DNA from: an uncultured Methanobrevibacter sp.
GTDB taxonomy: Archaea > Methanobacteriota > Methanobacteria > Methanobacteriales > Methanobacteriaceae
Length of the DNA: 64,000 nt
Reading direction: 5' to 3'
Assembly: GCA_900318035.1 (NCBI GenBank)
Contig: ONJC01000001.1
Coordinates: forward strand, 1 to 64,000
Position 1 is the stretch's first letter. The number at the start of each line of letters is the position of its first letter. Below the pieces are notes generated by a model. The model ran no database searches and was not told the origin of the DNA. It saw only the letters and a list, made by a program, of their open reading frames with translations. Shown here piece after piece: positions 1 to 64,000 of the stretch. A program made the position numbers and the translations under genes.

Positions 1-99
1 CCATGTTTATCTTGTGCTACCCACTCAATGGATAGTCAAATGAGATTAGCTGAAGTAGATATTGTAGACAGTGAAGGAAACCTCATTAAAAAATTCTAA
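1..99 (+). CDS. ehaO: Energy-converting [NiFe]-hydrogenase large subunit, C-terminal end (EhaO-like)
   Basis: The window opens inside a gene whose last 32 codons read PCLSCATH followed by a short tail and a TAA stop. A C-terminal DPCxxCxxH-type motif is the second nickel-binding motif of [NiFe]-hydrogenase large subunits, here seen from the Pro onward. A polyferredoxin gene starts 19 bases downstream, as in the Eha and Ehb membrane hydrogenase operons of methanogens, which drive ferredoxin reduction with H2 using the ion gradient. The ATH ending and following polyferredoxin favour Eha over Ehb, but only 32 residues are visible, so the exact subunit name is an inference. Confidence 0.6.
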
Positions 100-118
100 G
101 TTTAAGGGGGTTTTATAA

Positions 119-1287
119 ATGATAGTATTTAATGAAGATGGCTGTATAAAATGTGGTGCTTGTGAAGGTACATGCCCTACATCAGCTATTGAAGTAACAC
201 CTAACTCTATTATTCACTGTGACACTTGTGGTGAAGAACCTAAATGTGCAGACGCTTGTCCACAAGGCGCATTAAAAGTTGAAGATTACGAAATCACTGA
301 GGGTATTACCCAAAAAAGATTAGTTTTCAACTCTGTGTTATGCGATTCCTGTGGTAAATGTGAAGAAGTTTGCCCACAAGAAACTATTAAAGTCACTGGT
401 GCTAAATTAAAAGAAGTTGAAGGATTCTGTGTAATGTGTCAAAAATGTATGTGTTGACATTTGTCCTGTAGATGTAATTGGAATTCCTGGTGTTAAAGAA
501 CCTGCTGAATATGATTTAGATCTTAAAGGTAAAGGTCCTGTTTACATCAATGATTGTGTTGGATGTGGAACTTGTGTAGATCCTTGTCCTGTAAATGCAA
601 TCACTCTTGAAGAAGTTGGAAGTCCTGTTACTGTAAGTGATGCTTGTATCAGATGTGGTTTATGTTCTCAAACCTGTCCTTGGAATGCAATATTCATTGC
701 TGAAAAAGTTCCTGTTAAACGTGAAAAAGAAATTACTTCATTCACTTTTGACTCAGCTAAATGTATCGGTTGTAACACTTGTGTAGAAGCATGTCCTGGA
801 GACTTTATTTCTGCAAACAGTGCAAGCTTAACCGTTGCTATTCCTAGTGTCTGTGCTGCATGTGGCTTATGTGTAAAACTTTGTCCTGTTGATGCTTTAG
901 ATATTGAAGTAGAATGGGGTGAAGGTGCTCCTGTAGATGCAGAAGGTATTGGAAGAGACGTAGAAAAATGTGACTTCATCGGTGCATGTGCTAACAAATG
1001 TCCTACTGAAGCTATTCGTGTAGTTACCAAAACCGGTATGTTATGCCCAGCTTTAGAATGCATTGAAAGTAGAACAATACGAAATAACTATTGACGGCGA
1101 ACCTGTTGCTAGAGATAGGATTTCATTCAACCCATCTAAATGTGACCAATGTGGTGACTGTATCGAAGCATGTCCATATGACATGATCCACAAAACAGAC
1201 AATCCTAAATTACCAATTGCAGGATTCTGTACCTTATGTGGTCAATGTCTTGAAGCATGTCCAGAAGACGCATTATGTTATAAATAG
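119..1287 (+). pseudogene. Polyferredoxin of the Eha hydrogenase operon, interrupted by two apparent frameshifts
   Basis: Three overlapping frames together encode about 385 residues packed with CxxCxxCxxxCP iron-sulfur motifs. About ten or eleven clusters can be counted, including CIKCGACEGTCP near the start and CTLCGQCLEACP at the end. The first frame stops at 455-457, just after a tandem ATGT-ATGT at 446-453; removing one ATGT unit restores the reading frame. The second frame runs from about 453 to about 1060, where another +1 shift is needed to enter the final frame that ends at 1287. The start at 119 has a strong GGGGG ribosome site. The protein would pass electrons from the hydrogenase to other enzymes. 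The breaks could be sequencing or assembly errors, or real inactivation. Whether it is EhaP or EhaQ is not settled. Confidence 0.75.
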
Positions 1288-1320
1288 GTGTGTTAACACA
1301 CCTTAATTTTTTTCTTTTTT
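1286..1320 (+). terminator. Perfect palindrome plus T-tract after the polyferredoxin gene
   Basis: An 18-base perfect palindrome (AGGTGTGTT/AACACACCT, 1286-1303) overlaps the stop codon and is followed at once by two runs of T. It sits between convergent genes and probably ends the hydrogenase operon transcript. Confidence 0.7.
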
Positions 1321-1329
1321 TAAAATAAG

Positions 1330-2586
1330 TTATATTTTATTCATTATTGTTTTTCCGTTAACTATTGTCATTACTGGCATTCCTATATAATTCCATCCGT
1401 CAAATGGAGAATATTCTGCTTTTGTTTTAAATTCATCAATGTTGAATTTTCCTTCTCGTTTCAAATCAATAACTGTAAAATCAGCATCCATTCCAATAGC
1501 TATTTTTCCTTTATTTTCCAATCCATAGATTTTTGCAGCATTTTCACTGAATATTTTAGGAATTATTTTCAAATCCACATTGCCTTTGTTTACTTCTGTT
1601 AAAATTAGGGGAACTACTGTTTCTAGATTAGGAATTCCCGGTGATGAGTTCCACACGCCTTTTGATTTGTCTTCTAATGTATGTGGGGCATGGTCTGTAC
1701 CTATTATTGAGGTGTAATTCAAATCATCAATTGTTATGCTGTCACGTTTTTCTCTCAGTGGAGGGTTGGTTTTTATAAATGTTCCATATGTGTCGTAAGC
1801 TGTATTGTCCATCAATAAGTGATGCGGTGTAAACTCCCAGCTTACCGGTTGTGTTTTACTTGCATTTTCAGCCAAATTCAATGATTTTTTTGAACTTAAA
1901 TGGCAGATATGTAATTTCAAATTGTTTTTTCCTGCAAGTTCGATGGCCTGGCTTACTGATGCATCTTCGGAAATTGCAGGTCTTGCATAACTGTAATCGA
2001 TTGGGGTATTTTCATCTTTTTCTTTTAGTTCTTCAGTTTTCTCCTCCACAATCGCTTTTTTCTCGCAGTGTACTGCAACAAGACCATTATAATCGGTTGT
2101 ATTTTTCAATTGGCCTAAATTGGCGAATATTTTTTCTAGACTTTCATCGCTTTCCAGGTCCATGAATATTTTAAATGCAATTGGATTTAATTCGACCATC
2201 TTTTCCATTTCTTCCAGGGTGTTGTGTCCTGCCTGAAGTTCAAAATTAATAACGGATTTGCTTTGGGCAATTTTGATTTTTTCTTCAAGTGCCTTGTATG
2301 TATTGGTTTTTGGCAATGTATTCGGCATATCGATTACAGTTGTAAATCCTCCATTTGCTGCTGACATGCTTCCGGTTTTAAAGTCTTCTTTTTGTGTTAG
2401 TCCTGGATCTCTAAAATGTATGTGGGGGTCTATGAAACCTGGAAGTATGTAATTATTTTTGATATCAACTGTATCATCACCTTTTATCGGGTTTTTTGAA
2501 ATATCTGCTATTTTTCCATTTTTTACTTTAATGTAAAACTCTCCGGTTTCATCTATAAATTTACAGTTTTTTATAATTAAATCCAT
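1330..2586 (-). CDS. pyrC: Dihydroorotase
   Basis: This 418-residue amidohydrolase should cyclise N-carbamoyl-aspartate to dihydroorotate, the third step of pyrimidine synthesis. The zinc-binding HIHFRDPG motif lies near residue 55, and the C-terminal half has the GTDHAPH signature followed by a SSPGIPNLE segment typical of class I dihydroorotases. The length matches the family. The ATG at 2586 is chosen because GGGGAT lies just upstream; an ATG four codons earlier would overlap that ribosome site. It is convergent with the polyferredoxin gene and stands alone on the minus strand. Confidence 0.92.
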   Translation of the reverse strand: MDLIIKNCKFIDETGEFYIKVKNGKIADISKNPIKGDDTVDIKNNYILPGFIDPHIHFRDPGLTQKEDFKTGSMSAANGGFTTVIDMPNTLPKTNTYKALEEKIKIAQSKSVINFELQAGHNTLEEMEKMVELNPIAFKIFMDLESDESLEKIFANLGQLKNTTDYNGLVAVHCEKKAIVEEKTEELKEKDENTPIDYSYARPAISEDASVSQAIELAGKNNLKLHICHLSSKKSLNLAENASKTQPVSWEFTPHHLLMDNTAYDTYGTFIKTNPPLREKRDSITIDDLNYTSIIGTDHAPHTLEDKSKGVWNSSPGIPNLETVVPLILTEVNKGNVDLKIIPKIFSENAAKIYGLENKGKIAIGMDADFTVIDLKREGKFNIDEFKTKAEYSPFDGWNYIGMPVMTIVNGKTIMNKI

Positions 2587-2673
2587 ATTAATCCCCATTT
2601 AAGTTATCTTATTATTTTATATATGTGTCTTAAAACATAAGTTTTTTTTAATTTAAGTGTTATATTTATCTTT

Positions 2674-3759
2674 ATGTCTAAAGTTTCGAACAGTCTAGCT
2701 CATGATATGGAATTATTTTACAATGATTTAAATGAAGACTATAAATTTTCGCACACCTCTTCTGATATTAATTTGATTGCCGATTTTACAGAGTATAATC
2801 CTTTACACAACGGTCATTTTCATTGCATGAAAACTGCAAAACATATGTTTCCTAACTCATTATTTGTAGCAATTGTGCCGGGCTTATTTGAACGAAGTGG
2901 TCGTGGCATACCATATATATTACCACGCCAACTTAGGGCAGAAATTGCTATTTCCGTTGGTGCAGACATTGTCGTTGAAGGTCCTCCTATGGGAATTATG
3001 GGTTCCGGCCAATATTCGTTATGTCTTTGCAAGATGTTTAAAGCTTTAAATACAGATTTCATTCCTCGGGGATACAAACCTGTTGAAGGAATGGATGAAA
3101 TTTTAAAAAGAATTAATATGGGACATCATGTTGCACCAAAACCCTATAAGATTGTTGACAAGACAACCGGCGAAATAATTTTAAAGGGAAAATTGGAAGA
3201 GGACAATTATGTCATAACATCATTTTCAAATTCATTAAGTAAAATTGGTTTTGACTTTAAGGATAAATTCATTTTTGTGGAACGTATCGGTGGGGTCAGC
3301 GGAACTCTTATTCGTGAAAGCATATTGAATGATAACTTTGATGATGTGGTTGACATGATGCCTTCAAAAACTATTGAAGTCCTAAAGCGTGAAATAAAAA
3401 ACAATTCAATAATTTATGGAATTAGGGATGTTGAAAAGATTTTAGGCACTGCAAACAACTACAGTTTTGAGAAGCTATCATCTTTAAATCTATTCAATGA
3501 TAAGTTAGCAGAAAACATTATTGAAAACAGGCCATTCGCTAATGTTGATGAGCTGAAGGATGCCATTCTTCAGGGATTTTCTTCTCATTTCCGCCAAAGG
3601 GTATTGAGCATTTTGGAAAATCCGATACCAAAAAAAGAAATTTCAAGATATATTGAAAATTATCCTTCGGTGATTAGGGTTTTAGGATACAAAGATGATG
3701 ACAGCTTGGAAAAATTTAAAAATAAGGTAAATAATGAAAATATATCATTATCTACTTAA
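2674..3759 (+). CDS. HIGH-family nucleotidyltransferase (TmcAL/YlbM-like)
   Basis: A 361-residue protein carrying FTEYNPLHNGHFH at about residues 38-50. This is the HxGH-type nucleotide-binding motif of the family that includes bacterial tRNA(Met) cytidine acetate ligase. A KMSKS-like second site is not obvious; the SGTLIRES segment near residue 210 may serve. The C-terminal third is helical and resembles the tail of TmcAL. Many archaea make ac4C with a different enzyme (TmcA), so the substrate here is uncertain. The family call is firm and the tRNA role is only a possibility. The last 12 bases overlap the convergent neighbour. Confidence 0.7.
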   Translation: MSKVSNSLAHDMELFYNDLNEDYKFSHTSSDINLIADFTEYNPLHNGHFHCMKTAKHMFPNSLFVAIVPGLFERSGRGIPYILPRQLRAEIAISVGADIVVEGPPMGIMGSGQYSLCLCKMFKALNTDFIPRGYKPVEGMDEILKRINMGHHVAPKPYKIVDKTTGEIILKGKLEEDNYVITSFSNSLSKIGFDFKDKFIFVERIGGVSGTLIRESILNDNFDDVVDMMPSKTIEVLKREIKNNSIIYGIRDVEKILGTANNYSFEKLSSLNLFNDKLAENIIENRPFANVDELKDAILQGFSSHFRQRVLSILENPIPKKEISRYIENYPSVIRVLGYKDDDSLEKFKNKVNNENISLST

Positions 3760-4785
3760 AATTGTATTGATAATATTTTGAGGATTTTTAAGTGCAAATA
3801 CTGCATCCATAAATGTTGGATAAGTTGATTGTAACATGAACAGATATACGATGTAGTATATGACAATTAAAATCACGATAATCAATACCAATGTCAGGAG
3901 AATATCGACAACTCCCATTGGTTCCTTTTCATTTTTATAGTTTAAATTATGAATTCCGGAATCAGCTTTTTCGGTCATTAATTTTTTATCTTTAATGCCC
4001 TGTTCATTAGCAATTTCAGCTCTGATTCTTGCTTCCATTTCTTCAGGAGTTTCAGGTCTTGAAGGTTGTTTTTCAGGAACTTCCACTTCTCTGGTAGGGT
4101 ATTCCTTTCTAGTTAATGAACCGTATTGAGCTTCATCTTTTGCTAACTGTTCACCTAATGGGACTTCATTTTCTTCAAAGTACAAGTCATCTAAGTATTT
4201 CTCATATTTGTCCTCAAGATCCTGTCTAGCAGTTGTTTTTGGAGGTTCATAATCATGATCAGGATAAATGTATTCCTGTTCATTAGCGATTGGCTCTTGT
4301 CGAATTTCCTGTGGAACTTCTTGATAAATTTCTTGAGGGACTTCCTGTGGAATTTCTTCTTGTGGGGAAATAGGTTCGTCAGGTGTAATTTGTTGCGGTT
4401 CTTGATAAATGCTTTCCCCTTCTTGTAAGTAAGAAGATTCCAATCCTCCGCTGTATTCGATATTATCTTTTATGTTATATGGTGAATCGTCACTAATTAC
4501 TTTATATTCCTGCACTGGCTCTTCTTGTGGAGTGTATGTTATTTCAGGCTCTGCAGGTTGTTGGTAAATATTTTCTTCTATAGGTGGCTCATTGACAGCA
4601 ACAGGTTCACTTTCAACTTCATTTTGTGGGGCTGTATTGTCTAAGCTGAGGCCTACAATTTTTTCTAAACATTCTTTACAATAAATTTTGCCGGCAATTT
4701 CTAAACCGCATTCTTTACAAATAGTTTTTCCACATATTGCACAAACATCTGTGCCTTCTCTTTCAGGATGATAATGACATTGCAT
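3748..4785 (-). CDS. B-box-type zinc-finger membrane protein with Glu/Pro/Gln-rich linker
   Basis: A 345-residue protein of unknown role. Residues 1-45 hold a double zinc-binding fold with CHYHPE, CAICGKTIC, CKECG and CKECLEK, resembling a B-box finger. Residues 50-290 are low complexity, rich in Glu, Pro, Gln and Tyr, with repeated QEVPQEI-like units. One strongly hydrophobic helix lies near residues 290-318, close to the C-terminus, so the finger and linker probably face the cytoplasm as a tail-anchored protein. The 3' end overlaps the convergent nucleotidyltransferase gene by 12 bases. No catalytic motif is visible. Confidence 0.65.
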   Translation of the reverse strand: MQCHYHPEREGTDVCAICGKTICKECGLEIAGKIYCKECLEKIVGLSLDNTAPQNEVESEPVAVNEPPIEENIYQQPAEPEITYTPQEEPVQEYKVISDDSPYNIKDNIEYSGGLESSYLQEGESIYQEPQQITPDEPISPQEEIPQEVPQEIYQEVPQEIRQEPIANEQEYIYPDHDYEPPKTTARQDLEDKYEKYLDDLYFEENEVPLGEQLAKDEAQYGSLTRKEYPTREVEVPEKQPSRPETPEEMEARIRAEIANEQGIKDKKLMTEKADSGIHNLNYKNEKEPMGVVDILLTLVLIIVILIVIYYIVYLFMLQSTYPTFMDAVFALKNPQNIINTILSR

Positions 4786-4855
4786 AAATTACACTCTCTA
4801 ACGAATAAATTATATTAAATGTTTATATTTATCATTTTTATTTATATAAAACTTT

Positions 4856-5089
4856 TTATGAATCCATTGTCTTTTTAATAATATTTTCACTGACAATTTC
4901 TGATGCTATTAAATCATCAATTGTCGCAAGGAAACTCCCTAAACTTTCACTAGCTATCTCATAATTTATTGAATTGTCGTCTAAATTACTCTTAACATAG
5001 TTTTCATTATCGACTTCCAATGAATCATAAACTAGGCAAGCTGATTCTTCTGTCTTGTATTTTAATGTTAATGCTCCATTTATTTTCAT
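4856..5089 (-). CDS. pcc1: KEOPS complex subunit Pcc1
   Basis: A 77-residue protein with the Pcc1 pattern: a beta-strand start, a Ser/Leu-EVDN segment, then a helix with SLGSFLATIDDL near residues 50-61. Pcc1 dimerises within the KEOPS complex, which adds threonylcarbamoyl to A37 of ANN-decoding tRNAs together with Kae1, Bud32 and Cgi121. None of those partners is in this window. The size is normal for archaeal Pcc1. It may share a transcript with the zinc-finger gene 70 bases downstream. Confidence 0.75.
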   Translation of the reverse strand: MKINGALTLKYKTEESACLVYDSLEVDNENYVKSNLDDNSINYEIASESLGSFLATIDDLIASEIVSENIIKKTMDS

Positions 5090-5322
5090 TTTTTCACATT
5101 TTTTATTGTTGGATGACGTTTATATTTGTTTTCCAAATTATTAATATTTATGATATTATTTGAAAATATGGTAACATTTATTAATGACTTAATTAATATA
5201 TTTAAGTATTCTATATATTACGATATATGATTTTTTATAGCTATTATTGGAATCTAATATTACATAGCTATTTTTCAATTAGACATGTTTATTCATGTTA
5301 TTTTTATTTCGGAGGAATAATA

Positions 5323-5805
5323 ATGGTTCGTGCTTATACAAGAAGAGATTACATTAGAAAAACCCCAAACTCAAGAATTGTACAATATGATATGGGTAAT
5401 TTAAAAGATGAATTTCCTGTTTCATTAAGTTTAGCTGTTAAAAAACCAGCTCAAATCAGACACAACTCTTTAGAAGCTGCAAGGATTGCTTCTAATAGGT
5501 TAATGCAAAGAGCTGCTGGTAGAATGGGATACCACTTAAAATTAAGAGTATATCCTCACCAAATTGTCAGAGAAAACCCAATGGCAACCGGTGCAGGTGC
5601 GGATAGGGTACAAAGTGGTATGAGAAACGCATTCGGTAAGCCAATTAGTGTTGAAGCTATCGTTAAAAAAGATCAAAGAATCATCACTATTGACTGTCAG
5701 GAAAAAAACTTTGAACAAGCTAAAGTAGCATTAAAAAGAGCAGGTATGAAATTACCGGTTCCATGCAAAATAGTTGTTGACAAAGGCGCTGAATTAATTA
5801 AATAG
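5323..5805 (+). CDS. rpl10e: Large-subunit ribosomal protein L10e (uL16)
   Basis: A 160-residue protein that begins [16 protein letters not shown] and contains the [16 protein letters not shown] and [15 protein letters not shown] segments typical of archaeal and eukaryotic L10e. It sits at the tRNA elbow of the large subunit. The ATG at 5323 follows a textbook GGAGG six bases upstream, so the longer open frame from 5227 is leader, not protein. The leader holds AT-rich TATA-like stretches around 5190-5225. A strong inverted repeat overlaps the stop codon. Confidence 0.95.
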
Positions 5806-5835
5806 ATTTTAATTAATTTCTTTTTACTCTTTTTT
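5792..5835 (+). terminator. Inverted repeat with T-tract at the end of the L10e gene
   Basis: Perfect 11-base arms (5792-5802 and 5808-5818) with a 5-base loop contain the stop codon. Runs of T follow up to about 5835. The stem is all A-T, so the T-tract is probably the main archaeal termination signal. Confidence 0.5.
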
Positions 5836-5979
5836 TTAATTTATATTTTTGTTTTTAGTACTTTTTCAGATTTTTATAATTAAATATTTAAACTTTAAAA
5901 TAAATAGTAATAAATATATTATTGGTAAATGTTTTTATTATTCGATGGAATATATTTTTAAGCCAAGAGGTTATATTTT

Positions 5980-8253
5980 ATGTATGTTGTAAAATTTGAG
6001 GATTTAAATAAATCTGATATTGGAATAGCCGGTGGAAAAGGTGCTAATTTGGGTGAATTAACTCAAGCAGGCATTCCTGTACCGCCGGGTTTTGTAGTAA
6101 CCGCCGAAACTTATCAAAAGTTCATGGAAGATGCTGGAATTAATGACAAAGTTATGGATATTCTCGATAAAATTGACATTAATGATACTAAAGCTCTTCA
6201 GGCTGCGGCCGAAGAAATCAAAGGAATTATTAACAGTGCTCCAATCCCAGATGACATGATTTTATTCATTACTGAAGCTTATAATCAATTATGTCAAAGA
6301 GTTGGTGAAGATGACACTGATGTGGCAATCAGATCTTCAGCTACTGCAGAAGACTTGCCTGAAGCTTCCTTTGCAGGTCAACAAGATACCTTTTTACATG
6401 TTTCTGGAAATGATGAAGTAATTGAATATATCAGAAAATGCTGGGCATCCTTATTTGAAGCAAGAGCTATCTTCTACAGAGAAGAAAATGATTTTGAACA
6501 TTCAAAAGTATATATTGCTGTTGTAGTTCAAAAAATGGCAAATGCTGATAAAGCAGGTGTAATGTTTACTGTAAATCCATCAACTGGTGAGGAAATTGCT
6601 TTGATTGAAGGATCCTGGGGTCTTGGAGAATCTGTTGTATCCGGTGATGTGACTCCTGATAATTATCAAGTTGATAAGAAAAATAATGAAATTATCAACG
6701 TCACCATCAGTGACAAGAAAGTAATGTACACCAATGATGAAAACGGTACAAGTATTAAAGTTGATGTTCCTGAAGATAAAAGAAATGAAAGAGTTTTATC
6801 AGATTCAGAACTTATCCAATTAACTGAAATGGGTAAAAGAGTTCAAGCTCATTACGGCGAACCAATGGATACAGAATGGGCTTTCGAAAATGGCGTATTA
6901 TTCTTATTACAAGCAAGACCTATCACCACTTTAGGTGATGTTGAAGAGCAAAAAGATGAATCCGCTGAAGATGTCGGTGAGGTTCTTGTAAGAGGTCTTG
7001 GTGCAAGTCCAGGTATGGCATCAGGCAGTGTAAAAATTGTTTTTGACATTGACGAATTGGATAAAATTAAAGATGGAGATATTATGGTTACAACCATGAC
7101 CACTCCAGATATGGTTCCTGCTATGAGAAGGGCAAGCGGTATTGTCACTGATGAAGGTGGTGTAACCTGTCACGCTTCAATCATTTCACGTGAACTTGGA
7201 ATTCCATGTGTTGTAGGAACTGGAAACGCTACCTCCACTTTAGTAGAAAATAATGGCGTTACTTTAGACGGTAAAAAAGGATTGGTATTTGATGGAATTT
7301 CCGAAACCAAATCCGAAGAAGTTTCTGCAGTAAGTGTAGAAGCAGCACCAATTATCACAGTCACTGAAGTAAAAGCTAATGTAAGTATGCCTGAAGCAGC
7401 AGAAAAAGCAGCAGCTACTGGCGCTGATGGTGTTGGTCTTTTAAGAACAGAACATTTAATGTTAACCTCTGGTATTCACCCAGGCAAATTCATTGCTGAC
7501 GGAAGGGAAGATGAATTAATCGATACAATTGCTGACAATGTTCAAATTGTAGCAGATGCATTCTATCCAAAACCTGTATGGTACAGAACTTTGGATGCAC
7601 CTACTGATGAGTTCATTACCTTGGAAGGTGGAGAAAACGAACCTAGGGAACACAACCCAATGCTCGGTTGGAGAGGTATCAGAAGAGAGCTCGACCAGCC
7701 TGAAATCCTTAAATGTGAATTTAAAGCTATTAAGAAATTGCATGAAAAAGGATACACAAATATTGGTATTATGATACCATTATCACAAAACCCTGAAGAA
7801 CTTAAAAAGGCTAAAGAACTTTGTTCCGAAGTTGGTTTTGAACCGCATAAAGATGTCGATTTCGGTATGATGGTGGAAATTCCAGCAGCTGCAATTATGA
7901 TTGATGAGTATATCAAAGTTGGAATAGACTTCGTAAGTTTAGGAACCAACGACTTAACTCAATACACCCTTGCTGTTGACAGAAACAATGAATTTGTTGC
8001 AAAACACTATTCTGAAGAACACCCTGCAGTAATGAAATTGATTGAAAGAACAATCAGAAAATGTGCTGAAGCAGGTGTAAAATGCAGTATTTGTGGTCAA
8101 GCAGGTAGTGTACCTCACATTGTTGAAAAACTAGTAGAATTCGGAATTACAAGCGTATCATCCAATACTGACGCTATCGCTGATGTGAGAAAAACTGTTG
8201 CACGTGCTGAACAAAAAATTATTCTTGACGCTGCTCGTAAACGTTTAGAATAA
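5980..8253 (+). CDS. ppsA: Phosphoenolpyruvate synthase
   Basis: A 757-residue enzyme that converts pyruvate, ATP and water to PEP, AMP and phosphate, feeding gluconeogenesis in autotrophic methanogens. The N-terminal ATP-grasp domain starts with GGKGANLGEL and has IRSSATAEDLPEASFAGQQ. The phosphohistidine domain has GGVTCHAS with His398. The C-terminal PEP-binding barrel has GVGLLRTEH and ends with CSICGQAGS at about 702-710. Length matches the family. It stands alone, with an AT-rich promoter region upstream and T-runs after the stop. GAPDH and pyruvate carboxylase subunit B elsewhere in the window act in the same part of carbon metabolism. Confidence 0.95.
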   Translation: MYVVKFEDLNKSDIGIAGGKGANLGELTQAGIPVPPGFVVTAETYQKFMEDAGINDKVMDILDKIDINDTKALQAAAEEIKGIINSAPIPDDMILFITEAYNQLCQRVGEDDTDVAIRSSATAEDLPEASFAGQQDTFLHVSGNDEVIEYIRKCWASLFEARAIFYREENDFEHSKVYIAVVVQKMANADKAGVMFTVNPSTGEEIALIEGSWGLGESVVSGDVTPDNYQVDKKNNEIINVTISDKKVMYTNDENGTSIKVDVPEDKRNERVLSDSELIQLTEMGKRVQAHYGEPMDTEWAFENGVLFLLQARPITTLGDVEEQKDESAEDVGEVLVRGLGASPGMASGSVKIVFDIDELDKIKDGDIMVTTMTTPDMVPAMRRASGIVTDEGGVTCHASIISRELGIPCVVGTGNATSTLVENNGVTLDGKKGLVFDGISETKSEEVSAVSVEAAPIITVTEVKANVSMPEAAEKAAATGADGVGLLRTEHLMLTSGIHPGKFIADGREDELIDTIADNVQIVADAFYPKPVWYRTLDAPTDEFITLEGGENEPREHNPMLGWRGIRRELDQPEILKCEFKAIKKLHEKGYTNIGIMIPLSQNPEELKKAKELCSEVGFEPHKDVDFGMMVEIPAAAIMIDEYIKVGIDFVSLGTNDLTQYTLAVDRNNEFVAKHYSEEHPAVMKLIERTIRKCAEAGVKCSICGQAGSVPHIVEKLVEFGITSVSSNTDAIADVRKTVARAEQKIILDAARKRLE

Positions 8254-8313
8254 TCTTTTTATTTCTTTTTTTTATTTTATTTTTATTTTAATTATTTTTA
8301 GTTAGGTTATTTT

Positions 8314-9471
8314 ATGCAAGATAAGCCAATAGATAAAGATGTTATTTTAAAGGAATTGTCTGAAATTCATAAATTGGATCATGATTATGCTGATGGGAGG
8401 ATTTTAGGATCAATGTGCACTGAAGCACATCCATTTGCAAAGGAAGTTTATTGCACATTTCTTGATACAAATTTGGGCGATCCTGGTCTTTTTAAAGGAA
8501 CAAAATTCATTGAAAATCAAGTTATCAAATCTATTGGGGAGTTATTGTCTTTGGATAATCCATATGGGAATATTGTAACCGGTGGAACTGAAGCTAATAT
8601 TATGGCCATTCGTGCTGCCAGGAATCATGCAAGAAAATACAAGGGCATTGTCGATGGGGAAATTATCATTCCCGAATCTGCGCATTTTTCCTTCAAAAAA
8701 GCAGCTGACATGCTGAATTTAAAAATTGTTGAAGTTGAATTGGATGAAAATTATAAAATTGATGTGAATTCATTAAAAGAAGTCATTTCTGATAAAACTG
8801 TAGCTATTGTTGCAATTGCAGGCACTACTGAACTTGGTTTAATTGACCCCATTGAAGAAATATCCAAAATTGCTCATGAAAATAATATTTATTTCCATGT
8901 TGATGCGGCATTCGGAGGATTTTCAATTCCATTTTTAAAAGAACTTGGCCATGATCTGCCTGTTTTTGATTTTTCATTGCCGGGGGTATGTTCAATAACT
9001 GTAGATCCTCATAAAATGGGTCTGGCTCCGATACCTGCAGGTGGGATTATTTTCAGAAAAGAGGAATATCTGGAGGTTATGGCTGTGGATTCTCCATATC
9101 TTACAGTTAAAACTCAATCAACAATTGTCGGAACTCGTTTAGGAGCTTCATCTGCTGCAACTTATGCAATTATGAAATATTTTGGTAAGGAAGGTTACCG
9201 TAAGCTGGCAAGCAATCTGATGGAGAATACTCAATTTTTAAATGAGGGTCTTAAAAAATTGGGATATGATGTGGTTTGTGAACCTGAACTGAATATTATA
9301 GCTTTCAATCATCCGAATATCGGTGCGGATGAACTTGCTGAAAAATTAGAAGAGTTGGATTGGAAGGTTTCAGTAGCCAAATGCCCTAAAGCTATCCGTG
9401 TAGTTTTAATGAACCATATTAAAAAAAATCATTTAAAAAAATTATTAGAAGATTTAAAAGAAATATATTAA
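8314..9471 (+). CDS. mfnA: L-tyrosine/L-aspartate decarboxylase MfnA
   Basis: A 385-residue pyridoxal-phosphate enzyme of the group II decarboxylase type. Visible marks are the VTGGTEAN segment near residue 90, HVDAAFGG near residue 195, and VDPHKMG with the cofactor lysine at about 234. In methanogens this protein makes tyramine for methanofuran and can make beta-alanine from aspartate for coenzyme A. Its size matches archaeal MfnA. The convergent neighbour on the minus strand begins a tetrahydromethanopterin gene. Confidence 0.88.
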
Positions 9472-9474
9472 CTT

Positions 9475-9849
9475 TCAATCTTCTGTGATGTCTTCAACAT
9501 ACATTAGAGGATAATTAAGTTCTTCAACAAATTCAATCCTTATTGTTGCTGTGACATTTTTTACTTTTGTATATATTTTAACATCTAGCATGTCGCCGGT
9601 AAGTGATGTGTATTCAAATTCGGTCATTGACTCTTCAAGTTTGTCGAATCTGATATTTACTTTAACATCTTCAATTGCAGGTTGCAGTTTCAAAGATTCT
9701 TCCATGCTGATTTCTAAACTTTTTTTTGTATTCTTATTTACAGGGGTCCCGACAAACTGATGGAATAGTGCGCCCATGCTTATTGCACCTTCAAATATAG
9801 CTCGTTCCCTTGTGGTTATATTTGAAAAGTATTCTTTATCTACGTCCAT
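9475..9849 (-). CDS. mptD: Archaeal dihydroneopterin aldolase MptD
   Basis: A 124-residue protein with TRERAIFEGAISMGALFHQFVGTP near the N-terminus, the signature stretch of the archaeal family once called DUF372 and shown to be a dihydroneopterin aldolase (MptD) in Methanocaldococcus. It cleaves dihydroneopterin to 6-hydroxymethyl-dihydropterin for tetrahydromethanopterin. It is the last gene of a minus-strand run; its ATG overlaps the sortase stop codon in a TGATG junction and is preceded by GGAGG. A GTG one codon earlier is too close to that ribosome site. Confidence 0.8.
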   Translation of the reverse strand: MDVDKEYFSNITTRERAIFEGAISMGALFHQFVGTPVNKNTKKSLEISMEESLKLQPAIEDVKVNIRFDKLEESMTEFEYTSLTGDMLDVKIYTKVKNVTATIRIEFVEELNYPLMYVEDITED

Positions 9850-10571
9850 CACATTCCTCCATTTAAAAAGTTTATCTTATCGTATATTATCTCCGACGGT
9901 ATTGGGAATAAACAGAAATAGAACAGTAATGCAGATATGATCAGTACTGTTGCTAAGATGTATATTCTTTGGTCTTTGGAATAGAAGAAGCTGAATGCCA
10001 ATCCAATAACTAAAAACAGCGCACTTATTATGTATGCATTGGATTCCTGAGGATTGTCCTTAATAATCTGTTCGTTAATTGGATTTGTCTGACTTAATTC
10101 TCCTTGTATGATTAACCTGTTTTCAGTTGATCCGATCGGGTCGCATGTGACTAGATATATGTAATTTCCACCCTCATTTGCAGAGAGCTGGTAGTCTGCA
10201 GGAACAACTGTTGTGTTTATAACTTTATATTTCACTTCACCAATTCCCGGCCACTCTAAAATCAGATCGTCGCCTTTAGCCACCTCATTCAGTCTTAAAA
10301 ACGGCGAACCTTGCAGTGTCCTATGTCCGAATAATATTACGTCTCCCTGTGTAGGTTTATATGATGTTGGACCATGCAATACTCCCAGGTCTAATGTTTC
10401 TTCATTTATCTTTTCATTAATTCCTGCTGAAGGTATTATTATGGTTGGAGAGTCAACATTTCTTTCCATTGAAATTTTAGATGAATAATAGTTAACCTCT
10501 CCACTAGCATACAACCCTATTATGAGTAAACATACGATAATAATTATAGTTGCAATAGTTGGTCTGTTCAT
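9849..10571 (-). CDS. Sortase (cysteine transpeptidase), membrane bound
   Basis: A 240-residue protein. A signal anchor covers residues 5-22. The sortase domain follows, with catalytic His83 in the FGHR segment, Cys143 in YLVTCDP and Arg152 in NRLIIQ, the expected His-Cys-Arg triad. Two more hydrophobic helices lie at about 180-225, an extension unlike simple sortases. Sortases join surface proteins to the cell wall or to one another; in a pseudomurein archaeon the acceptor is not established. The gene overlaps mptD and follows a DUF515-like membrane protein gene by 37 bases, so the three are likely co-transcribed. No LPxTG-like substrate was recognised in the window. Confidence 0.82.
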   Translation of the reverse strand: MNRPTIATIIIIVCLLIIGLYASGEVNYYSSKISMERNVDSPTIIIPSAGINEKINEETLDLGVLHGPTSYKPTQGDVILFGHRTLQGSPFLRLNEVAKGDDLILEWPGIGEVKYKVINTTVVPADYQLSANEGGNYIYLVTCDPIGSTENRLIIQGELSQTNPINEQIIKDNPQESNAYIISALFLVIGLAFSFFYSKDQRIYILATVLIISALLFYFCLFPIPSEIIYDKINFLNGGM

Positions 10572-10608
10572 AATATTACTTTTACTTTAATCTAATATAA
10601 TAATTTTT

Positions 10609-11775
10609 TTAATTATTATATGTTGAACTGATTTCATTAACCATCCATGTTGGGGCATGTGATGTTGGAATTGTCAGTACAATGTTTTCCATATTGTTTA
10701 TGATGAAATTTACCTTGTCGTTGGGTACTTCAATTAAAAGCATGTATTGGGCATCCAGATCACCCAAATTAATCTGGCGTTCATAATTGGATAATTTAAC
10801 TCCATAACTTTTAAGTAATTTTATAGTTTCTTTTTCACTGTATCCCTTGATTATTGATCCTTTAAGCAGTTCCAGCACATTTGATGAGAAACTTTTAGTG
10901 TTTTCCTTAGGATATGTGTCATTTCCCTTTACATGTACATTGGATTTTGAGTATTCGGAATCAATTTCCCCATTTTCTTCATATCTCATTATTGACAATA
11001 CCGTACATCCGCTAACGTCTGGACTTGTTGTATTGTTATTGATGCTTTCATCGCTATAATTTGAGTTCATGTAAATGTCGACTATGCTTCCAACATTTAT
11101 CAGTCCCGCTCCGGCCTGCAGTCTTGATATCAGTACCGGCACTGAAACTGTATTCGGTTTTTCAAATTTTATTTTTGATAAAATATGAGCATCATTTTGA
11201 CTTACGATTTGCATTGCCTCTTCGCTGTTCATTAAAACGTCCTTGCTTTCATTTGAATAAACCACCTGGGTCCGGTTAAATTTGTCTTGATTGGCAAGAA
11301 TGGATTTTTTATGGAAGGATTTCCAGTCCTTTGTAGCGGGGGTCATGATGTTTATGCGTTCCACTTCTTCAGAGCTTCTGGCATCATTTATTTCATTTTC
11401 TAAAGCAAGAGCGTTCGGTGAGGTTACAAGGGGTCCTGAGTATAAATCGTGAAGTTCATTTAATTTTTCAGTCCTTACGACGGATAGCTCCTCTTGCTGG
11501 GGCTGGTACACTAAAAAATAATAAGAAGTGATGATTAATGTAATCAATATTAAAGTAGTTATGATGATTCCTATTTTTCTTTTCTTTTCATCTTCAGTTA
11601 TATTTATTGTTTTTGGACTTAAATAAACTCCAATTTTACGATTTAATTTTTTTAATGGACTTAATTCATCTTTTTTCGTTGGTTTTGCAAGTTTTTCATC
11701 TTTAAACTGTTGTTTGATGTTTTTTGTTTCTCCAAAACCTTCCGGGAACAATGGGTCTCTTGGTTTTTTATTCAT
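10609..11775 (-). CDS. DUF515-like membrane-anchored extracellular protein
   Basis: A 388-residue protein with a basic cytoplasmic N-terminus (1-67), one transmembrane helix (about 68-90) and a large outer domain. A helical stretch rich in Glu and Lys (95-190) leads into a beta-rich segment with SVPVLISRLQAGAGLINVGSIV cut into pieces such as VPVLISRL and INVGSIVDIY. This segment recalls SAF/RcpC-like domains. I believe it belongs to the methanogen DUF515 family, but this is from memory of the pattern. Its position next to the sortase suggests a role in cell-envelope assembly. Confidence 0.55.
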   Translation of the reverse strand: MNKKPRDPLFPEGFGETKNIKQQFKDEKLAKPTKKDELSPLKKLNRKIGVYLSPKTINITEDEKKRKIGIIITTLILITLIITSYYFLVYQPQQEELSVVRTEKLNELHDLYSGPLVTSPNALALENEINDARSSEEVERINIMTPATKDWKSFHKKSILANQDKFNRTQVVYSNESKDVLMNSEEAMQIVSQNDAHILSKIKFEKPNTVSVPVLISRLQAGAGLINVGSIVDIYMNSNYSDESINNNTTSPDVSGCTVLSIMRYEENGEIDSEYSKSNVHVKGNDTYPKENTKSFSSNVLELLKGSIIKGYSEKETIKLLKSYGVKLSNYERQINLGDLDAQYMLLIEVPNDKVNFIINNMENIVLTIPTSHAPTWMVNEISSTYNN

Positions 11776-11828
11776 GGCTCTACTCCTAATTTTGGTTAAT
11801 TAAAAGTAGATGGATTAATTTAATGTGG

Positions 11829-12533
11829 TTAGGATATGTAATTCTTAATTAAATTAATTATAAGGTAGTATAGGCAGAAGATTAACAATAATAATGCCGG
11901 TATGTTAATTGTCAGTATGGTGATTTTTATTGGCAGAATCAATAAGAATATTAGTATTACTGATATCGCAAGTACTGGGATGTTGTCGAATTTAGGATAT
12001 ATTACTGTACTTATCATAATTAATGAAACAATCAGGCTTAATATTAAAGCGATATGCATATCATATAGTCCGCTAAGGTAATATGTGGCTAAAATAAAAG
12101 CTATTCCCGGTATTGGGAATCCGATAAAGTCTTTTGTTTCAATCTTATCTGCAATTACATTATATCTTGTTAGTCTTAAAACTCCACATATAACGATAAA
12201 TAAACTAATCAATATCACGATTGGTTGAATAATAGTTGAAGTGGTGTTAATAGTAGAGTATAGGAATATTGCTGGTGATAAACCAAATGAGATTGCATCA
12301 GATAAGGAATCAATATTTTTTCCAAATCCTAATGCATCTTGCCTGTTGGTTTTTCTTGCTACCCAACCATCTACTGAGTCAAACATGATTGCAAATATCA
12401 TAAACATAGCTGCCAGTTCAAAATTGTGGTTTATTGAACTTAATATGGATAAAAATCCGCAGGTCATGTTTAATAGTGATATCACATCTGATACTGCTAT
12501 AAATTTTCTGATGTTAGTATCTTCAATTTTCAT
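11829..12533 (-). CDS. CDP-alcohol phosphatidyltransferase, probable archaetidylserine synthase
   Basis: A 234-residue membrane protein with six or so hydrophobic helices. The CDP-alcohol transferase signature appears as DSVDGWVAR, then G..IDSLSD about ten residues later, giving the metal-binding Asp residues. Size and motif match the PssA group, which in Methanothermobacter joins serine to CDP-archaeol to form archaetidylserine. The ATG at 12533 follows GAGGTTGAAC; an upstream TTG in the same frame is less likely. DGGGP synthase, another archaeal lipid enzyme, is encoded at 56.7-57.6 kb. Confidence 0.8.
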   Translation of the reverse strand: MKIEDTNIRKFIAVSDVISLLNMTCGFLSILSSINHNFELAAMFMIFAIMFDSVDGWVARKTNRQDALGFGKNIDSLSDAISFGLSPAIFLYSTINTTSTIIQPIVILISLFIVICGVLRLTRYNVIADKIETKDFIGFPIPGIAFILATYYLSGLYDMHIALILSLIVSLIMISTVIYPKFDNIPVLAISVILIFLLILPIKITILTINIPALLLLIFCLYYLIINLIKNYIS

Positions 12534-12920
12534 GTTCAACCTCAGTAATACTTTTCACTTCATTTATTATTAACTTTTTCTTTGTTTTCGCTTTATTTTT
12601 ATTAATATTTGTTTTTAATTACTTATAAGTGTTATTTTTATTTAAATTTGTTACATTTTTTATTTTTTTAATATTTGTCCATTGAATGATTATTTTTTTC
12701 AATAATTTCAAGTAATTATTTAGTTTAGTTAAAAAAATTGGTGTTAACTAATTAATTTTAAAAAATTGACCTTAAAAGATAAAATATATATAATAATATT
12801 TTTAATAAATATTAATTGTTGGACTATAAATAAATATCAAATTTATTGGAAGTTTTATAAATCTTTCAGTTATTTATTTTTAGTCATCATGTTTAATATT
12901 AATGTATTGTGAGTAGTTAA
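12534..12920. other. Intergenic region with divergent promoters
   Basis: This 387-base stretch separates divergent genes. It is extremely AT-rich, with several TATA-like runs (for example around 12783-12800 and 12868-12885). No open frame, RNA gene or long repeat was seen. Confidence 0.6.
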
Positions 12921-13559
12921 ATGATTGAAGATAATATACGTGTTCTTAGACAGGCTGCAAGAGTCACAACCGATAGTAGTTATAAAATAGAAAAAACATG
13001 GAGTGTCATTGCGGGTAATGTTGATTTGATTGATGAAATGGCTTATCGGGCCATATTATCCAATACCAGTATAAAAATATTGTTCCGGGAACATGTTATA
13101 TTTAAGGATGGTAAATTGGATAAGAAGTTTGATTTCCTCATGCTTTATGGAAATTCCATTATTATCAATGATTTCAATAATCAAACTAAAGATTTTGGCG
13201 GGGCATGTATTCAAATACATCGTAAATATTTGTCTGATGAGCGTAATCTGATGGTGCTTATAGCGCCAAATGACATTATGAAGTATGTTGTAACTTCTAT
13301 CGAAAAATTAAAAATACCTTTTAAAATTCTTCAGGAATCACAAACTACTGGATTCATTGATGTTGATATAAATAATGAAGTTAGATTGCCAAATTTCATC
13401 AAAAATGCTTTGAAACCTTTTTACAATGCTAATGAAGTTGTATTGATAACATTATTGGTATCTATTAAAAATGATGAGGATATTGAAAAGTTTCAGGGCA
13501 TAGCTACATCTAATAAGATTTTCGTTATAGATTTTAAAGATATTGTAACGGAGGATTAA
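12921..13559 (+). CDS. Uncharacterised protein encoded just before MreB
   Basis: A 212-residue protein I do not recognise. It has mixed alpha/beta character with no signal peptide, no membrane helix and no cysteine motif. A segment FDFLMLYGNSIIIND near 75-90 and LMVLIAP near 110-116 look like beta-strands of a Rossmann-like or PIN-like fold, but no active site can be named. The stop is only two bases before the MreB start, and GGAGG for mreB lies inside its last codons, so the two are translationally coupled. A role linked to MreB is an inference from this coupling. Confidence 0.7.
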   Translation: MIEDNIRVLRQAARVTTDSSYKIEKTWSVIAGNVDLIDEMAYRAILSNTSIKILFREHVIFKDGKLDKKFDFLMLYGNSIIINDFNNQTKDFGGACIQIHRKYLSDERNLMVLIAPNDIMKYVVTSIEKLKIPFKILQESQTTGFIDVDINNEVRLPNFIKNALKPFYNANEVVLITLLVSIKNDEDIEKFQGIATSNKIFVIDFKDIVTED

Positions 13560-13561
13560 TC

Positions 13562-14635
13562 ATGAATATTTTTGGAAAAGATGAGGAAGAACCACAAGTT
13601 GACAATGTCAGAGTCATTAGCAACAGTTTAGGTATTGATTTAGGAACTTTAAACACAGTAATTGCAAAGCCATCTGGTGATAAATTTGATTTGTATCAAA
13701 TTCCATCTGTAGTTGCCGTAAAAAAAGATGATCCATCAGAAGTTTTGGCTGTTGGTGAAGAAGCTAAAAGAATGCTTGGAAGAACTCCTGGTGATATTCT
13801 TGCGGTAAGGCCTTTAAAAAAGGGCGTTATTGAAAATGTTGTACAGGCACAAGCGTTACTTATTAAAGCAATGCAGATAGGTATTAATGAAGGCGAAAGT
13901 GTTGGAAGAATTGTTATTGGCATTCCTGGTGATGCTTCTGAAGTAGAAAAGAATGCGGCTGAAGAAATCGGTAGGAAAGCCGGAGCTCAAAATATATTGG
14001 TTATTAGTGAAGGTTTAGCGGCAGCTATTGGTGCAGGTTTACCTATTGCAGAACCAAACGGTACCATGGTTGTGGATATTGGTGCGGGGTCAACAGATAT
14101 TGTAATCATATCTCTTGGAGGCATCAATGATATTGAAACTGTCAGATGTGGTGGAGACGACATCGATAATAAGATTGTAGAACTTGTCGCAGAAAAATAT
14201 GATGTTGCTATTGGTATTCATGATGCTGAAGCCGCAAAAATTGAAGTCGGTATGGTTAATTGCAGTGGACAAATTGAAAACCTAAGTGTTGAGGTAATCG
14301 GTAAATCTTTAGAAACAAATAGGCCTAAAAAAGTCGTAATTGATTCAATGTTAGTTGCTGAAGCGGTTGAACCATTCATGCAGCAAATCGTAAGTGGTTT
14401 AAACATAATTTTAGAAAGATTATCTCCGGAATTAATGATGGGTGTTTACAATAATGCTGTTGCTGTCGGAGGAACTTCAAGACTCCGTGGTATGAAAGAA
14501 AGGATTTTTGATGAAATTGGAATTCCTATTGAAATTTCAGACGATCCGATGACTGTTGTTGCAAAAGGAACTGCTATTGTTGCTGCAGAACCGCTTGCAT
14601 TAGAACCTGAAGTTCGTCTCAGAGCTATGAAATAA
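13562..14635 (+). CDS. mreB: MreB-like actin-family ATPase (rod shape-determining protein)
   Basis: A 357-residue actin/Hsp70-superfamily ATPase. The phosphate-1 loop is GIDLGTLNT near residue 25, the connector and phosphate-2 region is VVDIGAGSTDI near 170, and the adenosine motif is VAVGGTSRLRGM near 302. Length fits MreB. The first 20 residues are acidic and charged rather than an amphipathic membrane helix. MreB filaments guide wall growth in bacteria; in rod or coccobacillus methanogens with pseudomurein the role is likely similar but less studied. It follows the unknown 12921 gene by two bases, and RNase HII follows after a T-rich stretch. Confidence 0.85.
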   Translation: MNIFGKDEEEPQVDNVRVISNSLGIDLGTLNTVIAKPSGDKFDLYQIPSVVAVKKDDPSEVLAVGEEAKRMLGRTPGDILAVRPLKKGVIENVVQAQALLIKAMQIGINEGESVGRIVIGIPGDASEVEKNAAEEIGRKAGAQNILVISEGLAAAIGAGLPIAEPNGTMVVDIGAGSTDIVIISLGGINDIETVRCGGDDIDNKIVELVAEKYDVAIGIHDAEAAKIEVGMVNCSGQIENLSVEVIGKSLETNRPKKVVIDSMLVAEAVEPFMQQIVSGLNIILERLSPELMMGVYNNAVAVGGTSRLRGMKERIFDEIGIPIEISDDPMTVVAKGTAIVAAEPLALEPEVRLRAMK

Positions 14636-14642
14636 ATATTTT

Positions 14643-14671
14643 TATTTATTTCTTTTTTTACTTTTTTTTCT
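14643..14671 (+). terminator. T-rich stretch after mreB
   Basis: Repeated T-runs in the short gap before rnhB, without a stem. This is the usual archaeal intrinsic-termination pattern; it may reduce readthrough into rnhB. Confidence 0.4.
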
Positions 14672-14678
14672 GATTTTT

Positions 14679-15293
14679 ATGGATATTTTGGGCATTGATG
14701 AGGCTGGAAGAGGTTCTGTTTTAGGGCCTTTAGTCATTGCGGGGGTTTTGATTCCTGAAAAAATGGAAAAAGTCCTGGAACGTATGGGTGTAAAGGATTC
14801 TAAGAAATTAGCTCCCCATAGACGTACTATCTTGTCTCGAAAACTTAAAAAAATGTTTGATTATGAGATTGTTGTTATTTCCGCTCGTGAAATAGATGAA
14901 ATGAGGGCTGACGGCATTAACTTAAATGAAATAGAAAAGAATGCAATGGAGTCTATTTTATTAAAAATCAAACCTGAAAAGGCAATTGTGGATGCGGTTG
15001 ATGTTAAGGCTGAACGTTTCCAGAATAATTTATGTGATGACACTGGATTGAACGTTATTGCAGAGCATAAGGCTGATGACAAATATATTGAAGTCAGTGC
15101 AGCTTCAATCATAGCCAAAGCCGAAAGAGATAATCAAATTGCACAAATAAATAAAGAATTTATCAAATCTGGAGGAATTGGTTCGGGATATCCTTCAGAT
15201 CCAAAAACAAAAGATTTTTTAACAAATTATACTTATGATGAGATGCCCGATTTTGTAAGAAGATCATGGGCAACTGTTGCAAAAATGAAATAA
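14679..15293 (+). CDS. rnhB: Ribonuclease HII
   Basis: A 204-residue enzyme that cuts the RNA strand of RNA-DNA hybrids and removes single ribonucleotides from DNA. The first acidic motif DEAGRGSVLGP starts at residue 6, a KDSKKL segment follows near 40, and the later Asp pair is in VDAVDV near 107 with HKADDKY near 130. GSGYPSDPKT near 168 is the archaeal C-terminal signature. The start ATG has no clear Shine-Dalgarno site because the T-rich stretch lies directly upstream. Confidence 0.93.
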   Translation: MDILGIDEAGRGSVLGPLVIAGVLIPEKMEKVLERMGVKDSKKLAPHRRTILSRKLKKMFDYEIVVISAREIDEMRADGINLNEIEKNAMESILLKIKPEKAIVDAVDVKAERFQNNLCDDTGLNVIAEHKADDKYIEVSAASIIAKAERDNQIAQINKEFIKSGGIGSGYPSDPKTKDFLTNYTYDEMPDFVRRSWATVAKMK

Positions 15294-15354
15294 TTTTAAG
15301 TATGTGTAATAATATATTTATTCTTATAAAAATTTTTGATATAATGGCATATAG

Positions 15355-16203
15355 ATGATAAAAATGGTTTTTGAATATATTAGTCCCTTACTTGATGGAA
15401 TTGTTGATATTTTCACTCAAGGGGGAATTATTACTTATATAATTCTATTTATTGGAATTTATGGTCTTGTTATTTCAATAAGGAAAATTGCTTATCTTAG
15501 AAAAATCAGTAAAGTCGATACTACTGAGATTTTTGGTGTTGTTACAGCATCTATGGAAAGGGGAGGTGCTGTTGAAGCATTAAAGCAAATTAATAATTTT
15601 AAAAATCCTATTTCCAAAATTATTTCTGAAACTTTAAAAATCGGTTATAAAAATAAAACTGAAGTTGAAGAGAGTATGGAGCAGATCTTTATTGTTGAAG
15701 TAGCAAAAATGACAAAAGGACTGAGTACTATTAAAACTATTACTGAACTTGCTCCTTTTTTAGGTTTGATTGGTACTGTTATTGGTATATGGATGACATT
15801 TAAATCATTAGGTGTTCATCCGGATTCCGCAGCTATGGCTGAAGGGATTTATGTTGCTTTGACTACCACAATTATGGGTCTTTTAGTAGCTATTGTTTTA
15901 TTACCTATCTATACTTATATACAAGGGCTTATTGAAGCTGAAATGGATAAAATTGAACTTGCTACAAAAATGACCAATTGGGGTTTTGCAGTAGTTAAAG
16001 TTAGGGTAGATTCTAATGTCGAATGTGCATTGGAAGCTCTTCAAAAAGCTGAAGGGGTTGTAAATACAAGATTGATTTCCGATCCTTATGCCAATATTAA
16101 AGTTTCATTTAAACCAAGTATGTTGGATAAGAGTATTTCGAATATTATTTTAGAAAAATGTAATGTAAATGCTGAAATTACTGAAAGTAAGCTAAAACAA
16201 TAG
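15355..16203 (+). CDS. exbB: MotA/TolQ/ExbB-family proton channel protein
   Basis: A 282-residue membrane protein with three hydrophobic helices: about 20-44, 135-155 and 165-190. The family signature appears as ELAPFLGLIGTVIGIWMTF and ALTTTIMGLLVAI. With its partner ExbD/TolR it forms a channel that couples ion flow to work on another protein. The start may be 15355 or the ATG three codons later; neither has a strong ribosome site, and a TATA-like run lies about 30 bases upstream. The C-terminal 80 residues after the last helix form an unusual domain (KVRVDSNVECALEALQKAEG onward), longer than in typical ExbB. Confidence 0.85.
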   Translation: MIKMVFEYISPLLDGIVDIFTQGGIITYIILFIGIYGLVISIRKIAYLRKISKVDTTEIFGVVTASMERGGAVEALKQINNFKNPISKIISETLKIGYKNKTEVEESMEQIFIVEVAKMTKGLSTIKTITELAPFLGLIGTVIGIWMTFKSLGVHPDSAAMAEGIYVALTTTIMGLLVAIVLLPIYTYIQGLIEAEMDKIELATKMTNWGFAVVKVRVDSNVECALEALQKAEGVVNTRLISDPYANIKVSFKPSMLDKSISNIILEKCNVNAEITESKLKQ

Positions 16204-16211
16204 GTGATTTT

Positions 16212-16625
16212 ATGGCTATTGATGTTAAAAGGCATAAGAAGAAAATTTCAGATCAGAAACCAAGTATCAATTTGGTTCCTTTCATAGACATTCTTTTTAC
16301 AATTATGATTTTTTTAGTGGTAACCAGTAATTTTTCAGCTACTGATGTTCAAACAGATGATTCTAATGTTGCAGATAGTGCAACTGGAAAACCTAATGTA
16401 ACTGATGTTTCTGGGGACCAGGAATATTATGTAGTTCCGGTGGCTAATTTGCATAAAGTTACTGTGAACGGACAAGACCGGTCGGATGCGATAGCCGGAG
16501 GCGCCGTGGGTGTTCAAGCAAAAGTTATTGACGAAGGTCAAGTTACAATTAAGCCTGGTGAGGTTGTAATTACAACTCCTCCGGGAGTACCTCCAGAGGT
16601 GGCTGTGCATCGTCCTGAACTTTAA
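16212..16625 (+). CDS. exbD: ExbD/TolR-family biopolymer transport protein, atypical tail
   Basis: A 137-residue protein with the ExbD mark [17 protein letters not shown] at about 20-36: a single helix with the conserved Asp that carries protons. Downstream the outer domain is about 95 residues, with Gly, Pro and Val-rich segments near the end ([12 protein letters not shown]). The usual ExbD peptidoglycan-binding-like fold is not obvious. It follows ExbB by eight bases behind an AGGTGA ribosome site. Pseudomurein archaea have no outer membrane, so its target is unknown. Confidence 0.8.
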
Positions 16626-16639
16626 ATTGGGGAATAAAT

Positions 16640-17266
16640 ATGTATACTGGGAGAATTTTATCAACTGGGATGAATACTGATGGTAAACCTTTTGTAGCAT
16701 ATCGTGTTTCAAGTAGGTCATTTCCTAATAGGCAATGCTTAAAATTTGAAAACCGTGCAGCTATTGTTCCAAAAGAAGGTTTTGAGAAGGACATATATGA
16801 GAATACCTACATTACATACAATTGTGTTCGTATTGTAAGGGATATGGCAATTGTATCAAATGGGTCTCATACAGATGTTATAGCAGATAAAATAGCTTTA
16901 GGGATGAATATTAAAGATGCAATCGCATATTCATTGCTTACTATGGATTATGAGAAAGATGATTATCATACTCCAAGAATTGCGGCTGTTGTAACATCAA
17001 CAAATAAGAAAGATGAATATGGTTGTTATGTTGGAATTGCTAATGATAAAAAATTATTAGTCGAACAAATCCCTTATGGGGACGCTGTATTTATTTCAAC
17101 ATATGGAAGTCAAGTACATGACTTGGTTGAATTTGATGCAAAGGATGCCACATCTTCTGCTAAATTTATTTTTGATGAAGGCACATTTGCCAACTATAAA
17201 AAACCGGTAACTTCATGTGCTGCTGTGTTTGATGGAGAATGGACTATAGATGTCTATAATCCATAA
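16640..17266 (+). CDS. purO: IMP cyclohydrolase, archaeal type
   Basis: A 208-residue protein starting [10 protein letters not shown] with [11 protein letters not shown] near residue 20, the pattern of archaeal PurO. It closes FAICAR to IMP in the last step of purine synthesis, replacing the unrelated bacterial PurH domain. The gene starts 14 bases after exbD, behind GGGGAAT, so it may be co-transcribed with the ExbBD pair although the functions are unrelated. T-runs follow the stop. Confidence 0.92.
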
Positions 17267-17292
17267 TTTTATTTTTTTTTAATTTTTTTTAG
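17267..17292 (+). terminator. T-rich stretch after purO
   Basis: Two long T-runs separated by AA, with no stem, between purO and cofE. The pattern matches archaeal poly-T termination. Confidence 0.45.
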
Positions 17293-17300
17293 ATGATACT

Positions 17301-18065
17301 ATGAGAATTGAATTGATTGGTTTAGAGGATATTCCCATTGTGGATAATTCTAGTGACATCTCCCAGATTATTAAGGATGCGATTATAGGTCAGGGCTGTG
17401 GACTTGAGCATGGCGATATAATTTTGATAGCTGAAACTTTAATTTCCAAAGCTGAAGATAATTTCATTGTCTTGGACGACTTGACTCCAAGTGACGAGGC
17501 AATTGTACTTGCTGAAAAATCCAAAAAAGATCCAAAGCTGGTTCAGGCTATTCTTGACGAATCTGCCGAAGTTGTAAGGGTAGGACCTAAATTTATAATT
17601 ACAGAAACCAAGCACGGTTTTGTTTGTGCCAATGCCGGCATTGACGAGTCAAATGTCGGAGAGGGTTTAGCCACTCCTATGCCTGTTGATGCGGATAAAT
17701 CTGCTTTTCAAATTCGTGAATTCTTGGAAAAAGAATTCGGTGAAGAAATTGCAGTAATCATAACTGATACTCAGGGAAGGGCATTTAGATTTGGAGCTAT
17801 CGGTACTGCAATAGGATGTTCAGGCATCACTCCTCTCTGGAGGAGAGTTGGTGAGAAGGATTTATATGGTCGTGAATTGGAAACCACTGAGATTGCAACT
17901 GCTGATGAGCTGTCTGCTGCCGCTTCATTGATTATGGGGCAGGCTGACGAAGGACTTCCTGTCGTTTTAATTCGTGGATTTAACAGCTTTGATGAGTTGA
18001 GGGATACCGACTCTGATATAAGTTCTTTACTCATGCCGAAGGAATTTGATGTGTTTAGAGATTAG
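17301..18065 (+). CDS. cofE: Coenzyme F420-0:L-glutamate ligase
   Basis: A 254-residue enzyme that adds glutamates to F420-0 using GTP. It has the [21 protein letters not shown] segment in pieces near residue 35-55, [16 protein letters not shown] near 95-110, and [17 protein letters not shown] near 152-168, all CofE signatures. Length fits the family. The stop codon lies just before the cofD ribosome site, so cofE and cofD form an operon for the last steps of F420 synthesis. Confidence 0.95.
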
Positions 18066-18074
18066 GTGATTTTT

Positions 18075-18980
18075 ATGATTACTGTTTTATCAGGGGGAAC
18101 CGGAACCCCTAAGTTATTGCAAGGTTTAAAGGAAATTCTCAATCCCAGTGAATTGACCATAATTGTAAATACTTTGGAAAACGACTATTTTTCAGGAGTT
18201 TATGTTTCTGCAGACATTGACACTGTTTTATACACTATGTCTGATTTGATTAATGACGAGTTTTGGTATGGTATTAAGGGTGATACATTTATAACTCATG
18301 AGAGGCTTGAAGAAATAGGCTGTGCGGAATTGCTTAGAATTGGAGACAAGGACCGCGCAACAAAGATACAGAAAACTCAATTAATGAATAAGTATGGTTT
18401 GGCAAAGGCCTGTGAAATTCAAGCGAAAAATATGGGTTTGGATTGTAAAATTATTCCTATGAGTGAAGAAAACTCAGAAATTAAGATTATTACTGATGTC
18501 GGCGAGCTGGAATTTCATGACTTTTTAATAAAGCATCAGTCCGAACCTGAAGTTTTGGATGTTAAATTTTCAAATGTTTCACCAACTGAGGGAATTATCG
18601 ATGCCATAAATAATTCTGATGCAGTAATAATTGGACCTTCTAATCCAATAACCTCTATTTCACCAATATTGTCATTAGATGGTGTAAAAGAAGCTTTAGA
18701 AAATGCTTATGTTGTGGCAATTTCACCAATCATCGGTAATGACACTGTCAGTGGTCCGGCCAGCAAATTCATGAAGGCATTGGATATTGAGGTTTCATCA
18801 TATGGTGTTGCATCATTATATCAGGATTTTTTAGATACTTTTGTAATTGATGATAAAGATATTGATAAAAAAGTTGAGGTAAATCAAATAATTAATAAGG
18901 TAATAGTTACAAATACAATAATGAATAATTTAGATGCTAAAAAAAATTTAGCTCAAATAATTATTGATAGTATTCCTTAA
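18075..18980 (+). CDS. cofD: 2-phospho-L-lactate transferase
   Basis: A 301-residue enzyme that moves the phospholactyl group to Fo to form F420-0. It starts [16 protein letters not shown] and has [20 protein letters not shown] in pieces near residue 35-55, with [14 protein letters not shown] near 190. The ATG at 18075 follows AGGTGA; the GTG at 18066 overlaps this site and is less likely. The arfA gene begins 19 bases after its stop, placing three genes that feed F420 in a row. Confidence 0.95.
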
Positions 18981-18999
18981 GTTAAGGGGCGATAATTCA

Positions 19000-19761
19000 A
19001 TGATACAAATGACATTAATACAAATTGACAATTATGGGCCTTGGACAGTTACTCCAAGACCACGTACAGAATCTGACTTACAAATGCTTCAAGCAAGTTT
19101 ATTTGCTGATTTAAATAATCATTTTGGTAATAAAAAAGGTTTAGTTTTCTTTACTAGATTTGATAATTTGCTTGCAATTTCTAATGGTCTTGATGAAGAG
19201 GATCACTTAAGAATTCAAAGGTCTATTAGAAACAGATATCCTATTACTGTTAGTATGGGTGTTGGTGCTGCTGAAACTCCCCATGAAGCTCAAAAATTAG
19301 CTACAATTGCACTTCAAAAAGCAGGAAGTGCTCAATCCGGTGAAAGAAAGGAAATTTTAGCTATTGATAGTTTGGTTGATGAAGAAGACAGTTTTGTTCA
19401 GGCAGCTCATATCGATATTAATAGTGTAACAGAAACATTGACAGATATTGAATCAGCATTTGACACTAGTTTCATGGTCAATAAGGCTCAACATTATTTA
19501 ATGACAAAATTAATTAAAAAAGGCGCATTATTGTTTTTCATTGGTGGTGACAACTTCATGTCTCCATGTAACGGTTTATCAGAAAAAGACATTGAAGATA
19601 TAATGGTAGAAATCGATGAAGAAATTGGTATTAAACTCAAAGCAGGTATCGGTCGTGGAAAGAATGCTGAAGATGCAGCATACATGGCAGATATAGGCCT
19701 TGAAGAAATTCGCGCTCATAATAATGAAATGTGGACTTGGGTAATCGAAAAAGAATACTGA
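19000..19761 (+). CDS. arfA: GTP cyclohydrolase III (IIa type)
   Basis: A 254-residue protein starting [20 protein letters not shown], with [11 protein letters not shown] near 24-34 and [13 protein letters not shown] near 50-62; the second half repeats the fold with [15 protein letters not shown]. This matches archaeal GTP cyclohydrolase III, which makes the formylamino-pyrimidine precursor of riboflavin and the Fo part of F420. The ATG at 19000 lies after a GGGGCGAT ribosome site. Its position after cofE-cofD supports a common F420/flavin supply role. Confidence 0.93.
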
Positions 19762-19769
19762 GGAATATT

Positions 19770-20501
19770 ATGATTAAGGTAGTTGCACCCATGGCGGGAA
19801 TAACTAACGCTGATTTTTTAAATAAAGTTATTCCTTATGGTTTCGATGTAGCTACTTTAGGGGGATACAGTTTAGACGCTCCCACAATAGAAGCAAGCAA
19901 AAAAATCATTGAAAGGGGAAGAAAGGAATTTGATTTTCCTCTGGATGAGATTTTTTCACATATAGAAAGTGAAGTTGCTTCTATTAAAAAAATTCATGGT
20001 GATGTTAAAGTATCAGCCAATGTAAGGGCAACTACTCCGCAACCGATAATTGAAGTGGGTAACATAAAGGATTTGGATATTGTTGAAATAAATTGTCATT
20101 GTCGCCAAGACGAAATTTTAGCCATTGGTTGTGGGCAAGAAATGTTAAATAGAGCGGATTTGGGAGATTTCATTTCCCAAGTTGTAAATAATGTTGATTG
20201 CGATGTTTCAGTCAAAATCCGCGCTAATGTTGATGGTGTTGATACTTTAAAAATAGCACGTCTAATTGATGATGCGGGTGCAGATTATTTACATGTTGAT
20301 GCCATGAAAAAAGGAGTTTTCGATGCAGATTATAATCTTTTAAGAGAAATCTGCAATAATGTTCAAATTCAAGTAATTGGAAATAATTCAGTTAACAGCA
20401 AACTTAATGCTGAAAAAATGATTGCTACTGGGGTTAATGGATTTTCAATAGCTCGTGGGGTTATTTCTGGTAATTTGGATTTCAAACTATCTGATTTTTA
20501 A
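19770..20501 (+). CDS. Dihydrouridine-synthase-like flavin TIM-barrel protein
   Basis: A 244-residue protein starting KVVAPMAGITNADF, the FMN-binding opening of tRNA-dihydrouridine synthases, with EINCHCRQ near 108, SVKIRANVDG near 148 and ARGVISGN near the end. It is shorter than true Dus enzymes. It lacks the usual C of the NxGCP motif in its normal context, showing NCHCRQ instead, and lacks the C-terminal tRNA-binding domain. Methanogens carry such Dus-like proteins of uncertain function. It starts eight bases after arfA behind GAGGAAT, so it is probably in the F420 operon; a role in a flavin or coenzyme step is conceivable but unproven. Confidence 0.7.
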   Translation: MIKVVAPMAGITNADFLNKVIPYGFDVATLGGYSLDAPTIEASKKIIERGRKEFDFPLDEIFSHIESEVASIKKIHGDVKVSANVRATTPQPIIEVGNIKDLDIVEINCHCRQDEILAIGCGQEMLNRADLGDFISQVVNNVDCDVSVKIRANVDGVDTLKIARLIDDAGADYLHVDAMKKGVFDADYNLLREICNNVQIQVIGNNSVNSKLNAEKMIATGVNGFSIARGVISGNLDFKLSDF

Positions 20502-20574
20502 GATTTTTAAAACAATTGTTATTAGAAAACATTATTAATGGTTTTAAATAAAAATTAGTTCAATAGGTGATTTC

Positions 20575-22173
20575 ATGGATTTTATAACTCTTAAGAATAT
20601 TACAAAAACTTTTGATGGTGTTGATGTTCTTAAAGATATTAACTTAAAGATTAATGAGGGAGAAACTTTAGGAATTTTAGGACGTAGTGGTAGTGGAAAA
20701 TCAGTTTTAATAAATATGCTCAGAGGTACATTAGATTATAAACCTGATGGTGGTCAAATAATAGTAAATGTTGCTGTTTGTCCGGATTGTGGTGTTGTTG
20801 ACTCTCCATCTCACGTTGGTGAAAAATGTAGTTGTGGAGGAACCTTTGAAGCTAAAGAAGTTGATTTCTTCAATTGTGAAAGAAAATTATTCGCAAGTAT
20901 TAAAAGAAGAATTTCCATCATGTTGCAACGTAACTTCGCATTATACGATGAAGAAACTGTAATTGAGAATGTTATGAGAGCAATGGGTGATGAAAAAGAA
21001 TATGAGGAAAAAATTTATTTCGCTTTGGAACTATTGGAAATGGTTCAAATGAACCACAGGATTACTCATATTGCCCGTGATTTAAGTGGTGGAGAAAAAC
21101 AAAGAGTAGTGCTTGCAAGGCAGCTCGCTAAAAATCCTATGATGTTTTTAGCAGACGAACCGACAGGTACATTAGACCCACAAACTGCGGTAAAACTTCA
21201 CAATACTTTAAAAGAAGGAGTAAAAGATGAAGGAATCACCATGTTAATCACTTCACATTGGCCTGAAGTAATGATTGAACTTGCAGATAATGTTATCTGG
21301 CTGGAAGATGGTCAAATTAAAGAGGAAGGAGAACCTCAAAAAGTTGTAGACAACTTCATGGCAACTGTTCCTATTCCTCAAAAACCGGAAATTCCTGAAT
21401 TCGGAGAACCTGAAGTAGTTCTTGAAAATGTCAAAAAACATTATTATTCCATTGAAAGAGGAGTAGTTAAAGCTGTTGACGGTGTTGATTTAACTATTAA
21501 TAAAGAGGAAATCTTTGGTATTGTCGGATTGAGTGGATCCGGTAAAACAACAACTACAAGGATGTTGATGGGATTGACAGAACCAAGTAGCGGTGAAATT
21601 AAAATCAAGCTTGGTGATGAATGGATTGACATGACTAAAGTAGGTCCTCTTAACCGTGGACGTATCATGCCGTATATCGGTTTATTGCATCAGGAATATT
21701 CATTATATCCTCACAGGACAATTTTAGGTAATTTAACAGATGCTATCAGTTTGAATTTACCTGCAGAATTCGGAAAAATTAAAGCTATTCATGCATTGAC
21801 TACAGTTGGTTTTACTGAAGATAATGCATCCATGATTCTTGATAAATATCCTGACCAGTTAAGTGTGGGAGAAAAGCATAGGATTGCGCTTGCACAGGTT
21901 TTAATTAAGGAACCTAATCTCATTGTGTTGGATGAACCGACAGGTACTATGGATCCTATTACCCGTGTAACAGTAACAGATTCTATTTTAAAAGCCCGTA
22001 CTGAATTGGAACAAACATTCATTATTGTTTCTCACGATATGGACTTTGTTTTAGATGTTTGTGATAGGGCAGCTTTAATGAGAGGAGGTAAACTACTCAA
22101 TGTAGGCACTCCTGAAGAAATTGTAGATAAATTAACTGTAGATGAAAAAGAAGACATGCTTAAAAGAGAATAG
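20575..22173 (+). CDS. atwA: Methyl-coenzyme M reductase activation component A2
   Basis: A 532-residue soluble protein with two ABC ATPase domains. The first has Walker A GRSGSGKS near residue 38, LSGGEKQR and FLADEPTG. The second has GLSGSGKT near 320, LSVGEKHR and VLDEPTG. A four-cysteine zinc-ribbon-like insert (CPDCG and CSCGG, about 68-90) lies inside the first domain before its Q-loop. Component A2 uses ATP in the reductive activation of methyl-coenzyme M reductase, the last enzyme of methanogenesis. It has no membrane helices and no adjacent permease, which fits A2 rather than a transporter. It is transcribed alone behind AGGTGAT. Confidence 0.9.
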
Positions 22174-22183
22174 GTAATTCTTC

Positions 22184-22876
22184 TTATTCATTTAATCTTT
22201 TTTTTATTTCTTTCCAATTCGGACAGTATTTGTCCATTAACATTTTAAATTTTTTTGAATGATTGAATTCTATCAGATGGCATAGCTCATGAATCATTAC
22301 ATATTCAAGACATTCAATGTCTTTTTTTGCAAGATTTAAATTTAAAGTGATTCTTTTGTCATGATATCTGCAGTTTCCCCAGTTTTTCATATTTCTTATT
22401 TTTACTTCAGAAGGTGTTTTTCCAACAATTTTTGTGCATTTGTCTAAAACCGGAGGGATAGCTATTTTCATTTGATTGCGGTAAAATTCATCCAGTGTTT
22501 TCTTTCTTTTTTCAATCGTGCTTCTTTTTGCAATAGGCAGATAAAGTATGGATTTTTCTTTATCAAGGAGAACATGTTTCACATTATCATTTTTAATCAG
22601 CTGCAAAGTGTATTCCTTTCCCCACAGATAATGTTTTTCACCGTTGTCATACTTCAGAGGAGCTTTAATGTTATTTTCCTTGATGTATCTTTGTTTTTTT
22701 AAAATCCAATCCTTTTTTAATCTAATAAAATTAACAATTTCTTCATCAGATATGAATGATGGCGCTGACACTTTAACATTTCCATTGGGAGGTAAAACCC
22801 GAAGATACATGTTTTTAATGTTTTTCCTCTCCAATGTGAGTGTTATATTTTCTATTGTTAGTGTTTCTTTTGTCAT
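22184..22876 (-). CDS. YgjP/DUF45-type zinc metallopeptidase
   Basis: A 230-residue protein with HELCH at about residue 192, followed by a third ligand His in FNHSKKF ten residues on. The order HExxH-x6-NHS matches the DUF45/YgjP group of single-domain metallopeptidases related to SprT and WLM proteins. The N-terminal half is a beta-rich basic domain (RVLPPNGNVKVSAP) common to the family. Its substrate is unknown. The gene is convergent with atwA, with ten bases between stops. Confidence 0.8.
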   Translation of the reverse strand: MTKETLTIENITLTLERKNIKNMYLRVLPPNGNVKVSAPSFISDEEIVNFIRLKKDWILKKQRYIKENNIKAPLKYDNGEKHYLWGKEYTLQLIKNDNVKHVLLDKEKSILYLPIAKRSTIEKRKKTLDEFYRNQMKIAIPPVLDKCTKIVGKTPSEVKIRNMKNWGNCRYHDKRITLNLNLAKKDIECLEYVMIHELCHLIEFNHSKKFKMLMDKYCPNWKEIKKRLNE

Positions 22877-23041
22877 TTTTCAACCTAAATCATGCGATGT
22901 TTCAAAACTTTATTTAATAATTTAAACTTAATATATTTTTTCCTATACAAAAGATTATATATTTAAAATTTAAATAAATTATATTATTATTTTATATTTA
23001 TCGAATGATAGAAATGAATTATATTATTTTGGAGGTTTATC

Positions 23042-23524
23042 ATGACTTGGGAAGATGCGCCGTCTCATATTTGTAGAGGTGGAGACATAAGGGGACTTGC
23101 TTTTTGTTGTCCTCCAGTAAAACCATGTCCAGTATTAAATGCTTTACAGCAGGTTAATTTAACTCCACAGGAGTTTGTGGATATTAAAATTCAATTTGGA
23201 AAAGAAACTAGGTTAGGTGAAGGGGCCGGAACTTGCTTCGGGTCACTAGTTTGGTGTTGCAAACCATCAAAACCATGTCCATTAAGGGATATGACTTTAA
23301 GAAATATGGGCATGAGTCATGAGGAATATTTGGACTTGAAAAAAGAATTGTCTGAAAGATTGGTTGGAGTTCAAAAACCTGACCCGGATGAGAGAGCTGA
23401 AGCTTTGGCTGAAACATTCCATATATCAAAACTCGAAGCAATGAATGTTTTAACCGACTGTAATAATGATTTAAGAGCTGCTGTAAAAGTGTTGCATGCA
23501 AGATCTCTTGAAAATTCTGATTAA
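23042..23524 (+). CDS. Methanogenesis marker protein 9
   Basis: A 160-residue cysteine-rich protein. Two repeats, [15 protein letters not shown] near 24-38 and [13 protein letters not shown] near 76-88, carry the CC-x4-PCP motif of methanogenesis marker 9, a protein found only in methanogens. The C-terminal 40 residues form a small helical domain ([25 protein letters not shown]) like the UBA-type tail of archaeal NAC. A strong TTGGAGG site precedes the ATG. The next gene starts one base after its stop, linking it to tetrapyrrole synthesis, a pathway that also leads to coenzyme F430. Confidence 0.82.
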
Positions 23525-23525
23525 A

Positions 23526-24146
23526 ATGGATTGGACTTCACTTTATTTTAAAACTTCCGATTTAAACGTCTTTATATTGGGCACAGGTGAAGTTGCAACC
23601 AGAAGAGCAAATAAATTTTTAGACCATGGGGCCAATGTAAAATTGGCCGGAACTAATTTATCTAAAGAGTTGGAAGATAAGGGGGCTGTTTTATGTTCCA
23701 CTCACCAAATAGATGAATTGGTCCAATGGAGCGATTTAGTCGTTGTTGCAAGTGGGGATAGGGAGATGTCCGATTATGTTTCCAGAATTGCAGGCGACAA
23801 GTTAATAAATCGTGCTGATTTTCCAAATAATGGGAATATTATTGTTCCTACAAGCTTTAATATTGGAGAAATTGAGATATCTATTTTTACTAATGGAAAA
23901 AGTCCATTAATGGCTCGTCAACTGAGGAAAAAAATTCAGTCAATCATTTCTGAAGAGGATATTTTAGAAATTGAACTTCAGGATTATGCGCGTTCCATTT
24001 TAAAGAAATCGGTTAAAGATCAAAAGGATAGGAAAAAATGCCTTTATGAGATTTTTGAAGATGAAAAAATTAAGGAGTTAATTAAAAACAACCAGATTGA
24101 CGAAGCAAAAGATTATATTGATAATTTGATAAGGGGATTAGAGTGA
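23526..24146 (+). CDS. Precorrin-2 dehydrogenase / sirohydrochlorin ferrochelatase-like (SirC/Met8 type)
   Basis: A 207-residue protein with FILGTGEVATRRANKFLDHGANVKL in parts near residue 20-44, a Rossmann NAD-binding start, and INRADFPNNGNIIVPTSFNIG near 98-118, which matches the precorrin-2 dehydrogenase segment that binds substrate. A C-terminal helical domain (SPLMARQLRKKI) completes the family pattern. It oxidises precorrin-2 to sirohydrochlorin for siroheme, cobamides and F430. The ATG at 23526 overlaps no other site; the hemA GTG overlaps its stop codon in a GTGA junction. Confidence 0.88.
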   Translation: MDWTSLYFKTSDLNVFILGTGEVATRRANKFLDHGANVKLAGTNLSKELEDKGAVLCSTHQIDELVQWSDLVVVASGDREMSDYVSRIAGDKLINRADFPNNGNIIVPTSFNIGEIEISIFTNGKSPLMARQLRKKIQSIISEEDILEIELQDYARSILKKSVKDQKDRKKCLYEIFEDEKIKELIKNNQIDEAKDYIDNLIRGLE

Positions 24147-25336
24147 TACTTAATTTAAGAGTTGACCATAAAATTGCAGACATACAGTCAATGGAAAACA
24201 TTTCAAAGGACATTGATGAATTATTTTGGAAACTGCAGGAGAAATACTCAATTGGAGAATATGTTGAAATTTCTACTTGTAACCGGAAAGAGTATTATAT
24301 TCATAATGATTATATTTTAGAGGATGAGGAACTGCTGTCTCATGAAAATCAGAGTATTGTAATTGAACATGGCCAGTCAGCTGTTATGCACTTGTTGCGT
24401 ATGACTTCAGGTTTGGAATCAATGATTGTTGGTGAAGACCAGATTTTGGGTCAGGTTAAGGATGCAAAACACAAGGCTTCAAAAAATCATCACTGTGGCC
24501 GTGTTCTTGATGCCGTTTTTACAAAGGCGGTTCATGTTGGTCAGGTTGTAAGAAATAAGACTAACATTAACAAGGGTTCTGTCTCCATAGGTTCGGCTGC
24601 TATTGACCTTGCTGAAAAGCACATGGGAAGTTTGGATGACAAATCCGTTTTGGTCATTGGTGCCGGAAAAATGGGCAGGCTTGTTGCAAAGGCGCTTGCA
24701 GAGAAAGATTTAAATGCTATTTTTGTTGCAAACCGTACTTATTACGTTGCTGTTGAACTTGCTAAAGATTTGGGCGGGGAAGCAATCCTTTTCAATGACC
24801 TTGAAAGATATTTGGCCGAAGCTGATTTGGTGATTAGTGCTACCAGCGCTCCTCACAGTATAATCAACAAGGAACGCTTATTGGGCATTGACATGACTTA
24901 TGATGAGTTAATGATGGTTGATATTGCAAATCCTCGTGATATTTCAGAGGATGTTGTTGATTTGGGTGTTAAATTATTCAACATTGATGATTTGAGGGAA
25001 ATTGCAGACATCAATACCAAACTCAGAATTAAGGAATTTGGCGAAGCTGAAAATATCATTGATGATGAGTTCATTTTACTTAAAGAATCGTTTAAAATAA
25101 TGGAAGTTGATGATATTCTTGGTAGTTTAAGAGCATCTATGGAAGAGATAAGACAACGTGAAACTCAAAAAGCTGCAGTTAAGTTGGCTAATGTAGATGG
25201 TAGTGTAAAAATTTTAGATAATTTAACAAATTCCATTGTCAATAAGATATTTTTTGATATTTCCAAAAAAGTAAAGAAAGCAGCAAAAGAGGAAGATGTG
25301 GAAATAATCGAGGCTGCAGAATATATTTTCAAATAA
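24143..25336 (+). CDS. hemA: Glutamyl-tRNA reductase
   Basis: A 397-residue enzyme that reduces glutamyl-tRNA to glutamate-1-semialdehyde, the first step of tetrapyrrole synthesis. The catalytic segment is EISTCNRKEYY near residue 45, with Cys50. SGLESMIVGEDQILGQVK near 90-107 and the NADP fold VLVIGAGKMGRLVAKAL near 169 confirm the family. The GTG start overlaps the previous stop codon. Together with the two upstream genes it forms a marker 9-precorrin-2 dehydrogenase-HemA operon. Confidence 0.95.
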   Translation: MILNLRVDHKIADIQSMENISKDIDELFWKLQEKYSIGEYVEISTCNRKEYYIHNDYILEDEELLSHENQSIVIEHGQSAVMHLLRMTSGLESMIVGEDQILGQVKDAKHKASKNHHCGRVLDAVFTKAVHVGQVVRNKTNINKGSVSIGSAAIDLAEKHMGSLDDKSVLVIGAGKMGRLVAKALAEKDLNAIFVANRTYYVAVELAKDLGGEAILFNDLERYLAEADLVISATSAPHSIINKERLLGIDMTYDELMMVDIANPRDISEDVVDLGVKLFNIDDLREIADINTKLRIKEFGEAENIIDDEFILLKESFKIMEVDDILGSLRASMEEIRQRETQKAAVKLANVDGSVKILDNLTNSIVNKIFFDISKKVKKAAKEEDVEIIEAAEYIFK

Positions 25337-25339
25337 GAT

Positions 25340-25375
25340 TAGAAGGATGTTTGCTATTCAAACATTCCTTTAACA
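25340..25375. terminator. Hairpin between convergent hemA and AAA ATPase genes
   Basis: AAGGATGTTTG and CAAACATTCCTT face each other across a five-base loop with one bulge. The structure spans the gap and the last codons of the minus-strand gene and could stop both transcripts. Confidence 0.45.
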
Positions 25376-26478
25376 TCACTGTTTTTAATTTTGCTGATTT
25401 TAATGGCATAATCAATATTTTTCATTGTGATTATGTCGCTGTCGTTAGCTATTGCATTGTGAAGAGCGGTTTTAAGGATTTTTTCTTTAATGTCCCTGCC
25501 GGATAATCCTTTTGTAAGCTTGACAATCCTATTCAAATCCAAATCATATTCCATAGGCATGGTTTTTAGATTATTTTCCAAAATGGCTAATCTCTCTTCA
25601 TCATCAGGCAATTTGAATTCAATTTCTTCTTCAAATCTGCTTCTGACAGCATAATCTAAACTGGTCGGATTGTTTGTAGCACCTATTGTTATCACGGATT
25701 CATGTTCGGAAATTCCATCCATTTCAGTTAAAAGTGAGTTTACAATTTCAGAAACGTCTCCTCTTAAGGATTGAAATGATCTGTGAAGTGCAATTGCATC
25801 AATTTCATCTATGAATATTATTGATGGTGAATTTTCCCCGGCTTTTTTAAACAGGTCATGAATTTTGGATGCGCCATCTCCAACATGATCTCCAATCAGT
25901 GAAGTTGCCTTAATCAGATACAATGGAACTTCAAGTTCGTTGGCAAGAGCTTTGACAAGCATGGTTTTACCGGTACCCGGAAGTCCGTAAAACAAAATAT
26001 TTTTAGGAGCCCAAGGTCCGAAACTTTCGGGATCTTCCAGATATTTTGTTATGACCTTGACTTTATTTTTTGCATTTTCTTGCCCAATAATATCCTTGAG
26101 GTGATAATTTGATTTGATTAATGTATTATCCTTTTTTGCATTAATCTCATCAGTAATTAGCTTAATTTTTGTTTTTTCAGTTATGATTGAGTTGTTCGGT
26201 TTTGCACTTACAATTTTAAAACCGTAATCTGGCATGATTTTCTGGTCAAATAAATGTGAATTTTCGCGCACGACTAAGCCCAACCATTGCTCGCGGGCAT
26301 ATTCTTCAAACAATTCATGGTTTTTAATTTCAAAATCATCTTCCATTAAACCAAATTCAAATGGATAACCGGCAGGGCATAACATGACACATTCGGCATA
26401 CTCCCTATTTTCATTTTCAATTAATGCCGGTTTTTGATTGTTTGTTTTAATTTCAGGCTTTTTATTGTCACTTTTCAA
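25354..26478 (-). CDS. AAA-family ATPase, proteasome/CDC48-like
   Basis: A 374-residue protein. The AAA core has Walker A GLPGTGKT near 168, Walker B IIFIDEIDAI near 222, and an SRH segment with ATNNPTSLDYAVRSRFEEE. The C-terminal helical lid reads GLSGRDIKEKIL. The first 110 residues do not match the coiled coil of the proteasome-activating nucleotidase; they hold CVMLCPAGYPFEFG and a beta-rich part, perhaps a substrate domain. One ATPase domain only, so it is not full CDC48. The start is a TTG, supported by GGAGGTG seven bases upstream. Confidence 0.82.
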   Translation of the reverse strand: MKSDNKKPEIKTNNQKPALIENENREYAECVMLCPAGYPFEFGLMEDDFEIKNHELFEEYAREQWLGLVVRENSHLFDQKIMPDYGFKIVSAKPNNSIITEKTKIKLITDEINAKKDNTLIKSNYHLKDIIGQENAKNKVKVITKYLEDPESFGPWAPKNILFYGLPGTGKTMLVKALANELEVPLYLIKATSLIGDHVGDGASKIHDLFKKAGENSPSIIFIDEIDAIALHRSFQSLRGDVSEIVNSLLTEMDGISEHESVITIGATNNPTSLDYAVRSRFEEEIEFKLPDDEERLAILENNLKTMPMEYDLDLNRIVKLTKGLSGRDIKEKILKTALHNAIANDSDIITMKNIDYAIKISKIKNSDVKGMFE

Positions 26479-26569
26479 AAATTCACCTCCACTATTTTTA
26501 GTTATACACTAACATTTGTTTTAATTATTTAAATACTTGATGCGATATACTATTTCTAGAGGTACATTC

Positions 26570-27643
26570 ATGAGTTTTAGAAGCAGGCGAGTAATAATAA
26601 GCACTCCATTTTATATGGGGTTTCTGTTTTTCTTGCTGAAATATATCTTTTTATTAATTGGGGATGTTAATGAGGCATATCTGATTATACTGGCTATTTT
26701 AATTGGCTCATTTCATTTAATTCCAATGTTTTTTGAAGCCAAAAAATCAACAGTTTTTTGGAGGATGGTGTCAACAATTGACGGTGTTTGCATGTGGGCA
26801 TCGTTAATGTTTGTTATAGATTTGGCAATAATCTATTTGCTTCGCATGTTTATTCACATTCCTGATATTCTAATTTATATTTTGTTGGCTGCTGTTCCGA
26901 TTTTGGGCATTTATAATTATTATAAAGCTCATAAGTTAACAGTCAATGAAAGGATTCTGGAATTTGATAATCTGACTCAGGACATTAATATTGTCCATCT
27001 CTCTGATGTTCATTTTGGTTCAGTGCGCCACCGCGAGATTATTCATAAAATTTCATCCATGCTTAAGGAACTTGAAGATGACTGTGACATTGCAATAATT
27101 TCCGGTGATTTGGCTGACGGTTCATCAATTATCGAGGAAGACGATTTCATGGAACTAAAAGATGTTGGCATGCCGATTGTTTTCACTCCCGGAAATCATG
27201 ATTTCTATATGGGAATTGATAATGTGGTTCGGGCCTGCAAAAATGCGGGTGTGATTGTTCTGGATAATGACTGTTTGGAATTCAAGAATTTAAATATATA
27301 TGGTTTGACTTATAGCTTTGATGAGATTGAAATGCCAACCGCCGATGAATTGAAATCCAAAATCAGTCAGAATCTTGTAAATATTCTAGTTTATCATGTT
27401 CCATATAATTGGGAGGAATTCAGCAGTTTGGGTTTTGATGTTCAGTTGTCAGGGCATACTCACGGAGGTCAATTTTATCCGGTTGTGAATTTTTCATGGA
27501 TATTGTTTAAATATAATATGGGATTGTTTAAAAACGATTTGGGTAAATACCTGCATGTAACAACAGGTGTGGGTTCAATGGACACTCCAATGAGATGGGG
27601 AACTGATTCTGAACTTGTGATTTTAAAATTAAGAAAAAAATGA
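26570..27643 (+). CDS. Membrane-anchored calcineurin-like metallophosphoesterase
   Basis: A 358-residue protein. Four hydrophobic helices occupy about residues 10-120. The phosphoesterase domain then shows the metal-binding order LSDVHFG, ISGDLADG, TPGNHDFY and LSGHTHGGQ, as in the YaeI/YkuE group. That group includes enzymes acting on phospholipids or other membrane-linked phosphates. The ATG at 26570 follows AGAGGT, and a TATA-like TATTTAAATAC lies about 35 bases upstream, so earlier in-frame starts are unlikely. Substrate unknown. Confidence 0.85.
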   Translation: MSFRSRRVIISTPFYMGFLFFLLKYIFLLIGDVNEAYLIILAILIGSFHLIPMFFEAKKSTVFWRMVSTIDGVCMWASLMFVIDLAIIYLLRMFIHIPDILIYILLAAVPILGIYNYYKAHKLTVNERILEFDNLTQDINIVHLSDVHFGSVRHREIIHKISSMLKELEDDCDIAIISGDLADGSSIIEEDDFMELKDVGMPIVFTPGNHDFYMGIDNVVRACKNAGVIVLDNDCLEFKNLNIYGLTYSFDEIEMPTADELKSKISQNLVNILVYHVPYNWEEFSSLGFDVQLSGHTHGGQFYPVVNFSWILFKYNMGLFKNDLGKYLHVTTGVGSMDTPMRWGTDSELVILKLRKK

Positions 27644-27694
27644 TTCACTCAAAAAGGATAGGGTTTATTAAATAAAATGTTTAAATAATAAATT

Positions 27695-28207
27695 ATGGTA
27701 ATTGAAGATGATCACAATCATTTTTGTATTTATTGTGGGGCCAGAATAGATTTTGACCAGAATTTCTGTTCTGAATGTGGAAAACCAATTTACAGACAGA
27801 AGCCTAAAGTAACCAGGGCTCCATCCGAATATGAAAATAAAATCGCCGAATTGGAAGATGAATATAATATTAAGCAATCCAAAGCCCAGGAGCTGGTCGA
27901 AAAACAATTCGATCCCAACCATATGGCTTATGAGAGATTCACCTCTTCAATTACAAAATCAAATAACTTATTTTCTACACAGGTCAGCATTGCAAAAAAG
28001 ATGGCCGAAATGGATATCAATGAAAGTCCCTTCGTTGAAAAGGAACTTGAAAATAAATTAGTAACCTTGCAGACATTCATTGATAAAATGGAAGATTTAA
28101 TAAATGAACTGATTATTCATATGAGTTCAAATAGAGAGGATACTGAAGATATAAACGCTTTATTTGATGATATGGATGATCTGATTGATTCTGTAAAAGA
28201 TTATTGA
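27695..28207 (+). CDS. Zinc-ribbon protein with coiled-coil tail
   Basis: A 170-residue protein. The N-terminus carries one zinc ribbon, CIYCG at 11 and CSECG at 27. The rest is helical and charged, with a likely coiled coil at about 48-140. No membrane helix or catalytic site. The ATG has no ribosome site and follows a TATA-like TTTAAATAA by about 15-25 bases, suggesting a very short leader. Function unknown; small zinc-ribbon proteins of this type are common in Methanobacteriales. Confidence 0.7.
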   Translation: MVIEDDHNHFCIYCGARIDFDQNFCSECGKPIYRQKPKVTRAPSEYENKIAELEDEYNIKQSKAQELVEKQFDPNHMAYERFTSSITKSNNLFSTQVSIAKKMAEMDINESPFVEKELENKLVTLQTFIDKMEDLINELIIHMSSNREDTEDINALFDDMDDLIDSVKDY

Positions 28208-28215
28208 TTAGATGC

Positions 28216-29052
28216 TTAAAGCATGTTTTCGTAGGTTTCCTTCATTATTAAAGCATCCAGGTCTCTTTGCGGAGTTTCACAGATAATGTTTGCATTCCAT
28301 CCGTTGTCGATTAGGTTGGCTAGCAGGTCCTTGATGTCGGGGCCGTATTCATCACTTTCATCCAGTGTGTGATGTTTCACTTCGCCGCCATTGCCATATT
28401 CTATTGTTGTAAAGTGACAATGGAGCATGTCAATATCCAAATTATCTTCAATTGTTGAAAAGATACAATTGTAATCTTCTTTTTTTGTTAAAAATCCTCT
28501 TCCTCTTGCATGGACATGGGCAAAATCAATTGTAGGTTCAAAATGGTCAAATGAAGCGCATAGCTCCACCACTTCAGAAACATTACCTAATTGTGTTCTT
28601 TTACCTGTTGTTTCAGGAGCAAAGGTAAATTCCTCGATGCCTTCGGCTTCAAGTTCTTCAAATAATCTGTTAATTGTATTTTTTGATATTTCCATTGCCT
28701 TTTCGGGTTTTCTATTCAGGTAGGCTCCTGGGTGGAATACCAATCTGTAAGCTCCCATCCATTCGCCTGCACGTGCGGTGGAAATTAAATGGCCAATGCT
28801 TTTTTCAAGTTTTTCATCATCTTTTGCACATAAGTTGATATAGTAAGGACCGTGCATGGATATTAAAATATCGTGCTTTTCAGATTCTTCCTTAAGTGTT
28901 GTTGCAGCTTTTTCACCAATTCTTACTCCATATGGGGATTGATATTCATAAGAGTTCAATCCTTCCTCAGAAATAAATTTTGGAGCTTTATATGCTGCAC
29001 CTTTGTAATTAACGGGACTTCCTGCAGGTCCAAAAAGTACCTTGTTTTTCAT
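28216..29052 (-). CDS. Endonuclease IV-like / xylose-isomerase-like TIM-barrel protein
   Basis: A 278-residue protein of the AP endonuclease 2 fold. Metal-binding residues are seen in order: SMHGPYYINL near 67, LVFHPGAYL near 105, APETTG near 145, TIDFAHVHARG near 175, LHCHFT near 212 and NIICETP near 258. This matches endonuclease IV, which cuts at abasic sites. A sugar isomerase relative with the same fold cannot be excluded, though the HVHARG segment resembles Nfo. The gene lies between a zinc-ribbon gene and GAPDH without obvious linkage. Confidence 0.78.
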   Translation of the reverse strand: MKNKVLFGPAGSPVNYKGAAYKAPKFISEEGLNSYEYQSPYGVRIGEKAATTLKEESEKHDILISMHGPYYINLCAKDDEKLEKSIGHLISTARAGEWMGAYRLVFHPGAYLNRKPEKAMEISKNTINRLFEELEAEGIEEFTFAPETTGKRTQLGNVSEVVELCASFDHFEPTIDFAHVHARGRGFLTKKEDYNCIFSTIEDNLDIDMLHCHFTTIEYGNGGEVKHHTLDESDEYGPDIKDLLANLIDNGWNANIICETPQRDLDALIMKETYENML

Positions 29053-29085
29053 TTAAATCAGTAAAAAAATAGTAAAAAGGGGAAT

Positions 29086-30102
29086 TTAGTATATTCCCAT
29101 AGCTTTGTTGGTTTTTGCAATTGATTTTTCGTTGTCACTTTCCATTTCTAAAAGTGCACGAATTGCATCGATGTTTTCCGGAATCACGTCAGATTCCTGA
29201 TGCACTGCCTGCATGTAGAACAGTTCATTGTCCACGACATTAATGGATTCTCTCCAGACTGGAATTTCGTATAAATCGTTTCTACTTCTTCCAAGTTCTT
29301 TAGCATATTCCATTAACTCTGCTGTAGAACCTAATCCTTCTTCTGCAGAAACAACAAGGACTCTGGAACGTTTTTCTAAAGCTTCAACAATGTCTGCAGT
29401 TTCAACGTCATTGTTGATTTCAACCATAATGTTGTGTTGGTGCATCAATGTGGTTGGCACGAGCAATGCCATTGTAGTAACGTCAATGCCTTTCATTACG
29501 GTTTTTACATCAGGGCCATGGTGAGAAGGCACTTTTGGAGGGTTTGGTACAATTGCATTAATTGGACCTTTTTTAATTTCAGATGGGTCTGATCCCCTTC
29601 TGACCATTACTGCCCTTACCTTTTTAATGTCGGCAATAGCATCAATTGTAAATAATGTACGGGTTAATCCTGTAGTGTTACATGAAACGACTCTGGTATA
29701 ATCTGCACCAAAGGAGTCATCGTAATTTGAAATAGCATTAAATGAAAGACCGGTCAGGTCGTGGTCTTCTCCACCTTGATAAATGGCTTTCACACCTGCT
29801 TTTTTATACATTTCAAGGTTTTGCGGTCCGATACTTCCAGGGGTACAGTCAACTACAACATCTGCTTCCTGAATCATGTCTTCAACAGTACCGGCTATTT
29901 CAATTCCAGCATCTTTAAATAATTGTTCCCTTTCTGGAATTCCAATGTATAACGGATAGCCTTTTTCTTCAACCGCAGTTCTTGCTTCGTAGTTTGGTCT
30001 AGTTTTACTTACACCAATTACTTTCATGTCATCTTGAGCGGCTACTGCATCAGCCACTCTTTTACCGATGGTTCCATAACCATTAATAGCAACAGTTTTC
30101 AT
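29086..30102 (-). CDS. gap: Glyceraldehyde-3-phosphate dehydrogenase, archaeal type
   Basis: A 338-residue enzyme starting [20 protein letters not shown], the Rossmann opening of archaeal phosphorylating GAPDH. The catalytic cysteine is in [11 protein letters not shown] near residue 140, and HHGPDVKTV near 193 is a family mark. It interconverts glyceraldehyde-3-phosphate and 1,3-bisphosphoglycerate using NADP or NAD, mostly toward sugar synthesis in methanogens. Length is standard. A 270-base AT-rich gap with only a weak short open frame separates it from the next minus-strand gene. Confidence 0.95.
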
Positions 30103-30372
30103 TTCAATCCCTTTTTTAATTTATATAATTAAAATTATATGGTATTGAATTTGTTTTTTAACTTATTTAAAAGTTGATATAATTTTTTGATTATCCTATT
30201 TCAAAGTCAAATTGGTTTGTTGTATTTTTGATGGTGTTGTTGATTGGTGGTGTCGGTTTTACATTAACGTTAGAGGTTCTGGTTTTTGAAGGTGTTTTTT
30301 GGTGGGGCTATGTGAACTTATTTTTAAAATTTGATTTCAAACGAATAATAAAAAAGCAAAAATAAAGATAAT

Positions 30373-30927
30373 TTAGAATGCTACTGGAGCAACTCCATTA
30401 TCTTTATTGAATTGTGTTAATTTGGACATTAAGTTTGTGTTGTTAATGTTACTCATGTCTTTGGCCCAGAATATGACTGTGTATTGTTGGCCTCCGAAGT
30501 TTACGACTTCTATGACTCCGTGTTCTGCATCATCGTAGTCGGTGAATGAAGCTGTGTTGTCTGCATTTTTGGAAATTTGCATATTATCGCGTATTCCGTT
30601 GTTAACGGTGCCGCCGTTTTGAACAACGTAATAATCGTCGTCATAGCCATCATCATCGTAATCGTAGTATCCGTCATCGTCGTCATAGTAGTAGTATCCG
30701 TCGTCATCATAACCATCGTCATCGTAGTCGTGGTAATATACTGCTTCTGTGTTTTTGTAAATGGAAACTCCTGAATCTCCATTGTTGTTCACATATGCTG
30801 AGCTATAGTCAGATCCATATGAGTTGTTATATCCGTCTACTTTGAATTCATTCATGTTTACGGCATATGCACTGCCAATCAGTAGTGTCGTAACGATTAA
30901 TGCAAAGAATATTTTTTTCATGCTCAT
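30373..30927 (-). CDS. Secreted Asp/Tyr-repeat protein, possible calcium binder
   Basis: A 184-residue protein with a clear signal peptide (KKIFFALIVTTLLIGSAYA). Residues about 60-105 are a low-complexity run of Asp, Tyr and Gly, with several DxDxDG-like units such as DYDDDGYDDD, the pattern of calcium loops. The region after it (about 120-184) is ordinary and contains QYTVIFWAKDMSNINNTN, which resembles a small domain seen in other secreted methanogen proteins. The ATG at 30927 follows GAGGTG by six bases. The mature protein is probably outside the cell. No enzyme motif. Confidence 0.65.
   Translation of the reverse strand: MSMKKIFFALIVTTLLIGSAYAVNMNEFKVDGYNNSYGSDYSSAYVNNNGDSGVSIYKNTEAVYYHDYDDDGYDDDGYYYYDDDDGYYDYDDDGYDDDYYVVQNGGTVNNGIRDNMQISKNADNTASFTDYDDAEHGVIEVVNFGGQQYTVIFWAKDMSNINNTNLMSKLTQFNKDNGVAPVAF
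30637..30737 (-). repeat. In-gene tandem GAT/TAT codon repeat
   Basis: About 100 bases of imperfect repeats of Asp and Tyr codons with Gly spacers encode the Asp/Tyr run. The array may vary in length between strains. Confidence 0.7.
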
Positions 30928-31344
30928 TGTTGTCACCTCATTATATTTTTAAATTTTTTATTTTTTTAAACCCAAGAAACGAATTTGTTTTTCGTAATTC
31001 GCTTCTGTAAGAGAATTAATTATATGAAAGTCCAGTATATAAAGTTTTTTGAATGTAAGTACTCATTTACATCGTTTTAGACTAATTAAGCTGATTTAAA
31101 TTAGTTATATTAAAAATTAAACTTAAATGTCTCATATATTTTAAACTGTCGGTTGCGGATTAAATCCCATTAAGATTCTTGATGTTGCTGTCAATTAAGT
31201 CAAAAGCATCACAATAACAACCAATTTCGGAAGTCCTGTTTTACATTAACGGCAACGTTTATTCAATTCGAACCAATTTCAAACTCAGGATATATATCAA
31301 AGACTTTTGGAGTTCAAATTTCGGTTTTGGAATGTTAATCGTTA
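30928..31344. other. Intergenic region with leader hairpin
   Basis: This 417-base divergent region holds, on the minus strand, a TATA-like CTTTATATAC near 31034-31044 and a leader hairpin (arms 30976-30985 and 30996-31005, one G-U pair). The part from about 31080 to 31340 has higher GC and no open frame; nothing else was recognised. Confidence 0.5.
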
Positions 31345-32145
31345 ATGTTATTTTCAATGACATGTAAAAAGAATATCATGAATTACAAAGTTGAAGGAAA
31401 CGGTGAGCCGCTGCTTTTCATTCATTGTCTTTCAGATAGCTTGCTATATTGGGAATTTTTAGCAGCTAACCTTAAGGGGGATTATCAAATTATTAGGGTT
31501 GATTTAAGGGGCCATGGAGAATCTGAACTGGGCAGTGATGAAATAACTATTGATTTATATGCAGACGATTTGATTGATCTTTTAAATGAATTAAATATCG
31601 ATAAGGTTAATCTCATAGGCTTTTCATTGGGTGGAACAGTGGCACTTGATTTTGCAATCAGATTTCCTGAAAAAGTGTATTCCCTTGTGTTAATGTCAAC
31701 CTTTCCCAAAGCCGATGGTTATTTAACAGAAGTCATTAATCAGTTTAAAAGCACATTAAATAATGGTTTTGAGGATTTTTATGACTATTTGGTGCCGAAA
31801 GTATTGTGTCCGGATGTCATTGAAGATAATAAGAAAGAGCTTGAATTGTTAAAGGAAAGGTTATCTTTGAATGCCAATGTCGAAGCTTTTATTGGGGCTG
31901 CTGATGCCGGTTTGAACTTTGATGTTGAGGATAAACTATCTGATATAACCGTTCCCACATTAATTTTGGCAGGTAAATATGATGAAATAACTCTGATGGA
32001 TGTTCAAAAAAGAATGCATGAAAAAATTAAAAGATCTGAGATGATAATTTTTGATAATGCGAAGCATAATCTGCTTGTTGGAAAAAATAATGAGGAAATA
32101 TTAAATATATTAAAAAATTTCTATAAAAAAATAAAAGATGAGTAG
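31345..32145 (+). CDS. Alpha/beta hydrolase
   Basis: A protein of up to 266 residues. The nucleophile elbow is GFSLGG, the oxyanion strand begins PLLFIHC, the Asp is in AGKYDEIT and the His in NAKHNLL, giving a Ser-Asp-His triad. It resembles the proline iminopeptidase/haloperoxidase/3-oxoadipate lactonase group. The start is unclear: ATG at 31345, 31357 or 31378. The last gives the usual family opening (NYKVEGNGEPL), and none has a ribosome site. The substrate cannot be read from sequence. Confidence 0.82.
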   Translation: MLFSMTCKKNIMNYKVEGNGEPLLFIHCLSDSLLYWEFLAANLKGDYQIIRVDLRGHGESELGSDEITIDLYADDLIDLLNELNIDKVNLIGFSLGGTVALDFAIRFPEKVYSLVLMSTFPKADGYLTEVINQFKSTLNNGFEDFYDYLVPKVLCPDVIEDNKKELELLKERLSLNANVEAFIGAADAGLNFDVEDKLSDITVPTLILAGKYDEITLMDVQKRMHEKIKRSEMIIFDNAKHNLLVGKNNEEILNILKNFYKKIKDE

Positions 32146-32149
32146 GATT

Positions 32150-32353
32150 CTATTCTACTTTGAATCCTGCTTCTTCAACGGCTTCGTTAATGTCTGCATC
32201 ACTTACGTCACCAGACATTGTAATTGTGGTTATTCCAGTATCTAAATCTGCTTTAGCTTCTTCAATACCGTCAACATCTGATAGGCATAGTTCAACAGCT
32301 TTAACACATGATGGGCAGTGCATGCCCACTACTTTAATTTCTTTTTCTGCCAT
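32150..32353 (-). CDS. Copper chaperone, HMA domain (CopZ-like)
   Basis: A 67-residue single heavy-metal-associated domain with GMHCPSC at residues 10-16 as the metal site. It is likely to carry Cu(I) to the P-type ATPase encoded 30 bases upstream in the same direction. The ATPase lacks its own N-terminal HMA domain, so this separate protein may serve that role. GGTGAT precedes the ATG. Confidence 0.88.
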   Translation of the reverse strand: MAEKEIKVVGMHCPSCVKAVELCLSDVDGIEEAKADLDTGITTITMSGDVSDADINEAVEEAGFKVE

Positions 32354-32383
32354 AATAAATCACCTTATTATCGATAGTTAATA

Positions 32384-34249
32384 TTATGTCATCTGTTTAT
32401 TTATAGTTTTAGTTATGCCTAATTTTTTGGATTTTCTGTAGTCTTTTTTGGAATTTTTAAAGTTGGCCAGCGTTGATGCATATATTATTACAATAACTGA
32501 CCCGATATTGTGAATCAAAGCCCCTTCAATCGGATTTATGATTCCTAAAATAGCCAATGCCATTGCTATGATGTTCAATGTTAATGCAAAAGCGATGCCG
32601 ACATTAATGACAAGTATTGTCTTTCTTGCTATGCTAATTAAATGAGGTAAATCTTCTATATTGCCATTAATTAAAGCGATATTTGCCGCTTCAACACTAA
32701 CGTCACTGCCGATATCGCCCATTGCGATTCCAACGTTGGCTTGTCTAAGTGAAGGTGCATCATTTATTCCATCACCAATCATCGCAACTTTATGGCCAAG
32801 TGTCTGTTCATTTTTGATGTATTCAGTTTTATCTTCAGGCAAACAGTCGGATTTAACATTTCTGATTTTTGCCTGCTCTGCAATGAATTTTGCTGTTTTT
32901 TCATTATCTCCGGTAAGTAATGTTGTTTTAATTCTTAGACGTTTCAGATTGGATACGGTTTCTTTGGAGGTTTCACGCATTGTATCTGCAAGATGCACCT
33001 GTCCGATAATTTCTCCATTTTTTGTTACATATATTGCAATTTCACCGTTTTGGGGTTCTATACTGTTTTTTAGAGTTATGTTTTCTTCATCTAGGAGTTT
33101 TTTAGTGCCGGCAATTATTTTCGAATCGCCGATTTTTCCGCTAACTCCTTTTCCGATATGCATTTTAAACTCATTAACATCTGCCAAATCGTTACTGTTG
33201 TAATATTTCACGATTGCCTTTGCCAGGGGATGTTCTGATTTTGATTCAAGGGATGCAAGAAGATACATCATTTCCTTTGGGTCATCTGAAATGACCTCAA
33301 CAACTTTTGGGGTTCCGTATGTTAATGTTCCGGTTTTATCGAATACCATTTCACTGATGCGGCCCATCTCTTCAAGTGATTCTCCGTCTTTTACTAAAAT
33401 TCCGCTTCGGGTCAAATTTCCAATTGATGCCATAATTGAGGTGGGTGTTGCCAGAACTAATGCGCATGGGCAGAACACTACTAGAATTGTAACTGATCGA
33501 GTAATTTCAAAGGTAAATAAATAGGTCAATACTGCTGCTGTAAAAGCGATTACAACTATTAGCGTTGCCCATGCATCTGCAGTTCTAACTATTTTTGAAT
33601 TTTCAGGTTTTGAGGATTCCACCAATTTTATCAGCTTTTGAAGAGAACTGTCTTGGCTGATTTTTGTTGTTCTCATCATAAATGATCCATAAAGATTTAT
33701 TGTTCCGCTGTATACATCATCATTGACTGTTTTGTCAATCGGCAGGGATTCTCCTGTAATTGTGGACTGGTCTATTGAAGTTTCACCATTAATGATTATT
33801 CCGTCTGTAGGTATGCTTTCTCCCGGAAGCACTTTCAGGATGTCTCCTACTTGCACATTTTCGACAGATATTTTTTCTTCAATGTTATTTTTAATTCTTG
33901 TTGCAAACTGAGGAGTCATTTTTATAAGTTTTCCAATTCTTCCCTGGGTTTTTGACACGGTGTATTCTTCTAAAAATCCTCCGATGGCCATTATTGTTGC
34001 AATTTCACCTGCTGCAAATACTTCGCCGATAATGACTGATGCAATTATGGCAATTGAAACAAGCAAATCTGCTTTGATATCAAATTTGGTTATCAGTCCC
34101 TCTGTACATTCCTTTAAGATTGGTATTCCGCACAACAGGACTGCAATCCATGAAATGTAATCGAGAGATAGGCTGAAACTTGCAATTAAACTTATTGCAG
34201 ATATTATTATAAGTAGGATGTCTGTTATTTGGTTTCTTTTAAGATGCAT
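32384..34249 (-). CDS. Copper-type P1B ATPase
   Basis: A 621-residue heavy-metal pump. Hydrophobic helices fill the first 95 residues and the C-terminus. The actuator loop shows TGES, the ion channel has CPCAL near residue 255, the phosphorylation site is DKTGTLT near 303, and the hinge is GDGINDAP. CPC plus nearby helices suggest Cu(I) or a similar soft metal. No N-terminal metal-binding domain. It lies between the chaperone gene and an operator-like site, in a likely csoR-copA-copZ metal operon. Confidence 0.9.
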   Translation of the reverse strand: MHLKRNQITDILLIIISAISLIASFSLSLDYISWIAVLLCGIPILKECTEGLITKFDIKADLLVSIAIIASVIIGEVFAAGEIATIMAIGGFLEEYTVSKTQGRIGKLIKMTPQFATRIKNNIEEKISVENVQVGDILKVLPGESIPTDGIIINGETSIDQSTITGESLPIDKTVNDDVYSGTINLYGSFMMRTTKISQDSSLQKLIKLVESSKPENSKIVRTADAWATLIVVIAFTAAVLTYLFTFEITRSVTILVVFCPCALVLATPTSIMASIGNLTRSGILVKDGESLEEMGRISEMVFDKTGTLTYGTPKVVEVISDDPKEMMYLLASLESKSEHPLAKAIVKYYNSNDLADVNEFKMHIGKGVSGKIGDSKIIAGTKKLLDEENITLKNSIEPQNGEIAIYVTKNGEIIGQVHLADTMRETSKETVSNLKRLRIKTTLLTGDNEKTAKFIAEQAKIRNVKSDCLPEDKTEYIKNEQTLGHKVAMIGDGINDAPSLRQANVGIAMGDIGSDVSVEAANIALINGNIEDLPHLISIARKTILVINVGIAFALTLNIIAMALAILGIINPIEGALIHNIGSVIVIIYASTLANFKNSKKDYRKSKKLGITKTINKQMT

Positions 34250-34270
34250 AATATCAACCCCTAGGTATAG

Positions 34271-34289
34271 GTATACCCCATAGGGTATG
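34271..34289 (-). promoter_or_regulatory. CsoR-type operator before the P-type ATPase gene
   Basis: The pseudo-palindrome TATACCCCATAGGGTAT has the C-tract/G-tract form bound by CsoR repressors. It sits 22 bases before the ATPase start, where binding would block transcription or its start. A matching site lies before the csoR gene. Confidence 0.7.
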
Positions 34290-34309
34290 TAAAGTTATTT
34301 TAAAAAAAA

Positions 34310-34582
34310 TTAAAGTCTGGAGTAATATTCCAAAATTGATGAAATATCGCTTATCGCTTCGTCAGCATCTTTTTCTGTTATTGCCTGTTTTACACAGTGT
34401 TCGAGATGTCCTTCAACAATAATGTGTCCAACTTTATGTAGTGCTGATTTTGATGCATTTACTTGCATTAATATCTGTTCACATGGAATATCTTCATCAA
34501 TCATACGGTCTATTGCGTTTATCTGACCTATAATTTTTTTTAATCTTCTATGTAAATTTTCACTGTCCATACATTCTTTCAC
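34310..34582 (-). CDS. csoR: CsoR-family copper-sensing repressor
   Basis: A 90-residue DUF156 protein. The helical segment KKIIGQINAIDRMI leads to IPCEQIL with the first cysteine, then VGHIIVEGHLEHC with His and Cys at i and i+4. This is the Cys-His-Cys set that binds Cu(I) in CsoR. The start is taken as GTG at 34582 after GGAG; an upstream hydrophobic extension in the same frame would run through the operator and is not protein. The repressor probably controls its own gene and the pump and chaperone genes downstream. Confidence 0.85.
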   Translation of the reverse strand: MKECMDSENLHRRLKKIIGQINAIDRMIDEDIPCEQILMQVNASKSALHKVGHIIVEGHLEHCVKQAITEKDADEAISDISSILEYYSRL

Positions 34583-34594
34583 AATAACATCTCC

Positions 34595-34612
34595 TATACC
34601 TATGGGGGTATA
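34595..34612 (-). promoter_or_regulatory. CsoR-type operator before csoR
   Basis: TATACCCCCATAGGTATA on the minus strand matches the site before the ATPase in 14 or more positions. It lies just upstream of the csoR ribosome site, so csoR probably represses itself. Confidence 0.7.
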
Positions 34613-34686
34613 TATTAAAATTAGTATATAAATGTTTTGTTTAAGTTCAAAAAAAAAATAAAAAAAGAAGGAGGAAAAGTTCAAGT

Positions 34687-35784
34687 CTATGCTTGATTTT
34701 CCATTTCCTCAAATTTAGCTGGGAAATACTCATCTACTACGTATTCAAGCCCATATTTTGAGAAAGATTGCTGTTCTGCTTTTTTACCGATTTTAAGCAT
34801 CTTTTTAATTTCAGTTTGCCAGAAATCAGTTTTATACCTTGGGTCTTTGGAAAGCTCTTTTAATCTCATGACGTCAACATCTTTGAGTTTATCGGTAGGT
34901 AAATCGTAATTGATAATGTCGGATGCTGTAACTCCAATGAATTTTGCATCTGGAGTTGCAAGTTTATCATTAACGTGAGCTAATTTCGCACTTCCGGAAA
35001 TAATTACCTGTGCAATGTGGAATCCCCAAGGGTCTCCGTCGTTACAGATATATACTGGTAAATCAAGTTCTGTGTTAACTCTTTTAAGGAATCTTCTTGT
35101 AGCACGTGCTGCCTGTCCTTTAAGTCCAACGATCAATGTATTGAACCTTTTGTGTGCATTTTCCTGCACTAACCTGTGGAACATTCCCATGGTTTCCACT
35201 GCCAGTACTTTATCCACGTTATGGTCTAAAAACTCAACCTGGTCAATAGTTGGTGAGATTGTATAACCTGATTTTCCTACATTTGCAGCATTAAGTTCAA
35301 CTTCGTCTAAAAGGGTTATATCACCATAAACTGATGCTCCGTCTTCTTCAGGCATTAATCCTAAATCTTCACGGGTAACTCCTAATTTAACTTCCAAATC
35401 TTCTCCAACAATGTTGGATTCCTGTTGTGTTTTAAAACTTATTCCCCAACCTTCGGAAACATAATACATTTCCCTGATGGTAGCGGTTTTTTCTCTTGCA
35501 ACTAAATCTTTACAGAAGTTACCGACATAAACCATTTGACCTAATTTTCTGATTTGTTTAACATTACCTAAAGATCTTCTACCGTATCTGTCACCTAATA
35601 CGTAGTATCTTTTAGCGTCATCGTAAACAATGTTTCCAGTACCTCTGGATGGAATTTTAAGACTAGGTACTTTACTGTTCTCAATATCTTCGATAATTTC
35701 CTGACCTAATCCTTTAAGTTTATTATAGGTGTATTCTTTCATTTCTTCCTTATGGGTTTTTCCACTTTTTGGTTTGTCCGCCAT
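34687..35784 (-). CDS. top6A: DNA topoisomerase VI subunit A
   Basis: A 365-residue Spo11-family protein. The catalytic tyrosine lies in [12 protein letters not shown] near 103-114. The Toprim metal site is in [13 protein letters not shown] near 243, with the Asp pair. It cuts both strands and stays bound through tyrosine. The gene follows top6B with nine bases between, so the A2B2 enzyme is made from one message. It is the final gene in the minus-strand cluster that includes the KH, RIO1 and aIF1A genes. Confidence 0.95.
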
Positions 35785-35793
35785 CTAAATCAC

Positions 35794-37503
35794 CTAATCC
35801 TCAAAACCGTCTTCTACATCATCGTCAATGAAGTTATCTAATGTTGAATCGCTGTCTTCAACGGTGCGTCCAAATTCATCAACTTCTTCCATGATGATTG
35901 CATCGTATTCTTCTTCCTCTTCTTCTTCCACTTTCTCACCAAGTAGCTCGGCAAGAGCCCTTTTGGTTACTTTCACTAAAATGTCCTGATATTCAGGAAC
36001 TCCGGTTTCACCAAGTTTTGCAGCTTCTTCGATAATCACTGGCACATATTCTTCAAATACTTTTGAACGTTTTTCTTTTTCTTTAGCTGCCCTTTTAGCT
36101 CTAAGGTGTTTTTGCAATTTACGAGCTAATTTCATGGTTGATTGTCTTATTTCGTGAACAATTTCAGGTTCAGGTGAAACACTTTGTTTACCTGTTGAAA
36201 GGTAAGGTACTTGTGTTGAGATAATATTTACAAATAAAGTTAATGGAGTATTGTCCATGTCCCTGAGGCCGTAACGTTTCCAGTCAATACTTTTAAGTGC
36301 TTCTGTTATTGCACAGCTTCCTGCATCAAATGTCAATGGAACTCTGTTAGCAAATCTCATGATTTCTGATTTTCTTTGCTCTTTTACAACTCTTCCTGCA
36401 TCTCCACCGTAAGCAAGTCCTGCTTCAATAATGAATGAAACACCCCCTGCATATGTGACAGGCTTTCTTGTAATTGTAGCTACAAATTCAGGTTTAAGGA
36501 TTTGTTTCATACCTTTTTCAATCTGTTCAGAACCGATAGGTATGAGTCCGTCTGTTGGAGGAGCCATGAATTTCATTTTCTTAAAGCACTGTACAATTGC
36601 CTCTGCTTCAGGGAAAGTCATGTCTTTCGGACGTTTGTTCATGTCAATTCCGGTAAGCTGGGCAATTTCATCCACCCTTTTGTTGGACATCCTTGACATT
36701 GATGAGGTCATCATACTTTTATATCTTCTACTGTCTGTATTTTTAGCCATGGTCATTAAGTCGTCAGCACTCACACCTTTAGGGTGAGGCAATACTTCTT
36801 TTGGCTGTACCGGAACGATATCTGCAGCTCTTTTAAAGATGTATTTGTGTCCTGTAGGGTCTCTGAATGTAATTTTTGCATGCGGGTTTCCAATCATGGT
36901 TCTTCTGATGTATTCGAATGCACCCTGTTCGGCAAGGGAATATGAAACATCTTTAAATTGCAATTCAATACAAACTCCAGTTTGTTCTGCAGGATAATCT
37001 TCTCTTTCCATTAAAATTCCACGGTTGTTTTCCACATCCATTTGGAATTTCATTTTGACTCCCTTAATTTCATCATCTTCTTTATAGCATGAAATTACGC
37101 GGGCTGGTTTACCTGTGGTCATCTGTGATAAGAGCACACAACCACTACAACCTAAACCCTGTTGTCCTCTTGATTGGATGTTTCTGAATTTTGATCCTGC
37201 AAACATCATACAGTATACTTGCATTACATAATCTTCAGGAATACCTGGTCCATTATCCTTATGTCTTAAGATATAATGTTCTTTATCGACACGTTTCAAT
37301 TCAATATCAATATCTGGCAAGATTCCAGCTTCTTCACATGCATCAAAACTGTTTGTAATCAGTTCGTGAAAAACAATAGTTAAAGAACGAATCTTACCTG
37401 TAAATCCAAGCATTTGCTTGTTCTTTCTAAAGAACTGTGACGGGGTTAATCTTTGAAAATCCTCTTCCCAGTCAAGTCCTATCTGTTGTTCGTCTTGTGC
37501 CAA
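35794..37503 (-). CDS. top6B: DNA topoisomerase VI subunit B
   Basis: A 569-residue GHKL ATPase subunit. The Bergerat fold shows [15 protein letters not shown] near 47, DNGPGIP near 78 and [10 protein letters not shown] near 109. A C-terminal acidic tail of about 50 residues ([10 protein letters not shown] onward) extends beyond the transducer domain. The start is a TTG at 37503, strongly supported by AGGAGG upstream. It relaxes and decatenates DNA with Top6A. Upstream, a plus-strand insertion separates it from the KH gene. Confidence 0.95.
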
Positions 37504-37921
37504 AATTTTTCCTCCTTATAATAAGTATGTTTAATTTTATTATCCTGACTATATTTAAATTAAATGAGAGAGCATTTGATGAGTAATATTTATACCCTAC
37601 CCTAACTACCTTGTTTAAATATATGGTAAAATAATAATTAAAAAACATGTAGAAAATATAGTATTTATACTATGTTATCTATATATGTGGGTTAAAGTAT
37701 ATAAGGTTTTACTCTATTTGTCATAATTTTTATAGCTATCTTTCATTAAAATTGATTTTAAGATGTAATATTTATTTGATTATGATTTTGGGATTGGAAA
37801 TGCCATATTTTTCAATTTAAATAAAAAGTTGTCTGGCATTAAAAAATTGTTTTCAGAATGTAAAATTGTTCTTTTTTGAAACTGTGCTGTATAAATAATT
37901 TGAATAACATATTGATTATTC
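37504..37921. other. Intergenic region before the JAB-like gene pair
   Basis: This 418-base AT-rich stretch has promoters for both directions, including TATAAATA at 37890-37897. It has a short palindrome (ATAGTA/TACTAT, 37658-37673) and a wider inverted repeat of AATGCCA/TGGCATT near 37799-37843. No gene was found. Confidence 0.5.
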
Positions 37922-38656
37922 ATGGTTTTGAAAAATAGTATTAACAATATTATACACAAACTTCACCTCGACAGTTTTATCAAATCCCATAAGGAATTGT
38001 TAAGAGATAATCGAGGAGGATTTTTGATTCCGGTGAGCGTTAAAGTAACTGATGTTGAATATGGGAGATATAGGCATCTTCCTATTAATTGGTCTATTCC
38101 TCCAATTACAAAAGAAGATTTACCTGAAGAATTTTCCAAAAAAGCGGTTAGGACTGTTGATATGTTTCGAAGAAAAACATTTGATTTGGATTGTGAATGC
38201 CTGATTTTCTTTGACATCAATACTGGCAATATTGTTTCTTGCAATTTTGCTGATGAAGGTGAGTGGAATAAAGTTACTGGAGAGATATATCCAAATTCCT
38301 TGAAAGGAATGAATATTGCTTCTCTTCATAATCATCCAAAACAGTTCTGTTCTCCTCCTTCTGGTAAAAATTTTGAGATGTTAGGTCTTGAATTTGAAGA
38401 ATATGAATTAATTTTATCAAAAAATGAATTATGGATTTTAGAATCAAAAGGAATAATTTTTGATGATGAAATTAAAGAAATTCGAGAAGATGCAGAGGCA
38501 TATTTGGATTCTGTCTTTGAAGAGGCAAATTTGGAATTTGATGAAGGATATTTGGTGTTAGATAATGTTAACCAGATATATGGGGATTTGTTGTTAATTA
38601 ATTTAAATAATAAATTGAATAATATTAAATTAACAAGGAGATTTTTAAATGAATAG
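37922..38656 (+). CDS. JAB/RadC-like protein with altered metal motif
   Basis: A 244-residue protein of unknown function. The central region (about 90-180) looks like a JAB/MPN fold: strands ECLIFFDINTGNIVS, then SLHNHP, then PPSGKN, then YELILSKNELWIL. JAMM enzymes use HxHx7Sx2D; here the last ligand position reads Asn rather than Asp. The N-terminal 80 residues hold PINWSIPP and may be a separate domain. A TATA box lies about 30 bases before the ATG. The stop overlaps the start of the next gene by eight bases, so the pair is coupled. It sits inside a normally continuous housekeeping cluster, suggesting a mobile cassette. Confidence 0.6.
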   Translation: MVLKNSINNIIHKLHLDSFIKSHKELLRDNRGGFLIPVSVKVTDVEYGRYRHLPINWSIPPITKEDLPEEFSKKAVRTVDMFRRKTFDLDCECLIFFDINTGNIVSCNFADEGEWNKVTGEIYPNSLKGMNIASLHNHPKQFCSPPSGKNFEMLGLEFEEYELILSKNELWILESKGIIFDDEIKEIREDAEAYLDSVFEEANLEFDEGYLVLDNVNQIYGDLLLINLNNKLNNIKLTRRFLNE

Positions 38657-38870
38657 TTTTTCATATGATGAAGAACCAGTTAAGGTTACACGTGATTCAG
38701 GTTATAGTAAACTAAAATTAATTTCGCCTGAAAATAGAAAAAAAGCTCGTAAAAATGCACATAATCCGAATATTGTAACTGGAAAGTATAGGCTTAAGGA
38801 TTTATTTGCTAAAAGAGGTATTGTTGTCATCCCTGAAAAAATGACATTATGGTATCAGTTTACAGAATAA
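38649..38870 (+). CDS. Small basic protein, partner of the JAB-like gene
   Basis: A 73-residue protein I do not recognise. The middle is basic (SPENRKKARKNAHNP), followed by GKYRLKDLFAKRGIVVIPE. It begins inside the last codons of the JAB-like gene and has GGAG eight bases upstream, so it is made from the same message. The size, charge and coupling would suit a nucleic-acid-binding or toxin/antitoxin partner, but no family evidence supports this. Confidence 0.6.
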   Translation: MNSFSYDEEPVKVTRDSGYSKLKLISPENRKKARKNAHNPNIVTGKYRLKDLFAKRGIVVIPEKMTLWYQFTE

Positions 38871-38885
38871 TTTAAAAAATAGTGT

Positions 38886-38916
38886 TTAGGAGTTTTTCAC
38901 TCCTAATAATTTTTTT
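38886..38916. terminator. Bidirectional hairpin terminator
   Basis: TTAGGAGT and ACTCCTAA form an eight-base stem with a five-base loop (38886-38906). A T-run follows on the plus strand and another on the minus strand, so it may end both convergent transcripts. The KH gene stop codon lies in one arm. Confidence 0.65.
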
Positions 38917-39520
38917 CATCGAAGTCGATTCCATCTTTAAATTCGATTTTGTCATCTTCGATTCCGACTAGGTCTTTGAATTCCTTCATTTTCAGGTCTT
39001 CTTTTTTATGTTCCAGGAAGCCGTAGACGGATTTGTGTCTTGATCCGTTTATAATCATTTCAATAGCTTCTTTTGCAATCATGATGTTTTCCATCTCACC
39101 AATCAATGAAACAGTTTTTCCATAAACTGCCATGTCCACCTCAGCCATTTCCATGATTATTTCACGGGTTTTACCATCTTTTCCGATAATTCTTCCTTTA
39201 TGTCTTGCAAGGGCCTTTTTTGATTTTCCGATGTATAATGGTAAGCTGATTACTTCCAGATAAATGTCATCACTAACTAATTTTAAAGCAACTTCCGGGT
39301 TGAATCCTCTTGCTACTGCCTTTACAATATGATTTGCATTCCATACACCTAACGGATCTTCCATATCTTCTCTAGGTGTGATATAAACTGTACCATCATC
39401 ACTGTCAATGTCCAGGATGGTTCCAGTTGCATTTTCAATGGATTTTTTAACTTTTCCATTGCTTCCAATTAATGCCCCTACTCTATTTTGCGGTATTTTT
39501 AAATAATCTGTTTCCGGCAT
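38903..39520 (-). CDS. KH-domain RNA-binding protein, Dim2/Krr1-like
   Basis: A 205-residue protein with two KH domains: the first has RVGALIGSNGKVKKSIE near residue 12 and the second KGRIIGKDGKTREIIME near 108. The GxxG loops (GSNG, GKDG) are present. Archaeal homologues of Dim2/Krr1 bind the 3' end of 16S rRNA and act in small-subunit assembly. RIO1 kinase and aIF1A, also tied to the small subunit, are the next genes upstream on this strand once the inserted plus-strand block is removed. The ATG at 39520 follows AAGGTGAAA. Confidence 0.88.
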   Translation of the reverse strand: MPETDYLKIPQNRVGALIGSNGKVKKSIENATGTILDIDSDDGTVYITPREDMEDPLGVWNANHIVKAVARGFNPEVALKLVSDDIYLEVISLPLYIGKSKKALARHKGRIIGKDGKTREIIMEMAEVDMAVYGKTVSLIGEMENIMIAKEAIEMIINGSRHKSVYGFLEHKKEDLKMKEFKDLVGIEDDKIEFKDGIDFDEKNY

Positions 39521-39710
39521 AATTTTCACCTTATTTAATTAGAATCAATAATATTTATTTAGTTTCAAATCTTTAAATGTTTTTATAAAAATTGATATTT
39601 AAAGTTTAAGTTTATCATTATTTTTCAAAGAAAATATTTCAGTTAAAGATTTTTCATTTTTTCATTAAATATGTAAACAATTATAATGTATAAACTAAAA
39701 ATATATTATC

Positions 39711-40304
39711 ATGGATTTGGAGTTAGATAGCACTAGTGAAAAAATTGTATCTGCAACATTTAAACTTCTTCAAAAAGACGGCTCTGAAAAGGCAACAACC
39801 AAAAAAATAGCCGCTGAAGCAGGTGTAAATGAGGTAACCATTTTCAGAAAGTTCGAAAACAAGAAAAATCTAATTGAAATTACAAAGCAATATTATCTGC
39901 AGGTATTGATTAATACTTTGGAAGAGATATTTGTTTTTGATGAGGGCCAAACAATTGAGGAATATCTTAAGATTAGCTTTTATGGCATATTGAATCTTTC
40001 AGATGAAGATTTCAGCATACTTAAAGTTGCTATGGAAGAAGTAAGAGGAGTTTCTGAGAAAAAAAATTTAATTTCAGAGGTCACTGATGTAATTCTCAAT
40101 AAATTGGAGGAATTCTTCAAATTTCAAATTGATAAGGGCACAGTAAGGGAAGATATCAATCCCAAATCTTTAGCAATAATGTGTTTCAGTGTGCTGTTCC
40201 AGTCAGTTATACTGTGGAAAATATACGATAAGGATCTTGGCTTTGAAACTATTCCTTATGCTGATGACATTATGAACATATTGTTTGAGGGCATAAATCC
40301 TTAA
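39711..40304 (+). CDS. TetR-family transcriptional regulator
   Basis: A 197-residue regulator. The N-terminal helix-turn-helix reads TTKKIAAEAGVNEVTIFRKFENKKNL at about 30-55, the TetR DNA-binding signature. The C-terminal ligand domain is helical and not conserved. The start ATG has no ribosome site, and a TATA-like ATATATTATC lies just before it, suggesting a leaderless message or a short leader. It is first in a run of plus-strand accessory genes and may control the TMEM175-like channel gene 90 bases downstream. Confidence 0.88.
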   Translation: MDLELDSTSEKIVSATFKLLQKDGSEKATTKKIAAEAGVNEVTIFRKFENKKNLIEITKQYYLQVLINTLEEIFVFDEGQTIEEYLKISFYGILNLSDEDFSILKVAMEEVRGVSEKKNLISEVTDVILNKLEEFFKFQIDKGTVREDINPKSLAIMCFSVLFQSVILWKIYDKDLGFETIPYADDIMNILFEGINP

Positions 40305-40394
40305 ACATTTTATTTTGTTTTTTGAATTTCATTTAGTAATACTCATAATGTTTGCATAATAATTAAATAAAATAAAAGACACTATTTATTATTG

Positions 40395-41165
40395 ATGGCA
40401 AATAATAATTTTATTAATGTGGTAAGTGATAGGCATTCTGCGATTACAGATGGTGTTTTTGCAATTGCCATGACAATTCTTGTTTTAGAAATTGCGGTTC
40501 CGACAATAGCTGACATATCATCAGGTGTTGCCTTAAACGAATATTTCATAAATTATTTGGCGCCGTCCATTTTAATATATTTCATAAGTTTTTACTTGGT
40601 ATATAATTTTTGGGAAAACACTATTATTCTTTTCAATTTCAAAAAAATCAGTTACGGCATTTTGCTGCTGAATATGTTTTCAATGGCTGCCGTCTGTTTA
40701 ATCCCATTTGCAACAGGATTTCTTTTCAAATTCTACAAATATACTAATGTAAATCTATTCTTTTCATCATTGATATTGATAATCAGTTTATTATACATAA
40801 TAATTTTTATATTGCTGATCAGACATAATTTTAAAGATTATTTCGACAATAAAGAGCAAATCAAAACTGCCGTGAAGGATTCCTACAGTGAAGGTATTGA
40901 ATTGCCTAATTTAAAATTATACCTTAAAGGGGTTACATTAACATTATTCTATATACTGCTGGCACCGCTCATCAGTTCAGTGATATCCATTGTACTTGCT
41001 TTCATATCACCTATTGCAAGTGTGTTGTCCTTTTTATTAATTTTAATTTTGGTATTTGTAATTCGCATGAGACGTTCCAGGAAGGACGATTATGATGGTG
41101 TTGATTTGACCGATGATGAAATGGAATTTCTTGACAATATTAAAAAAAGCATTTATGGCGAATAA
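40395..41165 (+). CDS. TMEM175-like potassium channel family protein
   Basis: A 256-residue membrane protein with the family mark DRHSAITDGVFAIAMTILVLEIAVP near residue 10-35, matching the FSDGVFAIAxTLL pattern of TMEM175 (DUF1211). About six hydrophobic helices are visible. Prokaryotic members have one six-helix repeat and form tetrameric K+ channels. The C-terminal tail is acidic. The ATG at 40395 is used, since the preceding TTG lacks support. It sits between the TetR and CPBP genes on one strand. Confidence 0.85.
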   Translation: MANNNFINVVSDRHSAITDGVFAIAMTILVLEIAVPTIADISSGVALNEYFINYLAPSILIYFISFYLVYNFWENTIILFNFKKISYGILLLNMFSMAAVCLIPFATGFLFKFYKYTNVNLFFSSLILIISLLYIIIFILLIRHNFKDYFDNKEQIKTAVKDSYSEGIELPNLKLYLKGVTLTLFYILLAPLISSVISIVLAFISPIASVLSFLLILILVFVIRMRRSRKDDYDGVDLTDDEMEFLDNIKKSIYGE

Positions 41166-41273
41166 GTTAATAATTAACCTTATTTCTATTTAATTTTTTC
41201 TAAAATCGGGAGCATATGTCGTAAAAATAGTTCACGATAATGTTAATATATTGAAATTAACATATTTCCATAT

Positions 41274-42155
41274 ATGTCTGACAATGAAAATAAATTTCCT
41301 GATTATGTTACTTTTCCAAGAACATTTGAAAAATATAAGTGGTATAAGCCATTAATTACAATCGTTCTTGTGGCAGTTTTGTATTTTGCATTTCTAAATA
41401 TTTTGAATTTTGTTTTCAGTGCAATATATGGGGCCGATACTGTTAATGGAATACTCAATGGAGGATATGAAACTTTGAATACCTCTGATGCTTCAGTTTA
41501 TTTTTCATATCTGTCCATAGCAATATTCATCCCTATACTTTATATTGCTTCTAAAGTAGTTCGTGATAGGCCGTTTTCTTCTTATTCCTCTTCCCGCGGA
41601 GGTTGGAATTGGAAAATATATTTAAAATGCCTTGTCATTCCTTTTGCAATATATTTGGCTTTTAACGTGATATCCATTTTTTTAGGTAATGAATCTGGTG
41701 GCAGCAGTCAGGTTTCTCTAATGGCAATGATTTTGTCTTTGATTCTGATACCTGCCCAATGCATTGCTGAAGAACATATGTTCCGTGGTCTTTTAATGCA
41801 GACTTTGGGGTCTTGGTTTAAAATTCCAGTTTTAGCTATTATTATTCAGGCTGTAATTTTTGCTGTGGTTCATTCATATAATAATATTGGAGTAATATCC
41901 GTGTTTGTTTCAGGGCTTGTTTATGGATGGTTGTCCTGGCGCACTAACGGTCTGGAAGCGGTATCTGCAATGCATTCAATTAACAATCTCATGGCATTTT
42001 ATGTTGTTGCTCTAGGAATAAGTTCAATTTCATCAAACGTGTCTTATTGGAATTTGGCCATAATTTTGATAATAGACCTGATTTCAGCAGTTGCAGTATA
42101 TTATATTGGTGATAAAAAAGGATGGTTTGACGAAAAAACACCCGAATTGATTTAA
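41274..42155 (+). CDS. CPBP-family intramembrane glutamic protease
   Basis: A 293-residue membrane protein with about eight helices. The catalytic motif EEHMFRG lies near residue 167, followed by AVVHSY near 203 and SAMHSINN near 235, the Glu and two His sets of the CPBP/Rce1 family. These proteases process prenylated proteins or bacteriocin-type peptides, and some act in self-immunity. The gene follows TMEM175 by 108 bases with its own AT-rich upstream region. The target is unknown. Confidence 0.85.
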   Translation: MSDNENKFPDYVTFPRTFEKYKWYKPLITIVLVAVLYFAFLNILNFVFSAIYGADTVNGILNGGYETLNTSDASVYFSYLSIAIFIPILYIASKVVRDRPFSSYSSSRGGWNWKIYLKCLVIPFAIYLAFNVISIFLGNESGGSSQVSLMAMILSLILIPAQCIAEEHMFRGLLMQTLGSWFKIPVLAIIIQAVIFAVVHSYNNIGVISVFVSGLVYGWLSWRTNGLEAVSAMHSINNLMAFYVVALGISSISSNVSYWNLAIILIIDLISAVAVYYIGDKKGWFDEKTPELI

Positions 42156-42455
42156 GAATTAATTTTCTTTTAATTTTTATAATTGGTTTTAAAATTTGGG
42201 ATTCAGATATTTCCGTAGGAAAGATGTTTTACTTACAGATTTCAGGTAACATTTTTGTAATAAATTTTGGACTATATACTTAATATAATTTTCAGGCTAA
42301 TTTTTAAAATAAGGGTTTGATTATTACTAATTTCAATATTTTAAAAGATTTAAGGGTTAACTTTATATATTATGGTTTTTTCACTGCAATTTTATGAAAT
42401 GGGGTCAATTTTGAACCTAAAACTTTAAATAAGTTAATTATTATAAAGTATTTTC
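42156..42455. other. Intergenic region after CPBP gene
   Basis: This 300-base AT-rich stretch has no open frame of note and no clear structured repeat. TATA-like runs near 42420-42440 could serve the next gene. Confidence 0.5.
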
Positions 42456-42857
42456 ATGTACGATTACAAATTCGAGTCAGTTGATTTTGAAGAGCAGTAT
42501 GCTTTTGAACTAACTCACTGGAAAAAATTCACTTCAAAAGAATTGGATGAAATGGTCATAAAGGCAATTAAAACATATATTGAAGAAGATTATGATACCT
42601 ATCTAAATTTTCCATGTCATTTGGATATTGGTGATTTGTTTTTTGATGAAATCCTTCAGGATACTTTAGTTAAACTGTTTGGATTTAAGAAAATAGATTT
42701 TGAAAGTAGTGTGGAATATGGTGGTGAATCATTGTTCAGTGATGATTTTCGCCATAGGGATAGGAAAAATTTTAAAGAAATCTTAAAAGATGTTAAAGTC
42801 CCTGAATGTGAAAGCTGTAATGAAGTGAATTGTTTAATTGAAAACGAAAGGTTTTAA
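42456..42857 (+). CDS. Uncharacterised acidic protein, ORFan-like
   Basis: A 133-residue protein of unknown family. It is acidic and rich in Asp, Glu, Phe and Tyr, with no signal peptide or membrane helix. Three cysteines near the C-terminus (CESCNEVNC, at about 117-125) could bind metal. The ATG is preceded by TATA-like sequence rather than a ribosome site. The following small gene begins about 15-30 bases after its stop, so they may be co-transcribed. Confidence 0.55.
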   Translation: MYDYKFESVDFEEQYAFELTHWKKFTSKELDEMVIKAIKTYIEEDYDTYLNFPCHLDIGDLFFDEILQDTLVKLFGFKKIDFESSVEYGGESLFSDDFRHRDRKNFKEILKDVKVPECESCNEVNCLIENERF

Positions 42858-42886
42858 ATTGAAATCAATTAATGGGGGTAATGGTT

Positions 42887-43159
42887 ATGGGTTTAACGCC
42901 TCAACAAGCATTATTACATTTGGAGAAATACATATATTACGAAGTTTTTTACAACGATAAAAGATATGGTTTTTGCAGTGAATATGATAAAAAGGAATTT
43001 GAAGAAAAATATCCGAATAAATTTGTTTTTAAAGAATTTAACTTTAATTATGATGAGTTATTATTTGCTGCACGATTAGAAAAATTAATGAAACTATTGG
43101 AATCCAATCCGGAAATTGATGAAGAATTAAAAACTAAAAATATAAGTGATATGCTTTAA
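42887..43159 (+). CDS. Small uncharacterised protein
   Basis: A 90-residue protein. The ATG at 42887 is favoured by GGGGGT seven bases upstream; two earlier in-frame ATGs at 42872 and 42881 overlap or precede this site. The N-terminus has GLTPQQALLHLEKYIYYEVFYNDKRYGFC; the C-terminal half is helical (LLFAARLEKLMKLL). No known motif. A link to the upstream acidic protein is possible through co-transcription. Confidence 0.55.
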   Translation: MGLTPQQALLHLEKYIYYEVFYNDKRYGFCSEYDKKEFEEKYPNKFVFKEFNFNYDELLFAARLEKLMKLLESNPEIDEELKTKNISDML

Positions 43160-43211
43160 CTAGGACAAAATTATTTATTTAAATCTATGTAATTGCTAAT
43201 AACAAACTAAG

Positions 43212-43799
43212 ATGATAAGTATGGATATAGAATATATTAAAGAGAATTATATTTTTGAAAAATTAAATGAAAACCATAACTTAGATGATTTTGAGTGTGA
43301 AATTGAGGATTTGGCAAAATTTTTAAAAGAAGATGCATTGAATCAGCAAAATATGAATTTAAGCTTAACGCACGTAGTAATTTGTGATGGAATTGTTGTT
43401 GGATATGTATCAATTCTAACAGATGCAATGAAATTAAGAATCCTTGAGGATAAAGAAACTAAAGATAAAATACGTACCAAGCTAAACATTAGTGAAAACA
43501 ATGTGATACCTGCAATCAAAATCGGAAGATTTGCAATAGATAAAAAATATGCTCATAATGGATTAGGTAAACATGTTTTTAGAAATGTCTTGTTAAGTAT
43601 TTTAGATATATCTGAAAACATTGTTGGGTTAAGATTCATAACTGTAGACGCATATGCAAGTGCATTTGGTTTCTATGTTAAAAAACATAAATTCAAATAT
43701 TTGAAAAAAGATCAGGAAGATGTTAATGGTCTGAATAGGATTATAAAAGTAGATCCTGAAAGAAGTTTCAGTCTTTACAAAGATATAAAAAGTATATAA
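43212..43799 (+). CDS. GNAT-family N-acetyltransferase, TacT-like
   Basis: A 192-195 residue acetyltransferase; the start is ATG 43212 or 43221. The N-terminal segment FECEIEDLAKFLKEDALNQQNMN followed by VVICDGIVVGYVSI resembles the FDC...LN.FL...A opening of the TacT-type toxin group, and IGRFAIDKKYAHNGLGKHVF holds the acetyl-CoA loop (HNGLGKH). TacT toxins acetylate charged tRNAs and pair with small antitoxins. Here no antitoxin precedes it; a 48-residue gene faces it instead. Ordinary GNAT functions remain possible. A TATA-like TTATTTAAAT lies about 30 bases upstream, so it has its own promoter. Confidence 0.72.
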   Translation: MISMDIEYIKENYIFEKLNENHNLDDFECEIEDLAKFLKEDALNQQNMNLSLTHVVICDGIVVGYVSILTDAMKLRILEDKETKDKIRTKLNISENNVIPAIKIGRFAIDKKYAHNGLGKHVFRNVLLSILDISENIVGLRFITVDAYASAFGFYVKKHKFKYLKKDQEDVNGLNRIIKVDPERSFSLYKDIKSI

Positions 43800-43820
43800 A
43801 AATAGAGTTTGCAAAAAATA

Positions 43821-43967
43821 TTATTTTGAGAATAAAACAATCCTCTGATTTCTGATTTCTTTTGCAAACTCTTTATCTTCCTGTGTAGGTGCTTCTTGCA
43901 TTTCCTTTAAAACAGCAATTGCATCTTCACCTTCAAAAACAGGAGTTTTTGCGATAGGTTTTGCCAT
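43821..43967 (-). CDS. 48-residue protein convergent with GNAT gene, antitoxin-like
   Basis: A short gene with a strong GAGGTGA ribosome site seven bases before the ATG. The protein begins MAKPIAKTPVFEGEDAIAV, is charged, and ends KEIRNQRIVLFSK. The opening KPIAxTPxxxGxDA resembles small proteins often found beside toxin genes, and its C-terminal charged helix would suit a toxin-binding tail; this is pattern memory, not a search result. The 3' end lies 21 bases from the end of the convergent GNAT gene. Codon use looks normal for the region. Confidence 0.6.
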   Translation of the reverse strand: MAKPIAKTPVFEGEDAIAVLKEMQEAPTQEDKEFAKEIRNQRIVLFSK

Positions 43968-44211
43968 ATGAAATCACCTCAAAAATATTTAATTTATATT
44001 TTTACTATTATTATTAATCATTTAAATAATTTTGTATAGTAACTCATATCTTTAGAACATAATTATCTATATAATTTTATATTTCAATAAAATTCATTGA
44101 ATTTAATTTTTAGCGATATTGAAATGAATGAAGATGTTTTTAGATATTATGAGTTTAAAAATATTAAAACAGAAGATTTTTATATCAATTTCACGTATTG
44201 GAGTAACATGT
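43968..44211. other. Gap between the 48-residue gene and RIO1
   Basis: AT-rich DNA with the promoter for the 48-residue gene. A 32-codon open frame at 44124-44222 runs into the end of the RIO1 gene. It has no ribosome site and may be a gene remnant. Confidence 0.4.
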
Positions 44212-44985
44212 CTAAAACTTAGGGTCAACATATTCCCAGATTTCTTTAAAGTTAGTTTCAACACCAAGTTTAGTATATTCCCTAACTAGAGTGTTGATGT
44301 CTCTTTCTAGAAGTTCCTTTGAAATAGGATTGTCCAGCACAACGGACTGTGAAACGTCAATAATGATTGGTTCTTCATCTAAGTTTAAAATGTTGTAGTT
44401 GGATAAATCCCCATGAACCAGTTTCGCTTCCCTTACAAACAGCTTAAGCTGAACCAGCAGTTTATTGAAAAATTCGTCAGGATTTTCAGGTGGCTGGTTT
44501 CTGACAGGTTGAGCGGGATTTCCGTTTTCATCTCCAATAAATTCAATTATCAAAACGTTGTTGGAGCTTGTATGAGGTTTTGGAACATTAACTCCTGCAT
44601 CATACAGTCTTGTCAGGTTTTTGAACTCCTTTGTAACCCATGAATAGATTATTTTTCTTTTGTTTTTGGTTTTCACGTTAAATCTCGGATCGCCTTTAAG
44701 GTAATAATCCATTTTTTTAAAATCAGATGTTGCTATTCTGTAAATCTTAACTGCAACATAATTCTCTTCATCGGTAATGCCTGTAAGCACATTGGCTTCC
44801 TTGCCGGTACTTATGGCGCCGTTTAAAACGTCAATGTATCCCTGATTAGCTAATTTATATAATGTTTCCAGAGTCAGCTTATCGAAAATTTCATTCCCGA
44901 CTTTTCTCTCGGAACTGTCCTTTTTTCTTTTTCTGGAATGTAGTTTTTCGTGAGCCTTATCTGCTTTAGCTATTTTGGAATCCAT
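44212..44985 (-). CDS. rio1: RIO1 serine protein kinase
   Basis: A 257-residue atypical kinase. The ATP loop reads STGKEANV near residue 60, the lysine is in VAVKIYR near 77, the catalytic loop is VHGDLSNYN near 190, and the metal site is IIDVSQSV near 209, all RIO1 marks. RIO kinases act in late small-subunit maturation. The gene starts 27 bases after aIF1A on the same strand. The ATG at 44985 is taken; an upstream TTG is unlikely. Confidence 0.93.
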   Translation of the reverse strand: MDSKIAKADKAHEKLHSRKRKKDSSERKVGNEIFDKLTLETLYKLANQGYIDVLNGAISTGKEANVLTGITDEENYVAVKIYRIATSDFKKMDYYLKGDPRFNVKTKNKRKIIYSWVTKEFKNLTRLYDAGVNVPKPHTSSNNVLIIEFIGDENGNPAQPVRNQPPENPDEFFNKLLVQLKLFVREAKLVHGDLSNYNILNLDEEPIIIDVSQSVVLDNPISKELLERDINTLVREYTKLGVETNFKEIWEYVDPKF

Positions 44986-45012
44986 TAAAATCAAAAAAAA
45001 TAAGTAGTGAGA

Positions 45013-45318
45013 CTACATTTTTAAGTAGCCTTTTCTTTCAAGCCAATTTGATTCGGTTTTTGTGTATCTCCAAATTACATCAGCTTTTTCATCGGATTGG
45101 AAATCCCATGGTTTTACAAGAATAACGTCTCCTTCACGAATCCATATACGTTTTTTCATTTTTCCTGGGATTCTGGTCATTCTTATATTTCCATCAGCAC
45201 AACGGACTTTTAATTTTCCGTGTCCCATAATTTGTTCAACTACTCCAGGTATTTCACCCTTTTTAGGGGTTCTTACTCTTCTGTACTCTTGTTGTTGATT
45301 GTTATTAGGTCTTGACAA
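45013..45318 (-). CDS. eif1A: Translation initiation factor aIF1A
   Basis: A 101-residue OB-fold factor with GEIPGVVEQIMGHGKLKVRCADG and KKRIWIREGDVILVKPWDFQ segments typical of eIF1A. It binds the small-subunit A site during initiation. The start is a TTG after GGAGGAG, six bases apart. It is the first gene of the minus-strand translation and topoisomerase cluster and is divergent from moeA. Confidence 0.95.
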   Translation of the reverse strand: MSRPNNNQQQEYRRVRTPKKGEIPGVVEQIMGHGKLKVRCADGNIRMTRIPGKMKKRIWIREGDVILVKPWDFQSDEKADVIWRYTKTESNWLERKGYLKM

Positions 45319-45427
45319 ATACTCTCCTCCAAAAATATAATACAGTTCTCTCCATAAGATTAAATTATTTATATATTTATCAATATACTATATATTAATT
45401 TATTGGATTTTATACAAAGTGGTGATT

Positions 45428-46651
45428 ATGGGAACTGAATTTTTAAAAATCAAAGAATGTGATGAAGCTATCGATATTATTCAAGACTTATTTAATGAAA
45501 ATCTAAAACCACAAAGTGAAGAAATTGATGTAACCGAGTCTTATGGAAGAATTCTATTTGATGACGTTTATTCCAGAATGGATTTCCCGCCTTTTGATAA
45601 GGCATTAAAGGACGGCTTTGCAATACTTGCAGAAGACAGTTTCGGTGCTTCTGAAGAGTCTCCAAATACTCTGGAGGTCATTGACTTTTTGGAGGCTGGT
45701 TCAACAACCGATAAAAAAGTCGAAAAGGGAAAATGCATTGAAATCAGCACTGGCGCAGCAATGCCTGAAGGCGCTGAGGCTGTTGTGATGGTTGAATATG
45801 CCGAAAAAGAGGATGGTAAAGTCAATCTGCTTACTACTGCCACACCTTCACAGGATGTTGCCAAAAAAGGGTCTGATATTGAAGAGGGTAACTTAATTCT
45901 TAAGAAAGGGGACTTTTTGAATCCTGGAAAAATCGGTGTTCTGCTTTCTCAGGGTTTTGAAACCATCGAAGTTTATAAAAAACCGACAGTTGGTATACTT
46001 TCATCAGGTAATGAAATCACTCTTCAGGGTGAAGACTTGCCATTTGGAAAAATCTATGATGTAAATGGTGGAATGATTAAAAACGATGCAGTTTCCTGTG
46101 GTGCAGATGCAAAATTCTTAGGGGTTATGAGAGACAACTACGACGAAGTGAAGGAAAAAATTACAGAATCCCTAAAAGAAGTCGATATCCTTCTCTGCTC
46201 AGGCGGAACATCAGCAGGTCTTGGGGATGTTCTTAAACATGTTCTGGATGAATTGGGTGAAGTCTATATTCACGGAATTTCAGTCCAGCCGGGCAAGCCT
46301 ACAATTGTCGGAGTCATTGACGGCAAGATTGTCATAGGACTTCCTGGAAACCCAGTGTCTGCACTGATGATATTCAATGCATTTGTGGCAGAACCTTTAA
46401 CAAAATTGGCCGGAATCGATAAAGACTTTGAACTTGAGACTGTTAAAGGAAAAATAACTAAAAGAATCCACTCACAGGTTGGAAGGATGCAATATCAGCT
46501 TGTTAAAGTCGATGGTGAAAATGTCCAACCGATATTTAAGGATTCGGGAGCGATTTTCTCACTTTCCACAGCAGATGGTTATGTTAAAATTCCAAAATTA
46601 ATCGAGTTGGTCGATGAAGGCGAGGAAGTAGAAGTTTATTTATTTAATTAA
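45428..46651 (+). CDS. moeA: Molybdopterin molybdenumtransferase
   Basis: A 407-residue enzyme that inserts molybdenum or tungsten into molybdopterin. PPFDKALKDGFAI near residue 55, STGAAMPEGAEAVVMVE near 105 and CSGGTSAGLGDV near 256 are family marks, with GLPGNPVSAL near 300. Methanogens need it for formylmethanofuran and formate dehydrogenases. The ATG at 45428 follows GGTGAT. It is followed by two small plus-strand genes. Confidence 0.94.
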   Translation: MGTEFLKIKECDEAIDIIQDLFNENLKPQSEEIDVTESYGRILFDDVYSRMDFPPFDKALKDGFAILAEDSFGASEESPNTLEVIDFLEAGSTTDKKVEKGKCIEISTGAAMPEGAEAVVMVEYAEKEDGKVNLLTTATPSQDVAKKGSDIEEGNLILKKGDFLNPGKIGVLLSQGFETIEVYKKPTVGILSSGNEITLQGEDLPFGKIYDVNGGMIKNDAVSCGADAKFLGVMRDNYDEVKEKITESLKEVDILLCSGGTSAGLGDVLKHVLDELGEVYIHGISVQPGKPTIVGVIDGKIVIGLPGNPVSALMIFNAFVAEPLTKLAGIDKDFELETVKGKITKRIHSQVGRMQYQLVKVDGENVQPIFKDSGAIFSLSTADGYVKIPKLIELVDEGEEVEVYLFN

Positions 46652-46678
46652 TGGCATAATTTTAAGTAAGGTGTAATT

Positions 46679-47140
46679 ATGGATTATGAAGTTAAAGTAA
46701 TTCCGGAACAGAAATTAGGAGTTATTAACTGTAAAACCCCTATTGAGGATTTGGAAATATTTCTCTCTATCCTGATGGGTTGGGTTGATGCTGAAGAGAT
46801 TGAAACTGAAGGCGAACCGTTCATTGTTTATTTCTCACCAAGGCATGAGGTTAATGAGGGCGATGTAGTCTATGATGTAAGCATTGCCATTAAAGGGGAT
46901 GCTGAAGAAACCGACAGGATTCGTGTTGTTGACATGATAGAAAACAAGGTTCTGGCAGGAAAGCATTTCGGTTCAACCGACAATATTTTAGACACTTATT
47001 CAGAGCTGGTTGATGTCGCCCAAAAGAATAATTATCATATCATAGGATCTCCTAAGGAAGTTTTAATTAAAGGCATTCACAACTGTGATGATGAAAATGA
47101 ATTTGTAACTGAAATTCAATTGCCTATCATTGAAATGTAG
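46679..47140 (+). CDS. GyrI-like small-molecule-binding protein
   Basis: A 153-residue protein with a GyrI/AraC effector-binding fold: strands VKVIPEQKLGVINCK and EPFIVYFSP, a middle DVSIAIKG, and a final GIHNCDDENEFVTEIQLPI matching the family's last strand. There is no DNA-binding domain attached. Such stand-alone domains bind or hydrolyse small hydrophobic molecules. A ribosome site GGTGTAATT precedes the ATG, and the next small gene follows by eight bases. Confidence 0.75.
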   Translation: MDYEVKVIPEQKLGVINCKTPIEDLEIFLSILMGWVDAEEIETEGEPFIVYFSPRHEVNEGDVVYDVSIAIKGDAEETDRIRVVDMIENKVLAGKHFGSTDNILDTYSELVDVAQKNNYHIIGSPKEVLIKGIHNCDDENEFVTEIQLPIIEM

Positions 47141-47148
47141 GTGTTAAC

Positions 47149-47397
47149 ATGTCTAAAAAGGAAATTGATTTTGATGAAGAACTTGAAAAGATTGCCCGCA
47201 AATCTAATGTGAACATTAGAAAATCAGAATACGCTTTTGAAAATCAATTGAAAAAACTGGATAGGGATATTGATAATCTCACAAATAAGAAAATAAAAGA
47301 GTTTGATAAAAATAAGGAATTGACTCTTGAGTATCTGTCCACAGATTACAGACAGGATTCCATTGCCAGATATAGGGAAAAATTAAAAAATATTTAA
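47149..47397 (+). CDS. Small coiled-coil protein, unknown
   Basis: An 82-residue, highly charged, helical protein. A likely coiled coil spans about 25-60 (ENQLKKLDRDIDNLTNKK). No motif suggests a function. It lies close behind the GyrI-like gene after a GGTGTT site and ends before a T-rich stretch that may end the moeA transcript. Confidence 0.6.
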   Translation: MSKKEIDFDEELEKIARKSNVNIRKSEYAFENQLKKLDRDIDNLTNKKIKEFDKNKELTLEYLSTDYRQDSIARYREKLKNI

Positions 47398-47420
47398 TTT
47401 TTCTTATCTTTTTTTTAAAA

Positions 47421-48728
47421 TCATTGGCCTACAACTCTTAAATCATGCACTAACAATTTAGGAATGATGAATGAGCCATATTGTTTAATTTCTGAGTTTA
47501 AACCTTCTACCTTTTTCATGATTTCAAAGATATTTCCGGAAATCATGGCTTTTTCAACAGGGTCGGTTAACTCACCATTTTCTATTTTAAATGCGTTGCT
47601 TGCTTCAACTGAGAAATCTCCTGAAATAGGATTTGCAGTATGGGCGCCTAAAACGCTGGTTGTCAGAACGCCTTTGTCAACCTCAGATAAGTCTTTCATT
47701 TCACTGAATTTAAACTCCAGATTGCTTGGACTGATCATAGGGGTTGTGATATATGACCCTCTAAATCCGTTGGATGTTGTTTCAACGTTTTGCTTATTTG
47801 CAGTGTAGATGTCGTAAATGAATGAGTTTAAAACACCTTCCTTAATCAAATCGGTTTTTTGAGAAACGCTTCCTTCTCCGTCACATTTTGTAGAATACAT
47901 TCCCTTTTCCAAAAGAGGATTGTCAATGATTGAAAGGGTTGGGTTGGCTATTTCCATGCCTATTTTATCCTTTAAAATGGATCTTCCACGTCTTACATTT
48001 TCACCGTCAAACGCTCCGATGAATGTTTGCAGGAGTCCTGTTGCAGCATAATAATCTAAAACTACATCATAATCATTTGTTTCAATCGGTTTGGTTTCCA
48101 ATGAGTTTTTAGCCAAATCACAAACTTCATTCGCTAACTTTTCACCGTCAATGTCAAAGAATCTTGATGACTGTGAATTGTATGCTGTTGCAATTTTGCC
48201 GTCTTTTTGAATGGTGACTGACAATCCTATTCCGAATCCTGTTCCTTCATTTTCAATTGAAACGTCATTGGAATTGATGATTAATGATCTGCCTTCACTT
48301 GCACTGAAGCCGGAACCGGTCACGTCACATCCGCTATCTGTTGCAGTTGAAATTACTGTTTTTAAAACTTCAACAGATTCATCAAGGTTCAGGTCGTTGA
48401 ATTTTTTGTCATAGACTTTTTTGACATCTCTGACTTTTTCAGTTTCTGAAAAAGCATAATTTTCATCGGTTTTATTCAGTTTTGTATTTTCAACCGCCTG
48501 ATTTGCAGTTTCGACTATCTTTTTCAGGTTTGATGTAAATGCAAACCCGATCTTATTGTCTTTAATGACTCTAATTCCAAGACCCAAATCTATTTCTTCC
48601 TTTGCGAAATTCAATTCGTCCTGTTTTGAGTCCAGTTCTATGAGTTTTGTTTCATCAATGTATATTTCGTAAGCATCACAATTATTTTCAATAGCCTTTT
48701 GGCCTTTTTCGGCTAGTTCGTATATCAT
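47421..48728 (-). CDS. TldD/PmbA-family protein, PmbA (TldE) type
   Basis: A 435-residue protein of the TldD/PmbA family, which forms a heterodimeric metalloprotease cleaving modified or unfolded peptides. It shows NPTLSIIDNPLLEKGMYSTKCDGEG in parts near 270-300, and SPSNLEFKFSE near 340. The HExxxH zinc motif of TldD is absent, so this is the PmbA/TldE partner. The matching TldD is not in the window. The ATG at 48728 follows GTGATAAT; the longer frame upstream is unlikely. Confidence 0.8.
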   Translation of the reverse strand: MIYELAEKGQKAIENNCDAYEIYIDETKLIELDSKQDELNFAKEEIDLGLGIRVIKDNKIGFAFTSNLKKIVETANQAVENTKLNKTDENYAFSETEKVRDVKKVYDKKFNDLNLDESVEVLKTVISTATDSGCDVTGSGFSASEGRSLIINSNDVSIENEGTGFGIGLSVTIQKDGKIATAYNSQSSRFFDIDGEKLANEVCDLAKNSLETKPIETNDYDVVLDYYAATGLLQTFIGAFDGENVRRGRSILKDKIGMEIANPTLSIIDNPLLEKGMYSTKCDGEGSVSQKTDLIKEGVLNSFIYDIYTANKQNVETTSNGFRGSYITTPMISPSNLEFKFSEMKDLSEVDKGVLTTSVLGAHTANPISGDFSVEASNAFKIENGELTDPVEKAMISGNIFEIMKKVEGLNSEIKQYGSFIIPKLLVHDLRVVGQ

Positions 48729-48735
48729 ATTATCA

Positions 48736-49440
48736 CTATAGTGCAAATTTTTCAATGGCTTCTGCCACTCCATCACCATACATTTTTTCACAGGTGTATG
48801 TGCTTATCTGCTTTAATTTGTCTTCCGCATTTCCGACGGCTATTTTGTAACCGGCCTCTTTGAGGAAGTCCTCATCATTTTCGCTGTCTCCGATTGCCAT
48901 TACATTTTCCATATTTATTCCGTTTCTCTCACATAAATATCTGAGTGAAGTTCCCTTATTCACTCTTTTATCAGTTACATGAAGTGCAAAACCGCTGTCA
49001 TAAATTTCAAGTTCGTCAAGGTATTTAAAGTCTTTAAGGGCTTCTTCCAAATCTTTTCTTGCAAGAGTTTTATAGAATACTGTTTCAGTCAGCCTGTACA
49101 TATTGTCATGGGAAGCATGAACGTCAAATTTCTTGCCTAATTTTTCCTTGAGGTGGGCTTCAGCAGATGTTACAAAGTCCCGTTCAACCAATGTTTCAAC
49201 GGCATTGTTGTTTTCTCCTTCCTTAAAGACAACACCTCCATTTTCACAAACGATTCCTCCGCTGCATCCGATAAGAACTTCTGCAGCATATGCGTAGTTT
49301 ACAACATTTCCTGTAACGATTATTGTAGGTATTCCCGCATCTTCCGCTTTTCTCAAAGCTTCAATTGCAGATATGCAAATTTTTCTTGTATCGTCCGTAA
49401 TTGTTCCGTCTATATCCACTGCTATTGCTTCTATTGTCAT
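48736..49440 (-). CDS. Phosphoglycolate phosphatase, archaeal HAD type
   Basis: A 234-residue HAD phosphatase. Motif I is AVDIDGTITDD near residue 7, motif II has IVTGN near 41, and motif III-IV has KGTSLRYL and GDSENDEDFL near 180. This matches the archaeal TA0175-type phosphoglycolate phosphatase family, though other sugar phosphates are possible. The start ATG follows hypD by one base and the stop leads directly into the TldD-family gene, giving a hypD-pgp-pmbA order on one strand. Confidence 0.85.
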   Translation of the reverse strand: MTIEAIAVDIDGTITDDTRKICISAIEALRKAEDAGIPTIIVTGNVVNYAYAAEVLIGCSGGIVCENGGVVFKEGENNNAVETLVERDFVTSAEAHLKEKLGKKFDVHASHDNMYRLTETVFYKTLARKDLEEALKDFKYLDELEIYDSGFALHVTDKRVNKGTSLRYLCERNGINMENVMAIGDSENDEDFLKEAGYKIAVGNAEDKLKQISTYTCEKMYGDGVAEAIEKFAL

Positions 49441-49441
49441 G

Positions 49442-50494
49442 TTATCCTCTTGAATATCTGTGTGCAATGTTGCATGTTCCTTCTTTACTTACCATACATG
49501 CTCCTATTGGGTGCAGCGGATTGCATGCTTTTCTGAATAGCTTGCAGTCTTCAGGTCTTGCAAGGCCTCTTAAAATCGGTCCGCAGATACATCCTTTAGG
49601 TGCTTCATTAACGTCCTTGACTTCAATGTCATATTTTTCACGAGCGTTAAAGTCTGCAAATTCGTCCTTTATTTCTAAAATTGAATTTGGTATTTTAGGA
49701 AATCCTCTCCATTCCCTTGAAGTCACATCAAACACCTGTTCTATCATATCTTGTGCAATGACGTTTCCCTCTTCCTTAACAGCTCTTTTGTATTCATTTT
49801 CAATTTTCGGTGTTTCATTGTGAATCTGTCTTAAAATCATATAAACTGACATCAGTATGTCCAGCGGGTTAAATCCAGCTACTGCCTGAGGTATTCCAAA
49901 GTCTGTTGAGAAATATTCGAAAGGTTTGGTTCCGATAATTGTACAGACATGTCCGGGCTGAATCAATGCATTCAGACTGGTTTCTCCGGAGTTAATTAAA
50001 AAATCGATTGCCGGAGGTATTAATCTGTGACATGAAAGGACTGAAAAGTTCTCAGGAGGGGTCGAAAGAAGTTCTGCAGCAGTTGTAGGGGCTGTGGTTT
50101 CAAAACCTGCTGATATGAATGCGACATCATTGTCCTCTTTTTCAGCTATTTCAATTGCTCTGTTGATGCCGTAAACTACTCTGACATCTCCTCCCTCTGC
50201 TTTGGCATCTGCAAGGGATCTTTCAGAACCCGGAACTCTCAGCATGTCACCGAAGGTTGTGATTGTAACTCCTCTGTCAATCAGTTCCAATGCTTCATCG
50301 ATTTCACGTGATGGCACAACACAAACCGGGCACCCCGGTCCTGCAATGATTTCTACTTCGTCAGGAAGCAGACTTCGTATTCCATTTTCCATTATTGTAT
50401 GTTCGTGAGAACCGCATACGTGCATTATCTTAACGGGTGTGGATAATTCATTTATTTTCTCTAATAACTTTTCTGACATATTTCTCATATTCAT
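49442..50494 (-). CDS. hypD: Hydrogenase maturation protein HypD
   Basis: A 350-residue iron-sulfur protein that helps place Fe(CN)2CO in [NiFe]-hydrogenases. MHVCGSHEHTI near residue 24 and GPGCPVCVVP near 53 are HypD motifs, with ETTAPTTA near 149 and the C-terminal CICGPILRG, CKLFRKAC cysteine set. The ATG at 50494 follows GGTGTT. The hydrogenase genes at the window start and MCR-linked genes show it belongs to a hydrogen-using methanogen. Confidence 0.95.
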   Translation of the reverse strand: MNMRNMSEKLLEKINELSTPVKIMHVCGSHEHTIMENGIRSLLPDEVEIIAGPGCPVCVVPSREIDEALELIDRGVTITTFGDMLRVPGSERSLADAKAEGGDVRVVYGINRAIEIAEKEDNDVAFISAGFETTAPTTAAELLSTPPENFSVLSCHRLIPPAIDFLINSGETSLNALIQPGHVCTIIGTKPFEYFSTDFGIPQAVAGFNPLDILMSVYMILRQIHNETPKIENEYKRAVKEEGNVIAQDMIEQVFDVTSREWRGFPKIPNSILEIKDEFADFNAREKYDIEVKDVNEAPKGCICGPILRGLARPEDCKLFRKACNPLHPIGACMVSKEGTCNIAHRYSRG

Positions 50495-50578
50495 ATAAAC
50501 ACCGAAGATTTAATATTGTATTATAGATATATTTAGTATAAGATTAATTATATTTTATTGTATTTTTAAGGGATAAAT

Positions 50579-52270
50579 ATGTTTAATAATAATATGATTC
50601 TGGTTGTTATTCCTGCAAGAGGGGGTTCAAAAGGGATTCCCCGCAAAAATTTAAGGCTTTTGGATAACAAACCTTTGATTTCTTATTCAATTGGGGTTGC
50701 CAAGGCATCCCAGTATGTTGATGATGTTGTTGTAACTACTGATGATTCTAAAATTGCATTGATAGCTGAAAAATTTGGAGCAAGTGTCATCAGACGTTCT
50801 GAAGGATTGTCCGGTGATGATATTCTATTGGACCCTGTGATCCATGATGCAATGATTCAGAAGGAAAAATTGGCTTTGGATGAATACGATATTGTAATTA
50901 CTCTGCAGCCCACATCTCCATTAATTAAAACCGCAACTTTGGATCAGGCTATTGAAAAATTTGAAGATTTTGGTATTGACAGTGTCATTTCCGTTGTTGA
51001 TGACAGGCACTTAAGCTGGGGATATGATGAGAACAATCAAAGATATTTCCCGAATTATATAGAAAGGCTTAATCGCGATGACCTGCCGAAATCATATAGG
51101 GAAACCGGTGCTATTTTAGCAACAAGACGATCTTTTGTTAAGGAAAATTCACGTTTGGGTTCCAATATAGATATTATTGAAATATCCCGTGAAGAAAGCG
51201 TAAATATTCAAACTTACGAAGATTGGTGGCGCGCTGAAAATTATTTAAAAAAGAAAAGAATAGCCATTGTAGTAAATGCATATGACGAGATTGGAACTGC
51301 GCATATTGACAGATGTCTGGCAATTGCCTCCAAGCTGGTATTCCATGAAGTGCTGTTTTTAATCGATGAACATTACCCGCTGGGTGTTGATATTGTAAAG
51401 GGATGCAATTATTCTTATAGGATTTATGAGGATTTGGGAGATTTATTCAGAATTTTAAAAGAATATAATACTCATATTGTTATAAATGATATTCTTGACA
51501 CTTCCGAAGAATATATTTCCAGTTTAAAACAGGAAGGTTATTTTGTTGTCAATTTTGAAGATTTGGGCGTGGGCAGCAATTTGGCCGATGTTGTCTTCGA
51601 TGATTTGTATGAGCATGATTTGGCCGAAAGAAATGTCTTCACAGGCCATAAATATTTTATTTTGGAAGATGAATTTTATTATCAGCCTGCAAAAATCATC
51701 ACGAATGAAGTAAAAAGGGTTTTAATTACTTTCGGAGAAAATGATCCATATAATTTCACAGAAAAAGTAATTGAAGCAATTTTAGCTACAAATTATGATG
51801 GCAGAATTGATGTTGTTGTAGGCTTGGGTTATGACCACCTGGAGGAGCTTATTTCCAGATATGAACCAAATCCATTAATTCAAATCTATCAGAATGTTTC
51901 AAACATAAGTGAATTCATGTTTAAAGCAGACATTATTTTCACCTCTTCAAGCAAGTCAATTTATGAAATCTGTTCAATAGGCATTCCAACGGTATGTCTG
52001 TGTAAGGATAGCAGGGAGGAATCCCACGTATTTGTAAACCGCAACAACGGATTCATCAATATGGGTCTTGGAGAGTTTATAGAAAAGCAGGAACTGATTG
52101 ACATTTTCATAAACCTTGTCAACGACATTGAATTAAGAAGGGATATGCATGAAAAAATGAAAGCCATCGATTTGAGATTCGGTTTTGAGAATATGGTGGC
52201 TGTTGTTGAAGAGGAATACAGGAAGTTCGAATTTAAAAAAAATATTGATAATCATGTTGGTCTTCAATAA
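50579..52270 (+). CDS. neuA: CMP-sialic-acid-type synthetase fused to PseG-like domain
   Basis: A 563-residue fusion. Residues 1-225 are a NeuA-type cytidylyltransferase with VIPARGGSKGIPRKNL near 10, TTDD near 58 and QPTSPL near 108. Residues 230-545 look like PseG, a glycosyltransferase-fold UDP-sugar hydrolase: GTAHIDRCLAIAS near 240, ITFGENDPYNFT near 383 and ADIIFTSSSKSIYEICSIGIPTV near 455-478. Such fusions make CMP-activated nonulosonic acids from UDP-sugars. The neuB-like gene overlaps its last codons. It may coat the cell with sialic-acid-like sugar, as suggested for gut Methanobrevibacter. Confidence 0.82.
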   Translation: MFNNNMILVVIPARGGSKGIPRKNLRLLDNKPLISYSIGVAKASQYVDDVVVTTDDSKIALIAEKFGASVIRRSEGLSGDDILLDPVIHDAMIQKEKLALDEYDIVITLQPTSPLIKTATLDQAIEKFEDFGIDSVISVVDDRHLSWGYDENNQRYFPNYIERLNRDDLPKSYRETGAILATRRSFVKENSRLGSNIDIIEISREESVNIQTYEDWWRAENYLKKKRIAIVVNAYDEIGTAHIDRCLAIASKLVFHEVLFLIDEHYPLGVDIVKGCNYSYRIYEDLGDLFRILKEYNTHIVINDILDTSEEYISSLKQEGYFVVNFEDLGVGSNLADVVFDDLYEHDLAERNVFTGHKYFILEDEFYYQPAKIITNEVKRVLITFGENDPYNFTEKVIEAILATNYDGRIDVVVGLGYDHLEELISRYEPNPLIQIYQNVSNISEFMFKADIIFTSSSKSIYEICSIGIPTVCLCKDSREESHVFVNRNNGFINMGLGEFIEKQELIDIFINLVNDIELRRDMHEKMKAIDLRFGFENMVAVVEEEYRKFEFKKNIDNHVGLQ

Positions 52271-53309
52271 AAAACCTTTTTTAATAGCAGACATTAGTAT
52301 TAATGTATTTGAATTTGCAGACAGGGAAAAAATTTCCTATATTGATTCTGCAAAATTTTTAATCGATGAAGCCAAATCCTGCGGAATTGATGCTGTAATG
52401 TTTCAGTCATATACTGCGGAAAATATTGTTTCAAGAGACGATTCGGCTTTTGAAAATTTGCCTGTCGATTCTCCTAATGCTTATTTTGATTCCATAAAAA
52501 AATATGATAAATTTGGTGTTGGTGATTATAAGACGCTGGCAGAGTACTGTGATGATATAGGCATGGTTTTTTTATCAACTCCTCATGATATGGAAGCTGC
52601 TGATTATTTGGATGAATTTATGAGTATCTTTCAGATTTCATCTTCTGATTTAACAAATATTCCGTTTATCAAACATGTGGCAAGTAAAAATAAACCTATA
52701 TTGCTTTCAACTGGCGGAGCAACATTGCTTGAAATCAAAAATGCCATTAAAACTATAGAGGATGTTTCCACATGCGATATTGTGATAATGCATTCGATTC
52801 TGTCATTTCCAACTGAATACGATGATGCAAATCTGCTGATGATTAAAGACTTGGTGCAGAATTTTCCCGATTATGAAATCGGATATTCCGACCATACAAG
52901 ACCGGACAGGAACATGATGGTTTTAACAACTGCCTTTAATTATGGGGCAACTGTTCTTGAAAAACATTTCACTTTTGACAAGGAATTGGACGGTTTGGAT
53001 TCCAGTTATGCAATGGATGCTGACGATGTCATTGCTTTTAAGAGAAATGTTCTGTTTTTATCTAAAATCAGCGGTCGCAAAAACAAACAGCCACTGATTT
53101 GTGAATCATTAACAATAAGAGAAACCAGAAAATCAGTTGTGGCCAAAAATTATATTGCAAAAGGCGATGTCATCGATGAATCTGATATTACATTTAAACG
53201 ACCCGGTACTGGAATTTCTCCATCCAGGGCTGAAGAAATAATTGGAAAAACAGCCGTAATGGATATCTCTAAAGATTCATTAATTACTTTTGAAATGCTA
53301 AAAAATTAA
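52254..53309 (+). CDS. neuB: NeuB-family nonulosonic acid synthase, divergent
   Basis: A 351-residue protein with a TIM-barrel NeuB domain and a C-terminal SAF domain (VAKNYIAKGDVIDESDITFKRPG in parts, about 283-310). NeuB joins PEP to an N-acetyl-mannosamine-type sugar. Retained marks are HSILSFPTEYDD near 178 and IGYSDHT near 205, carrying the metal His. The N-terminal IAEIGxNHNG segment reads IADISINVFEF instead, losing the usual NHNG, and GPDH reads LDSSY. The ATG at 52254 overlaps the previous gene by 17 bases. It is probably a synthase for a less common nonulosonic sugar. Confidence 0.75.
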   Translation: MLVFNKKPFLIADISINVFEFADREKISYIDSAKFLIDEAKSCGIDAVMFQSYTAENIVSRDDSAFENLPVDSPNAYFDSIKKYDKFGVGDYKTLAEYCDDIGMVFLSTPHDMEAADYLDEFMSIFQISSSDLTNIPFIKHVASKNKPILLSTGGATLLEIKNAIKTIEDVSTCDIVIMHSILSFPTEYDDANLLMIKDLVQNFPDYEIGYSDHTRPDRNMMVLTTAFNYGATVLEKHFTFDKELDGLDSSYAMDADDVIAFKRNVLFLSKISGRKNKQPLICESLTIRETRKSVVAKNYIAKGDVIDESDITFKRPGTGISPSRAEEIIGKTAVMDISKDSLITFEMLKN

Positions 53310-53318
53310 AAAAAGAAA

Positions 53319-54848
53319 TTAAATTTCTGAAGAGCAATCTGCAGAGTAGTTGTTAATTAAAACAGCACATTTGTCGATTGTTTCAGAATCTAATTTTATT
53401 GTACTTGTTTGGATTTTATTCAATAATTCTTCAATAAATAGGTCTTCATCTGTCAAAGGCATATTTATTACAACAACTTCGTTGTTAATGAATCCAACTA
53501 AAGGTTCAACAAAGCAATTTTTAATGTTGTTGTCATTGAGGAAATTAATCAGATCTTCTCCTAAACTTAAAGCTTTTTGTTTGACTTTATTGTCCTGAGA
53601 AAATTTGGCCTGTTTGGTAGTGTATCTAAATCTGCTTACATTTCCATCTGATGCTGGAACTTCTTCAAGTTTATCTTCGTCCAGTTCGCTGGATCCAATC
53701 AGATTTAAATTTTCATTTTCAGACTCCAATCTAAGTTTAGGACTGTATTTCTGTGAGATGAGTGCATAAATTCCAGTTGGACCTACAACCAAGTGATTGA
53801 TGCTTGACTTTGATGTAGGAGTTTTCACATTGTAGAACACATAAAATTCTTCAGGTAAACTTAACAAGTGTTCTCTGATAATTCTTGTTCTTATTTCAGT
53901 CTCTTTTATGTCTCTGGATTTATACAATCCATAACCTATGATAATTACTCCTATAAATAAAGCAACAATTCCAACACCACTATTGATTAGCAATATTTCA
54001 ATGATGCTTAGAATGAAAATAACTGCTCCGACAAGAAGGATGGTGGTATTTGAATCCATATCTGTTATGTCGAAGTCATCTTTACCTACATATCCCACTC
54101 CAGGTTCAGGTTCGGGAACACTAAGCTTTTCAATGAAACTTCCAAATGATCTTTCAGTAGGCTTGTTTTGGACATTATTTGGATAATATTCGTTCATTCC
54201 TTTGAAAAATTCATCTTTAAGATAATCTTTCAAAATATTATAATCATTGGTTTTTGGTATGGCGAATTCTCTTCCAAATTTTGTTAAAACGGCTTGAGGA
54301 ATTGTTGTTCTAGCAGTTCTAGAATTTTTTTCTTCTTCTTCCTTAAGCTCTTGCTCTTTTTTTTCATCTTCTGCAATTTCGAGCATGTGTTCTTCGGAGA
54401 AGAAGTTTTCTAATCTGTTAGTTATTGACTTGAAGGAGCGGGCATTATCATCTGTTAGTTCTTCTTCAGATGTTGGCTCTTGGGATGTTGGCTCTCTCTG
54501 GAAGCTTTTAACCTCTTTACGTCTTTCTTCAAGATAATTGTCCAATTCTTTATTCAAATCATCGTCTAAATATCTTAAAGAACCTCCGCAACTATCACAT
54601 TCATAATCAAGTATACTGTCGCTGCTTTTGATTTTAAATTTCAATCCGCAGTCTTCACATTGAACAATGTGGGAGTTATTATACTTAAATGAACTAATAA
54701 ATGAGGAACTGGAGCTATTTTCTTCATCAGAATATTCTTCCAAGTATTCCAAGTCACCTGCACATGAAGAACACTCGAATGTAGTGATGTCGTCATCATC
54801 ATCGAGCTGGTATTTTGCACCACAGTTCTTACAGCATACAACTTTCAT
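53319..54848 (-). CDS. Double zinc-ribbon membrane protein with NERD-like domain
   Basis: A 509-residue protein. Two zinc ribbons open it: CKNCG with CSSCAG (residues 6-32) and CEDCG with CDSCGG (about 62-92). A charged helical linker follows, then two membrane helices near 265-305. The C-terminal 180 residues have KSSINHLVVGPTGIYALISQ, the mark of the NERD nuclease-related fold, though the usual KG/D set is not clear. The ATG at 54848 follows GAGGATAAT. The domain order suggests a membrane-tethered nucleic-acid-binding protein; function unknown. Confidence 0.65.
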   Translation of the reverse strand: MKVVCCKNCGAKYQLDDDDDITTFECSSCAGDLEYLEEYSDEENSSSSSFISSFKYNNSHIVQCEDCGLKFKIKSSDSILDYECDSCGGSLRYLDDDLNKELDNYLEERRKEVKSFQREPTSQEPTSEEELTDDNARSFKSITNRLENFFSEEHMLEIAEDEKKEQELKEEEEKNSRTARTTIPQAVLTKFGREFAIPKTNDYNILKDYLKDEFFKGMNEYYPNNVQNKPTERSFGSFIEKLSVPEPEPGVGYVGKDDFDITDMDSNTTILLVGAVIFILSIIEILLINSGVGIVALFIGVIIIGYGLYKSRDIKETEIRTRIIREHLLSLPEEFYVFYNVKTPTSKSSINHLVVGPTGIYALISQKYSPKLRLESENENLNLIGSSELDEDKLEEVPASDGNVSRFRYTTKQAKFSQDNKVKQKALSLGEDLINFLNDNNIKNCFVEPLVGFINNEVVVINMPLTDEDLFIEELLNKIQTSTIKLDSETIDKCAVLINNYSADCSSEI

Positions 54849-54997
54849 ATTATCCTCTTTAAATTTCACTTATGTTATTACTTTTTTATTTTTTTTATTA
54901 TATATGTTTCTAATTAATCACATTTTGGGCATGTGAATCAATTTATTTCACATGCGATTTTCAATCAGGATTGTCTTTTTTCATTATTTAGTTTTAT

Positions 54998-56710
54998 TTA
55001 CTTTCCTTTATCGTAATAATACAAGTGCACTTCTCCATTTTGATATAGGTGGGTGTATGGTTCACCAATTGTTTTATTGTCTTTTGTAATGAAATATGAA
55101 ACATTATGCTTCACCATCTTGTCCGTAAAATTGGAGTCTTCCGATTCCTTTTCACATGACGTGATTCGTTTTTTCAATAGGAATGTCATGTCTCCTCCCC
55201 GGTCTGCCCAGATTGTCTTGTTCATGTAATCGGGGTCGTGTTCGGTCAGCCATGCTCCAACGGCTTTTTCTTCACTGGCTGCAGTAAAGAAATTTGGGTG
55301 CATCTGATTGTCGAAAGTGTGGGGTTCGTTTGAAAGTGAAAAGACGCCTAAACATAATAGGATTATGCAGACCAGTCCGATCGGCGCTATTATTTTGATT
55401 TTTTCAAAGTGTACATTTTCCGGTAATCTATCAAGAATCAATTCAATTGATAAAATCATGAAATATGCTGCGGCAGGCAGAATCGGCATGAAATATCTGT
55501 CTACCTTGACATGGTAATATGTAATGAAGAGGAAGTTAACAACCATCCAGTAAAACATTATGGAATCCAAATTGAAATCATCCATTTCAGCTTTATTCAA
55601 CAGTTTGTAAAGCGCCAATAGGGATATTGAGATGATAATTATTGAGGTAACTATTGATACGTTGAGATATGTTACGCGAAATGCTATCAGTGCGATGATG
55701 AATATTGCAAGTTTCAGTATTTTGTTTTCTTTTTTAAATATTTCCCTGTTTTTGCGGCTGAATAATTTTATAAGGTATAATATAATTCCAATTATTAAAA
55801 TTGCTATTAAAATGTTGGATATTATTGAAGGACGCCCTCCGATCCATCTTATTGGGGTGTTTAAAAATGTCCCAGGTTTCAGGGAGTATGGGATGAAACT
55901 CTTTGTTCCAAGATATATTGGAATATTGTTGATGTAGTATAATACGTTGTTTGGTGTGACAAGGGCGTTATATGTCGAATTCGTAATGTCGCTTCCTTGT
56001 GACACGAAAAACAGTCCGATGTTCAAATAGCTATAAATTCCAACAAATGCTGCAAATACCAATGCTCCCGCACCAACCCCTACGATTATGTCTTTTATAT
56101 TTGTTTTGATGTAATCTATAGGGTTGTCAACCATTAGGAACTGGATTAACATTACCGGAACCATTAATAAAACGGTATATCTTGTGAAAAATCCAAGCAT
56201 GATTAACGGGAAGGCAACGTAAAGGAACTTTGTGTTTTTTCTAAATGACAGTATCGTGAAATAGATTGCCCAGATTGACATGCACATTCCCGGAATGTCC
56301 AGCATTCCTTTTGTAACCCATACGATGACTAACGGAAATGTCACAAGAATCATCGAACCTGAAAAGCTTAAAACTTCATTAAATCTTAATCTCAAAAGGA
56401 AATACATTCCTAGCGCTGCAAATATGTAGAAGGAACTGCTTATGGCAATAATTGTAAAATCTGATATGAATCCCATTCTGAAAAATATCGAAGTTATCAT
56501 CGGAATCAGCGGAGACAGCCCCTGGGTACTTGTAAGGCCGATATCGTAGCCTGCATAAAATAGGGCGTTATTCAAATAGAAAAATACATCTCTTACATAA
56601 TAAACTCCGGCTTTCCCGTCTGTATTGAGCAATATAAATGTAATTGCAATAACTATGGCCAACAGGGAGGATATTGCAATCAAATCTTTTTTATGTTCTT
56701 TAAAATTCAT
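54998..56710 (-). CDS. ArnT/PMT-like membrane glycosyltransferase (GT39-like)
   Basis: A 570-residue polytopic membrane protein with about 12 helices. The first outer loop has YYVRDVFFYLNNALFYA near 35-52, where the Asp matches the catalytic loop of dolichyl-phosphate-sugar dependent transferases. The C-terminal 100 residues are soluble and likely extracellular. The family moves a sugar from a lipid carrier to proteins or lipids outside the cell. It lies ten bases after the UbiA-family prenyltransferase gene on the same strand. Confidence 0.72.
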   Translation of the reverse strand: MNFKEHKKDLIAISSLLAIVIAITFILLNTDGKAGVYYVRDVFFYLNNALFYAGYDIGLTSTQGLSPLIPMITSIFFRMGFISDFTIIAISSSFYIFAALGMYFLLRLRFNEVLSFSGSMILVTFPLVIVWVTKGMLDIPGMCMSIWAIYFTILSFRKNTKFLYVAFPLIMLGFFTRYTVLLMVPVMLIQFLMVDNPIDYIKTNIKDIIVGVGAGALVFAAFVGIYSYLNIGLFFVSQGSDITNSTYNALVTPNNVLYYINNIPIYLGTKSFIPYSLKPGTFLNTPIRWIGGRPSIISNILIAILIIGIILYLIKLFSRKNREIFKKENKILKLAIFIIALIAFRVTYLNVSIVTSIIIISISLLALYKLLNKAEMDDFNLDSIMFYWMVVNFLFITYYHVKVDRYFMPILPAAAYFMILSIELILDRLPENVHFEKIKIIAPIGLVCIILLCLGVFSLSNEPHTFDNQMHPNFFTAASEEKAVGAWLTEHDPDYMNKTIWADRGGDMTFLLKKRITSCEKESEDSNFTDKMVKHNVSYFITKDNKTIGEPYTHLYQNGEVHLYYYDKGK

Positions 56711-56719
56711 GTCTATCTC

Positions 56720-57562
56720 CTAAAATGATCCAAATATGAATGAAACAAATGCTACCAGCATTCCTATTTTCAGATACTTTGAAGCTTTTCCGGCTGTTTG
56801 TCTGTCCTGATTTCTAATAATCAATATTGCAGAGTATAGGAATAGAATTACTGCAATTGCAATAACGATTAAATAATAGAAGCCAAATATGTGATTGTAG
56901 TATAATAGTGGGCATAATGCACAGTCGATTATTATTAGAATGACTGCCAGTATTGCTGTTGGCTTTTCACCGTATAAGATAGGCAATGTCTTTGCACCTT
57001 CTGATTTGTCCCCTTCCATGTCTTCAATGTCTTTTATGAGTTCACGTGCTGTTGTCATTACAAATGCGAAAAATCCCAGATATATTGATGTTAATATTAT
57101 TGTTGGATTGTTTATTGCAAATCCTCCGAACACAAAGCCGAATCCGGTCATGAATCCCACAGTCAGATTTCCAATCAGGGGTGTTGATTTTAATTTGCAT
57201 GCATACAAATAAAGAACAACGTCCGCAATTAAAACGATGGCAAACGGAATCCAATTGCTGGTTAAAAAACTTATCAGGAATCCGCATATGGTTCCAAGTA
57301 AAAAAAGCAGATATCCGTAGTTTCGCCCTGCCTTAAGTGAAATCCTTCCGGAGGGAATTGGTCTTTCAGGCTTATTGATCAAATCAATATTATAATCAAA
57401 ATAGTCATTTATCACATTTCCTGCAGCAGTTTCAAAAAATACTGCAAGCATTGCAAGTATTATGGGTAGCGTAAAGCTTCTGTCAATTATAGCCACTAAA
57501 ACTATGGCTATTGCCCCCATTAATGCATTTCCTGGTCTCAATATCTCAATATATGGATTCAT
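56720..57562 (-). CDS. Digeranylgeranylglyceryl phosphate synthase (UbiA family)
   Basis: A 280-residue membrane prenyltransferase. NVINDYFDYNIDLINKPERPIPSG near residues 50-73 holds the first Asp-rich motif, and ELIKDIEDMEGDKSEGAKTLPI near 172-193 the second. This pattern matches archaeal DGGGP synthase, which adds the second geranylgeranyl chain in archaeal lipid synthesis. The gene has about eight helices and standard length. It is divergent from the inositol phosphate synthase gene, also a lipid enzyme, with 170 bases between. Confidence 0.88.
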   Translation of the reverse strand: MNPYIEILRPGNALMGAIAIVLVAIIDRSFTLPIILAMLAVFFETAAGNVINDYFDYNIDLINKPERPIPSGRISLKAGRNYGYLLFLLGTICGFLISFLTSNWIPFAIVLIADVVLYLYACKLKSTPLIGNLTVGFMTGFGFVFGGFAINNPTIILTSIYLGFFAFVMTTARELIKDIEDMEGDKSEGAKTLPILYGEKPTAILAVILIIIDCALCPLLYYNHIFGFYYLIVIAIAVILFLYSAILIIRNQDRQTAGKASKYLKIGMLVAFVSFIFGSF

Positions 57563-57732
57563 TTTTTTCTCCTAACAACTAATCTTTTAAACTATATACA
57601 ATAATTTTTAGTAATTTTATTAATTATAGTTTGGCAATATCCGGAAAATTAAGATAATTTTATTAAGTATTATAAGCATAAATTAAATTATTAATGAATT
57701 TTATTTATTTAATTAATTAGCTGGTGTTAAAT

Positions 57733-58827
<1,095 letters not shown>

Positions 58828-58835
58828 CCTTTCAA

Positions 58836-58875
58836 TTTTTTCATTTTAACTTTTTTTTTAAATATTTTTTCAGCC
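58836..58875 (+). terminator. T-rich stretch after ino1
   Basis: A series of T-runs begins ten bases after the ino1 stop without a clear stem, as seen at other archaeal gene ends in the window. Confidence 0.45.
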
Positions 58876-58992
58876 TCTTTTTTTTCTCGTTAAAGTTTTT
58901 TATATTATCAATTTATATAATACAAAAAACATATATTATAGTTGGATATTTTAAGATTATTTATAATTAAAAATTAAAAGAGGTGTAATAGA

Positions 58993-60714
58993 ATGGCAAA
59001 AGTGAGATTTACAGAAACAGCACTTCGTGATGCTCACCAATCTTTGCTTGCAACTAGAATGAGAACCAGAGACATGATTCCTATTGCCGAGGAGATGGAT
59101 AATGTAGGATATTTCTCTGTTGAAGCTTGGGGTGGAGCTACTTTTGATACTTGTATTAGATATTTAAACGAAGATCCATGGGAAAGATTAAGACAGTTAA
59201 AATCTGAATTTAACAAAACTCCTATTCAAATGCTTTTGAGGGGACAGAATTTAGTAGGTTACAAACACTATCCTGATGATGTGGTAACCAAATTCGTTGA
59301 AAAGTCTTATGAAAACGGTGTTGACATTTTTAGAATTTTTGATGCGTTAAATGATGTAAGAAACATGGAAAAAGCAATTAAAGTAGCTAAAGACCAGGGG
59401 GCACATGTGCAGGGAACTATTAGTTACACTATAAGTCCTGTGCATACATTGGATGATTTCGTAAATCTTGCAAAAGACCTTGAAGCACTTGATTGTGATT
59501 CCGTTGCCATTAAGGACATGGCGGGATTGATAACTCCTGCAGCTGCTTATGACCTGGTTTCTGCATTAAAAGAAGAAACTGATTTGCTTGTCGATTTGCA
59601 CTGTCACTGTACAAGTGGTATGACTCCAATAAGCTATTATGCCGCATGTCAGGCAGGTGTTGATATTCTGGATACTGCAATTTCACCTCTCGCTTGGGGA
59701 ACAAGTCAACCGCCTACCGAAAGTATTGTTGCAGCTCTTCAAGGAACCGAGTTTGATACAGGTCTTGACTTAAACTTATTGACTCACATTAAAAAATACT
59801 TTGAAGATATTAAAGATAAATATCACTGTATTTTGGATCCGATTTCTGAAAGTGTTGATACTGATGTATTGTTATACCAAATCCCTGGCGGAATGCTTTC
59901 AAACCTTATTTCACAGCTAAAAGAACAAGGCGCTATTGACAGGTACAATGATGTTTTGGATGAAATGCCTAGGGTCAGAAAAGACATGGGATATCCTCCT
60001 CTTGTAACTCCAACAAGTCAGATTGTAGGTATTCAATCTGTAATGAATGTATTGGGTGGAGAAAGATATAAGACAGTGTCAAATGAAGTAAAAGAATACA
60101 TGAAAGGAATGTACGGCAAATCACCTGCTCCAGTGGACCCTAAAATATCCGAAGAAATCATTGGAGATGAAGAGGTAATTACCTGCAGGCCTGCAGATTT
60201 GATTGAACCGGAATTTGACAAATTCAAGAGTGAAGGTGAAGAAAAAGGTTTTGTCAAATCTGATGAAGACGCGTTAACTTATGCGTTATATCCTCAAATT
60301 GCTCCAAGATTCCTTAAAGGAGAAACTGAAGAGGAAAAAATGTGTGTCCATATCGACGATGATGATGACGACATTAATGTCGAAGAGGTCATTCCAACAG
60401 AATACACAGTTGATGTTGATGGAGACATTTTCGAAGTGACAATATTGCCTACCGGAGTAGTCGAAGACGATGATGACGACGATGTTGAATATGATCCGGA
60501 TACAGTATTTTCCGCAATGCAGGGTATGGTAATCAAACTCTCAGTGGAAGTTGGCGATACTGTTGCTGTAGGCGACCCGATTTGTGTCATGGAAGCCATG
60601 AAAATGGAAAACAACATTGAAGCGGAAAAAGCAGGTGTTGTCACAGAAATTCTCGTAGAGCCTGGTGACGCAGTTGCCGTCGGTGAAGGATTGATGGTTA
60701 TCAAACCTCAATAA
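58993..60714 (+). CDS. pycB: Pyruvate carboxylase subunit B
   Basis: A 573-residue carboxyltransferase plus biotin carrier. TALRDAHQSLLATRMRT near residue 8 and FRIFDALND near 110 mark the carboxyltransferase. The biotin domain ends with CVMEAMKMENN, biotin on Lys. Two acidic Asp runs (DDDDDD near 455 and 495) flank a small beta domain before the biotin segment. With PycA, which is not in this window, it makes oxaloacetate for the incomplete reductive TCA path of methanogens. A ribosome site AGAGGTG precedes the ATG. Confidence 0.94.
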   Translation: MAKVRFTETALRDAHQSLLATRMRTRDMIPIAEEMDNVGYFSVEAWGGATFDTCIRYLNEDPWERLRQLKSEFNKTPIQMLLRGQNLVGYKHYPDDVVTKFVEKSYENGVDIFRIFDALNDVRNMEKAIKVAKDQGAHVQGTISYTISPVHTLDDFVNLAKDLEALDCDSVAIKDMAGLITPAAAYDLVSALKEETDLLVDLHCHCTSGMTPISYYAACQAGVDILDTAISPLAWGTSQPPTESIVAALQGTEFDTGLDLNLLTHIKKYFEDIKDKYHCILDPISESVDTDVLLYQIPGGMLSNLISQLKEQGAIDRYNDVLDEMPRVRKDMGYPPLVTPTSQIVGIQSVMNVLGGERYKTVSNEVKEYMKGMYGKSPAPVDPKISEEIIGDEEVITCRPADLIEPEFDKFKSEGEEKGFVKSDEDALTYALYPQIAPRFLKGETEEEKMCVHIDDDDDDINVEEVIPTEYTVDVDGDIFEVTILPTGVVEDDDDDDVEYDPDTVFSAMQGMVIKLSVEVGDTVAVGDPICVMEAMKMENNIEAEKAGVVTEILVEPGDAVAVGEGLMVIKPQ

Positions 60715-60716
60715 TC

Positions 60717-60757
60717 CTTTTTACTTCTTTTTTTTTTAACTATTTTTTTTAAGTGAT
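60717..60757 (+). terminator. T-rich stretch after pycB
   Basis: Long T-runs just after the pycB stop, without a stem. The next gene starts immediately after with its own AAGTGAT site. Confidence 0.45.
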
Positions 60758-60760
60758 ATT

Positions 60761-61759
60761 ATGAAAGATATTTTTGATGAATGCCAGTTCGCCAATTTCA
60801 AACTCAAAAGCAGAATTGTCAGAACAGGCACCTGGGAAACAGAAACCGAAGAAGGCGGATTTTTAACTTCCGACATTTTTGACAGATATGAAAAAATCGC
60901 ATCAAGCGGCACAGGTTTGATAGTCTCTGAAATATTCGCCCTTGACCGCAAAGACAGATTTTTCCCATATTCAACAAACATGAACTACAGGGGATTCATG
61001 AAAGATTATCAGACAGTCACAGGTATTGTTCATGAATATGGTGTTCCAATATTGGGTCAGCTGGCGTTTTTCTATTATGATGACGGTGAAAATCAAAAGG
61101 TGGAAGCTAATGACATCTCCCAGGAGGGCATCAGAAAACTCCAGGCCGAGGTCATCATGGCCGCTAAAAAATTATCATTTGCCGGTTTTGACGGAATCCA
61201 GATTAATATGGGAAATAATTTTTACCTTGCCCGCTTTATGAACCCTTATTTCAATCAGCGGGATGATAAATATGGTGGAAATACAGAAAACCGTGTAAGA
61301 ATTTCATCAGAAATCATTAAAGTCATAAAAAAGACAATGGATATGCATGTAAGCTGCAGAATCAATCCGTGGGATGTAAGAAAAGGAGGAATGACTACAG
61401 ATGAAAGCATAGCTATTGCCAAAGAACTTGAAAAGGCAGGTGCAGACAGCATTCAATTGACTGCACGTACAATATCTCAAATCTATGATAAGGGTGTAAA
61501 GCATCCGTTTTTAGTTTATGCCGATGATTTGATTGATGCGGTTGACATTCCTGTGGTTTTAGGAGGGTCATTACGTGAAATGGCTAAAATCAATGATGTG
61601 CTGAACAATTCCAATGTTGAATTCGTGTCCATGTCCAAACCGTTTGTGGCTCAGGCCGACTTTTTGGCCGACTGGAAAGCCAATGGTGAAGGTGTGGCAA
61701 TATGTCAAAGCTGCAACAACTGCTATTCCAAAAAGACCAGTACCTGCTTTAAGTATTAA
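60761..61759 (+). CDS. NADH:flavin oxidoreductase (old yellow enzyme family), short form
   Basis: A 332-residue flavin TIM-barrel enzyme. The pattern includes FKLKSRIVRTGTWE near 13, GFDGIQINMGNNFYLARFMNP near 143-163, NQRDDKYGGNTENR near 165-178 and GGSLREM near 268. The usual HxGH active-site stretch reads IQINMGNN, so the normal His pair is replaced. The last residues hold CQSCNNCYSKKTSTC, enough for an iron-sulfur cluster as in the 2,4-dienoyl-CoA reductase branch, but the FAD/NAD domain that follows there is missing. Substrate unknown. Confidence 0.78.
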   Translation: MKDIFDECQFANFKLKSRIVRTGTWETETEEGGFLTSDIFDRYEKIASSGTGLIVSEIFALDRKDRFFPYSTNMNYRGFMKDYQTVTGIVHEYGVPILGQLAFFYYDDGENQKVEANDISQEGIRKLQAEVIMAAKKLSFAGFDGIQINMGNNFYLARFMNPYFNQRDDKYGGNTENRVRISSEIIKVIKKTMDMHVSCRINPWDVRKGGMTTDESIAIAKELEKAGADSIQLTARTISQIYDKGVKHPFLVYADDLIDAVDIPVVLGGSLREMAKINDVLNNSNVEFVSMSKPFVAQADFLADWKANGEGVAICQSCNNCYSKKTSTCFKY

Positions 61760-61854
61760 TCCATTAATTTTACTTTTCCCCATAGTTGTCGCAACTGTTA
61801 TATTATAGTTGAATATAATATCTATCTGTTGAATAAAAATCTGGTGTAGGATAT

Positions 61855-62811
61855 ATGAATTTTAAGAAAACTTTCCTGGCTATATGCTTGATTGTCTGTC
61901 TGTTTGTGATGGCAGGCATATGTGCAAGTGCTGTAAATCAAGCGGATTTTGATTCAGATTTTAATAAATCTAATTCCAAATGTGCTTCTTTCATTATTCA
62001 GGAAGAAAATGGGACTGTTTTTGCTTTTAGACAGGATGCTCCAGCCGATGAAGATGGGGTGGTTATTCACAATGATACATTGGGCGATTTGGAAGTGATT
62101 GTGCAGGAGATTAATGCTCCCGACTCTCATTTCATTCATTCGATTATCACTCAGGACGGATGGGTTTTCAGCCATGGCGGGGATTCATCAAATGATAGTG
62201 ATGTTCAGACTATAGAAAGTATTGCCGGTGAAATGCTTGTCTCCAAGAAAATTTCATCAAATTCCCTAGGCCAGATTCAAAAAATCTTCCAAAAATATAA
62301 TTATAGTCATTTTCTAATCAAGGCTCCTGATGGAAGGTATGGTGTTGTTTTTAGTGAAAATTACACATTGGGGAATTTAAATCAGGGAGAATATTTGGTT
62401 GTTCCAAATGAATATGCCGGTTTTCGCAATGGGAATTTAAGCAATTATTCAAAAGACCCTGTTGATGCAATTATTGATATTTGTTCTTATGAAGATTCCG
62501 GTTGGAACAGGCGTAATGTTTATACTTATGATTATAATGTACATGATGACTCTAATGGGCAAAAATCGGAGGTTGATGTTTATGTTACTAATGATAATGG
62601 TCATAATGTAGGTTTAAACACTTCAGAAATCGTAACCTATTGCTATTTTAACGATAAGTTCTATCCGGCATCTGCAATTCCTGAAAATCCAGACAAATTG
62701 CACATCGGAAATTACACTTTTGAAAATCAATCCTTTAATCCTTTCTTGGAAGTTTTCAGGAATCTGAATAATGCATTGGTCAACATCAATTCACCATATG
62801 CTATGAACTGA
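61855..62811 (+). CDS. Secreted protein of unknown function
   Basis: A 318-residue protein with a signal peptide (KKTFLAICLIVCLFVMAGIC then ASA). The mature part starts near residue 25 and has a Cys at about 42 in KCASFIIQ, then several short beta-strand segments such as SHFIHSIITQDGWVFSHGG and YGVVFSENYTLG. EYLVVPNEYAGFR near 175-190 recalls a strand seen in cysteine-nucleophile hydrolases of the AAT type, but the nucleophile is not at the mature start, so this is weak. No membrane anchor at the C-terminus. Probably extracellular. Confidence 0.6.
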   Translation: MNFKKTFLAICLIVCLFVMAGICASAVNQADFDSDFNKSNSKCASFIIQEENGTVFAFRQDAPADEDGVVIHNDTLGDLEVIVQEINAPDSHFIHSIITQDGWVFSHGGDSSNDSDVQTIESIAGEMLVSKKISSNSLGQIQKIFQKYNYSHFLIKAPDGRYGVVFSENYTLGNLNQGEYLVVPNEYAGFRNGNLSNYSKDPVDAIIDICSYEDSGWNRRNVYTYDYNVHDDSNGQKSEVDVYVTNDNGHNVGLNTSEIVTYCYFNDKFYPASAIPENPDKLHIGNYTFENQSFNPFLEVFRNLNNALVNINSPYAMN

Positions 62812-62831
62812 ACTGTAACTTCGTATTTTTT

Positions 62832-63155
62832 TTAATGTTTTTTACGTTTTTTCTTTGGAGCTGGAAGCTCTTCATACATAGCTTCAAACAAATCTCTTAA
62901 AAATTCCTTGTCTTCCACATTGTCAACAAGCACCATTTCCTTTGCGCCTTCATACGGCAATTCCATATTCGCTTCAGGCATCATTTCCATTGCTGATTTC
63001 ACTGGTTTTACAAGAAAGCGGTCGTCGTAGATGCCGCCCACAATCTTTCCGCGATAGTAGATTATGTACTCCCCCATCATGGCACGCTGGGTTATGTCAT
63101 CCAGATTTGATAGCTGTTCTAAGATGTATTCGAGATATTCCTTACTTGATGTCAT
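62832..63155 (-). CDS. TfoX N-terminal domain protein
   Basis: A 107-residue protein with RAMMGEYIIYYRGKIVGGIYDDRFLVKP in parts near 24-50, the TfoX-N fold pattern. In bacteria TfoX/Sxy regulates competence genes; here only the N-terminal domain is present, with a basic KKKRKKH tail. Archaeal members have no known competence role. The gene is convergent with the secreted protein gene and is 20 bases downstream of another secreted protein gene. Confidence 0.8.
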   Translation of the reverse strand: MTSSKEYLEYILEQLSNLDDITQRAMMGEYIIYYRGKIVGGIYDDRFLVKPVKSAMEMMPEANMELPYEGAKEMVLVDNVEDKEFLRDLFEAMYEELPAPKKKRKKH

Positions 63156-63174
63156 CGAATCACTCCATAATCAG

Positions 63175-63774
63175 TTATCTGTTGTAATATGTTAATAATA
63201 TTTCCTTTAATCTGGTGTCGTCAGGTTTTTGTTGGTTAACTTGGGAGTTGTATTTCGCTTCAAGATAATTATATTCGCTGTCTTTGTTTAACTGGTCTTT
63301 TTTCAGCTCCTTGTATATATCGACTGATTTGTCCAGTGCACCATAAAATGCATCATCGTCTATTTTGCTTTTAGGTGTATTTTTAATTAGCTTTTCAATA
63401 TCTCTGTCAATTTGCGAGCCCGTCCAACTTATTTCGTAGACTGACTCTCCGGATGCGAAATATGCATGTGAGTGATTCTCGTTTACGTATTGATTATACT
63501 GGCAGTAATGTCTGACGGGATGGCCGGCAATGTTTGAATCCTCACTAAAATCCTTTTCAGCTGCCCAAAGTCCGATAGCATTGATTGGATTGTCGTCAAT
63601 GCATCTGATTGAGAAGACATTGTCCAATTCATATCCTCTGTTTTTCTCTTCGCCTCCCTGATATTTTTCGGGAAGTTCAAAGTCAATGCCGTTAATGTTC
63701 ACATGGGAGTTGCTTGCATATGCACAGCCCATAATCAGTAGGCCAACTGTTAAAATGATGAATATTTTTTTCAT
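63175..63774 (-). CDS. Secreted protein of unknown function
   Basis: A 199-residue protein with a signal peptide (KKIFIILTVGLLIMGCAYA). The mature part opens with HVNINGIDFELPEKYQGG, a beta-hairpin-like start seen in several Methanobrevibacter secreted proteins that I cannot name, followed by a central SVYEISWTGS and a helical tail. The ATG at 63774 follows GAGGAAAAAT; the start four codons earlier is less likely. No anchor at the end. Confidence 0.7.
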   Translation of the reverse strand: MKKIFIILTVGLLIMGCAYASNSHVNINGIDFELPEKYQGGEEKNRGYELDNVFSIRCIDDNPINAIGLWAAEKDFSEDSNIAGHPVRHYCQYNQYVNENHSHAYFASGESVYEISWTGSQIDRDIEKLIKNTPKSKIDDDAFYGALDKSVDIYKELKKDQLNKDSEYNYLEAKYNSQVNQQKPDDTRLKEILLTYYNR

Positions 63775-63841
63775 ATTTTTCCTCACTTAAACATTGGTTA
63801 TACACAAACTTAAATATATTGTTAATAACATATTACTAAAT

Positions 63842-64000
63842 ATGGCAAAAGATGATAGGAGCAGTATTAATCCATTCACGGGAAAGTCTCATTTTGATAT
63901 TGTAAATGATGACAAATTCCTTGAAGAGTCATACAACGAGTATTATAATATGGTCAGCAGAGCACAACTTCTAGACAATACTCCTAATGGTCAAATCGTT
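63842..64000 (+). CDS. Start of a probable M48-family metallopeptidase
   Basis: The first 53 codons of a gene cut by the window end. The protein begins MAKDDRSSINPFTGKSHFDI and reads EESYNEYYNMVSRAQLLDNTPNGQIV, which resembles the pre-catalytic helix of M48 family zinc proteases, where a helix ends in NT.xG. The HExxH site is beyond the window, so the call is tentative. TATA-like ATATATT lies about 25 bases upstream. Confidence 0.45.
   Translation, partial: MAKDDRSSINPFTGKSHFDIVNDDKFLEESYNEYYNMVSRAQLLDNTPNGQIV

What the first reader, a model, noticed from the sequence alone, without database searches (positions are those of the whole stretch)
37922..38870. Two-gene cassette with JAB-like protein lacking the usual metal Asp
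The first protein shows a JAB/RadC-like core with HNHP and PPSGKN, where the final Asp ligand is Asn. The second, 73 residues and basic, starts within the end of the first. The cassette has its own TATA box, a terminator hairpin and sits inside a housekeeping cluster. Small coupled pairs at such insertion points are often defence or toxin-antitoxin modules. This is my best candidate for an undescribed system, together with the GNAT region.
Basis: inference. Interest (0 to 1): 0.6.

Follow-up and report, generated by a model that had tools for sequence, protein, structure and literature searches.

The report
JAB toxin-like gene with antidote-like partner
A gut methane-producing archaeon carries a small two-gene module in which a JAB-fold protein, related to the toxin-like tips of phage capsid proteins, is kept only together with a tiny partner that behaves in evolution like its antidote; if confirmed, this is a little-known kind of archaeal conflict or defence module.

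Summary
ORF1 (37922-38656, 244 aa) and ORF2 (38649-38870, 73 aa) overlap by 8 nt, with a TATA box and a terminator hairpin, between top6B and a KH gene of a Methanobrevibacter genome. ORF1 is JAB-like by fold and motif (E92, HxH 136/138, S147). Its fourth ligand is Asn in 49 of 52 relatives, so N150 is a family trait.

The family is patchy and multi-copy (35 of 67 genus genomes) and almost confined to this genus. Every assessable intact copy (55) has a small partner, separate (48) or fused (7). Twenty sites keep an intact partner without an intact JAB gene. Both genes are under purifying selection but diverge about 8 times more than their neighbours. Between the window and its closest relative, the JAB body and ORF2 were swapped together.

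Distant relatives are C-terminal domains of prophage MuF capsid proteins, which show polymorphic-toxin hallmarks. A 34-bp element beside the TATA box is shared with cassettes elsewhere and with other conflict-type genes.

Most likely this is a chromosomal toxin/antitoxin-like module homologous to MuF-JAB effectors, ORF2 being the neutraliser. Toxicity, target and catalysis are untested.

The parts
37856..37889 (+). 34-bp upstream element (GAATGTAAAATTGTTCTTTTTTGAAACTGTGCTG) abutting the TATA box; related AAA[AGT]TTG[TC] copies begin at 37825, 37843 and 37862
   Evidence: Same element at the same place in 29 of 47 cassettes at unrelated loci; pattern 231 hits against 27 for reversed control in 67 genomes
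37890..37897 (+). TATA box TATAAATA, 25 nt before the ATG
   Evidence: Read from sequence; AT-rich box in the same place in orthologues; function inferred
37922..38656 (+). ORF1, 244 aa JAB-fold protein: E92, H136, H138, S147, N150
38649..38870 (+). ORF2, 73 aa partner, probable antidote, overlapping ORF1 by 8 nt, with AAGGAG ribosome site just upstream
38886..38906 (.). terminator-like hairpin followed by a T-run, shared with the end of the convergent KH gene

Best explanation
The two genes form a chromosomal toxin/antitoxin-like module. ORF1 is a stand-alone JAB-fold effector, homologous to the C-terminal toxin-like domain of MuF capsid proteins in methanogen prophages. ORF2 is its cognate small antidote. 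Proposed working: one transcript starts next to the TATA box under a shared regulatory element. ORF2 is translated from its own ribosome site inside the end of ORF1, so both are made together; ORF2 (two helices and an extended N-terminus) binds the JAB domain and keeps it inactive. When ORF2 is lost, outcompeted or degraded, for example during infection or replacement by a different allele, free ORF1 attacks a cell component through its JAMM-type metal centre, in which Asn replaces the usual Asp. Shown here: fold, homology, obligate pairing, retention asymmetry, co-replacement, co-divergence, shared element. Inferred: toxicity, binding, metal chemistry, target (protein or nucleic acid) and trigger.
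For: Of 56 intact JAB copies 48 have an adjacent small gene, 7 have it fused, 1 is at a contig edge, none lacks it; 20 sites keep an intact partner with JAB absent (10) or broken (10). G015 keeps ORF2 alone at the orthologous site behind the cassette's own upstream element. Partner duplications follow single JAB genes. JAB body and ORF2 were swapped together between G000 and G042: flanks dS 0.13-0.14, ORF1 0.80, ORF2 1.08, breakpoint near codon 36. ORF1 and ORF2 co-diverge (partial r 0.63, p 0.0014). Homology to MuF C-terminal domains: HMM hits, profile-profile 96%, Foldseek to phage minor capsid proteins; these MuF proteins have exchangeable C-termini each followed by a small gene, and the phrog_19593 partner occurs as orphans and arrays. 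The element is shared with other conflict-type genes.
Against: No toxicity, binding or activity data. Gene order is toxin first. Fixed, vertically inherited sites are unlike typical mobile TA or defence loci. Asn at the metal ligand suggests ordinary JAMM hydrolysis is lost; three members lack H138 although their pairs look intact. ORF2 is not detectably homologous to the prophage partner. Fused JAB-partner proteins are unusual for toxin and antidote.
Confidence: 0.62

Rival explanations
1. The pair is a host anti-phage module in which ORF2 is a sensor or guide rather than an antidote: ORF2 positions or regulates ORF1, which acts on phage components or intercepts incoming MuF-JAB effectors (decoy or chromosomal immunity).
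For: Shared element with RhuM, Bro-N, AAA_21/DUF4276, HEPN and other defence-like genes; rapid divergence and allele exchange; fused JAB-partner proteins.
Against: Retention of the partner alone at 20 sites is better explained by an antidote; no PADLOC match; not in defence islands; PADLOC also hits some control genes.
Confidence: 0.2
2. ORF1 is a catalytically dead JAB scaffold (pseudoenzyme) and the pair is a regulatory or binding complex.
For: Asn at the Asp position in 49 of 52, and loss of H138 in three members; the same Asp-to-Asn change makes COPS5 metalloprotease-deficient (PMC4932188).
Against: E92 is kept in all 50 sequences that cover it, H136 and S147 in 52 of 52, H138 in 49 of 52, which is not the drift expected of a dead site; L082, L088 and L089 have Asp.
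Confidence: 0.12
3. An ordinary housekeeping JAMM peptidase with a small ubiquitin-like substrate or cofactor.
For: JAMM fold match to archaeal JAMM1 and an Rpn11 homologue.
Against: Present in about half of genus genomes, multi-copy, often pseudogenised; partners have no Gly-Gly terminus, and the fused partner is modelled as helices rather than a beta-grasp.
Confidence: 0.03

Closest known systems
MuF polymorphic toxins of temperate phages (PF04233 N-terminus; PMC5576092)
   Same: Homologous JAB domain occurs as the C-terminal domain of MuF proteins in methanogen prophages, followed by a small gene; the body and the partner are exchanged together in the cassette as well.
   Different: No MuF or other delivery domain; stand-alone gene at fixed chromosomal sites; Asn instead of Asp; partner not detectably homologous to the prophage partner.
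[quoted passage not shown] PMC3482391)
   Same: JAB-fold effector encoded next to a small putative immunity gene; Pfam Toxin-JAB1 matches two members weakly (E 0.038).
   Different: Below the curated cut-off; those are secreted RHS-type toxins of bacteria; SxxN rather than SxxD.
Type II toxin-antitoxin systems
   Same: Two small, overlapping, probably co-transcribed genes; the second is never missing when the first is intact.
   Different: Toxin-first order; no known TA toxin fold or DNA-binding antitoxin domain; fixed, vertically inherited sites.
RadC / archaeal JAMM1 (JAB superfamily)
   Same: Core fold and HxHP...PS motif.
   Different: Fourth metal ligand Asn, longer C-terminal helical part, obligate small partner.

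Membership tests
JAB/JAMM superfamily | JAB-type fold | tested here: met
   AF2 model pLDDT 84.9; JAMM1 5ld9/5lda E 0.03-0.05, probability 0.75-0.77 (weak); phage minor capsid models E 1e-7 to 1e-6
JAB/JAMM superfamily | Glu, HxH and Ser of the JAMM motif | tested here: met
   E92 50/50 covered, H136 52/52, H138 49/52, S147 52/52
JAB/JAMM superfamily (active metalloenzyme) | Asp as last zinc ligand (SxxD) | tested here: not met
   Asn in the window and in 49 of 52 relatives; Asp in 3
MuF polymorphic toxin | MuF N-terminal domain in the same protein | tested here: not met
   No Pfam hit in ORF1; MuF present only in prophage relatives
MuF polymorphic toxin | C-terminal domain homologous to ORF1 | tested here: met
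   Profile-profile 96% probability over 156 columns; HMM hits
MuF polymorphic toxin | Small gene just downstream of the toxin-like domain | tested here: met
   48 separate and 7 fused partners of 56 intact copies; prophage copies likewise
Type II toxin-antitoxin | Toxic protein neutralised by the partner | not testable with these tools
   Only indirect: partner retained without toxin at 20 sites, never the reverse
Type II toxin-antitoxin | Usual order, antitoxin gene first | tested here: not met
   The JAB gene is first in all copies
Ubiquitin-like processing JAB system | Beta-grasp partner ending in Gly-Gly | tested here: not met
   Partners end in FTE, FTD, FAD and similar; the fused partner is modelled as helices
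Known anti-phage defence systems (PADLOC) | Match to a curated model | tested here: not met
   No hit up to E 10 for either ORF

The most novel reading that the evidence does not exclude
Methanobrevibacter has domesticated phage-type JAB toxin/antidote modules into a host conflict regulon: cassettes at many fixed sites share a promoter-proximal element with other defence-like genes (RhuM, Bro-N, AAA/DUF4276, HEPN, Rpn-like nucleases, an orphan MuF-partner homologue), act through an unusual Asn-type JAMM centre, and are exchanged between lineages as toxin body plus antidote.
Probability: 0.3. Interest if true: 0.82.

Novelty: new variant of a known kind. Interest (0 to 1): 0.62.

Why it matters
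The 2012 survey calls polymorphic toxin systems rare in archaea (PMC3482391), and the 2017 MuF survey describes MuF toxins in phages of Firmicutes and does not mention archaea (PMC5576092). If this reading is right, methanogen prophages carry MuF-JAB and MuF-ART toxin/immunity sets, and their gut hosts carry related stand-alone toxin/antidote modules under a common promoter element. That would give a testable set of conflict genes in a major group of gut methane producers, and a natural test of what JAB domains do in conflicts (protease or nuclease) and whether an Asn-type JAMM centre is active.

Tried and rejected
Direct Pfam, PADLOC, PHROG and NCBIfam scans of both ORFs found nothing significant. 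PDB profile search gave only a chance Rio2 match. Searches of viral contigs, INPHARED phages and PLSDB plasmids for close relatives found none; the phage link came only through the alignment-based genome search. An alignment of all 52 members was too diverse for the collection scan, so a narrower one was used.

Rejected: mobile defence-island gene (fixed syntenic sites); housekeeping JAMM with ubiquitin-like partner (no Gly-Gly, patchy); chance ORFs (dN/dS 0.24 and 0.31); ORF2 as a detectable homologue of phrog_19593 (probability 0.8%).

Foldseek of the fused model gave only weak JAB/MPN hits.

Full report
WHAT IS THERE. ORF1 (37922-38656, 244 aa) and ORF2 (38649-38870, 73 aa) are as described. 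ORF2 starts 8 nt before the end of ORF1 and has its own AAGGAG. A TATA box lies at 37890-37897 and an 8-pair hairpin with a T-run at 38886-38906. The upstream neighbours run the other way (top6B and top6A, named from sequence knowledge) and the downstream neighbour is a convergent KH-domain gene. Record titles of relatives show the genus to be Methanobrevibacter, mostly gut MAGs.

REAL GENES. Over eight orthologous pairs at the same site, dN/dS is 0.24 for ORF1 and 0.31 for ORF2. Their dN (0.26, 0.39) is far above top6B (0.03), top6A (0.06) and KH (0.035). Amino-acid divergence is about 40% and 49% against about 5-6% in the flanks (KH comparisons with L036 in that call are alignment artefacts). 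ORF1 and ORF2 distances correlate (partial r 0.63 given top6B, permutation p 0.0014).

FOLD AND ACTIVE SITE. AlphaFold2 gives a confident model (pLDDT 84.9, pTM 0.79). PDB Foldseek ranks Pyrococcus JAMM1 second and third (E 0.03-0.05, probability 0.75-0.77), which is weak. The viral library gives 25 hits below 1e-3, led by phage minor capsid proteins and uncharacterised phage proteins. In 52 relatives E92 is invariant where covered, H136 and S147 are invariant, H138 is kept in 49, and position 150 is Asn in 49 and Asp in 3. The same Asp-to-Asn change is used as a metalloprotease-deficient mutant of COPS5 (PMC4932188), so ordinary isopeptidase activity is doubtful; the strict conservation of the other residues argues against a dead site.

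DISTRIBUTION. 35 of 67 genus genomes have copies, up to several each, with pseudogenes; outside the genus only weak, diverged matches exist. A scan of 84,980 species genomes found only Methanobrevibacter. Subfamilies sit at their own fixed sites: top6B/KH (this one), a second site in six genomes, a third shared by about a dozen loci, and others. The genome itself has a second copy, G000:C24.

THE PARTNER. Of 56 intact JAB copies, 48 have an adjacent small gene, 7 have it fused to the C-terminus, 1 is at a contig edge and none lacks it. Partner sequences differ so much that several families are not alignable, yet one profile (A7) covers this site's type and the common fused type. In the model of a fused relative the partner forms two confident helices after a disordered linker. 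Searching with A7 shows 20 sites with an intact partner and no intact JAB. At the top6B/KH site, genomes without ORF1 have top6B-KH gaps of about 340-850 nt; one carries a deletion scar joining the start of ORF1 to the end of ORF2 (G040, L179), and G015 keeps an intact ORF2 alone behind the cassette's upstream element. This asymmetry is what a toxin/antidote pair predicts. It was counted only for A7-type partners, and MAG fragmentation adds noise.

ALLELE SWAP. The closest relative, G042, has top6A/top6B at dS 0.13-0.14 but ORF1 at 0.80 and ORF2 at 1.08. Identity is about 99% through the promoter and the first ~36 codons, then falls to 60-80% to the end of ORF2. The JAB body and the partner were thus exchanged together while the N-terminus was kept. 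The downstream breakpoint is not visible because the G042 contig ends there.

PHAGE LINK. Profile search reaches C-terminal domains of 500-575 aa proteins in other Methanobacteriaceae and in this genus. L113, L114 and L115 match PF04233 Phage_Mu_F and PHROG head-morphogenesis families; L112 lies beside terminase and portal genes. Profile-profile comparison of prophage and chromosomal JAB domains gives 96% probability over 156 columns. The prophage domains in A5 have the canonical SxxD and a 76-87 aa downstream gene (phrog_19593 type). Related MuF proteins carry other C-termini (JAB in L187, L188, L198; ART-like by eye in L186, L189, L191-L193; another in L185), each followed by a different small gene. 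phrog_19593 genes occur in 26 of 139 genomes, several as orphans or arrays. These are polymorphic-toxin hallmarks; 'toxin' and 'immunity' remain inferred.

SHARED ELEMENT. A 34-bp element (GCCnGTAAAATTGTTTTnATTTGAAACTGGC, imperfect inverted arms) abuts the TATA box in 29 of 47 cassettes at unrelated loci, usually starting 63-66 nt before the ATG. In about 1 Mb of fetched sequence nearly all strong matches precede a cassette, a remnant or an orphan partner. Across 67 genomes the pattern occurs 231 times against 27 for its reversed control. Other genes behind it include a second JAB family with SxxD and its own partner (L331 fused; L340, L346, L349; also L338), RhuM, Bro-N, an AAA_21 plus DUF4276 pair, a HEPN gene, Rpn-like and RNA-ligase-like proteins (these two by eye), and a homologue of a MuF-ART partner gene (by eye, L315 against L191). 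Few of these 49 proteins have Pfam matches, whereas neighbouring control genes are mostly ordinary metabolism and information processing. PADLOC also hits some controls, so the enrichment is suggestive, not proven. The training set contains orthologues, so the counts are not independent.

CONCLUSION. The best reading is a chromosomal toxin/antidote-like module homologous to MuF-JAB effectors. By genomic criteria it works like a toxin-immunity or toxin-antitoxin pair, but it is not filed as a MuF toxin (no MuF domain) nor as an active JAMM protease (Asp ligand missing). Novelty: a new variant of a known kind.

Noticed in passing
window 37825-37889 and 67 genus genomes: A 34-bp promoter-proximal element is shared by JAB cassettes at many loci and by other conflict-type genes (RhuM, Bro-N, AAA_21/DUF4276, HEPN, Rpn-like, RNA-ligase-like): a possible archaeal conflict regulon.
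   Followed up: partly
L112 5202-6923, L113 5696-7288, L115 7362-8996, L185-L193, L198: Methanogen prophages carry MuF proteins with exchangeable C-terminal domains (JAB, ART-like, other), each followed by a distinct small gene, as in polymorphic toxins.
   Followed up: partly
L200-L214, e.g. L206 and L208: phrog_19593 (about 77 aa partner of MuF-JAB) occurs as orphan genes and tandem arrays in 26 of 139 Methanobacteriaceae genomes, as expected for immunity genes.
   Followed up: partly
L331, L338, L340, L346, L349, L118: A second chromosomal JAB family with canonical SxxD, most with a partner of 89-101 aa just downstream (fused in L331), behind the same element.
   Followed up: partly
G000:C24:591-1394 (L071): The window's own genome holds a second, diverged JAB-partner cassette next to a ribosomal-protein gene.
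   Followed up: partly
L034 7845-8579, L068 7908-8528, L074 6596-7273: Members with an otherwise intact pair in which H138 is replaced by Arg, Gln or Tyr.
   Followed up: no
L052, L060, L061, L076, L080, L081, L085: Many paralogues start with a strongly hydrophobic stretch of 15-20 residues (possible membrane anchor or signal), absent in the window's subfamily.
   Followed up: no
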